This document shows, piece after piece, positions 1 through 32,283 of a stretch of DNA of 32,283 nucleotides. Source of the DNA: a virus; the IMG/VR virus record IMGVR_UViG_3300021197_001761, positions 1-32,283 of that record. The stretch is one strand, 5' to 3'. How positions within the stretch are numbered: the stretch's first letter is position 1; each line of letters opens with the position of its first letter. The position numbers and the translations under genes were made by a program. The notes under the pieces were generated by a model. That model was not told the DNA's origin. It ran no database searches and saw nothing but the letters and a program-made list of their open reading frames with translations.

Positions 1-254
1 GCTGAATCGTAAGCTATTGTTTTTAAATGTATAAAAAAAAAGCTTTTAAATACTTGAAATCGTTGTAGCGCCCTACAATGCTGGGGGTGCTGATGTTCTT
101 AAAGTTTCATAAACAGAGTTATCCACAGAAACCGTGGATAACTCAATCAACCCCACGTTTATAAAGGGCTACAACCGAGTGCTAAATTGTCTGATCATTT
201 GGTTTTTTCCGTTACCAATATGCAAACAGCATTGTATGCCCCTGTTATGTGTAT
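1..254. other. Host flank, left side, no gene recognised
   Basis: This is host DNA outside the prophage. No convincing reading frame is present; the best is a 28-codon ATG frame without a ribosome binding site. It contains an 8-bp hairpin at 61-80 (CGTTGTAG/CTACAATG, one G-T pair) and the DnaA-box inverted repeat described separately. It looks like an intergenic or replication-control region. Joined to the right flank through one copy of GAAGG it gives the pre-integration site. Confidence 0.7.
116..144. repeat. Inverted repeat of two DnaA-box-like sequences in the host flank
   Basis: GAGTTATCCAC (116-126) and GTGGATAACTC (134-144) form a perfect 11-bp inverted repeat with a 7-base centre. 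The left arm plus the next base contains TTATCCACA (119-127), the consensus DnaA box. The right arm reads TTATCCACG on the other strand, one base off. The CAGAGTTATCCACAG context matches that of the E. coli oriC R4 box as I remember it. This suggests DnaA binding near a replication origin or a dnaA-regulated promoter, but only one GATC is nearby, so a full oriC is not shown. Confidence 0.5.
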
Positions 255-259
255 GAAGG
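255..259. repeat. Target-site duplication, left copy (GAAGG)
   Basis: GAAGG directly precedes the TGTA terminus at 260 and is repeated exactly after the TACA terminus at 32130-32134. The neighbouring bases do not match, so the duplication is 5 bp, the length made by Mu-family transposases. Confidence 0.93.
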
Positions 260-352
260 TGTAGCCGCCGAGCAAAAATGGGTAATAGCACGGGTTTAGT
301 TGGGTAAATGCAAATTACCCACGTAAGCCGCGCGGGTTATACTGGGTAAACT
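260..352 (+). repeat. Phage right terminus with transposase-binding-type repeats
   Basis: Inward from TGTA at 260, a TGGGTAA core occurs at 279-285, 301-307 and 343-349, with an inverted copy at 315-321. The second and third lie in a longer unit, CRCGGG-N6-TGGGTAAA, at 289-308 and 331-350. The same unit occurs on the minus strand at the other end (31957-31976). Several copies at both ends in matching orientation are what is expected of binding sites for the N-terminal domain of a MuA-type transposase. The 301-321 pair forms a 7-bp inverted repeat. Confidence 0.82.
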
Positions 353-363
353 AATTTAAATAA

Positions 364-380
364 GTTGCTCAATAAGCAAC
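364..380 (-). terminator. Possible weak terminator after the tail operon
   Basis: On the minus strand GTTGCT-TATTG-AGCAAC forms a 6-bp stem followed by TTATTTAAATT, 56 bases past the last tail gene. The stem is short and the T run is interrupted, so termination may be partial. Nothing else between 353 and 435 looks functional; the stretch is AT-rich. Confidence 0.4.
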
Positions 381-435
381 CAATCCATTTAAAATAAAAT
401 TGAATTAAGAGCTTTAAATAGTTTTTAAATAGTGT

Positions 436-660
436 TTAAACTTCAATCTCTGTGTAGGGTAATGTAGGTGCTGCACCCATAATGCGCCCATTTTCTATAT
501 ATACTGCACCTGTTTGAACGCTATCCCCTAGCGCAATGCTTTGGCTACTATCACTATACTCAACGAGTGTGGTACCGTTTGGGTTGACTGTGACTATGGT
601 TGCTATTGTGCGTTGGGTTTTATCGAGTACTGAGCCTAGGCGGTTTAGTGTATTAGACAT
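436..660 (-). CDS. Small distal tail protein, last gene of the late operon
   Basis: This 74-aa protein has no signal peptide or membrane segment. It is rich in Thr, Ser and Val with alternating beta-type patterns (for example TIATIVTVNPNGTTLVEY), suggesting a small beta domain. Its ATG lies 8 bases inside the end of the tail-hub gene, so the two are probably translationally coupled. Position at the end of the tail cluster suggests a tail-tip or assembly component, as for small terminal genes of D3112/B3-type phages. I do not recognise a named family. Confidence 0.72.
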   Translation of the reverse strand: MSNTLNRLGSVLDKTQRTIATIVTVNPNGTTLVEYSDSSQSIALGDSVQTGAVYIENGRIMGAAPTLPYTEIEV

Positions 661-2491
661 TGCTGATCACCTTTATGGTTTGGCTTACCGTTATAGCGCC
701 TTGAGCGTTAATAGAGGCGTTTATGGTTAGGCTGTCGCAGGTGGCTTTATATGTAGAATTGCTATAGGTAACACCTACTAACATACCTGGGCGAATAGGT
801 GGTAAGTCAGCTTTTATTTTTGTGCGCATTGTCGCTTGCTGCTTGTTACCACTGTTTGCTAACTCACACGTGCCGCGCTGCCTTGCTGCTTGGTTATCTG
901 TTATTAGGCTGTCTACCACATCACTTGCAAACTTATCGCCTAGCGTACCTGCACGCTTTATTTTACAGGCTACGCCTTGCTGCTCGCCCCTTACAAATAC
1001 TGCGTTATGCTCTTGGTTAATGGTTTGGCTTGTATTGTGCTCAAGTATGATTGAGTCGTTTAATATTACATCACAAATAGCGTTGTCGGTGTCCCATGGC
1101 ATTACAGGCCAAAGCGGCACAATAGATACCGTTTTGTTAGCGTTGTCTATATCAAGCATTGCGCCTACCGATTTAGCCACGCTTAATAATGCTGCCGCTG
1201 GGGTTAAATTTGTATAGCTAAATGCGCCTGTTGGTATTGCGTAATCAATCATTTGATTGTCGAGTGACCAGCCTGTATTTATTAAAATATCAGACATGAT
1301 CCCCGCAAGGGTTTTAGCCGTTGGGTTAGCGTAATTGGTAGCGCGGGCGTATGGCGCTGACAACAAGGCAAAACGACTACGGCAGCTTGCGCTATAACTT
1401 GCAGTTGCAAAGCTATTACTGGTGCTTGGCTGCTCGCAAATTACATAAAAATCGTAGCCATTTATTGAGATTTTAAGCTCTTGGCCCAGGGCACGTTCAA
1501 AGTCGATACGCGAACAGAATTTAATGTTACATGTGGCGCTAAATTGACCGCGTGAAATAGAATAACTAACGCTGCTAATTAGTATTTTTAAGTCGTCTGA
1601 TACACGCACACAATCGATAGTTGGCTGCATAATGTATGTATTCCTAATCTGGGGTTCTATGGGGATTTTGCGGTCAATAGTTGGTACATCGTCATCACCA
1701 CGAACAAGGCCACCCGGTACGCCCCAGTAGCAAATTTTATCGGGGTTGCTAAAGCGCATAACTAAACGGCCGTTGTGCGTGATTGCTGGCTCTGTAAACT
1801 CTATGTTCACGTAACCTTTAAACGGGTGATTACGCCAGTAGCATATGTATTCTTTATCTGTGTTGCCGTAGTGAATCACAAGCTCACGCGACTCTAACAC
1901 TGGCTTTATATGCCAGTGCTGTTCTCGTGATGTTGCTAGTAATTCTGCGGTATTCCAACGCTGGCTAAACTCACTATGCTCAACCTTTAATTGAGTTAAC
2001 CAGTTAAAATCTTTCTCGTTGTATTCAATTGCAGTAATGATTTTATAAGGCATTTGAATAGTGTTTGATACATAGCCACCATTGCCCCACTTAACGCTAT
2101 TATATGTTGTTACTAATGCGATTGATTGCCAATCAAAGCTAAATGCATTGTGAGTTGCTTTAGCGCTGCTAAACGCTGTTTCAAGCTCACTTTTAACACT
2201 CTGCGTATGCCATGATTGGTTTTTATATTCGGCTATTAATAGCGGGGTTAACCAGCTTAAATCTGAATCAACACCTATGTTTGCCTGTAAAAAAGGTAAC
2301 GTTGGATCAACTGGTTCTGAACCGTCATCACCAAAACTGAATGTAAGCGGTGGCTTATTTGCTGTGAGCGGCTTATTAAATCTAAATGTAACTAAATAAG
2401 CTGATGCTTCTTCAGTTCCAAATTTAAACGATAATGGAGGAACGTTTAAACCAGCCTTTTTAGTGAAGTTTATAGCTAAAGGTTTCTCCAT
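653..2491 (-). CDS. Tail hub/tip protein (minor tail protein)
   Basis: A 612-aa protein counted from ATG at 2491, which has GAGA about 7 bases upstream. A TTG four codons earlier (2503), overlapping the upstream stop as TTGA, is an alternative start. The C-terminal ~300 residues have the look of a siphophage tail-hub/baseplate protein (TLAGIMSDILINTGWSL, then beta-rich segments). The N-terminal ~270 residues are repetitive: residues 5-25 and 34-54 share the pattern NF-K...PPL-F-FG. Two later segments share D-WLT-L...SQ-W-T, and CYW occurs twice. Such repeats fit a surface-exposed or receptor-contacting region. The hub role is inferred from size and position; receptor binding is a guess. Confidence 0.72.
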   Translation of the reverse strand: MEKPLAINFTKKAGLNVPPLSFKFGTEEASAYLVTFRFNKPLTANKPPLTFSFGDDGSEPVDPTLPFLQANIGVDSDLSWLTPLLIAEYKNQSWHTQSVKSELETAFSSAKATHNAFSFDWQSIALVTTYNSVKWGNGGYVSNTIQMPYKIITAIEYNEKDFNWLTQLKVEHSEFSQRWNTAELLATSREQHWHIKPVLESRELVIHYGNTDKEYICYWRNHPFKGYVNIEFTEPAITHNGRLVMRFSNPDKICYWGVPGGLVRGDDDVPTIDRKIPIEPQIRNTYIMQPTIDCVRVSDDLKILISSVSYSISRGQFSATCNIKFCSRIDFERALGQELKISINGYDFYVICEQPSTSNSFATASYSASCRSRFALLSAPYARATNYANPTAKTLAGIMSDILINTGWSLDNQMIDYAIPTGAFSYTNLTPAAALLSVAKSVGAMLDIDNANKTVSIVPLWPVMPWDTDNAICDVILNDSIILEHNTSQTINQEHNAVFVRGEQQGVACKIKRAGTLGDKFASDVVDSLITDNQAARQRGTCELANSGNKQQATMRTKIKADLPPIRPGMLVGVTYSNSTYKATCDSLTINASINAQGAITVSQTIKVISNV

Positions 2492-2499
2492 TTTAATTC

Positions 2500-2790
2500 T
2501 CAATTATTAGGGTATGTTTTTAATGCAGGGGTCACATTATCAACGGTACTAACAGCATAAGCACCTGTTTTATCGAAGCACAGCACAGTTAAAGTATTTA
2601 AATTGGCTAATCTAAAATAGAACTCACCATTAGCTCCTGTGTTAGCAAAAGCGACTGGCATATAGTTTGTTTTGTCTAATGCTACAATCATTTGAGACTG
2701 CAACACCAAATCTTTTTTTGGCTCAATTTTCCCATCAACGTAAATCTCGTCAGGGATTGTTGCAGCACCATAAGTCAGTTTATATTTCAT
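2500..2790 (-). CDS. Small tail-cluster protein, possibly carbohydrate- or fibre-associated
   Basis: A 96-aa protein without signal peptide. Its middle (IVALDKTNYMPVAFANTGANGEFYFRLANLNTL, split here by description only at residues ~35-68) resembles a small beta-sandwich or carboxypeptidase-regulatory-like fold in which GxFxF strands follow a short loop. It starts at ATG 2790 with a GGGGG ribosome binding site, overlapping the upstream stop as TAATG, and ends against the hub gene. The gene sits between two tail genes and is more AT-rich by eye than the rest of the late region. Function not recognised. Confidence 0.65.
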   Translation of the reverse strand: MKYKLTYGAATIPDEIYVDGKIEPKKDLVLQSQMIVALDKTNYMPVAFANTGANGEFYFRLANLNTLTVLCFDKTGAYAVSTVDNVTPALKTYPNN

Positions 2791-3674
2791 TAAACCCCCA
2801 AATAAAACCGCGCGCGATTAAAATATAGATAATCACCAATAACCTCAAACATAGCTGGCCAAGACTGGGGAGCGGCTAGCGGAATTTCAACAAATGGAAA
2901 TAATGCAGATAACTTTTCAGAGCTATTATTGACAAGTAAAGGCCCCCAAACTCCGGTGCTAGAAAATGCAGTTACTTTGCTAAATAAGTCTTTGTTATTT
3001 GCTGGATTTATTGGTCCTACAGTTCCTATCGAGCCTAAGCTGCCTGTGTTTACGTCTACTAAAATTGGAAAAGATGTATTCTTATTAAGAAATGATTGAT
3101 GATCACTGTAACTAGAGAACAACTGACAAACGTCATAGTCTTTATAAAAACCATAATTACCTATCGCTGTATACGCAAGATTATGGCCATTACTCTCTAA
3201 TTTCCCTATGAAGCAAGCTGCACTTGAAGTGCTGGTTCCAATATCATACAAGAGCAAATAACAACTTTCATTAGTTGCCAATATCACCCACTTAGAAGCT
3301 TTTTTGTCTATCATCTGGTTGTAGTTCGATAAGTCACTAGTTAGCTTTTCTGTCCAGCTACTATATTTTAATGATGATATTGGCTCTTCTATCGAATTGT
3401 ATGCGTCAATAGCCCCAAAAAGTGCTGCTCTATCACCCCAATCCGTATTGCGTCCATCATCATAAATCAAATACATCCAAGCGCGGCTTGCGGGGCTAAA
3501 AATCATATTTTTATTATCAGCTGATATCTCCTCCAAAACCCAACCCGCTGGTTGCTTTGTGCCGTAACCATCAATTAAACATTTTTTAAACACATCAACT
3601 GCTGACCCATGTGTTTGAGTCAGCTGCGGTGCGCCGGGGTCATCCCATCTATAAACTGTTACTGGTGAAGTCAT
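2790..3674 (-). CDS. Tail-cluster protein of unknown function, candidate tail tip or adhesin
   Basis: A 294-aa protein with no signal or membrane segment. The N terminus is VTVYRWDDPGAPQLTQ; the rest is rich in aromatic residues, Ser and Asn with short beta-type stretches. The start is set by AAGGA eight to ten bases before ATG 3674. It is followed without gap by the 96-aa gene. The pair 2500-3674 looks more AT-rich than the flanking tail genes, which may mark a module exchanged with host-range changes. Related proteins occur in the tail modules of B3-like phages, but I cannot assign a structural role from sequence. Confidence 0.65.
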   Translation of the reverse strand: MTSPVTVYRWDDPGAPQLTQTHGSAVDVFKKCLIDGYGTKQPAGWVLEEISADNKNMIFSPASRAWMYLIYDDGRNTDWGDRAALFGAIDAYNSIEEPISSLKYSSWTEKLTSDLSNYNQMIDKKASKWVILATNESCYLLLYDIGTSTSSAACFIGKLESNGHNLAYTAIGNYGFYKDYDVCQLFSSYSDHQSFLNKNTSFPILVDVNTGSLGSIGTVGPINPANNKDLFSKVTAFSSTGVWGPLLVNNSSEKLSALFPFVEIPLAAPQSWPAMFEVIGDYLYFNRARFYLGV

Positions 3675-3679
3675 AATTT

Positions 3680-5794
3680 TTAATCCTTATTTCCACGAAA
3701 ACTTAAAGTTGAATTGTCACGTACTATTTCTGAGTGGCCCGGTGATACTGAGCGCGTAACCATGGTTGGTTTACTGGCGGCTATGGTTTCAAATAAAAAC
3801 GCTTCACCGGGGTTTAGGCCTGCACCAAACGCTGCTTTGCGCAATATGAAATACGGTGCGCCTGCAAATGAGTTTATAGGTGCACAGTCATTTAGCGTGT
3901 CGCCGCTGTAAATGTTACCGACTGATTCACCAATAACGTTATAAGCCGTTGTTGATGTGAACACGATTGCCCAGCGCTGTGCTATTGCGCCTATGTTTGT
4001 AAGCTCTATTGGGTACTGCGTGGTATTGATTGCACTTGATGCGGATGCGCCTGTATCACCAAAATTGTTTTGCCATGCCGCTAATGTGCGCTCGTCTTTA
4101 GTTTGGGCTTGAAAGTCACCAAGCACTTGTACGCTGCTGACTGTAGCCCCCGCTGGGTAAGCGCGGCTCAGCGGGGTTAATAAGCTTAGTTTAGTGCTGT
4201 CTATGTCATTTATCAGTGCCAGTTCAGACTGAATAGCCGTGATAATAAACGGCCCAGTAAACGCGCTAACCCCGGCATTAATGGTGATGGTGCCGGTGGT
4301 CGCATCGTAGCTGTAATTATCGTTAGTAACAGACCACAGACTTGCACCTAAGCTGTCTACAATGTCGATAAAATCGGCATCGGCTAACACGTTAACTGTT
4401 TGGCCGCTGGTAAGCGTTGCTGCTGCTGTGCGCTCGCGATTTTGCACACTGATTGGGTTGAAATTATGAAAAATACGTACAGTGCCGCCACCGGGCAACG
4501 TTGAGGTGTCAAACTCGCCCGGTGGTGAGGGTACTGTTGTTACTTCAACTTCGTTGTAATCGTAGCTTATTGAGTCAGGCTTTACGCCCTCGGCAAATAC
4601 CAGTTCAACATACCCAGTATCGCTTACTGTGCCGGTTACTTTGGTGCCAGTTATTGCACCGCTTAAATCGCTTGATGCGCTAAGCATGGCACCTGCGGTT
4701 GTTTCAAAGGTTATATAAAGTGAGTCACGCGCAAAGCTTGAGTTGGGTAGCTGCCACTGTTTTTTTGTGATTTCTAAGTTGCTTCTTATGATAATAGCAC
4801 CGAGATTAGCTTGTACTGTGCTGTTATATTCAACGGGGTCTATTTCAGTTATAACCCCGGTTTCATAGTCAATTGTTGCAAATACATAGCCATCGTGAAT
4901 GAAATTGCCTAAGCCATCATCTTCAAATATTCCTTCAATACCTACTTTTCTGACTCGTACCGAGTTTTTTAAAACGCGCTCACCGGGGGCTAGCGTAAGG
5001 GTTGGGCTGGTCGAAAACGAATGAAATCGCATATCTTCTTCAGACATATAACTAAGCGTAAAATACTTATGCTTAGTAACCGGTTGGGTTAATGATGCTG
5101 ATACGATACCGTTTTCAAATGTAAGTCTTGATTGCGCCATATGCTCAGTTAAAACAGCTAAATGAACACCAAGGCTTGTTCCATGACCTATATATCGAGC
5201 ATATTGGTACTCGGCAAAAAAGTGCGGATCACCAATCAGCATATCGGGAACCGGTATATTAACTTCGGTGATGTTGCCAAAGCTTTGAATGCGCTTTGTG
5301 CGGTACACGCTGAACGCAGGCTCTGCATCGGGTTTTAAGCCCACTTTAGTATTAATTGTTTTAACGCTTGGCGTTAGTGAGCGCATGACCGATTCAACTG
5401 TAAGCTCCTGCCCTTGATTATCAACTGGGGCAGTTAAAATGCTGGTACCATGAAATTTAGTTGTTTCAAGGCCGAGTAAAGGCAGCATGTCGGCTACTGT
5501 ATCGGTGTCTTTTAGCTCTTGAGCTTCTACCAGTAGCACATTTACAAGTGCATCGTCTGGTTGGTCGCTTAAGAATATATGCGCGTCTTGCAAACGGCTT
5601 GCATCGTCTGTGCTAAGCGCTGGGTAAAGCTTTACTAAATCAAACGATGAACGCGCATGATCAATATCACTAATTGAGCTAAACACATCGTTAAGTTTAC
5701 CGCTTACAATTGCATTGCTGGTACGGTGGCCGCCAGCGTATAGCTCGTTGCCAATGCGCTGTGGTTTAAATATTTTTAAATCGGTTCTAAGCAT
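3680..5794 (-). CDS. Large distal tail structural protein
   Basis: A 704-aa protein from ATG 5794 with AAAGG upstream, lying 10 bases after the 120-aa gene. It is cytoplasmic in type and mostly beta-rich with many Thr/Ser/Gly/Asp stretches, especially residues ~370-560. The C-terminal part includes a segment (PYFILRKAAFGAGLNPGEAF) conserved in appearance among minor tail proteins of Mu-like siphophages. Order after the tape measure protein and before the hub protein places it in the distal tail or baseplate. Tail membership is well supported by context; the exact role is not. Confidence 0.72.
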   Translation of the reverse strand: MLRTDLKIFKPQRIGNELYAGGHRTSNAIVSGKLNDVFSSISDIDHARSSFDLVKLYPALSTDDASRLQDAHIFLSDQPDDALVNVLLVEAQELKDTDTVADMLPLLGLETTKFHGTSILTAPVDNQGQELTVESVMRSLTPSVKTINTKVGLKPDAEPAFSVYRTKRIQSFGNITEVNIPVPDMLIGDPHFFAEYQYARYIGHGTSLGVHLAVLTEHMAQSRLTFENGIVSASLTQPVTKHKYFTLSYMSEEDMRFHSFSTSPTLTLAPGERVLKNSVRVRKVGIEGIFEDDGLGNFIHDGYVFATIDYETGVITEIDPVEYNSTVQANLGAIIIRSNLEITKKQWQLPNSSFARDSLYITFETTAGAMLSASSDLSGAITGTKVTGTVSDTGYVELVFAEGVKPDSISYDYNEVEVTTVPSPPGEFDTSTLPGGGTVRIFHNFNPISVQNRERTAAATLTSGQTVNVLADADFIDIVDSLGASLWSVTNDNYSYDATTGTITINAGVSAFTGPFIITAIQSELALINDIDSTKLSLLTPLSRAYPAGATVSSVQVLGDFQAQTKDERTLAAWQNNFGDTGASASSAINTTQYPIELTNIGAIAQRWAIVFTSTTAYNVIGESVGNIYSGDTLNDCAPINSFAGAPYFILRKAAFGAGLNPGEAFLFETIAASKPTMVTRSVSPGHSEIVRDNSTLSFRGNKD

Positions 5795-5804
5795 TATTTG
5801 GCCT

Positions 5805-6167
5805 TTAAACGGTTTTTAAACGTAGGTTTACGTTTTGGTAATGGGTTGGTGCTGCGTCTGAAAAGTAGGTATGTGGCGTGGCTTCTACTGCTTTTTGGGT
5901 GTGGTCCCAAACAACATTAAACACCGTGCCGCGTATAGTTATTTCAAAGGCATCAAGCGTGGTTTTTGCATGCTCAAGTAATGGATTAACTACGCTTGCC
6001 TGTTCAAAATCGCTGTATAAATTAATTGGGCGGCCTAGTGGAATAAGGGTTTTTTCTATGTGCTGCGCGCCGTTTAATGCGCGCTCTGCTTGCTCGGCAA
6101 CCGGTATGTAGTCGATTTCATCAAGCCATGTAAAATTATCTAATTGCTGTGCGTTAATAATAATCAT
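5805..6167 (-). CDS. Small tail protein directly after the tape measure gene
   Basis: A 120-aa protein whose ATG (6167) overlaps the tape measure stop. No signal peptide or membrane segment is present. Residues ~82-105 (DAFEITIRGTVFNVVWDH) alternate hydrophobic and polar as in a beta sandwich. In B3/D3112-type phages a protein of this size sits at the same place between the tape measure and the large minor tail protein, so it is likely a distal tail component. No named family is recognised. Confidence 0.68.
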   Translation of the reverse strand: MIIINAQQLDNFTWLDEIDYIPVAEQAERALNGAQHIEKTLIPLGRPINLYSDFEQASVVNPLLEHAKTTLDAFEITIRGTVFNVVWDHTQKAVEATPHTYFSDAAPTHYQNVNLRLKTV

Positions 6168-9100
6168 TGGGTGTTACTCAACTGTTCTAGGCGTTGTAAA
6201 AACTGCTCTTCAAAATCAGCTAAAATACTGGCGGTTTGCCCACCTGGTAAAGCAAGCTCTAAGCGTACTGTTTTAGCGTTAGTGGTGCTTGGTTGCTGCT
6301 TTTTAAGTAGCGCAACAAGCTGGTTAACGGCGTTAGTAAGGCTGTTTAACTGAGTGTTAGAGGGGCTGTAACTAGGCGCGTTATTGCTCGCTGGCGAATA
6401 GCTTGGGGTGCTGCTGTACGTAGGTGGTACATATTGCTGCACCGCTTTTTGAGCTGTTTGCTGTGCTTTTAGCGCGTTTCGCTGTGCGTTAATGGCTGCA
6501 TTTAATGTGCTTTTTTGCTCACGTGTTAAATACGTAAGCTGCTTATTAATTTTATTGTATAAATCGCTAAGGGCGGCGCTGGTGCTGGCGTTATCGATTT
6601 GGCTGCTAAATTTACCAAATTGGCTATTAGAAAAACCCTCATTAGCACGTTTCGCTTTTTCGTCACGTATGGCCTTGCTGTCTAGGTCGTATGCGCCTGT
6701 GCCGTTTTTTTCTTGGTAGTCTACAACATCGCTTACACTGGCTCGCTGTGCTGAGTTATAACGCCCTACACTGGTAGCTGCTGTGCTTGCTGAACGTGAT
6801 ACACGGTCTAACTCGTCGCGCTGCTCACGTAGGCTTTTAGTGGCAAACTCGTTGGCTTTTACTTGGTCGTTAGTGGCTTGCGTAGCTGCGCGGGTAGATG
6901 CTGTGGCCGCATCTTGAGCGCCTTTAAAATCGCCCAATAAGTTATTTACAACGGCTAATACATCGCCCAAACGCTCTTTTTGATAGTTGTATTCTTGGGC
7001 TGTTAACGTGCCTGCTGAGTAACGATCGTTTAAGCGGGCTAATTCATCCGTTAGCCGGCTGTGCTCTCTTTGCAATTGGCCTAGGCTTGCCAGTTCTAAC
7101 TGCTGAACACGGTTTAAGTCGGTGGTTTGGTCGGTTAAGCGTTGCTGCTGAATAGTAAGCGCGGCTTGGGCTTGGGCTTTTTGTTCTGCGGTGGCCGTGC
7201 TGCTTGCCATTACTTGCTGATTAGTAATGATTGCCGCACGGGTTTGATCAAGCTCACGGGCAAAGCGATTAACCGCGTCGCTGTTTGTGTCGGTAACAGG
7301 CTTAAGGGCATTTGCTTTTTCAATGAGCTTATCTAGCTCTTTAGTTAACCCCAGTGCAGCCGCTGCGGCTTGAATGCTTGCGGGTATGGTTTGGTCTGTT
7401 GCATCTGCGGCGGCTATAGCAGCCTCTGCCCATTTTAAATATGCCTGGCGTTGTATGCCTAATGGCTGCTCTGATTGCTGCATTAGCTCATAAGCTGCGC
7501 GCAGCTTATTAGCTGTATCGTCTAGGGCTTTGGTTGATGTTAAACCAAGCTCTTTGTAGGCTTTTTCAACATCGCCAGCAAATACCTTTTGGCGCTCAAG
7601 CATTGCGCCGTGCTCTTCAAATTTAATTTGTAGGGCATCTAAAATAGCCAACTGGCCTTGGTACTGCTCACCCGCGCCTTGTATTGCCACACGTGCTGAT
7701 TCAATGCTTTGAATAAAGCCATCAACCCCAACGGTTACACCGTCCATGGCTGTTGCTTGTTGCTCTAATGACGCAATGGTTTTAAGGGCTTCGGGTAACG
7801 ATAAGCTTAAAAACGCCTGGCGCTGCTTTTCAGCTTCTAAGGTTTTAGCGGTGGCCTCGGCGAGTTTTTGTTGCTGGTACTCAACATTTATATACTGCTG
7901 GTTTGCCTCATCCCAAATAAGTGTGCCGTTTTCTATTAGCGCGTCTAACTCGGTCATGTTGGTAATAACTAAACCGGTAGAATTAGATAAATACTTTAGC
8001 TCGTCAGCAAGTAACTGGGCTTGCTGGGCTGATTGCTGCTTAGATTTGCGCAGCGCTTCTTCTGCTACTAGCAGGTCTTTGTATAGTAAACCTACGTCTA
8101 TTAACTCGGTAATTAACCAGGTGTATAAGCCGGCTTTGCCCACGGCTTTTAAGGCCATGCCCCACTTACCCGCTGCAATGCCTGCGGCATTGGTGGCTAC
8201 GGTGGTTGCGCCTATGGCGGCTTGATAGGTTCTTAGCGATGCAATGGCCGTAGTAGCGCCGCTGATCACACTGCTAAAATAGGTGCCTACTTTAAGGGCT
8301 AACCATACTTTGGCTACGGTGGCTATTGCATCGCGGTATTCGTACATGGTAGTAACGGTGTTTTGTATTGCTTTACCCGTACTTACAATGGCGTCACTAA
8401 TTTGCTGCGCCCATTCTTTTAAACGGCCATCTTTGGCCATGGCTGCAAATTCGGTATTAAGGGCGGTTATTTGCCCTTTTAACCACTCCATAGCGCCACT
8501 TTGCGCTATAAGGTTATAAAACTGGGCCATGTTGTCTTTAGCGTTAGATACCTGCCCGCTAAATAACGCCATTTGCGCAGCTGCTGAGCCAACGCTACTA
8601 CGCCCCATTTCATCTATTAAGCCTTTAATTACATCGCGGCCCAACTTACCTGCTGTAGATAATTGCTGTAATTCTTGTACGTTTTTGCCGGTTGATTTTT
8701 GTAGTAAATCCCAAACAGGTATACCCCGTTCAACCAGCTGTAGTATTTCCTCGCCTTGTAATTTTTGTTTTGCCCATGCTTGGCCTAATGCCAGGCTAAC
8801 GCCTTGTACCTCTTGAAACCCACCGCCTAGCTTTAATGCTTGGTCGGTAATGGCCTGCATGGTGCCATCCATTGGATCAAGGCCAAACGCTTTAAGTTTT
8901 ACAAACGCCTGGCTTACTTCGTCCATTTGTAACGGGGTTTTTAGGGTAAAGTCTTTTACCCATGCGGTGGCTTTATCACCTGCGGCAATGCTGCCCATAA
9001 GCCCCTGCATTTGTACGCCTAGCTTTTCAAACTTATCACCGGTGCTAAATACTTGGCTTACTGCTTGGGCTACCCGATCAAGCCCCACATACGCGGCAGC

Positions 9101-9739
9101 CAATGCGGTAACTTTGCCTATTACACCGTCTAGGCTTTGTGCTTGGGCACGTTGCGCTGTGGTTCCTGTGCGTAGGTTATTGCTAAACTTATCGACTGAG
9201 CGGCCTGTTTTATCAAACTGAGCGGCTAAATCGCGCTTTGCGGCACGTAAGTTATTGGTGTTTACGTCTGACTTTTTAAGGGCATTTTGTAGTGCGGTGT
9301 GCTTACTTGTTTGCTGGGTAAGCTCGGTGCGCATTTGTGTTAGGTCTTTTTCTGCGGCGTCGAGTGAGCGCGCAAGTTGCACAAATGGCTTATCGGTGTT
9401 TTTGGCTTCGGCTTGTAGTTGTTCTAATGCGCGTGCAGCTGCTGCGGTGGCAATTTCTTGTTGTTCTAATTTTTGTTTTGACTGCTCAAACGCACGTATT
9501 AGATCAGCTTGGTTAGCTAATCCGTCTAATTCGTTGGCAAGTTTACCCGCTGTTTGGCTGGTTTGTTTTGCGCTTGTATCGGTTTGGTTTAACGACTCAC
9601 TGAGCTTATCAGCGGCAGGATTAGCAGCATCGGCGCTTTGCTCAATATTTTTAAGCTCTGTTACCAGTTGCTCAATATTTTGCTTGCCTGTGGCCTCGGC
9701 AACTATGCGTAGGGCTAATTCTAAGGTTTTATCTGCCAT
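6164..9739 (-). CDS. Tape measure protein
   Basis: A 1191-aa protein that sets tail length and is ejected with the DNA. Residues 1-200 are Gln/Ala/Leu-rich coiled coil. Residues ~230-410 form the conserved tape-measure N-terminal domain (KTPLQMDEVSQAFVKLKAFG, later GIPVWDLL). A hydrophobic stretch around 465-545 may cross the inner membrane during injection. Long coiled coils follow, then a Pro/Ser/Tyr-rich linker near 1105-1130 and a conserved-looking C terminus. At about 1.5 angstrom per residue it would span roughly 180 nm, fitting a long flexible tail. No frameshifting tail-chaperone pair lies upstream: only 80 bases separate it from the tail tube gene, and most of that gap is a hairpin. 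Confidence 0.93.
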   Translation of the reverse strand: MADKTLELALRIVAEATGKQNIEQLVTELKNIEQSADAANPAADKLSESLNQTDTSAKQTSQTAGKLANELDGLANQADLIRAFEQSKQKLEQQEIATAAAARALEQLQAEAKNTDKPFVQLARSLDAAEKDLTQMRTELTQQTSKHTALQNALKKSDVNTNNLRAAKRDLAAQFDKTGRSVDKFSNNLRTGTTAQRAQAQSLDGVIGKVTALAAAYVGLDRVAQAVSQVFSTGDKFEKLGVQMQGLMGSIAAGDKATAWVKDFTLKTPLQMDEVSQAFVKLKAFGLDPMDGTMQAITDQALKLGGGFQEVQGVSLALGQAWAKQKLQGEEILQLVERGIPVWDLLQKSTGKNVQELQQLSTAGKLGRDVIKGLIDEMGRSSVGSAAAQMALFSGQVSNAKDNMAQFYNLIAQSGAMEWLKGQITALNTEFAAMAKDGRLKEWAQQISDAIVSTGKAIQNTVTTMYEYRDAIATVAKVWLALKVGTYFSSVISGATTAIASLRTYQAAIGATTVATNAAGIAAGKWGMALKAVGKAGLYTWLITELIDVGLLYKDLLVAEEALRKSKQQSAQQAQLLADELKYLSNSTGLVITNMTELDALIENGTLIWDEANQQYINVEYQQQKLAEATAKTLEAEKQRQAFLSLSLPEALKTIASLEQQATAMDGVTVGVDGFIQSIESARVAIQGAGEQYQGQLAILDALQIKFEEHGAMLERQKVFAGDVEKAYKELGLTSTKALDDTANKLRAAYELMQQSEQPLGIQRQAYLKWAEAAIAAADATDQTIPASIQAAAAALGLTKELDKLIEKANALKPVTDTNSDAVNRFARELDQTRAAIITNQQVMASSTATAEQKAQAQAALTIQQQRLTDQTTDLNRVQQLELASLGQLQREHSRLTDELARLNDRYSAGTLTAQEYNYQKERLGDVLAVVNNLLGDFKGAQDAATASTRAATQATNDQVKANEFATKSLREQRDELDRVSRSASTAATSVGRYNSAQRASVSDVVDYQEKNGTGAYDLDSKAIRDEKAKRANEGFSNSQFGKFSSQIDNASTSAALSDLYNKINKQLTYLTREQKSTLNAAINAQRNALKAQQTAQKAVQQYVPPTYSSTPSYSPASNNAPSYSPSNTQLNSLTNAVNQLVALLKKQQPSTTNAKTVRLELALPGGQTASILADFEEQFLQRLEQLSNTQ

Positions 9740-9774
9740 GGTGTTAACTCAGTTTAAACAAGGTTTAAATGGGG

Positions 9775-9801
9775 ATAAAGGGGCAAACAATGCCCCTTTA
9801 T
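9775..9801 (-). terminator. Hairpin after the tail tube gene, probably a leaky terminator
   Basis: A perfect 11-bp inverted repeat (ATAAAGGGGCA/TGCCCCTTTAT, 5-base loop) lies between the tail tube stop and the tape measure start. On the minus strand the 3' arm ends in TTTAT. With the downstream genes lacking another obvious promoter, partial termination or RNA 3'-end protection would raise tail tube expression relative to the tape measure. Confidence 0.7.
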
Positions 9802-9819
9802 AAATACGCTAAATAGGGC

Positions 9820-10572
9820 TTATGAAGCGTCTAGCTCGTCAATGTAGTACGGCTCATTTTTGTTTGCTACCAGCTTAGCTGTGCCCTCAAGCGCAGCGGT
9901 TACAAACTCACTACTTGCTAAGTCAAGCTCAGAGGTTGGCATCATTGAAGTGTCGTAAATTTCAAAGTTAACTTGCTTACCATTGGCTAGGTTTGTGCCC
10001 TCGCCAAAAATACGTAAGCGCGTTTGGCTTACTGTTGCACCGTTAATGCGTTTACCAGTGCGGGCGTTGTACGAACCGCTTACAGTAATACTGCCACCAG
10101 CGTCTAATGCACCGCCTTTAATGGCGCGAATCATGCCTAGCGCAAAGTTAAACTCGTAATCAACACCCGCAACTAACGTTACTGTGGCTTGCTTTACTAC
10201 TACATCGTTTGTAAAGTTTTGCCCTGGTACTGAAACCCACGATTGGTTAGTAGGCATGGTTACGGCTTCGTCGGTTAATGTTCCGGCTGCGTCGTTAATT
10301 GCAGCTACATCGCCCATAAGCGCAAGCGCGATCATTTCGGCTGGCTGGTCGTCAAACTCCCATGTAATAACCGTAGGCTTGCTTATTTTTACGTCATCAA
10401 GTGATTGGCCCTTAGTGGCTTTTTTATTTGATGTACGTACAACCGAATCGGCTTCGGCCTTAATGCCTAGCTTAGTGGTGTTAATTGGGCCAAAGATTTG
10501 GCCGGTGCTTATGCCTTGCTCGTTTAAGCGGTCTACAAAAATGTTGCCCGCTAGTAAAATACCGTCGCTCAT
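9820..10572 (-). CDS. Major tail tube protein
   Basis: A 250-aa protein whose hexamer rings would form the tail tube. The ribosome binding site AAAGGAG lies 9 bases before ATG 10572. The sequence is beta-rich with typical tube features: an N terminus of short strands, a central region (TVTLVAGVDYEFNFALGM, residues ~130-147) and an ending with EGTAKLVANK. It follows the tail terminator gene and precedes the tape measure gene, the standard siphophage order. The following strong hairpin fits a highly expressed product. Confidence 0.82.
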   Translation of the reverse strand: MSDGILLAGNIFVDRLNEQGISTGQIFGPINTTKLGIKAEADSVVRTSNKKATKGQSLDDVKISKPTVITWEFDDQPAEMIALALMGDVAAINDAAGTLTDEAVTMPTNQSWVSVPGQNFTNDVVVKQATVTLVAGVDYEFNFALGMIRAIKGGALDAGGSITVSGSYNARTGKRINGATVSQTRLRIFGEGTNLANGKQVNFEIYDTSMMPTSELDLASSEFVTAALEGTAKLVANKNEPYYIDELDAS

Positions 10573-10573
10573 A

Positions 10574-10993
10574 TTAAAGCGCTCCTTTAAGTCTCATTTG
10601 ACAAGTAAAAGCCAGCGGGTAATACGCATGGCCTTTGGTGAATTGGGGTTTAGCTGGGGTGTTTACTCTAAGCCATGGCCCTGTGCCGTTAAGCACTTTG
10701 CCCGCCATAGCGCGAATAATGTTAGTTAGGTGCTCACCTGCGTTTGTGTCTTGCTTACGCACTACCAGTACAACAATCCATGTTTGGGTTAACTGCATTA
10801 AATGGCCGGCGTTTTTACTCTCTGGTAATTTATCGCCGTAGTACATAAGGTGAATGCTAGGGGTTGTTTGGCGGTCTTCTTTTACGTCGGCTAGCTCGTC
10901 GCTTAGGTAAACACGCTTAATGCCTGGTACTTGTTCAAGCGCCTGTTTAAGTGGGTTTTGAGCGGCAAAATAGTCGGTAGTAATTTCAAACAT
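10574..10993 (-). CDS. Tail terminator-like protein (Mu gp37/DUF1834-type position)
   Basis: A 139-aa protein with AAGGGG upstream of ATG 10993, overlapping the upstream gene as TAATG. The fold pattern (FAAQNPLKQALEQVPGIKRV, then TQTWIVVLVVRK and a helix around residues 83-95) resembles tail terminator/completion proteins that cap the tail tube and join it to the head. It holds the place of Mu gp37 between DUF1320 and the first tail structural gene. Assignment rests on position and general pattern. Confidence 0.68.
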   Translation of the reverse strand: MFEITTDYFAAQNPLKQALEQVPGIKRVYLSDELADVKEDRQTTPSIHLMYYGDKLPESKNAGHLMQLTQTWIVVLVVRKQDTNAGEHLTNIIRAMAGKVLNGTGPWLRVNTPAKPQFTKGHAYYPLAFTCQMRLKGAL

Positions 10994-11421
10994 TAAATAA
11001 ACCCCTTTGACTTTTCACGTGAAAACACAGTGCCTGAGCTTTGTATGGTGGCGGTGTCTTGCACTTTTGCGTCTTCGCCTAGTGCGTTAACTCCAATGCT
11101 TAGTTCTCCTTTAGACACTGAGGTTAAAAACTTTACTGCTTCCTTGTAGCGCGTTTCTATGTGCTCTGGGGTGTCGTTTGTGCCTAATTTATAACGGGCA
11201 ATATCACAACAAAATTGCTCAAGTAGGTTAGGCACCGTTACAAGCGGCAATTCATAACGCCCAGCTAAATAGCCGTTAATCATGTCGCTTGCATCGGTAA
11301 TGGCCTGCTCAATAACTGCGGTATTAATTACATCAGCGGGGGCGTCGTCGCGTTCACTTAAATAAATAAGCTCGCGCTCACCAAAGCGCTTTTGCATTGC
11401 TGCTATTGTTGCGTAGGCCAT
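10993..11421 (-). CDS. DUF1320 family head-tail connector (Mu gp36-like)
   Basis: A 142-aa protein. The N-terminal pattern YATIAAMQKRFGERELIYLS, followed by VINTAVIEQAITDASDMI and NGYLAGRYELPL, is the hallmark of DUF1320/gp36, a helical head-completion or connector protein. Its ATG lies four bases after the upstream stop, sharing the GAGGGCGAG ribosome binding region. C-terminal residues beyond ~110 look flexible. Family recognition is strong; the joining role is known from related phages. Confidence 0.88.
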   Translation of the reverse strand: MAYATIAAMQKRFGERELIYLSERDDAPADVINTAVIEQAITDASDMINGYLAGRYELPLVTVPNLLEQFCCDIARYKLGTNDTPEHIETRYKEAVKFLTSVSKGELSIGVNALGEDAKVQDTATIQSSGTVFSREKSKGFI

Positions 11422-11904
11422 TTACTCGCCCTCGCCTGCTTTGGCTGCTTCTTGTAGCCATTGCCATGCTAAATCACGAGTAAGCGCAGGCACTTTAACT
11501 TTAACTACCTCGCCCTCGGTTTCGCCTGGTGCCTCATAAGCCACCTGAGCACAACTAGGTTGATCTGCAAACTGTGCATCAATCATTAATGCAATAACGG
11601 GTTGTAGCTCAATTGGGGCTTGGGTGTAATCAACGTTTGCATAGAGCTTAGGGGCATCTAAATTTGCACCCAGGTTATCTGCGTCCAGCTGTGGGTTCTG
11701 CGCAGTACTCGCATCGAGCGGTACAGCTTGCACCGATAAGCGTGGATCATTTTCAATTGCTTCAAGCTGCTCTTGAGTAAGCTGCTCTGCGGGTAATGTT
11801 TGCTTGCCGCTGGTGAGACTAATGCCGCCACGACGGTAGCCCGTAGGCTGCGTGCAATGGACAATGATAGCCGCAAGGGCAGTAAGCTTAAGGTTTTTAG
11901 CCAT
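11422..11904 (-). CDS. FluMu gp35/HI1506-like protein
   Basis: A 160-aa protein. Residues ~12-60 (RRGGISLTSGKQTL, then LTQEQLEAIENDPRLSV) match the short N-terminal domain found in Mu gp35 and HI1506-type proteins, where a K/R-rich start and an ENDPRL motif are typical. The rest is an acidic, Pro/Glu-rich segment ending in LTRDLAWQWLQEAAKA. It sits between the major capsid and DUF1320 genes, as gp35 does in Mu, and is separated from the capsid gene by a strong hairpin. The exact role in virions is not established. Confidence 0.78.
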   Translation of the reverse strand: MAKNLKLTALAAIIVHCTQPTGYRRGGISLTSGKQTLPAEQLTQEQLEAIENDPRLSVQAVPLDASTAQNPQLDADNLGANLDAPKLYANVDYTQAPIELQPVIALMIDAQFADQPSCAQVAYEAPGETEGEVVKVKVPALTRDLAWQWLQEAAKAGEGE

Positions 11905-11925
11905 TTCATTATTACTCCTGGTTTA

Positions 11926-11953
11926 AAGCATGGGGCTTTAAAGCCCCGTGCTT
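11926..11953 (-). terminator. Strong hairpin after the major capsid gene, probably a leaky terminator
   Basis: AAGCAT-GGGGCTTTAAAGCCCC-GTGCTT pairs along its whole length (one G-T pair), including a 16-bp perfect palindrome. On the minus strand it is followed by TTTAAACC and then the ribosome binding site of the gp35-like gene. It lies 19 bases after the capsid stop. As with the hairpin after the tail tube gene, it likely lets most transcripts end after capsid while some read on. Confidence 0.72.
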
Positions 11954-11972
11954 AATAGGGTTTTATGGGTGG

Positions 11973-12881
11973 TTAAAGGTAGTCAGCTACTAATAGCTCT
12001 ACGCGGCCTTTAAGTTCGTTTGAGCTGTTTAATTCCATTTCACGCTCTAACATGCGAGTGGCTAGCTTTTCCATGCTGGCAGGAACAACTAACATGGTTG
12101 GCTTAATACCCAACTTACGGCCACCGTCGGCTTTAAAGCTGCGCATTTTTTCGATGCTGTCCCACAAATTATCTGGCGTTAATGCACGTTTGTTAGCAAA
12201 GGCAAGTTGCCAAAAACCAAAGCCTGCTGCATCACGGCAATCAACGCCGTATCGGTATTCTTTGCGAGTGAATACGGCTTCGTCGTCCATTTTTGTCATA
12301 GCAAGTAAGTTAGGCTTTTTGCGCTCTTGGAAAATAAGCGGCTTAAGGGCTTTTGAGGTATCGAGTACGTACCAGGCTTCGCCCTCGTAGGCTACATCTT
12401 CGGCCATATTGGCAGTAGACACCGCTACACCTGTACCGTCGGCATTTGGATAAACCGGATGATCAACATCAAAATAGTTTTGTCCGTCGTAGCACAAGGT
12501 TGTAAAACCAGCTGCCAACAATGGGAAAATCATTTCGTCTGGGTGAATGGCCGCCGCGTTACCCATTTCTTTAAAAATAGGTGAGTACACTCCTAGGTTG
12601 TCGTCTTCAATATCGTTGCGGTCTACGCCTACCGTTGACTCGTAATCGTCGTTGGTAATGGTGTACGCCTGCGATTTCATACTTTGAATATTACGATCGC
12701 CAATCCATTTAGCCAGGCTTGGGAACTTACCCAACCAGCCATAGGTATTACTGGCCGATGTAGATTTAATTACACTGGCAATTTTATTAAATTGCGGTGC
12801 TGCTTCTGATTTACCTTGTTCAAACTCAGATTTAAACGCGGTAAATAAAGCGTTTAAAATTGCTGGGGTCACTAAAGCCAT
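11973..12881 (-). CDS. T: Major capsid protein (Mu gpT family)
   Basis: A 302-aa protein of the Mu T/HK97-fold capsid family. Recognisable parts are the N terminus (TPAILNALFTAFKSEFEQG), the central TYGWLGKFPSLAKWIGDR at ~47-64, and LCYDGQNYFDVDHPVY at ~128-143. Length matches Mu T (about 305 aa). The ribosome binding site CAGGAG lies before ATG 12881, which overlaps the protease/scaffold stop as TAATG. The product would be the most abundant virion protein; the downstream hairpin fits that. Confidence 0.95.
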   Translation of the reverse strand: MALVTPAILNALFTAFKSEFEQGKSEAAPQFNKIASVIKSTSASNTYGWLGKFPSLAKWIGDRNIQSMKSQAYTITNDDYESTVGVDRNDIEDDNLGVYSPIFKEMGNAAAIHPDEMIFPLLAAGFTTLCYDGQNYFDVDHPVYPNADGTGVAVSTANMAEDVAYEGEAWYVLDTSKALKPLIFQERKKPNLLAMTKMDDEAVFTRKEYRYGVDCRDAAGFGFWQLAFANKRALTPDNLWDSIEKMRSFKADGGRKLGIKPTMLVVPASMEKLATRMLEREMELNSSNELKGRVELLVADYL

Positions 12882-13456
12882 TAGTTTTGCTCCTGTTTAG
12901 CTTTGGCATAAGCAGCATGGCTAAGACCTAATTGGTCTGCTGCATACTTGTCTTCTGCTGTGAGTGCTGCTAAGCCGTCTTTGTCTTGCTCTGGCTTAGG
13001 TGCGTGAGTGGTTTGCTGAGCCGTTAAGCTTGCAATAGGTGAACGGGCATCTAACACCGCTTTTAACGCAACAACGCCTTGCTGATTACCTAAGCTCGTT
13101 AAGTATTCAACTTCGCTGGCGATAATGCGGCCATCTTGTTTAGCCTTGCTAATTTCCTGCTCAACCGTTTGGGTGTCGCTGGTGCTTTTAAGGGCAACCA
13201 TTTCAGTGTGCAATGCGTTGTAGGTTTCAACCGGCACGTACTTAGCTAAATTAACCTCAGAATTTGGGCTATTGGCTTTTAGTGCGGCAACGGCATCGTT
13301 GGCGTTACTTAGCTGGGTAGTGAGCGAGTCGGCTTCGTCGGCCTTAGCCTTTAAAGCAGTGAGCGCTGTTGTTGCTTGGGTGTAGTCTGCATCGGTGATT
13401 TTGTCACCATCCACAGTTATACCTAGCAAGCTCAGCAATTTTTGAGCTGCATTCAT
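12881..13456 (-). CDS. Z: Nested in-frame scaffold protein (Mu gpZ equivalent)
   Basis: An ATG at 13456 (codon 202 of the protease gene) is preceded by TGGAGA with 8 bases before the ATG. This is a better ribosome binding site than that of the full-length gene. It would give a 191-aa protein made only of the helical, charged C-terminal region. In Mu and related phages the scaffold Z is made in this way from the 3' part of gene I. Separate translation is inferred from the ribosome binding site and precedent. Confidence 0.75.
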   Translation of the reverse strand: MNAAQKLLSLLGITVDGDKITDADYTQATTALTALKAKADEADSLTTQLSNANDAVAALKANSPNSEVNLAKYVPVETYNALHTEMVALKSTSDTQTVEQEISKAKQDGRIIASEVEYLTSLGNQQGVVALKAVLDARSPIASLTAQQTTHAPKPEQDKDGLAALTAEDKYAADQLGLSHAAYAKAKQEQN

Positions 13457-14059
13457 GGGTGTATCTCCATTGTTAACATGGGTTTTAGAAGTCTTTAAAA
13501 CAGCAACTTTGTCCATACCGTCTACCGCTGGGTCGTTGGTAAGGGCAAAATGGCGTAATTTGGTTGGGCGGCCTGTTTGTTTGTCGTAATGAAAAACAGG
13601 GCTTATAAAGCGGTATTCGTCGTTTTTTAGGTGTGCGCGTGCGCTAGGTGTCCAGCGTACATTAAGGGCATAAAGTCCCTCGCCTGGCACATACTCTAAG
13701 TCGCTTGGGTTAAACCAGCCACTTGCTGGGGCTGGCTTGCCGTTTTCTTCGGCGTGTAAGGTTTGGTGCTCGTAGTCAAAGTGGTAGTCGTTGGTGCGGG
13801 TGCTGGCTGTGCTTTTTAATAGCTCAAATGCAGCTTGGTCTAGTAACCAGGCATTAGCAGGTACGTCGAATGGGCGGCCATCGTGTGATTTAAAATAGCC
13901 ATCTGGCATCACCATTACTCGCTCGCTTATACCTTGCTCGTTTATGCTGCTTTCAAAGCGGCACGCAGCAAAGCCTAGGTCGGCAGGCTGGTTTGCTGAT
14001 AAAACAGCGAGTCCTATGGTGGTTTCAAGTAAGCTTTTTTTAGTAAATGGTTTTTTCAT
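12881..14059 (-). CDS. I: Head maturation protease with C-terminal scaffold (Mu gpI family)
   Basis: A 392-aa protein. Residues 1-~185 form the Mu I protease domain (PDGYFKSHDGRPFDVPANAW, later ASGWFNPSDLEYVPGEGLYA and LRHFALTNDPAVDGM, the last containing a conserved HFALTNDPAV block). Residues ~202-392 are Ala/Lys/Glu-rich and helical, as in scaffold proteins that fill the prohead and are then digested. The start ATG 14059 has no clear ribosome binding site and stands two bases after a perfect inverted repeat. This is the first gene after the 23-bp late element, corresponding to Mu PI. Confidence 0.93.
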   Translation of the reverse strand: MKKPFTKKSLLETTIGLAVLSANQPADLGFAACRFESSINEQGISERVMVMPDGYFKSHDGRPFDVPANAWLLDQAAFELLKSTASTRTNDYHFDYEHQTLHAEENGKPAPASGWFNPSDLEYVPGEGLYALNVRWTPSARAHLKNDEYRFISPVFHYDKQTGRPTKLRHFALTNDPAVDGMDKVAVLKTSKTHVNNGDTPMNAAQKLLSLLGITVDGDKITDADYTQATTALTALKAKADEADSLTTQLSNANDAVAALKANSPNSEVNLAKYVPVETYNALHTEMVALKSTSDTQTVEQEISKAKQDGRIIASEVEYLTSLGNQQGVVALKAVLDARSPIASLTAQQTTHAPKPEQDKDGLAALTAEDKYAADQLGLSHAAYAKAKQEQN

Positions 14060-14061
14060 GG

Positions 14062-14091
14062 CTGAGCACAGTTTGAATAATCTGTGCTCAG
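14062..14091 (-). repeat. Perfect 9-bp inverted repeat next to the protease start codon
   Basis: CTGAGCACA and TGTGCTCAG are separated by 12 bases, and the minus-strand hairpin ends two bases before ATG 14059. A similarly placed but unrelated-sequence hairpin stands at the endolysin start. It may stabilise the 5' end of the late mRNA or limit initiation. Confidence 0.7.
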
Positions 14092-14113
14092 TATGGATTT
14101 AGAATTGAATTGG

Positions 14114-14136
14114 TTGGCCGTGCGGTGTTTCGGGAA
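14114..14136 (-). promoter_or_regulatory. 23-bp late-promoter element, PI-type copy
   Basis: A 23-bp sequence that begins (plus strand) TTGGCCGTGCGG and ends GTTTCGGGAA is 22/23 identical to 22624-22646. Both lie at the head of a late gene block, in the same orientation. Mu places its activator-dependent promoters PI and Plys at the same two genes. It is therefore the likely site of the Mor/C-type activator encoded at 23818-24237, or part of the promoter it activates. No good sigma70 -10/-35 pair is evident. Confidence 0.65.
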
Positions 14137-14333
14137 TTTATAACGGGTATTTACAGGTTAAAATGAGGATTTAGGTTTATCACAGTAAAACACGAGTCAA
14201 TATTAGCTATACAACCCTGTTTAAACGCTGTTTAAAATCACCTGTAAGCGATTATTATAATTTAAACGCCACATTGTGTGACTTTGGCAATCACAAGCGC
14301 TTAGGTTTGATTCTACGCGCTTGGGCTTTATTT
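14137..14333. other. Intergenic region between gpG and the protease gene
   Basis: About 200 bp without a credible gene. A 7-bp inverted repeat CAAGCGC/GCGCTTG (14294-14323, 16-base loop) lies just after the gpG stop but lacks a T run, so it is a weak terminator candidate. TTTAAAC-type words recur near 14221-14236. Upstream DNA needed by a late promoter may be included here. Confidence 0.5.
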
Positions 14334-14786
14334 TTAAATCAAAAACTCACTTAATATTTCTATCACTTCTTTTTCGTCGTCATCTGACAACCCTAAAAAT
14401 GGCCGTGCTGGTATGGCGGCTAAACGGGGTGGCATATCGCTTGTACCACCAAATTGATGAATAGCGCCGTACTCCATGTTTGTACCAAACTCTAATGATT
14501 CGTCCCCGATGTTATAAGCGAGCGTGTCGCGCAGTATGTCGTTTAGCCTGAGTATTTTATCTTTGTTCTTTTTTTTACTTTTAGCGTAGTCGGGGCTAAG
14601 TGCTTGCCATGGGGTGCCGTCGGGGCTGCGCTGCTCGTCAAAGTGATCGCGATGGGTGAGCATTAAGTGCTCCCCAACGTTGCCCAATGCGGGCGCTAGG
14701 TTGTTGGCATTTTTAATAAGCTGGATGAGCACGTCGCTTACAGCTTGTGCGCCTTGGGTGCTTATTTGTATTTTAGCGCCTGCCAT
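14334..14786 (-). CDS. G: Virion morphogenesis protein (Mu gpG family)
   Basis: A 150-aa protein of the phage virion morphogenesis family, which acts in head-tail joining or tail completion. Recognisable blocks are the N-terminal helix, HFDEQRSPDGTPWQALSPDY (~48-67), ILRLNDILRDTLAY (~78-91) and the end MEYGAIHQFGG...PARPFLGLS (~104-133). Length is normal for the family. Its ATG overlaps the upstream 75-aa gene stop. It is the last gene before the second late block. Confidence 0.93.
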   Translation of the reverse strand: MAGAKIQISTQGAQAVSDVLIQLIKNANNLAPALGNVGEHLMLTHRDHFDEQRSPDGTPWQALSPDYAKSKKKNKDKILRLNDILRDTLAYNIGDESLEFGTNMEYGAIHQFGGTSDMPPRLAAIPARPFLGLSDDDEKEVIEILSEFLI

Positions 14787-15013
14787 TACACTAGCCCCTC
14801 GTTAAAGGCTTGCATGTGTGTTTGCTGGTCTAGCCCTGCGATTAGTGCGGGTAGCAAGCTTGCTATAATATCGGCCTCTGCGCCTTTGGCTTTTGCCTCA
14901 AGCTGCGCGAACTCGCGACACGTTTGTATGGTGTATGGCGTTTGCTCTAGCAGTTTATTTACTTGTAATAATACTTTCATTTCTAAATAGCCTATTGTCT
15001 GCTTTATTTTCAT
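14786..15013 (-). CDS. Small protein between gpF and gpG genes
   Basis: A 75-aa, mostly helical protein with no signal peptide. ATG 15013 overlaps the gpF stop as ATGA; a second ATG at 14980 is an alternative start. Its stop overlaps the gpG start, so the three genes are tightly coupled. Small helical proteins occur at this position in other Mu-like phages, but no function is recognised. Confidence 0.68.
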   Translation of the reverse strand: MKIKQTIGYLEMKVLLQVNKLLEQTPYTIQTCREFAQLEAKAKGAEADIIASLLPALIAGLDQQTHMQAFNEGLV

Positions 15014-16491
15014 CGCTGTTTACTCTGCGATTTAGCGGCATCTTTTACTAGTTGGTCTATCCAGCTTACTAGGTCTGGTTGCCATTTTTTAAGCTCTTTG
15101 CGAGCCAGTGCCCAGGCAGTAAATGCCTCGGCAAATTCTTCGTATTTGTTGGCGGCTCCGTAATAGGTTACGGGTAAGGCGTTTTTTAAAAATGCCGGTG
15201 CGCCTGCGTAGTAATGCACTTGATGGCCTAGTTCGTGTAGCCAAGTGGCAACCACTGCATGTGCTTCGTTTTTATCTAGTGCGTTAAGTGTATCTGATAT
15301 TGTGTGATCGCGTTTTAAGGTTTGCCCATTGTGCTTAAAGCTGTACTTACCTGCGTTGTTAGCGGCGAGCCTTACGGTAAGCGCTGCGGTGTCTTGTACG
15401 GCTTGCATGTCTACTTTGGCTAGGTTTTGGCTGGCTTTTACTTTTACAACTACGTGCTCAAACCCCACTGAGGTAAACCCGCCTACCCGTTTAGGGCTTC
15501 GGGTTGCATATTGCATACGGGCGTAAAAGTCATCTACGCCTAAGTACTCGCCTACGTCACTGCGTATGGCTGCGTTTGCTTTAGAACCTGCGCTCATTTC
15601 ATTACTTTTTACAAACAGGGTTTTAGTTTGCTTGGCGGTTAAAAAGCTGTTTAACCCGCTAAGAACTTCGCTATCGAGCTTGGCTAGCAATGGGTCGAGC
15701 TTTAGTGCTGTGACGTTTTTAGCGGTGCTGTAAGCCGATGGCACAATGCGGCTTGCTTGGTAGTCTGCTACGCGCTTTGTAAGCGGTGCTTTGTCGGCCA
15801 CTTGCTTTTTAGCCTGGCTTGTTAGCTGGGCGGTATTTTTTGGGGTGTAGTCAAAGCCCGGATCAATACCACGGGGTAGCTCAAACTCTTCGCCTGTTTT
15901 TTTGTTTGTCCAGGTGTAGTTACCCTCATCTGGCGCAGTGCCTACGGTTAGGCCACGGCGTTTAAGCTCACGTTCGCTTAGGCTAAACTTTTTACATTTA
16001 CAGCCCCAGCCGTTTTGTGGGCTGTGGGTATCCCACCATGGATGATCAACCGGTAACACTAGGTTATTCCATTTTAAGTGCAGTACGCGCGGGGTTTCAC
16101 TATCGCCGTGTTTGTATAGTGCATAAGGGCGACTTGCTTTAAGCGCTTGTATTTGCCCCTCGCGCCCTGCGTTATAGGCTTGGCGTATATTGGTTTCGTA
16201 TATTAACTGGCTGCGCCATGCAGGCTGGCCGTTATGCTCCCAGCCGTAACGCGATTTGATGTTATTAAATTCGTTTTGAAACCAGCCCAGGCTTTTACCC
16301 TCGCTTATGGCTTTGTCTACTGAGGTGTAAAAGTCGTTAAGCATGTCGGCTTTGGTTACACCTGCCACCATAAATGCGCGGTTATTGGCGTTTTGCCATA
16401 CATCATCCCAGCTGGTGCTGGGTGTGTTTAGCTTTTGCCTAAAAAAGCGTATGGCATCATCAAACGGTAATGAGCCGTATCTAACAGCCAT
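15010..16491 (-). CDS. F: Minor head protein (Mu gpF family) with a C-terminal HExxH metallopeptidase-like domain
   Basis: A 493-aa protein. Residues 1-~220 form the Mu F-like head morphogenesis domain: the RQAYNAGREGQ block near 103-113 and the C-terminal HSPQNGWGCKCKKFSL (~156-171) are typical. After a linker (~220-260), residues ~265-493 form a separate domain with H419-E420-L421-G422-H423 and a downstream EEFAEAF (451-457), the arrangement of a zinc-binding gluzincin with a third Glu ligand. Mu F itself (431 aa) lacks this; phage head proteins with fused effector or peptidase domains are known. The domain could act in maturation, on the cell envelope, or after injection. Domain identity is inferred from the motif. 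Confidence 0.9.
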   Translation of the reverse strand: MAVRYGSLPFDDAIRFFRQKLNTPSTSWDDVWQNANNRAFMVAGVTKADMLNDFYTSVDKAISEGKSLGWFQNEFNNIKSRYGWEHNGQPAWRSQLIYETNIRQAYNAGREGQIQALKASRPYALYKHGDSETPRVLHLKWNNLVLPVDHPWWDTHSPQNGWGCKCKKFSLSERELKRRGLTVGTAPDEGNYTWTNKKTGEEFELPRGIDPGFDYTPKNTAQLTSQAKKQVADKAPLTKRVADYQASRIVPSAYSTAKNVTALKLDPLLAKLDSEVLSGLNSFLTAKQTKTLFVKSNEMSAGSKANAAIRSDVGEYLGVDDFYARMQYATRSPKRVGGFTSVGFEHVVVKVKASQNLAKVDMQAVQDTAALTVRLAANNAGKYSFKHNGQTLKRDHTISDTLNALDKNEAHAVVATWLHELGHQVHYYAGAPAFLKNALPVTYYGAANKYEEFAEAFTAWALARKELKKWQPDLVSWIDQLVKDAAKSQSKQR

Positions 16492-18057
16492 TTAACGCCC
16501 CTCATCCACTTCTAGTGCGCCTAGTAATTCGCTGGCTGCCATGGCCTTTGCCATTAGCTCGCTAAAGCCCTCTGTGCTTATTTGTGGCTCTAGTTCTAGT
16601 ATGCCGTCGCGTATTTCTTCTAGGCTGCTGGCGTTTTTAACCAACTCGGTTACGGCATCGCTCATACTGTTTAAGTGAGTTTGTGCTTGTGCGGCCAGCT
16701 GCTCAGCTACTAGGTCGGCGTTATCTTTTTGCGGTGTATTTTTAAGTGCAGCAAACCCCTTAAGTGCGGCGCTTGGCTCTGTTGGTGCAGTTATTGGGGC
16801 AAGGCTTAAAATAGCCTCGCCCTTTTCTGGGAGTGGTATTTGGGTTTTTTCACTTACCCAGCTAACCGGTACTGGGTAGTTGGCTTCGGTGAGTATTTTA
16901 AGCGCGGGTGCGAGTACGGCTATGTCGTCGGCTTCGCTGGTGTCGAATTTAAAGCGTGGGATACGGCGTGCGCCTGAGTAGCTTTTAGAGTTAAGCGCGT
17001 GCATTGGGTAAATAATATCGCGCGTGATGGTGTTGGCTACTTGTTTTAAATCGCTCTCAGTTATGTCGTCTAGCACGTCCATATGAATGCTGCCTAGGGC
17101 GTTTGTGCTGGTTTTGCCATCGGCTTGGCTGGTGAGCGTTGCCCCTAATACGGCTTTGCTTTGGGTGGTTTCACACCACTTGATCATGGCTTCAAATGGG
17201 TCGGCTTGGCCGTTGGCTGCATTTTGAAAGTCGATTTCCATACCTTTAGGGATAATCCCGCCTGCGTTATGGCCGATGCTAAGCACGGCACGTAACAGGG
17301 TGGCTTTTTCGTCTTCGCTGGCACCATTAGGGTATTTACCCAGGCGTAGCGGTAGGCCGTAAATTTCTAAAAATTCGGCTAGGTCGCGTATTGAATAGTT
17401 TTTAAATAAGTACGGCCATGCCACGGTTGAGGTTAAACCGGTGCGGTGTATATAACCTGACTTACTACGGTGGACATGGGCACACCAACCAAATGGGTTT
17501 AGTGCTTGGCCTGTGTAGCTATTGTCGCGCAGCATAAGCTGATTGCGGTTATCTGGGTGGGTTTGAAATAGGTTTTGGTCGCGAAATTCGTAACCAGTAA
17601 TAATATGCTCGCCGTTATCAAACGCCCAGTTAAGCTCATTACATGAAAACGATTTTAGTATTGCGTCGCTGCAATCAAATAGTAGGTCGTCTAGCCAGGT
17701 GGCATCTTCTAGTATTTCTTGAATTGCGGCGGCGTCTTTTTCTTCTTGCTCTGTTGCGTTGCGCGGCGGCTGTACTGACCAATCGTACTTAAGCCAGCCT
17801 CTGCGACGTTTGGTAAGTTCGCTAAATAGGTGGCCGTCTTTGTCTTCCATGTCTTTTGCTAGGTCGGCCATGGCCGATAAGTTACCTGCATCGGCATCTT
17901 TTAATAGTTGCGACAACTTAGCAGGGGTAAGCGCTTCGCTTGGGTGCTCAGCAAATTGGCGCATTAGCATGCCAATGCGGCTATCTTGCTGGGTTTGGGC
18001 TTGCTTAAAGTCGGTTGAATTTAGCGGGTTGCCGTGAATGTCTACTATTTGGTTCAT
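16492..18057 (-). CDS. Portal protein (DUF935, Mu gp29-like)
   Basis: A 521-aa protein. The dodecameric portal sits at one capsid vertex and conducts DNA. Family blocks are visible near 28-90 (IGMLMRQFAEHP, later MEDKDGHLFSELTKRRRGW), at ~150-165 (ELNWAFDNGEHIITGYEFRD) and at ~245-280. The start ATG 18057 overlaps the stop of a 51-aa gene as ATGA. It stands between the terminase and gpF genes as in Mu. Confidence 0.93.
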   Translation of the reverse strand: MNQIVDIHGNPLNSTDFKQAQTQQDSRIGMLMRQFAEHPSEALTPAKLSQLLKDADAGNLSAMADLAKDMEDKDGHLFSELTKRRRGWLKYDWSVQPPRNATEQEEKDAAAIQEILEDATWLDDLLFDCSDAILKSFSCNELNWAFDNGEHIITGYEFRDQNLFQTHPDNRNQLMLRDNSYTGQALNPFGWCAHVHRSKSGYIHRTGLTSTVAWPYLFKNYSIRDLAEFLEIYGLPLRLGKYPNGASEDEKATLLRAVLSIGHNAGGIIPKGMEIDFQNAANGQADPFEAMIKWCETTQSKAVLGATLTSQADGKTSTNALGSIHMDVLDDITESDLKQVANTITRDIIYPMHALNSKSYSGARRIPRFKFDTSEADDIAVLAPALKILTEANYPVPVSWVSEKTQIPLPEKGEAILSLAPITAPTEPSAALKGFAALKNTPQKDNADLVAEQLAAQAQTHLNSMSDAVTELVKNASSLEEIRDGILELEPQISTEGFSELMAKAMAASELLGALEVDEGR

Positions 18058-18209
18058 GCGGTTACTCTTATGATGGGCTTAACGCTTAGCACGTATACGT
18101 CTAGCGTTTTAGTGTGTTGGTGGGCCTTGGCTAAATTGGCGGCGGTTATATCAAGCTGCTCTGTTTTGGCTGTAAACAGTGCTTGGTAAACGATTCTAAA
18201 ACGTGGCAT
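18054..18209 (-). CDS. Small 51-aa protein between terminase and portal genes
   Basis: ATG 18209 overlaps the terminase stop (TAATG) and the TGA overlaps the portal start (ATGA), so the frame fills the gap exactly. The product begins MPRFRIVYQALFTAKTEQ and ends IIRVTA; it is basic with a short central helix and a beta-type end. Perfect coupling on both sides and codon use like its neighbours argue that it is a real gene. No family recognised. Confidence 0.7.
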   Translation of the reverse strand: MPRFRIVYQALFTAKTEQLDITAANLAKAHQHTKTLDVYVLSVKPIIRVTA

Positions 18210-19813
18210 TACCAGGCTGCCTTACGATCACTTGCTAGGTCGTCGCTGTGGTCGGGGCGTAAGCTGTTAGCGGCTTGCTGGGCTTTGCTTGGCAGTGGTG
18301 TGTATTCTATGGCGCTGCCGTCCATTTCGGCTGCCCGTATTAGCATGGCTATTGATACGGCGCTATCGCCGTGGCGTTTGTTACCATCGGTGCCGGTGTT
18401 TTTACCTTTATCTACCTGTGCAATACCTTTTTTAAGTTTAATTTGACCTAGGTCGTCTAGTACGTCTTGGTCTTTTGGTAGCGTGATGTTGTTAGTTTCA
18501 AAGTAGTCTTTTAGTTTTGGCATCCACTCGCGATACCAGGCTTGTGATAAATGCACGCTATCTACCAGCTCAGTGCCGTATTTAAGGCTTGCAGCTTCGG
18601 CTAAGAAACCACCGTTACCTGTGGCGTCAAACGCTAGGCCGCGTAGTTTTGGTATGCGGTCACAAATATAGAACATGATTTGCTTTTGCTGCTCGTAGGT
18701 TACGTTGCGCAGCTCTACCATAAAGGGCACGGTTAGGCTGGTGTCTTGGTTTATTTCACCAATACTGAATACGGTTAAATCGCCTTTGCGGGCAAAATCC
18801 TCACCAAAGGCATGGGTTAGATCAGGATTTAACCCACTGAGTAAATCATCTATATTTTGTTCAAGCCATGTGGCTACGTCTTTTACGCGCTGGTCTTCTG
18901 TCCAGCTTTCAAAGTCGGTGGGGGCTTCGTAGCGTATTACTTTGCAGTCGTCGCTTAGAGCACGTTCGCGCAGGCGGCGGCTCAGGTATTGCCCTGCGCC
19001 TTGGCTTGGTACGCAGTATAGCTCTTCGTTTGCGGCATCGGCAGTGGGGTAAAAATCAACTTGATTAGCTAGCCACTCGTCTTCTTTGGCTTGCGTCCAA
19101 GTTTGCCCACTTACCAAACAAATACGCTTGTAAAGCCCATGTTTTAGCGCTTTATCAATAGGAATATGATGCACGGAATACTTTTTAGTGCCGCGCCTTG
19201 CTTGGGTAATTAGGGTGTTAAATAGGTTATCTACGCCATTATGGGTTGAAATAATACGTACTCGACCGCCCCACATGGTTAAGGCCATAGCGGCTTTTAG
19301 TACTTCGTCTAGCTTGTCGTGGAATGCGGCTTCGTCTATTACTACGTTGCCTTGACGGCCACGCAAGTTACGTGGATTAGAGCTGAGCGCGACAATTTTT
19401 TTACCGGTATTTGGGAATTTAATTTCAAAGGTGTTGATTGATCGCTTTGTGCCGTCTGGGTCTTTTTCTTCAAATATGCCCTCTTCCACTTCGCCCATTA
19501 CCATGTTGAGCTTTTGCGCCCAAAATGCACAGGCGTCTATAAACTCCTTAGCCATTTCTTTGTCTGAGCCAAGGTAATAGGTGTTCTGGCCGTTGGCGGT
19601 TGCTGCTGCGCTTAGTACGTCGTCTAGTGCTTCGGCAAAGGTTAACCCAGTACGGCGTGACTTTTCGGCAATTTTTACTATTGCTTTGTCTTCCATCCAT
19701 GCTTTTTGATAGCCAAAAAGTATGTCGGTGCCCATGGCAACCGCTAACGAACCTGACACTTTGCTAAGCGGTAGCTCGTTGGTTTGGGTAACGCTTTGCG
19801 CGGCGCTAGTCAT
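18209..19813 (-). CDS. Terminase large subunit (Mu gp28-like)
   Basis: A 534-aa DNA-packaging motor. The ATPase part has a deviant Walker A (KSRRTGLT, 51-58), Walker B VVIDE (157-161) and the coupling motif STHN (189-192). The C-terminal RNase H-like nuclease has acidic residues in GEDFARKGD, AFDATGNG and RHGDSAV. It would cut host DNA at a headful length beyond the prophage end. ATG 19813 overlaps the small terminase gene by 8 bases. Confidence 0.95.
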   Translation of the reverse strand: MTSAAQSVTQTNELPLSKVSGSLAVAMGTDILFGYQKAWMEDKAIVKIAEKSRRTGLTFAEALDDVLSAAATANGQNTYYLGSDKEMAKEFIDACAFWAQKLNMVMGEVEEGIFEEKDPDGTKRSINTFEIKFPNTGKKIVALSSNPRNLRGRQGNVVIDEAAFHDKLDEVLKAAMALTMWGGRVRIISTHNGVDNLFNTLITQARRGTKKYSVHHIPIDKALKHGLYKRICLVSGQTWTQAKEDEWLANQVDFYPTADAANEELYCVPSQGAGQYLSRRLRERALSDDCKVIRYEAPTDFESWTEDQRVKDVATWLEQNIDDLLSGLNPDLTHAFGEDFARKGDLTVFSIGEINQDTSLTVPFMVELRNVTYEQQKQIMFYICDRIPKLRGLAFDATGNGGFLAEAASLKYGTELVDSVHLSQAWYREWMPKLKDYFETNNITLPKDQDVLDDLGQIKLKKGIAQVDKGKNTGTDGNKRHGDSAVSIAMLIRAAEMDGSAIEYTPLPSKAQQAANSLRPDHSDDLASDRKAAW

Positions 19814-20402
19814 GCTTTAGCCCTAATATGTCGCGTTTGAAAAATGCCAGCATGTCGTCTGCGGTTTGCGGTAAGTTTTCGTTTTTAACCTTTTGGTCTA
19901 GGTCTTTAGCGAGCTTTTGCGCGTAGGCTTTTTCGATTTCTTGCTGGCGTTTGTGTGCGGCCATGGCGGTTTTCTCTAGGCGCTGGGCTGCTAGCATGGC
20001 ATCTTTTATGGTGTCGATGTCTACTGCTGCGTCTTCGTCGGGGTTCATCATTTGTTGCTGCATAGCACGAAACAACTGAGAACGGCCCATTTCTAAAATT
20101 AGCTTGGTGGTATCGCCTGTGGGCTTTTCGCCAAGCTCTGCGGTAAGTGCTTTAGTTGACTCGCGCAGGTCGCGTAGCTTTTGGCCTATGGCTTCGGTTT
20201 TTTGTGCGTGGCGGCTTAGGCCACTGCGGCTAATGGTTGCGCCCTCGTCTAAGCCTGACTCAATAATAAGGCTGTTAACTGCGTCGAGTATTTCGCCCTG
20301 GCTAAAGCGTTTGTCGCGTAGCATTGAGTCGAGCTGCTTTTTAATGTCTTCGGGCAGTAAATCAACTTTGCTGGGTTGGCCTCTGCGGATTGATTCGCTC
20401 AT
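19806..20402 (-). CDS. Terminase small subunit (DUF3486, Mu gp27-like)
   Basis: A 198-aa, highly charged helical protein. The N terminus (RRGQPSKVDLLPEDIKKQLD) and the block SRSGLSRHAQK (~61-71) are those of the DUF3486 family, a DNA-recognition partner of the large terminase. GAGGTTAAC precedes ATG 20402. Position before the large terminase gene supports the call. Confidence 0.9.
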   Translation of the reverse strand: MSESIRRGQPSKVDLLPEDIKKQLDSMLRDKRFSQGEILDAVNSLIIESGLDEGATISRSGLSRHAQKTEAIGQKLRDLRESTKALTAELGEKPTGDTTKLILEMGRSQLFRAMQQQMMNPDEDAAVDIDTIKDAMLAAQRLEKTAMAAHKRQQEIEKAYAQKLAKDLDQKVKNENLPQTADDMLAFFKRDILGLKHD

Positions 20403-20404
20403 AG

Positions 20405-20704
20405 TTAACCTCGTGGCCCTGGGCGTTTAATGCCAGGCACTACACTAATGCCCTCGGCTACGTCGATGCCTGATTGCGTAATACGGGCTACCCATGTGTT
20501 TTCTGTGAGTTTATCAAGTGTTATATAGCCGTTTTGCTCTAACCAATTGAGTAAGGTTTTAAGCTGATCACGACTGCAACCCAGTGCATAGCGTTGTAAT
20601 ACATCGGCTAGCATGCTGGTGTTAGCGCCAAAATCGGCGGATTCTTTTAGCGTTATTAGTATGCTAATTCGTTGGTGCTCGGCTTGAACTTGTAACATTG
20701 CCAT
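20405..20704 (-). CDS. Winged-helix phage protein (Mu gp26/VpaChn25_0724-like)
   Basis: A 99-aa protein with helices at ~10-45 and a helix-turn-helix at ~30-60 (VLQRYALGCSRDQLKTLLNW) followed by a wing (GYITLDKLTENTWVARIT). A conserved-looking tail GISVVPGIKRPGPRG closes the protein, as in the VpaChn25_0724 family found next to terminase genes of Mu-like phages. Probably DNA-binding in packaging or late control; exact role unknown. Confidence 0.8.
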   Translation of the reverse strand: MAMLQVQAEHQRISILITLKESADFGANTSMLADVLQRYALGCSRDQLKTLLNWLEQNGYITLDKLTENTWVARITQSGIDVAEGISVVPGIKRPGPRG

Positions 20705-20740
20705 GGTGGTTTTTCCTGAATTAAATTTGGGTTAGCCTGC

Positions 20741-21055
20741 TTAGCTGTCGTTGCTGCGCGTGCCTCTGAGTTCGTTTTCCATGAGTAGGTCGGTTAAGCG
20801 TTTTAGGTCTTTTAGCTGTGGGTTAAGGCCGTCTATTTTTACGCTTACTTCTAATAGGCGTTTATCTAGGTCGTGTATGTCGTCGGCGTTGGGTAGGTCT
20901 TCTACTGTTTTTTCTACGGCACTTAAACGGCTCTCTAACACCTCATGCACTTTTTTAGTAACAAAGGTACTGCGCAACCATGCCAGTGCGCTTGCCCCAA
21001 TAATGGCAATACCTACGGTTAAAAATGCTTTCCACCATTCCAATATAAAATCCAT
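20741..21055 (-). CDS. DUF2730 membrane-anchored coiled-coil protein (Mu gp25-like)
   Basis: A 104-aa protein starting at ATG 21055, just after the stop of the zinc-finger gene; an in-frame extension upstream to 21136 runs through that gene and is unlikely. Residues ~8-28 (AFLTVGIAIIGASALAWL) are a transmembrane helix; the rest is coiled coil with repeated EVLESRLSAVEKTVEDLP-type heptads and a basic/acidic C terminus. Family DUF2730 occurs in this place in Mu-like phages next to lysis genes. Possible roles are lysis control or membrane attachment. Confidence 0.82.
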   Translation of the reverse strand: MDFILEWWKAFLTVGIAIIGASALAWLRSTFVTKKVHEVLESRLSAVEKTVEDLPNADDIHDLDKRLLEVSVKIDGLNPQLKDLKRLTDLLMENELRGTRSNDS

Positions 21056-21056
21056 G

Positions 21057-21278
21057 CTAGCGCCTATAGTGCTGTTGTTGTATTTCAATAAGTGATTGGC
21101 AATCAACACAGGTGCTACAGTTTTTAACCGCGTCACGGCGTTGCTTGGGTATGGTTATGCCGCACTCTTGGCAGTGCATAAACGCTGCACCGGGCTTATT
21201 GGCTTGTTCGCGCTGAATTGATAGCGCGGCATCGAGTAGGTGTTGCTCTATTTTTTGCGCGTCGTCTAATTTGCTCAC
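21057..21278 (-). CDS. TraR/DksA-type C4 zinc-finger protein
   Basis: A 73-aa protein with GTG start, overlapping the holin stop as GTGA, and an AAGGAAAC ribosome binding site. C-terminal residues hold two CxxC pairs (HCQECGITIPKQRR and CSTCVDCQ), the C4 finger of the TraR/DksA family, which binds RNA polymerase through its secondary channel. Residues 1-30 form the helical tip with DDAQKIE. Such small TraR-like proteins are common in lysis modules of Mu-like phages and may adjust host transcription late in infection. Confidence 0.9.
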   Translation of the reverse strand: MSKLDDAQKIEQHLLDAALSIQREQANKPGAAFMHCQECGITIPKQRRDAVKNCSTCVDCQSLIEIQQQHYRR

Positions 21279-21721
21279 TGCGGTTTCCTTACTTTTTCAA
21301 TTACGTTTTTAATGCTTTGCTTAACGCTTGGCGCGGCTTTTTCAACTGAGCGGCCAATAACATAGCCACCTATACCTAGCTGTAATAGTTCCCATGCTTG
21401 CGCTGATAAACGAAAAGCCAGCACACCAAATGAATCAAGGCAGATCAACACTAAGAACGTAAGCATGGTGATTGGCCGCCAATTACGCTGCAGGGCGCTT
21501 TCGCCTTTGGCCTCGGCGGTAATTATTTGCGATTGCGCCTCTAGTACTTTGCCTTGTAGCTCTACAATTTTGCCCTCAAGCTCTAACACTTGGCTTTGAG
21601 CTGCGTTTTCAATGCGCTTGAGTTCGTTGGTAATGGTTTGGCGCTCTTCGTCGCTGGTAAAGAGATCATCAATTAAATTGGTGATTGGCTCGACCACGTT
21701 AAACCAGTTTTTAATTGCCAT
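21275..21721 (-). CDS. Holin, 3TM/GTA type
   Basis: A 148-aa membrane protein that would open the inner membrane and release the endolysin. ATG 21721 has GGAG 8 bases upstream; the GTG at 21754 extends into the upstream gene and is less likely. Residues ~30-80 are a coiled coil; residues ~82-125 contain NWRPITMLTFLVLICLDSF and LLQLGIGGYVIGRSVEKAAP, the membrane part and conserved ending of this holin family. Placed next to the endolysin gene. Confidence 0.87.
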   Translation of the reverse strand: MAIKNWFNVVEPITNLIDDLFTSDEERQTITNELKRIENAAQSQVLELEGKIVELQGKVLEAQSQIITAEAKGESALQRNWRPITMLTFLVLICLDSFGVLAFRLSAQAWELLQLGIGGYVIGRSVEKAAPSVKQSIKNVIEKVRKPQ

Positions 21722-21974
21722 TGGATTCTCCAAAGCGTTTTTTAAGGGCTTCACGGGCGTTTTTGTAGCTTTGCTGGCCCTCTACCCGCAGCTGTATGTC
21801 GATGGCTCTTACTGATTGCCAGCCTTTATTAAAGTGGCTTTGCATGGTGCCGCAGTGGCTGTGCATTGGTATTTTGCGCGGATCGAATGGCATATTGTGC
21901 ATGCGGGCATCAACTTCTAATTCCATGCGTTTCTCGCGGCCTTTTTGATAGGACCAATCCCAATTTTTACCCAT
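21711..21974 (-). CDS. Lysis-module protein of unknown function
   Basis: An 87-aa basic protein lying between endolysin and holin. Its ATG overlaps the endolysin stop (TAATG) and its stop overlaps the holin start by 11 bases. No signal peptide, membrane segment or lipobox is present, so it is not an evident spanin. The motif PMHSHCGTMQSHFNKGW (residues ~36-52) with His and Cys residues and the C-terminal helix REALKKRFG are notable. It may be a cytoplasmic control protein. Confidence 0.66.
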   Translation of the reverse strand: MGKNWDWSYQKGREKRMELEVDARMHNMPFDPRKIPMHSHCGTMQSHFNKGWQSVRAIDIQLRVEGQQSYKNAREALKKRFGESNGN

Positions 21975-22573
21975 TAGGCCACCTCACTTAGCTGGTTTAC
22001 TGCAAATTCGGTTACGTGGGCTAGGCGGTTATACCAGCCCTCTAGGTTTGGTTTTTGGCTTGAGTCGTTTGCACAAATGCGGGCGTACTTTCGGCCACGG
22101 TTTACGCTGAGCAATACGGTTAAGCTAAGGGCTGGACGCTGCAGGATAGCGGCTAGGGTTTTTGGCCCCATGCGACCATCGGGCTTTGAGTTAACTAATC
22201 GCTGGGTTAATTGGGTCATGGCGGGTGCGCCGTGCTGTACTGCGCCATCTAGCAGCATAAAGTCAACCCCTGCGGGGGTTTGCTCGCAGTGCATGGCGCG
22301 CCAATAATCACGGTGATACAGGCTTATTGCTTTAGCAAGCGTTAGTTTTTCAATATCTACCGCTGGGTAAGCGCGCTGGCTTATACCGTATTTGGTAAGG
22401 CCGCCACGGTCTGATGCCACGTTATTTAACCCACCATCGCTGCGCAAGCCACCCTCTAAATAGAGGATTGGTAATATGCACTGAGCAAATTTAAGCGAGT
22501 ACGGGGCAAGCGCGTTTTGCACTTCGGGTACTTGTTTAAAGTAATTTAAGTTTAGTGGGTTGAATACGAACAT
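21974..22573 (-). CDS. Endolysin, glycosyl hydrolase 108/N-acetylmuramidase type
   Basis: A 199-aa peptidoglycan-cleaving enzyme. The EGG motif (E40-G41-G42, in LYLEGGLRSDGG) supplies the catalytic Glu, followed by SDRGGLTKYGIS (~59-70), the family signature. A C-terminal peptidoglycan-binding part contains DGRMGPKTLAAI (~135-146). ATG 22573 is chosen over an in-frame start at 22705 because it begins the conserved protein and has AAGG 9 bases upstream; the extra 44 residues are not family-like. The start overlaps a 9-bp inverted repeat. No signal peptide, so export needs the holin. Confidence 0.92.
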   Translation of the reverse strand: MFVFNPLNLNYFKQVPEVQNALAPYSLKFAQCILPILYLEGGLRSDGGLNNVASDRGGLTKYGISQRAYPAVDIEKLTLAKAISLYHRDYWRAMHCEQTPAGVDFMLLDGAVQHGAPAMTQLTQRLVNSKPDGRMGPKTLAAILQRPALSLTVLLSVNRGRKYARICANDSSQKPNLEGWYNRLAHVTEFAVNQLSEVA

Positions 22574-22600
22574 ACCGAAAAGCCTTGTTGTTTTTCGGTA
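22573..22600 (-). repeat. Perfect 9-bp inverted repeat enclosing the endolysin ribosome binding site
   Basis: TACCGAAAA and TTTTCGGTA are separated by 10 bases. In the mRNA the loop holds the AAGG ribosome binding site and the end of the 3' arm contributes the A of the ATG. The hairpin therefore could restrict endolysin translation. Compare the inverted repeat next to the protease start. Confidence 0.75.
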
Positions 22601-22623
22601 TTGTGAGGGGGTGTGCTTAGGTG

Positions 22624-22646
22624 TTGGCCGTGCGGGGTTTCGGGAA
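22624..22646 (-). promoter_or_regulatory. 23-bp late-promoter element, Plys-type copy
   Basis: This copy is 22/23 identical to the element at 14114-14136, differing only at the base 13 from its left end. The spacing to the following inverted repeat is 23 bp here and 22 bp there. It stands before the endolysin gene, the position of Plys in Mu. It is the probable target for the Mor/C-type activator. Confidence 0.65.
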
Positions 22647-22661
22647 AGTTTAGTTAAAAAG

Positions 22662-22690
22662 TAGACAACGGCAATAAAGTTTTTTATGGT
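22662..22690 (+). promoter_or_regulatory. Sigma70-type promoter for the secreted cargo protein
   Basis: TAGACA (22662-22667) and TATGGT (22685-22690) are separated by 17 bp, giving 5/6 and 4/6 matches to the consensus. They lie 50 bp before ATG 22740 on the plus strand. A promoter independent of phage control would allow expression in the lysogen. Confidence 0.6.
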
Positions 22691-22739
22691 ACTGCAACTT
22701 AGCAATTTTCGCTAGTTACTATTTAAAAGGACTTAATTT

Positions 22740-23153
22740 ATGAAATACCCCGCCCTTGTTTTTATTGCGTTGTTTTCACTTTCAAGCCATGCGGCTATTT
22801 ATAAATGTGTTATTGATGATGTGCCCACATTTAGCCAAACCCCTTGCGCACCGGATGCTAAAGAGCTGCATTTAAAAGTAACAAAAGCCCCGGATACACA
22901 AGCTGTAAGCAATGATATTTTGCAACAATGCACTGAGCTTGCAAAAAATAGCGGCTGGCGCGATCCCAATTCGTTTATGGTTGTGTCGCATGAAAAGCAA
23001 TGGCGCGATGATGCAAGCGGAGCGCGATTAGTGTTAGCCATGCGAGTGAATGCTAAAAATGGTTATGGTGGGTATGGTGATTCTAAGCCGTTTAATTGCT
23101 TTTTAAATCACAGTGGTACGGGTTTAAGTACTGTTCAACACTGGATTAACTAG
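22740..23153 (+). CDS. Secreted DUF4124-like protein, probable lysogenic cargo gene
   Basis: A 137-aa protein with an 18-residue signal peptide (cleavage likely after SHA) followed by AIYKCVIDDVPTFSQTPC, the short DUF4124-type N-terminal motif. Four Cys in the mature part (23, 36, 64, 120) could form two disulfides, fitting a periplasmic location. AAAGGA lies 8 bases before the ATG. The gene is on the opposite strand to all surrounding phage genes, has its own promoter and is closed by a terminator, the arrangement of a 'moron'. Function of DUF4124 proteins is unknown. Confidence 0.82.
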   Translation: MKYPALVFIALFSLSSHAAIYKCVIDDVPTFSQTPCAPDAKELHLKVTKAPDTQAVSNDILQQCTELAKNSGWRDPNSFMVVSHEKQWRDDASGARLVLAMRVNAKNGYGGYGDSKPFNCFLNHSGTGLSTVQHWIN

Positions 23154-23158
23154 CAATA

Positions 23159-23183
23159 AAAAAGCCGCGTAAAGCGGCTTTTT
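23159..23183. terminator. Bidirectional rho-independent terminator
   Basis: AAAAAGCCGC-GTAAA-GCGGCTTTTT is a perfect stem with a GC core and A/T runs on both sides, placed between the converging cargo gene (+) and the middle operon (-). Confidence 0.92.
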
Positions 23184-23189
23184 AGTGGT

Positions 23190-23468
23190 TCAAATTTGTG
23201 TGCTGGTAAGCATTTTTGGCCGCTTAAATAATAATGCCCTCGTTTGCAGGTCTTCTATGCTAGCTGTTCTACCGTTAATTGATAACACCTTTATACTACC
23301 GCTTTGGTCTGTACTTTCTAATGTTTGGTAGCTCTCTTGTTCTTTAATGTTTTTTAACCAGCTGGCTGCGCGATTAGTTGATACACCAAACACCTGAGCT
23401 AAGGTATGTGAGTTGTAAAACTGCTGGGTTTGTAGCATTTTTTCAGCGGCGTTTATTGTGCTGCTCAT
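23190..23468 (-). CDS. Small DNA-binding-like protein at the end of the middle operon
   Basis: A 92-aa protein. Residues ~17-42 (FYNSHTLAQVFGVSTNRAASWLKNI) read as a helix-turn-helix, suggesting DNA binding. GGAGC precedes ATG 23468, which overlaps the upstream stop. Being next to the Mor-type gene it may take part in late control, but no family is recognised. Confidence 0.65.
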   Translation of the reverse strand: MSSTINAAEKMLQTQQFYNSHTLAQVFGVSTNRAASWLKNIKEQESYQTLESTDQSGSIKVLSINGRTASIEDLQTRALLFKRPKMLTSTQI

Positions 23469-23818
23469 TGACTTAGCTCCTTTACTTTTTGTTGTAGTTC
23501 GGTGATGCCTTGTAACAACTTATTTGGCTGGTGAATAAGCATAAACTCTAGGTCTTGTGCTGTTGTTTTTTCAAGCGCGGCGGGCGTTTTAGCTATGAGC
23601 GGTGCGCCTACTTCGTCTATGAATTTGTTTTCGTCTTGCATTACGTGCAGCTGTATTTGTATGTCGGTGTGCTGTTCTTGCAGTGTGCCCAGTAGTACGT
23701 AATTGTTTGGGTGTTTACCCTCTAGCATATCGACTATTAGCGTATCGACACACTCTACGGCTTCGGCGGCTACGTTAACCGCTTCGCTCATTGGGGCTTT
23801 TTTGGCTGGGTTGTTCAT
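23465..23818 (-). CDS. Hypothetical helical protein after the Mor-type activator
   Basis: A 117-aa acidic protein with helical, coiled-coil-like ends (ITELQQKVKELSQ) and no signal or membrane segment. GGAGA lies before ATG 23818, which overlaps the activator stop as TAATG. Translational coupling to the activator suggests a related role. No family recognised. Confidence 0.68.
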   Translation of the reverse strand: MNNPAKKAPMSEAVNVAAEAVECVDTLIVDMLEGKHPNNYVLLGTLQEQHTDIQIQLHVMQDENKFIDEVGAPLIAKTPAALEKTTAQDLEFMLIHQPNKLLQGITELQQKVKELSQ

Positions 23819-24237
23819 TAAAATAATCTCCTTTGGCGGCGCTCGGTTTCTACAATGCGTTGGTGCTGGATGATTTCAGCTATACGGCGCTCTGTTAGTT
23901 TAAATTTATTGGCAAGCTGCTCGATGTTGTTGCCTTTGTATTCTTGCCATATTTGTATATCGCGCAGGGCTGCTTTTAGGCGTTGGTCGGTGGGTATGTA
24001 TACGTCGCGCCCGCCAAAGTAATGGCCTATTGCTAGGGTTATGGCCTCGCCTACCCCTTGCGGGTTGTTTACGCTGGCTTTGGTTAGCTGCGATTCGATA
24101 AGCAGTGCAAGTGATTGCAGGTTGCTAGGCCAGCGCTTACGTACTTCGGCTGCATCCTCAGTAGATAACTTGCTTAGGCAGTCTTGCAGCTGCTCTACGC
24201 TTTCACCAAACAGCTCTGATTGTTCTTGATTAGGCAT
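23818..24237 (-). CDS. mor: Mor/C family transcription activator of late genes
   Basis: A 139-aa activator. The N-terminal dimerisation part is followed by the family block AITLAIGHYFGGRDVYIP (~65-82) and the C-terminal helix-turn-helix (NNIEQLANKFKLTERRIAEI, ~103-122). ATG 24237 has TGGAG 7 bases upstream; the longer frame to 24297 runs into the previous gene. Mu has separate Mor (middle) and C (late) proteins; only one family member is seen here, so it may serve both steps. The 23-bp elements at 22624 and 14114 are its likely targets. Confidence 0.92.
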   Translation of the reverse strand: MPNQEQSELFGESVEQLQDCLSKLSTEDAAEVRKRWPSNLQSLALLIESQLTKASVNNPQGVGEAITLAIGHYFGGRDVYIPTDQRLKAALRDIQIWQEYKGNNIEQLANKFKLTERRIAEIIQHQRIVETERRQRRLF

Positions 24238-24565
24238 GTTTAAGCTCCAAGTTTTTGTTATACAACCCCACGTTAAAGCCAAATTTATATTGGTCATTCC
24301 AAGAATATGTGTTTGTGTTTTTTTGATTTATAAGGCCATCTGCATAACCACTTTGATAATCTGCGTTGGTATCTGAAATTGATTTAATTGGGTAAATAAC
24401 TGGCACAAACTCATTGGCTTTCACAAAAATTTTGTTTCCGCAAATACGTACTTTTTTGCCAGCCCATACTTTAAATTGAAATGGTTGGCAGTCGATGATC
24501 ACATCATCTTTTATAATCCACTCTAAAAAGTCTTGGCCTTGGTCTAAAAATTTAATTGTTTTCAT
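24230..24565 (-). CDS. Hypothetical protein, AT-rich gene
   Basis: A 111-aa protein, rich in aromatic residues, Asn and Lys, with no signal peptide. The first part alternates strands (FLEWIIKDDVIIDCQPFQF), and the second has a helix-like YQSGYADGLINQK. The gene is clearly more AT-rich by eye than its neighbours, which suggests separate acquisition. It ends 8 bases inside the activator gene. Function unknown. Confidence 0.65.
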   Translation of the reverse strand: MKTIKFLDQGQDFLEWIIKDDVIIDCQPFQFKVWAGKKVRICGNKIFVKANEFVPVIYPIKSISDTNADYQSGYADGLINQKNTNTYSWNDQYKFGFNVGLYNKNLELKHA

Positions 24566-24567
24566 TA

Positions 24568-25062
24568 TTACTTTTCCTTATTTACTTTTGCGCCGTAGCG
24601 ATTCATTTGCTCTAAATAGGCTTGGTGGTTTTGTTGCTCACTCATTTCTAAGCCCTGGCGTTTTATTTCCATACTGCGGCTACGCTGTGCGGCGGTTGGC
24701 TGCACTATTTGCTCTAGTGAGGTGGTGAGCACTTGTTTTAAGTAGTTATGGTTTGCAAGCGGCTTTATGTTTGGCTGGCCTACTCGCTTTGCCATGATTG
24801 AATTGGTGGTTTGCTCCATAGCGTGGCCCAGTGCCGCTACGTTCTCGGTTAGGGCTAGTACTTCATGGGCTAGCTTTACTGCGCGTGTGGCGCTTAAGTC
24901 CTGCTTTGCTGGGCGAAACAGGGCTAAGTAACCGACCAATGCCTGGGCTGTGCGTTTGTTGATGCTGGCTACGATGCTTAATAGTTCTTTGCCTGCGTCG
25001 TCTTGCACTAGCTGATCTAGGCTTAGGTGGCTTTTACACACGGGGCAACGGGTTAATTTCAT
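24568..25062 (-). CDS. Hypothetical zinc-ribbon-start protein after GemA
   Basis: A 164-aa protein counted from ATG 25062; a longer in-frame start at 25158 lies inside gemA and is unlikely. The N terminus MKLTRCPVCKSHLSLDQL has one CxxC pair and resembles a zinc-ribbon knuckle. The rest is helical, with a Gln-rich coiled-coil end. It overlaps the gemA 3' end by 29 bases. No function recognised. Confidence 0.66.
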   Translation of the reverse strand: MKLTRCPVCKSHLSLDQLVQDDAGKELLSIVASINKRTAQALVGYLALFRPAKQDLSATRAVKLAHEVLALTENVAALGHAMEQTTNSIMAKRVGQPNIKPLANHNYLKQVLTTSLEQIVQPTAAQRSRSMEIKRQGLEMSEQQNHQAYLEQMNRYGAKVNKEK

Positions 25063-25645
25063 TGGTGCTGATCTCAAATATGTTGCATACGCCTTGGTAT
25101 GATTTATGGGGTACGGTGCTAAGCGGTATTGGCCGTGCGTAGGTTTGGCCTGATACAAGGCAGTTAAATGCTTCGTACGCTTGCATGTTGTTTGCTTTTA
25201 AATGCGCTACCATTTCGCGTTTATGCCATTTTTTAAGCGGCTCTAGCACTTGTATGGCTTGCGTGAGCGTTAAAAACTGGGTGTGGTAACTTACGTTTTC
25301 GCCCACCTTGGCACGATTTAGCATGCGGTTTACGTAGGCATCTAGGGCGGTTTCTGAGCCATCGCGCACAAAGCTTTGTTTGTGCATGGTGATCCAAATT
25401 GCGCGTATTTTGTTTATTTCGCCTAATTGCTTTGGTGACGATTTAGGGCTTAAACGGCGTTTAGCCTTTGTTTTAAACCCTGCTTTTTTAAAGTGGTCTA
25501 ACACTTTGTTTAGCTCTGGTAAGCTCATTTGGCTGCATGACGTTTTACCCGCTGCGCCAAGTAGTGCGGCGCGGTAGGTGTCGTCGTCTAGCCCTAGCTG
25601 CCCTTTAGCGATGTGTATTAGCTGAATTAGCTTTGCTTTAGTCAT
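25034..25645 (-). CDS. gemA: GemA-type protein (Mu gp16, DUF1018)
   Basis: A 203-aa protein of the GemA family, which in Mu alters host gene expression and DNA supercoiling. The N terminus (KAKLIQLIHIAKGQLGLDDDTYRAAL, quoted here only as residues ~3-28) and IWITMHKQSFVRDGSETALDAY near 84-105 are typical of the family. ATG 25645 overlaps the stop of the 59-aa gene. Placement after the early operon agrees with Mu. Confidence 0.9.
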   Translation of the reverse strand: MTKAKLIQLIHIAKGQLGLDDDTYRAALLGAAGKTSCSQMSLPELNKVLDHFKKAGFKTKAKRRLSPKSSPKQLGEINKIRAIWITMHKQSFVRDGSETALDAYVNRMLNRAKVGENVSYHTQFLTLTQAIQVLEPLKKWHKREMVAHLKANNMQAYEAFNCLVSGQTYARPIPLSTVPHKSYQGVCNIFEISTNEINPLPRV

Positions 25646-25817
25646 TTTTAAACTCTTCTAGCTGCGCGCGTAGGCTTAAATAGCTTTGACCTATGTCGGT
25701 GGCTTCTTGGTCTGTAAATAGGCTGGTGTCTACTGCTAGCTTGTGTGAGCACTCTAAAAACTTAACGAGTGCAACAAGCTGTTTTAGTTCTAATGTGGGC
25801 TGTATTAATAGGGCCAT
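25638..25817 (-). CDS. Small 59-aa protein before gemA
   Basis: The frame runs from ATG 25817 to TAA at 25638. It has the best ribosome binding site of the window, AAGGAGGT close to the start, and its stop overlaps the gemA ATG. The product begins MALLIQPTLELKQLVALVKF and is a helical, Leu-rich acidic protein. It is the first gene after the early terminator, so it heads the middle operon. No family recognised. Confidence 0.75.
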   Translation of the reverse strand: MALLIQPTLELKQLVALVKFLECSHKLAVDTSLFTDQEATDIGQSYLSLRAQLEEFKND

Positions 25818-25839
25818 GTGACCTCCTTTTGTTGCTTTA

Positions 25840-25886
25840 TTTTTATCAAAATGCTTTTTGTTTTTAGTAAAGCACTTTGATAAAAA
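25840..25886 (-). repeat. Long AT-rich inverted repeat at the middle operon head
   Basis: Two 18-base arms (25840-25857 and 25869-25886) pair with one mismatch, which is a G-U pair in the minus-strand transcript; the loop is 11 bases. It includes TTTTTATCAAA. It overlaps the end of the upstream terminator and lies 23 bp before the 59-aa gene. It may be an operator, a promoter-proximal hairpin or a second terminator stem. Confidence 0.6.
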
Positions 25887-25908
25887 GCCGCATCCGTGCG
25901 CGCTTTTT
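25882..25908 (-). terminator. Terminator of the early operon
   Basis: On the minus strand AAAAAGCGCGCA-CGGA-TGCGGCTTTTT forms a GC-rich stem with one bulged G, ending in a five-T run. It lies 7 bases after the stop of the last early gene. It separates the early and middle blocks. Confidence 0.75.
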
Positions 25909-25914
25909 GGTTAC

Positions 25915-26097
25915 TTAATTAGGCTTTGTGGTTGGGCCTAATGTTGTTGGGTTTACACTTACCAGTTGGCTTTGCACTACAAAGGTGATGTTTTGAAATA
26001 CAAAGTTAATACTTACTGGTTCTTTACTTTGAGCTACCTGGTTTACGATGTTTTGTAGCTCGCTGTGTTCGCTTACTTGAATTGTTATGCCTTCCAT
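25915..26097 (-). CDS. Small 60-aa hypothetical protein, last early gene
   Basis: A short protein with AAGGAGC before ATG 26097. It is Val/Ile/Gln-rich with alternating beta-type pattern (VSINFVFQNITFVVQSQL) and a Pro/Thr tail. No signal peptide. It precedes the early terminator. Function unknown. Confidence 0.66.
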   Translation of the reverse strand: MEGITIQVSEHSELQNIVNQVAQSKEPVSINFVFQNITFVVQSQLVSVNPTTLGPTTKPN

Positions 26098-26107
26098 GAA
26101 TTGCTCC

Positions 26108-26710
26108 TTATAGCTTTGCTATGTCGAGTGATATAGCGTGTTCGTGCTCGCCTATGGTTTCGTAAAAACGAATAAAGCGGGTTGAGTCCATTACCAGTAT
26201 TGAGTCGGCTATAATGTCCATTGCACGCTGCCATTTGCCGCTGTCGTCGCTGATTTTAAGGCGGCGTAGCCCTAGCACTTTTTGCACACTCACCTTGCCT
26301 TTTTTGTCGGTGGCAAAGGTTTGTTCAATAATGAGTTTGAGGTTTTCGTTTGCGCCCTCGCTCCATTCGTTTAGGCACTCGTCTATTAGCTCTTTTGCTA
26401 CTAATAGCTCGGGGCCAAGCTCTATGCTTTCTTGCACTTGCAGGGTTACTTTTTGTTTGTGATCAAAACTGCGTAGCGTGACGTTACCTTTAGTGCCGCC
26501 CAACTCTACCGCGTACTCTTGCGCCAGTAGGGCTATGAATGCGTCAAACTCGCTCATTTGCTCTTTTTTAAAAGCTGCTAATGCTTTGCTTTGCTCTTTG
26601 GCTTTAGCTATGGCTGATTGCACAAACTCATGGCGAATTATGTCGGCTGGGCGTATAGCTTTAACTGGCACCTGGTGGCCTTTTTGATTAGTTAAAAATT
26701 CTTGTGGCAT
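26108..26710 (-). CDS. DUF3164 family protein
   Basis: A 200-aa protein with the DUF3164 blocks: the start FLTNQKGHQVPVKAIRPADI (~5-24), GTKGNVTLRSFDHKQKV (~73-89) and the end GKWQRAMDIIADSILVMDS (~157-175). This family occurs in the early region of most Mu-like phages, downstream of the transposition genes. Its biochemical role is not established. Confidence 0.9.
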   Translation of the reverse strand: MPQEFLTNQKGHQVPVKAIRPADIIRHEFVQSAIAKAKEQSKALAAFKKEQMSEFDAFIALLAQEYAVELGGTKGNVTLRSFDHKQKVTLQVQESIELGPELLVAKELIDECLNEWSEGANENLKLIIEQTFATDKKGKVSVQKVLGLRRLKISDDSGKWQRAMDIIADSILVMDSTRFIRFYETIGEHEHAISLDIAKL

Positions 26711-26715
26711 AGTGG

Positions 26716-26922
26716 TTATCTCTCTATAAAAATGATGATTTGGCCGTGTAATTTGGCTGGACGAACTTGTCGCGTTCGCCCGTTTTTTGTTTCGGTTATT
26801 ACGGGTAAGTGTGCTGGGGCTTGGCCTGCCACTTCGATTACATGGCGGCTAAAGCCTTTGTGTGAGCTGATAATTTGCAGCCCTTGTTTTTGTAACTCTT
26901 TTAGTGCGTTGCGTAGTTGCAT
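26716..26922 (-). CDS. Small basic early protein
   Basis: A 68-aa protein, basic in its second half (TKNGRTRQVRPAKLHG), with GGGAG before ATG 26922. It lies between the HTH/Cys protein and DUF3164 genes. A nucleic-acid-binding role is possible from its charge, but no family is recognised. Confidence 0.65.
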   Translation of the reverse strand: MQLRNALKELQKQGLQIISSHKGFSRHVIEVAGQAPAHLPVITETKNGRTRQVRPAKLHGQIIIFIER

Positions 26923-26924
26923 AG

Positions 26925-27257
26925 TTATTTACTCCCGCATAATTTTGAGTGTGGGCAACCGTTACGGCAGGCTCTATATAGCGCTACGCGTACATGGTTG
27001 GTTGCTGCGAACTTTCTGTTTTGATGTTCTAGGCATTCGTTCAGCGGTATTTCGTCCAAGATTGGGCAAGTTACTGTTGATGCCATAAATACACCCTCTA
27101 CACGCTGCTGTATTACGTGTGTAGAGGCTTTGTATTTGTCGTTTACTACTTGGCTTACTGTGGCTTTACTTACGCCTAGTTTTTCGGCAACGCTGCGCAT
27201 GCCTTGCTTTGCTACTTCGTCTTTTAAAACGTGTAGCCAGTTAGTTGTTGAAGTCAT
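26925..27257 (-). CDS. Helix-turn-helix protein with C-terminal cysteine cluster
   Basis: A 110-aa protein. Residues ~20-43 (MRSVAEKLGVSKATVSQVVN) form a LacI/Xre-type helix-turn-helix. The C-terminal half has Cys at 64, 75, 97, 101 and 107, including CRNGCPHSKLC, which suggests a bound metal or iron-sulfur cluster. ATG 27257 lies 17 bases within the upstream gene. Similar small regulators occur in early regions of transposable siphophages; target unknown. Confidence 0.82.
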   Translation of the reverse strand: MTSTTNWLHVLKDEVAKQGMRSVAEKLGVSKATVSQVVNDKYKASTHVIQQRVEGVFMASTVTCPILDEIPLNECLEHQNRKFAATNHVRVALYRACRNGCPHSKLCGSK

Positions 27258-27846
27258 GCGCTTCTCCCAGTGTGACGGGGGCTATTTTTACGGTTTTACG
27301 TTGCACGGCGTTAAACTCAATTAGCTCGTTTGTGTTTGGGTCAAATACGCCTGTTGCTTTTGGAACGGGGCGTTTTGGACCGGTATTTTTAAGCATGCGG
27401 TATATGGTTGTCTCTCCTGCTCGCTCAATGACTGAGCCTGTGCGCGGGGCTGATTTGACAACAAATATGTACCCTGCTTTTTTTAAAATTGAGATATATG
27501 AACGCGCAGAGGCTACCGATATGTCGGCGGTGCTTGCTACTTGCCCTGCGTCAAATTCATTTAGGATTCGCATTGATTGCCACATGCGCTGTCTCCCTGA
27601 GTTTTTTTGTTTTGCATCACTGTTTTTTGGTTGTTTAAACGGCTTGTATTGGGCGTTTAAAACGGTGTAGGTGATGTGTTCGTAATCAACATTTTCGGCT
27701 ATGGCCTTTGCTGCGATTAGGCGTTTTGCAAAGGCTTTTAAGCTGTCGAGTGTTGTGTGCTCTATGGCATCGCGCACTTGTTGCAATGAGAATGTTTTTA
27801 GGATTCTCATTGCTTGCCATGCGTCTTGTAGTTGTGGGCGGCTCAC
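27241..27846 (-). CDS. Protein with two tandem winged-helix domains
   Basis: A 201-aa protein with GTG start (27846) and GGAGAG upstream. Residues ~10-65 and ~89-153 are copies of one domain: W-Q-x-M-R-I-L at 10-16 and 89-95, then QV, then a recognition-helix-like segment, then a wing with the pattern E-x-x-x-Y-x-x-L (TYTVLN/IYRMLK). The C terminus is basic. It is probably DNA-binding and works next to the transposition proteins. The DNA of the two copies is also similar, pointing to an internal duplication. Confidence 0.8.
   Translation of the reverse strand: MSRPQLQDAWQAMRILKTFSLQQVRDAIEHTTLDSLKAFAKRLIAAKAIAENVDYEHITYTVLNAQYKPFKQPKNSDAKQKNSGRQRMWQSMRILNEFDAGQVASTADISVASARSYISILKKAGYIFVVKSAPRTGSVIERAGETTIYRMLKNTGPKRPVPKATGVFDPNTNELIEFNAVQRKTVKIAPVTLGEAHDFNN
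27560..27582. repeat. DNA-level internal repeat, second domain copy
   Basis: This 23-bp stretch is 21/23 identical to 27797-27819, 237 bp (79 codons) away. It encodes the conserved W-Q-x-M-R-I-L segment of the duplicated domain. Confidence 0.75.
27797..27819. repeat. DNA-level internal repeat, first domain copy
   Basis: Partner of 27560-27582 in the same gene and same orientation, an in-frame duplication. Confidence 0.75.
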
Positions 27847-27857
27847 TGAATCTCTCC

Positions 27858-28565
27858 TTACGCTTTTTTAAGGAAAAATTCTTTAGAACCCCACTGCTGT
27901 AGGTCGATGCTCGTTAGGCCGTTTGCCAGTGCAAAGGCTTCTATTTTTGATAGTCCTGTGATGATGCGACGCACCTCGCCGTCGGTGTCGCTAAGCAACT
28001 GGTTTAGTAGGTCGTCTTGTATTGTGAGCGTTGGCTCTATGACTGCATTGACGATAATTTGCAGGTCTTCGCGTTGGGTTGGCTGGAACTCTAGCCATTC
28101 TGATATACGGTTATAAAATTGACGGTGACGCTGTAATTTGCGGCGCACTGACTCCATGCCAATAAGTACTACTGGGCAGTTGGTTAGGTCGTGAATATCG
28201 CGCACGATTTCGAGTGTGTTTTTGTCGTTTAATAGGTAGTCGGCTTCGTCTATAAACAGTGGGCGATTGTGTATTGCCATGTGCTCTATGATGTAGTTAA
28301 GCATGGCTTCACGGGTGTAAATGTCAGGACCGCTTAGCTCTTTAACTATTTGGCGTAACAACTGCGCTAATGTCATGCCTGATGTGGCACGTATGTAGAT
28401 GCCGTCGCAGCGGTTAACCAACCATGCTGTTGCGGTGGTTTTACCAAGACCTGGATCGCCGTAGATTAGGCCAATGCCTGGTACGCCATGCGCGCGTTGG
28501 TTTAGGGCTTCTACCATCATTTGTGTGGCTACTACGTTGCTTACGATTGCTATTTTAGTTTTCAT
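27858..28565 (-). CDS. B: AAA+ ATPase for transposition (MuB-like)
   Basis: A 235-aa protein that would bind target DNA, select the site and stimulate the transposase. Walker A GDPGLGKT is at 36-43 and Walker B LFIDEAD at 103-109, followed by a sensor-like VVLIGME. It is shorter than Mu B (312 aa) and lacks the N-terminal HTH extension, like the B proteins of B3/D3112 phages. AAAGGAA precedes ATG 28565. Confidence 0.93.
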   Translation of the reverse strand: MKTKIAIVSNVVATQMMVEALNQRAHGVPGIGLIYGDPGLGKTTATAWLVNRCDGIYIRATSGMTLAQLLRQIVKELSGPDIYTREAMLNYIIEHMAIHNRPLFIDEADYLLNDKNTLEIVRDIHDLTNCPVVLIGMESVRRKLQRHRQFYNRISEWLEFQPTQREDLQIIVNAVIEPTLTIQDDLLNQLLSDTDGEVRRIITGLSKIEAFALANGLTSIDLQQWGSKEFFLKKA

Positions 28566-28576
28566 GCTTTATTCCT

Positions 28577-30787
28577 TTACTGTTTGTGTAATTTTGTGGT
28601 TGCAGCAGGTGCTGCGTTCATGTCGCTTAGTAGGTCGTCTAGGCGTTTTGATGATGCGCGATTGTTTTGCTCCCATGTGTTTAACCAGGTGGCATCTGAT
28701 TCGCTTAACTGATTTGTTAGGCGTTGTTTTTTATGAAACATGGCTTTGCTTTGTGGGTTGTCGAATAGCGGCGTTGGGTTGACGTTTGCTATGGCGGTTT
28801 CAATTTCTAACTGCTTACGGCGTTTTTCAAATTCGCTTAATTGCTCGTCGCTAAAGCCGACTGTTGGCTTGCTGTCGAGCGCTTTTGTGGCTGACTGCGT
28901 TATGACATTGGTGTGTTCAACCGACTGTTTAGGCAGTGTTGCAAGCGCTTTGTTTTGGGTTGTGTAATGCCCTAGCACTTCGTTTGCTATGTCTGAAACA
29001 TTGACGCTTTTAGCGGTCTTTTTAAGCTCTTTTAGCTTGCGCGATGTTTCGGCAGATTGGCTGCGTTTTGCATGGTGTGCTACGTCTTGACGTGTCATGC
29101 CTGCTGATTGAATTTCGTGGTCTGTGGCGATACAGATAAACTCGTTATTCATGCGATTAAATACGTAAATACGGCCTACGTTTTTAGGGTCCCATTTGCA
29201 TAGCACTTCATCGCCTACGATTGCGCCCAGTTCTGGGGCAATATAGAAACCACCACTTAGTTTTATGCCCTCTTTGCCTACCATGCGTAAACCGCGATTT
29301 GATGGTATTGGCTGTAGCATTACATCTAGTAAACGCTCGTCTTTGATCACTTTGATTTGGTCGCGACTTGCTGCGAATAAATCGAATGGTGTTTTATTGC
29401 CTATGTTGCTGTGCGGCTTGTGGTGGTAACGGCTGTCTATCCAGTTATCTACGAACTCTTGCAGCTGCTGCGCGGTCATGTTGATTTCGATAGCTGATTT
29501 ATCACCGCCCTGCTTTGCTAATAAACGCTGTGCAAAGGTTTTGCGCGCTTCTATTGCTTGGCGTTCTGACACGTTGTGACCTATGTAACCGGTTAATAGC
29601 TCGGCTATATCGTGCGAGAACGTTTTGAAAAAGCGCTCTATGTAGGGCTTTTCTTCACCTGAAAACGGGCGTGTTGTTTCGTGCTTTATGTCGAGCGCGT
29701 CAAACACACTTTTGATTTGTATTGAGGTGTAGTCTTTACCGTTATCGGTGCGGGCTATTTCGGGTATGCCCCAATCGAGTATTGCTTTGCGGATAACTAA
29801 ACAAATACCGGTGCTGTCACTGGTTGGGTGAATAACGACTTTTGCGCGGCGGCTAAATACGTCGATAATTCCGATTAGTGAGTGGCGGCCATCGGTTAGC
29901 ATTACGTCTGATGGGGTTGAATCGAATTCCCATAATTGGTTAAGGCGTTTTACGTTTTCGTCCATTTTACCCATGGCGCTCATATACTTGTTTTTCCAAG
30001 CATCTGGGTTTGCCATTTTGGTATAAAGTGCGCTGTTTTCGCGCTTCCAACGTGTTAGCCAATCGCGAATTGTGGTTTCTGCTGGTAACGATTTGCCTAC
30101 TTGATAAAAACGAGCAATTAAACCCTCTTTTATTTGGGTGGCTTTTACGTGTGGGTATTCGTAGATCATTGCTATGCAAAAATCGGCTAGCTCTTTGTCT
30201 GAGTCGATGATTGATTTGCCGGTACGCTTAGGCTTTAAAGCTAGCCCTGCTATGCCTTTTTCAGCTACGGTTTTTTGCCAGCGTATTAATGAATTACGCG
30301 ACACTGACGGTATAACAGATTTACACTCTAATACGTCTTCAATTAAACCTTGGTTATAGCGTTCGCTAAATAGTTTTAAGCCAACAATTTTGCCTAGTTT
30401 ATTTGCATTTATATATGCGTCTGCTGCATTTAATATTTGCACTTTGGCGCTTGCTTTTGGATCGATTTTTTCTAATCCAGCTAAGGTTTTTAGGTTTGAT
30501 TGGCGTTGGTGGTCAATTAAATCTTTGTCTAGGCTGTTCACTTTTTCGTTAACAGCTAGGTAAGATGCACCACTTTTTGACGCTGGTGTATCCATTGATT
30601 TAATAATAGCCTCTTCCACTTGTATACGAACATATACAGGCAAATCGCTAAGCGCGTATTTTCGCACTTTGCCACCACGGCTAGGTACTTCTGTAAAAGG
30701 CCAGTTTTCGTTTTTAGCTTTGATTTGAATGCTGCGCTTACTAAATAGTAAGTAATCAGCAAGTTGTTTAGCTGTGTAGAGTTCCAT
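28577..30787 (-). CDS. A: DDE transposase (MuA family)
   Basis: A 736-aa transposase that cuts the TGTA/TACA ends and joins them to target DNA. Residues 1-60 form the Mu-type winged HTH (YTAKQLADYLLFSKRSIQI); residues ~100-250 are end-binding HTH domains. The catalytic core is RNase H-like with D289 (EFDS), D348 (TDNG) and E384 (YIERF). The C-terminal beta-barrel lies at ~500-570. The C-terminal tail for contact with B follows. Ribosome binding site GGGGAG. Operator-like site within codons ~50-55. Confidence 0.96.
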   Translation of the reverse strand: MELYTAKQLADYLLFSKRSIQIKAKNENWPFTEVPSRGGKVRKYALSDLPVYVRIQVEEAIIKSMDTPASKSGASYLAVNEKVNSLDKDLIDHQRQSNLKTLAGLEKIDPKASAKVQILNAADAYINANKLGKIVGLKLFSERYNQGLIEDVLECKSVIPSVSRNSLIRWQKTVAEKGIAGLALKPKRTGKSIIDSDKELADFCIAMIYEYPHVKATQIKEGLIARFYQVGKSLPAETTIRDWLTRWKRENSALYTKMANPDAWKNKYMSAMGKMDENVKRLNQLWEFDSTPSDVMLTDGRHSLIGIIDVFSRRAKVVIHPTSDSTGICLVIRKAILDWGIPEIARTDNGKDYTSIQIKSVFDALDIKHETTRPFSGEEKPYIERFFKTFSHDIAELLTGYIGHNVSERQAIEARKTFAQRLLAKQGGDKSAIEINMTAQQLQEFVDNWIDSRYHHKPHSNIGNKTPFDLFAASRDQIKVIKDERLLDVMLQPIPSNRGLRMVGKEGIKLSGGFYIAPELGAIVGDEVLCKWDPKNVGRIYVFNRMNNEFICIATDHEIQSAGMTRQDVAHHAKRSQSAETSRKLKELKKTAKSVNVSDIANEVLGHYTTQNKALATLPKQSVEHTNVITQSATKALDSKPTVGFSDEQLSEFEKRRKQLEIETAIANVNPTPLFDNPQSKAMFHKKQRLTNQLSESDATWLNTWEQNNRASSKRLDDLLSDMNAAPAATTKLHKQ
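30624..30638. promoter_or_regulatory. Operator-like 15-bp site inside the transposase gene
   Basis: ATACGAACATATACA differs at one base from the site at 31140-31154. It is in the early coding region of the transposase gene, about 500 bp from the control region. It could let repressor block elongation or form DNA loops, or act as an internal activation sequence for the transposase. Confidence 0.6.
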
Positions 30788-30790
30788 AAT

Positions 30791-31057
30791 TTACTCCCCG
30801 TTCATCTTACGACGTCCGAGCTTACGATTTGGCTTGCCATCTTTACCGTAGCGCTCAGGCCATATTTCACAGGCACTTACGCCGATTACATCGGCAATAA
30901 TTCTCTCTATAGCTGGGTAGGGTCTATGTAATGCAGTTTGCACGGCATTTGAGGTGTAGCCGCGACTAAAAGACAATTGGCGGCATGACCAACCCTCATC
31001 TTCTAGCGCAGCTTTTATATCTGCTTTTGTCCAACCTGGACATTCTATGCTATCCAT
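30791..31057 (-). CDS. ner: Ner-type early regulator
   Basis: An 88-aa DNA-binding protein of the Ner/Nlp family. The core WTKADIKAALEDEGWSCRQL and the recognition region SNAVQTALHRPYPAIERII (~37-55), ending in IWPERYGKDGK, are diagnostic. In Mu it turns down early and repressor transcription during lytic growth. AAGGTGG lies before ATG 31057. First gene of the early operon. Confidence 0.95.
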   Translation of the reverse strand: MDSIECPGWTKADIKAALEDEGWSCRQLSFSRGYTSNAVQTALHRPYPAIERIIADVIGVSACEIWPERYGKDGKPNRKLGRRKMNGE

Positions 31058-31100
31058 TTAAGCCACCTTTTTGTTGTATATGTTTGTATCCATGAACACA

Positions 31101-31129
31101 AGCATATACATACATCTATATACATTCAA
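31101..31129 (-). promoter_or_regulatory. Probable early promoter for ner-A-B
   Basis: On the minus strand TTGAAT (31129-31124) and TATGCT (31106-31101) are spaced 17 bp, about 44 bp upstream of the ner ATG. The promoter lies across two operator-like sites, so repressor binding would block polymerase. Confidence 0.5.
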
Positions 31130-31223
31130 ACTATTTTTTATACGAACGTATACATAAAAGGTTAAGCTTTTGATATTTAATATTATTTATTTTTAAAATT
31201 GGGGGATCGCGGTTCGCGCTTTA

Positions 31224-31243
31224 AAGTGCGAAAGATCGCACTT
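31224..31243. repeat. Perfect 8-bp inverted repeat with AAGA loop in the control region
   Basis: AAGTGCGA-AAGA-TCGCACTT is a tight hairpin or dyad in the only GC-rich part of the control region, next to CGCGGTTCGCG. No T run follows on either strand. It could be the Ner site or a host-factor site. Confidence 0.55.
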
Positions 31244-31339
31244 GATAACACAGACTGTGTAAATTTTTTATTTTGTATGCACTCGTATGTGTGCTTAAAT
31301 ATATATACATCAATCATCCGAACACAGACTTGCTGGTAA

Positions 31340-31957
31340 ATGGCTGCATTCAACGACTATTTAAAATCGTTACGGGAACAAAAAGCCCTGGACATAGGCA
31401 CTGTTGCTAAACGCATTGGAGTGCATAGACATACTCAGTCAAATTATGAGGACCATAGAGATCCCCCAATAGATTACTTGGTTGATTTTGCAGAGTTGGT
31501 GGGTGTGCCGTTTACTGAAATTCTTAAGCAACGCCTGGATAACTCAAAAGCCACTGAACAAGCTGCTAAAAAAGCTATTAGTTCTTTAAACGCAGTAGAT
31601 TCAACCTATAACACAGTTTCTGATAATTCACTTAAGTACAAAACTAGTAGCGAATTACTGCAAGTAAAACTTGGTGAGCTTTCACATACTGCTATACCTA
31701 TGGATGCAACCGTATACATTGACACCTGCAACAAGAACGTTGCACCTGGTGCTATGTATGGCTTTCTAAACCCAATGACCGGTTGTTACTTTGCAGCTAA
31801 ACTAGCGTTAACTGATACACAGCTAAGGTTAGTGTTTGATAACGCAAAGCGTAAAGATGCTGTATTTGATATTGAGGATGGCAGTAATGAATTGCATTAT
31901 GTTTTAAAAACTTTAGGTCTTTTAGGTAGGATTATTAAGGCTGAGCTTATTTTTTAG
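31340..31957 (+). CDS. Lysogeny repressor with Xre-type HTH and S24-like C-terminal domain
   Basis: A 205-aa protein. Residues 5-60 form the HTH (IGTVAKRIGVHRHTQSNYED); residues ~115-205 have the strand order of a LexA/CI S24 domain (VYIDTCNKNVAPGAMYGF, then YFAAKL, LRLVFDN and GLLGRIIKAEL). The usual Ser-Met active site is replaced by IPMDATV and no Ala-Gly cleavage site is clear, so self-cleavage is doubtful. It is divergent from ner and the only phage control gene on the plus strand. No strong ribosome binding site is seen. The transposase-binding repeat overlaps its stop. Confidence 0.88.
   Translation: MAAFNDYLKSLREQKALDIGTVAKRIGVHRHTQSNYEDHRDPPIDYLVDFAELVGVPFTEILKQRLDNSKATEQAAKKAISSLNAVDSTYNTVSDNSLKYKTSSELLQVKLGELSHTAIPMDATVYIDTCNKNVAPGAMYGFLNPMTGCYFAAKLALTDTQLRLVFDNAKRKDAVFDIEDGSNELHYVLKTLGLLGRIIKAELIF
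31704..31718. promoter_or_regulatory. Operator-like site inside the repressor gene
   Basis: ATGCAACCGTATACA matches the 15-bp operator pattern at 12 of 15 positions. It lies about 360 bp past the repressor start. Weaker evidence than the other copies because coding constraints also apply. Confidence 0.4.
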
Positions 31958-32129
31958 TTACCCATTTACTCCCGCGAATTTTAAAAAGCTTTTTTATTTT
32001 ACCCATTTTATTCGCTCTTTCCTTTTCGCACTTAATTTTTGTTAAACTCGCTTTAAACCCTTATTTCTCCCGCGTTTTCCCATCTATTCTTATCTATTCC
32101 CTATTACCCATTAAGATCTGTTAGTTACA
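31957..32129 (-). repeat. Phage left terminus with transposase-binding-type repeats
   Basis: Read inward from 32129 (minus strand), TGTA is followed by TGGGTAA cores at 32103-32109, 32000-32006 and 31959-31965. The innermost lies in CGCGGG-N6-TGGGTAAC (31957-31976), the same unit as at 289-308 and 331-350. A related CGCGGG-N7-AGGGTTT is at 32051-32074. The repeat next to the repressor stop overlaps it by one base. The remainder is purine-rich on the minus strand. Confidence 0.82.
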
Positions 32130-32134
32130 GAAGG
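32130..32134. repeat. Target-site duplication, right copy (GAAGG)
   Basis: Exact copy of 255-259, directly after the TACA terminus. Confidence 0.93.
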
Positions 32135-32283
32135 CGATATTTTCTTAGACTAATATTAGTGAGTAACACACTCAAACAGGTAGCTAACTCATTGATTGTT
32201 TTATTTTTGTACAAAGCATTGCTGCTGCAGTCAAAATTTATATTATGTTTTAGCGCTAGTTTTAGTTTACGTAACTAATACGC
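32135..32283. other. Host flank, right side, no gene recognised
   Basis: AT-rich host sequence without a credible reading frame. It includes a 12-bp perfect palindrome ACTAATATTAGT (32149-32160). With the left flank it looks intergenic, so integration has probably not interrupted a protein gene. Confidence 0.6.

Follow-up and report, generated by a model that had tools for sequence, protein, structure and literature searches.

What does a single small gene contribute to a Mu-like phage when it stands beside the endolysin gene and is read against both of its neighbours? The question is raised by a virus record from IMG/VR, 32,283 bases in length, which was analysed as a whole (the window). Among the products that it encodes are a Mu-type transposase, a Mor activator, a GTA-type holin and a GH108 endolysin. 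Its DNA is that of a Mu-like, HS6-like phage of Pseudoalteromonas; the nearest named phage that we found for it is Pseudoalteromonas phage HS6, presented by its authors as a North Sea isolate and a Mu-like siphovirus hybrid (PMC5498523). The original prediction described the gene as a secreted cargo gene of DUF4124-like type, independently transcribed inside the lysis region, which could alter the host envelope when expressed in the lysogen, superinfection exclusion being its example.

The moron gene and its apparent transcription unit

The gene, referred to here as the moron, lies on the plus strand, and both flanking genes, a 92-aa gene (23190-23468) and the endolysin reading frame (21974-22705), lie on the minus strand, so that the predicted opposite-strand placement holds (Table 1). 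By our reading, the only plus-strand genes among those taken as real are the moron and a repressor-like gene at 31340-31957; the further plus-strand reading frames are numerous, nearly all overlap minus-strand genes, and they were excluded from this set. Rfam gave 0 matches in the window at gathering scores.

Table 1. Features of the moron locus, numbered by position in the window.
Feature	Position	Strand	Remarks
Endolysin leader hairpin	22572..22601	-	AAGG in loop
22-bp motif TTCCCGAAACNCCGCACGGCCA, probable late-promoter or activator site of the lysis operon	22625..22646	-	right border of slot
Candidate sigma-70-type promoter of the moron, TAGACA-N17-TATGGT	22662..22690	+	hexamers conserved
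AAGGA ribosome-binding site	22727..22731	+	8 nt before ATG; invariant in 8 phages
Moron gene; product P0001, 137 aa, probably exported	22740..23153	+	HS6 gp40 orthologue; phrog_2320
Signal peptide MKYPALVFIALFSLSSHA	22740..22793	+	cleavage between SHA and A, read by eye
DUF4124-like part, residues 20-48	22797..22883	+	resembles one Pseudoalteromonas chromosomal paralogue
C-terminal VNAKN-GGY domain, residues 57-135	22908..23144	+	model: one helix, three strands
Predicted intrinsic terminator, 10-bp stem	23159..23183	+	could also act on other strand
Left border of slot: two genes on the downstream side of mor, of 92 aa (phrog_27037) and 117 aa (phrog_12601)	23190..23818	-	

The moron reading frame begins with ATG, and its relatives keep both place and orientation: gp40 of HS6 (YP_010660062.1) is 91% identical to P0001, and the products in six viral contigs are 72-91% identical. 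HS6 also shares the slot, the leader and the terminator, and differs in one extra regulator-like gene between its moron and the mor side; its record names gp40 a DUF4124 domain-containing protein and assigns no function. Pairwise dN/dS among the eight orthologues, window included, is 0.05-0.21 over 28 pairs. The orthologues are thus under purifying selection, and the gene is a real coding gene; we regard it as a genuine, conserved moron. Constraint is greatest in the C-terminal domain (pN/pS 0.16, versus 0.33 for the DUF4124-like part with the linker and 0.35 for the signal peptide), and the base composition of the gene is only mildly odd (GC z -1.4 and GC3 z -1.9 against 20 core genes).

The signal peptide of the original prediction is borne out by eye: the N-terminus of P0001, MKYPALVFIALFSLSSHA followed by AIYKC, reads as a signal-peptidase-I-like signal, the predicted model places a helix at residues 5-12 within it, and the protein is probably exported. 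No lipobox was seen by eye, and the mature protein has four conserved cysteines. The best family for P0001 is phrog_2320 (E 1e-23, residues 1-133), to which no function is assigned. NCBIfam returned nothing for P0001, PADLOC gave no match at E 1, and the search by sequence for solved relatives yielded none, its sole matches standing at E 0.42 and 0.82. We found no functional study of the moron gene in the literature.

The claim of an own promoter stands in part. A TAGACA-N17-TATGGT site is present and its hexamers are conserved, with none of their 12 bases variable versus 21 of the 86 columns across the region in eight aligned phages (hypergeometric p 0.026, calculated post hoc on hexamers that had already been chosen); eight of the variable upstream columns fall within the spacer. 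This conservation gives the candidate promoter modest support. The match to the consensus is itself no better than chance and carries no weight alone, since a scan of 21000-25000 found three sites of this type against 6.0 in shuffled sequence. The predicted terminator fared better. Its hairpin folds at a computed -15.3 kcal/mol with z -3.8 (-5.3 for the opposite strand) and has a T tract, and the stem is kept in all seven sequences compared, the window and six relatives; a simple sequence scan of 21000-25000 did not list it. DNA homology among the relatives stops just 3' of the stem, which suggests that the cassette ends at the terminator, like an exchangeable unit. With a candidate promoter, a terminator-like hairpin and a place on the opposite strand, the moron is apparently an independent unit, as had been claimed.

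Its location inside the lysis region needs to be restated: the moron adjoins the endolysin unit, but the lysis transcription unit does not include it; the moron sits just past the probable late promoter of that unit. The window contains exactly two copies of the motif TTCCCGAAACNCCGCACGGCCA, each on the minus strand (expected 0.00), one 52 bases upstream of the endolysin ATG and one at 14115-14136, 56 bases upstream of the gene at 12881-14059, and both copies are probable late-promoter or activator sites. The same motif or a near version of it precedes the endolysin in HS6-like relatives, and a sister group (L193, L194, L198-L200 and L202) has another sequence at this position. As the slot ends at this motif, the moron falls outside the lysis unit.

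Conservation of the upstream motif and hairpin indicates that the true start of the endolysin is probably the ATG at 22573. The leader hairpin, ATACCGAAAA-N10-TTTTCGGTAT (z -2.9), has this start codon at the foot of its stem; it carries a C-G to T-A double change in L196 and L197, and unrelated, stronger hairpins occupy the position in L194, L198 and L199. Three of the nine leader stretches (L181, L196 and L200) were cut with an incomplete hairpin, which makes their z scores of -0.9, -0.4 and -1.2 uninformative. Translational control of lysis by this hairpin is possible.

A variable cargo slot beside the lysis promoter

Relatives of the locus were collected through the endolysin (30 loci) and through the 117-aa mor-side gene (eight loci). 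The slot table comprises 32 loci, the window and HS6 having been added to the 30 from the endolysin search, and the left border is present in 20 of these, which are the readable slots. The moron occupies a variable slot between the mor-side genes and the lysis promoter. Seven readable slots hold the moron (the window, HS6, L177, L179, L180, L182 and L195), six a KAP-type NTPase (L181, L183, L184, L186, L187 and L190) and seven other cargo (L171, L176, L185, L188, L189, L196 and L197). The KAP NTPase and the moron are together in none of the 20, and none is empty: the flanks are shared, and 13 slots have other cargo instead of the moron. Three neighbouring gene families are common to L184, L180 and L195, and the last gene differs, being a KAP NTPase in L184 versus the moron in L180 and L195. 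In 12 loci no left border was recognised, and one of these, L178, carries the moron at a contig end.

The alternative cargo was compared with the PADLOC models, whose PDC families are defence candidates and not proven defence. The KAP proteins of L183, L190 and L170 match PDC-S20 (E 4e-77 to 3e-81); L170 is the same contig as L184, so that three of the six KAP proteins were tested directly, and the other three are counted by BLAST cluster. A literature search on PDC-S20 found no paper. The slot protein of L185 matches PDC-S49 (E 2e-22), that of L197 matches PDC-S42 (E 7e-36), and one L176 protein matches PDC-S22 (E 2e-11) over a single 74-residue stretch, which may be one shared domain only. 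Candidate anti-phage genes are therefore present in nine of the 13 moron-free readable slots (eight without L176), and with this slot content the idea that the moron is cargo has stronger support than when it was put forward. The remaining four slots (L171, L188, L189 and L196) gave no PADLOC match, on part of the proteins in L188, L189 and L196 and on none of L171's own. Unmatched at E 0.01 were two proteins each of L188, L189 and L196, one each of L193, L194, L200 and L182, a 200-aa protein of L198 and a 181-aa protein of L176; a 275-aa protein of L183 (E 0.009) and a 175-aa protein of L198 (E 0.0006) matched weakly.

A more distant phage, L194, in which the left border was not recognised, carries a 42% homologue directly before the endolysin leader and in reversed orientation, as an autonomous unit could behave. 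A close copy of this homologue in L202 (5502-5914) has a disrupted reading frame, and the copy in L194 is intact.

Other small genes were seen upstream of the endolysin. The slot proteins at L176:5382-5927 and L171:1268-1708 precede it and have a transmembrane segment and a cysteine-containing tail (QNxxxVWQxxxYKC), and the L176 protein has in addition a Zn-ribbon. Homology between the VNAKN-GGY domain of the moron product and the C-terminus of the cargo protein of L176 and L171 was considered and rejected at an hhalign probability of about 0, which is weak evidence, as one of the alignments had only two rows. In the sister lineage, L193, L194, L199, L200 and L202 encode small peptides upstream of the endolysin (at about 3.7-5.8 kb) whose leader is double-glycine-like (VVGGNGSG, VIGGSAGGG). 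They look bacteriocin- or microcin-like by eye, and several adjoin small genes for hydrophobic proteins.

A DUF4124-like part joined to a VNAKN-GGY domain

The label DUF4124-like, under which the product had been described, suits the N-terminal part of P0001 but not the rest, which is a separate C-terminal domain. Pfam PF13511 matches residues 10-53 only, at E 0.0019 and 18.8 bits, below the gathering score of 22, and two orthologues reach 19.3 and 19.5 bits. The closest cellular match that we found for this part is one Pseudoalteromonas protein, at 44-58% over 36-52 residues. A scan of 84,980 species with two exact peptide patterns, which more diverged copies would escape, matched 31 stretches, and all eight confirmed loci are Pseudoalteromonas; weaker second matches occur in the same host genomes (E 1e-4 to 0.008). 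The host protein consists of a signal peptide, DUF4124 and a probable coiled-coil C-terminus, unlike that of the moron product. Its chromosomal copies (L010-L017, at about 5.96-6.45 kb) have a TfpC-like layout, and in the two loci viewed, L010 and L017, the gene adjoins one that reads as aminotransferase-like.

TfpC, a DUF4124 protein, maintains type IV pili in Neisseria gonorrhoeae, and like P0001 it combines a signal with DUF4124 in an exported protein; it differs in being encoded by a cellular gene and, as its authors describe it, in having a transmembrane helix, a proline-rich stretch and a C-terminal coiled coil in place of the VNAKN-GGY domain (PMC7593972). By this analogy, a link between DUF4124 and type IV pili would rest on one protein. 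We found no paper joining DUF4124, phage and superinfection exclusion.

Such a link would suit a lysogenic-conversion gene that does not exclude other phages and instead alters a host envelope trait, such as pili, adhesion, stress or secretion, to the benefit of the lysogen. The resemblance of the DUF4124-like part to a host protein (up to 58% over 36 aa), the role of TfpC, and the occurrence of the phrog_2320 family in bacterial genomes all favour this explanation. Set against it are the alternative cargo of the slot, which is largely candidate defence, and the caution of the TfpC authors that the number of true orthologues among DUF4124 proteins is not known (PMC7593972). We regard conversion without exclusion as rather unlikely, though it is the closest competitor of exclusion.

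The C-terminal domain has the consensus LKDPxSAxF ... VNAKNSYGGYxG, and no Pfam or NCBIfam model was found for it. At E 0.001 its family members match DUF4124 alone in Pfam (4 of 82, P0001 falling short of this threshold and so not being among the four) and three models in NCBIfam, with one member each. The DNA pattern for VNAKNxYG(G/A)Y matched at least 119 stretches of viral contigs, from which 132 reading frames with the motif in frame and 99 non-redundant members were obtained. For the alignment A5, P0001 and the L194 homologue were joined with 80 of the 99 members, selected by hand, which gave 82 rows, and A8 retains 79 of these, with rows of odd length omitted; the near-invariance of the motif in both is built in by the pattern-based collection, while the conservation of D75 and S78 is not. 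A literature search for VNAKNSYGGY found no paper.

Family traits were tested on 69 of the 132 motif genes, near-duplicates and genes near locus ends having been removed, against controls taken from the same contigs with a crude longest-ORF caller. By a terminator rule of our own, a terminator-like site lies 3' of 36 of the 69 genes versus 47 of 537 controls of at least 120 aa (p 9e-17); among longer controls, of at least 200 aa, the figure is 24 of 289. Opposition to both neighbours is not enriched (10 of 69 genes and 72 of 449 controls; p 0.86), and the same holds for at least 60 free bases upstream (23 of 69 versus 169 of 449, p 0.59). Orientation and a free upstream gap were therefore dropped as traits of the family, and by this test an own promoter is no family trait. 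A loose lipobox pattern is found in 34 of the 69, so that about half look like lipoproteins.

Nine annotated phages besides HS6 were picked by hand from the matches listed (10, 6, 43 and 68 records matched). ES18 gp20 is annotated as a 'possible moron' and is flanked on either side by a putative terminator, and SEN4_30, Zirinka gp16 and the PCA1 homologue each oppose both neighbours. PAJU2 gp26 lies between an antirepressor and an endolysin, near an O-antigen acetylase. The homologues of LMessi, KPP5665-2 and Medea1 are co-directional among tail genes, and ORF87 of Ab105-2phi runs the same way as its neighbours, with a GH108 gene at a distance of about 2.6 kb; the LMessi homologue gave no megablast match in E. 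coli genomes. Phage proteins of this kind (ES18 gp20, SEN4_30, Zirinka gp16 and PAJU2 gp26) resemble the moron product in the DPxS and NAKN-type motifs of their C-terminal domain and often in a terminator-like site, and a lipobox or signal peptide can often be read by eye; unlike it, most members of the family are without a recognisable DUF4124 part.

These positions bear on two further explanations. The moron might act in the lytic phase, being made late beside the lysis promoter and helping or delaying rupture of the envelope. It adjoins the endolysin unit, with its -35 hexamer beginning 15 bases beyond the 22-bp late motif, and homologues adjoin the endolysin in PAJU2, lie near the GH108 gene in Ab105-2phi and share the endolysin strand in L194. 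However, transcription of the moron points away from the lysis genes and meets its own predicted terminator, the moron is missing from 13 of the 20 readable relatives, which retain the endolysin, and homologues elsewhere sit in tail operons or adjoin an integrase; a lytic-phase function seems improbable to us. That the product is a component of the virion, as the homologues among tail genes might suggest, is very improbable indeed, given the signal peptide and given that the structural DUFs which the HS6 authors report for their set of eight phages are 935, 1320, 4128, 4055, 3383 and 2612, not 4124 (PMC5498523). Co-directional homologues in tail operons would also count against the reading of the moron as an autonomous unit.

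Outside phages, phrog_2320 was matched at E 0.001 in 8 of the 274 genomes from a host's class and in 2 of 14 control genomes, two of the eight (G002 and G058) through the N-terminal part only; this bacterial presence would count against reading the moron as an exclusion gene. Bacterial chromosomal or contig copies were viewed at L028-L033, with the NAKN motif read in L028 and L030. The plasmid pALVIN01 of Allochromatium vinosum (L213) bears a homologue with 33% identity over 90% of the protein; a type I restriction gene lies about 2 kb away, and an HNH endonuclease gene is close by.

The AlphaFold2 model has a pLDDT of 94 in the domain and 84.5 over the whole protein. By VIA, the best fold match of the whole model is the Adhiron 4n6t (Z 5.9, 2.8 Å over 67 residues), a weak match to a common arrangement; the domain alone weakly matches the Affimer 5mn2 (Z 5.3, 3.9 Å over 71) and the VirB8-like 7pkw (Z 5.0, 3.5 Å over 73). 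Foldseek found no match with E below 0.001 in PDB or BFVD. As these resemblances, cystatin-like and NTF2-like, are weak, the fold is uninformative on function.

Superinfection exclusion as a tentative function

The moron is most likely a lysogenic-conversion gene, and an effect on the envelope of the lysogen is proposed from the likely export of its product, its apparently independent transcription, and a slot that it has in common with candidate defence genes. Superinfection exclusion is our best guess at its predicted function, and a tentative one. One promoter, one gene and one terminator would fill the cargo slot of these HS6-like Mu-like phages. We infer that transcription of the moron starts at its own promoter, runs against the phage operons and probably takes place in the quiet lysogen, and that the product, once exported, folds in the periplasm into a small, disulfide-capable protein, in which a DUF4124-like part resembling a host envelope protein would be joined to a helix-plus-sheet domain with the NAKN-YG-Y motif. 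The product would most likely bind a component of the host envelope or the injection apparatus of an incoming phage, and we infer that this binding would lower superinfection.

Exclusion by a phage protein at the level of the envelope is known from Cor. The Cor proteins of N15 and phi80 (phrog_1119) resemble the moron product as small exported phage proteins; they are encoded near tail genes and annotated as exclusion proteins. They differ as lipoproteins (by reading) of 77-78 aa that belong to another PHROG. A Cor-like identity of P0001, suggested by the NAKN motif, was rejected, the two Cor proteins being another family: P0001 has no match to phrog_1119 at E 1, whereas the Cor proteins of N15 (3e-32) and phi80 (7e-37) do match. 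We found no sequence link from P0001 to a known exclusion protein. SieA of P22 is likewise an exclusion protein made by the prophage at the envelope, but it is described as residing in the inner membrane, with three transmembrane domains predicted and without an obvious signal sequence (PMC10883804). As for the slot, accessory 'regions of genomic plasticity', with single genes swapped at fixed places and considered possible morons, are reported from D3112-like Mu-like phages, which differ in having Pseudomonas hosts (PMC4378225).

The two parts of the product can also be read jointly. The VNAKN-GGY domain would then be a widespread but unrecognised envelope-exclusion module, present in bacterial genomes as well as in phages of Gram-negatives and of Gordonia, and joined here to a host-derived DUF4124 part as a decoy; the product would replace the host DUF4124 protein in its envelope machine, possibly the type IV pili, and so shut the door used by rival phages. 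We give this joint reading a small chance of being right.

Temperate phages alter the envelopes of their host cells, and many candidate genes for such changes are unnamed. The moron leads from one such gene to a domain that many phages carry, whose family is without a Pfam or NCBIfam model that we could find, and also to a defined cargo slot in marine Mu-like phages in which a one-gene cassette is exchanged with candidate defence systems. The interest lies in this unnamed family and in the slot, more than in the moron gene alone; and since both HS6 and its host are cultured, what the moron does is directly testable.
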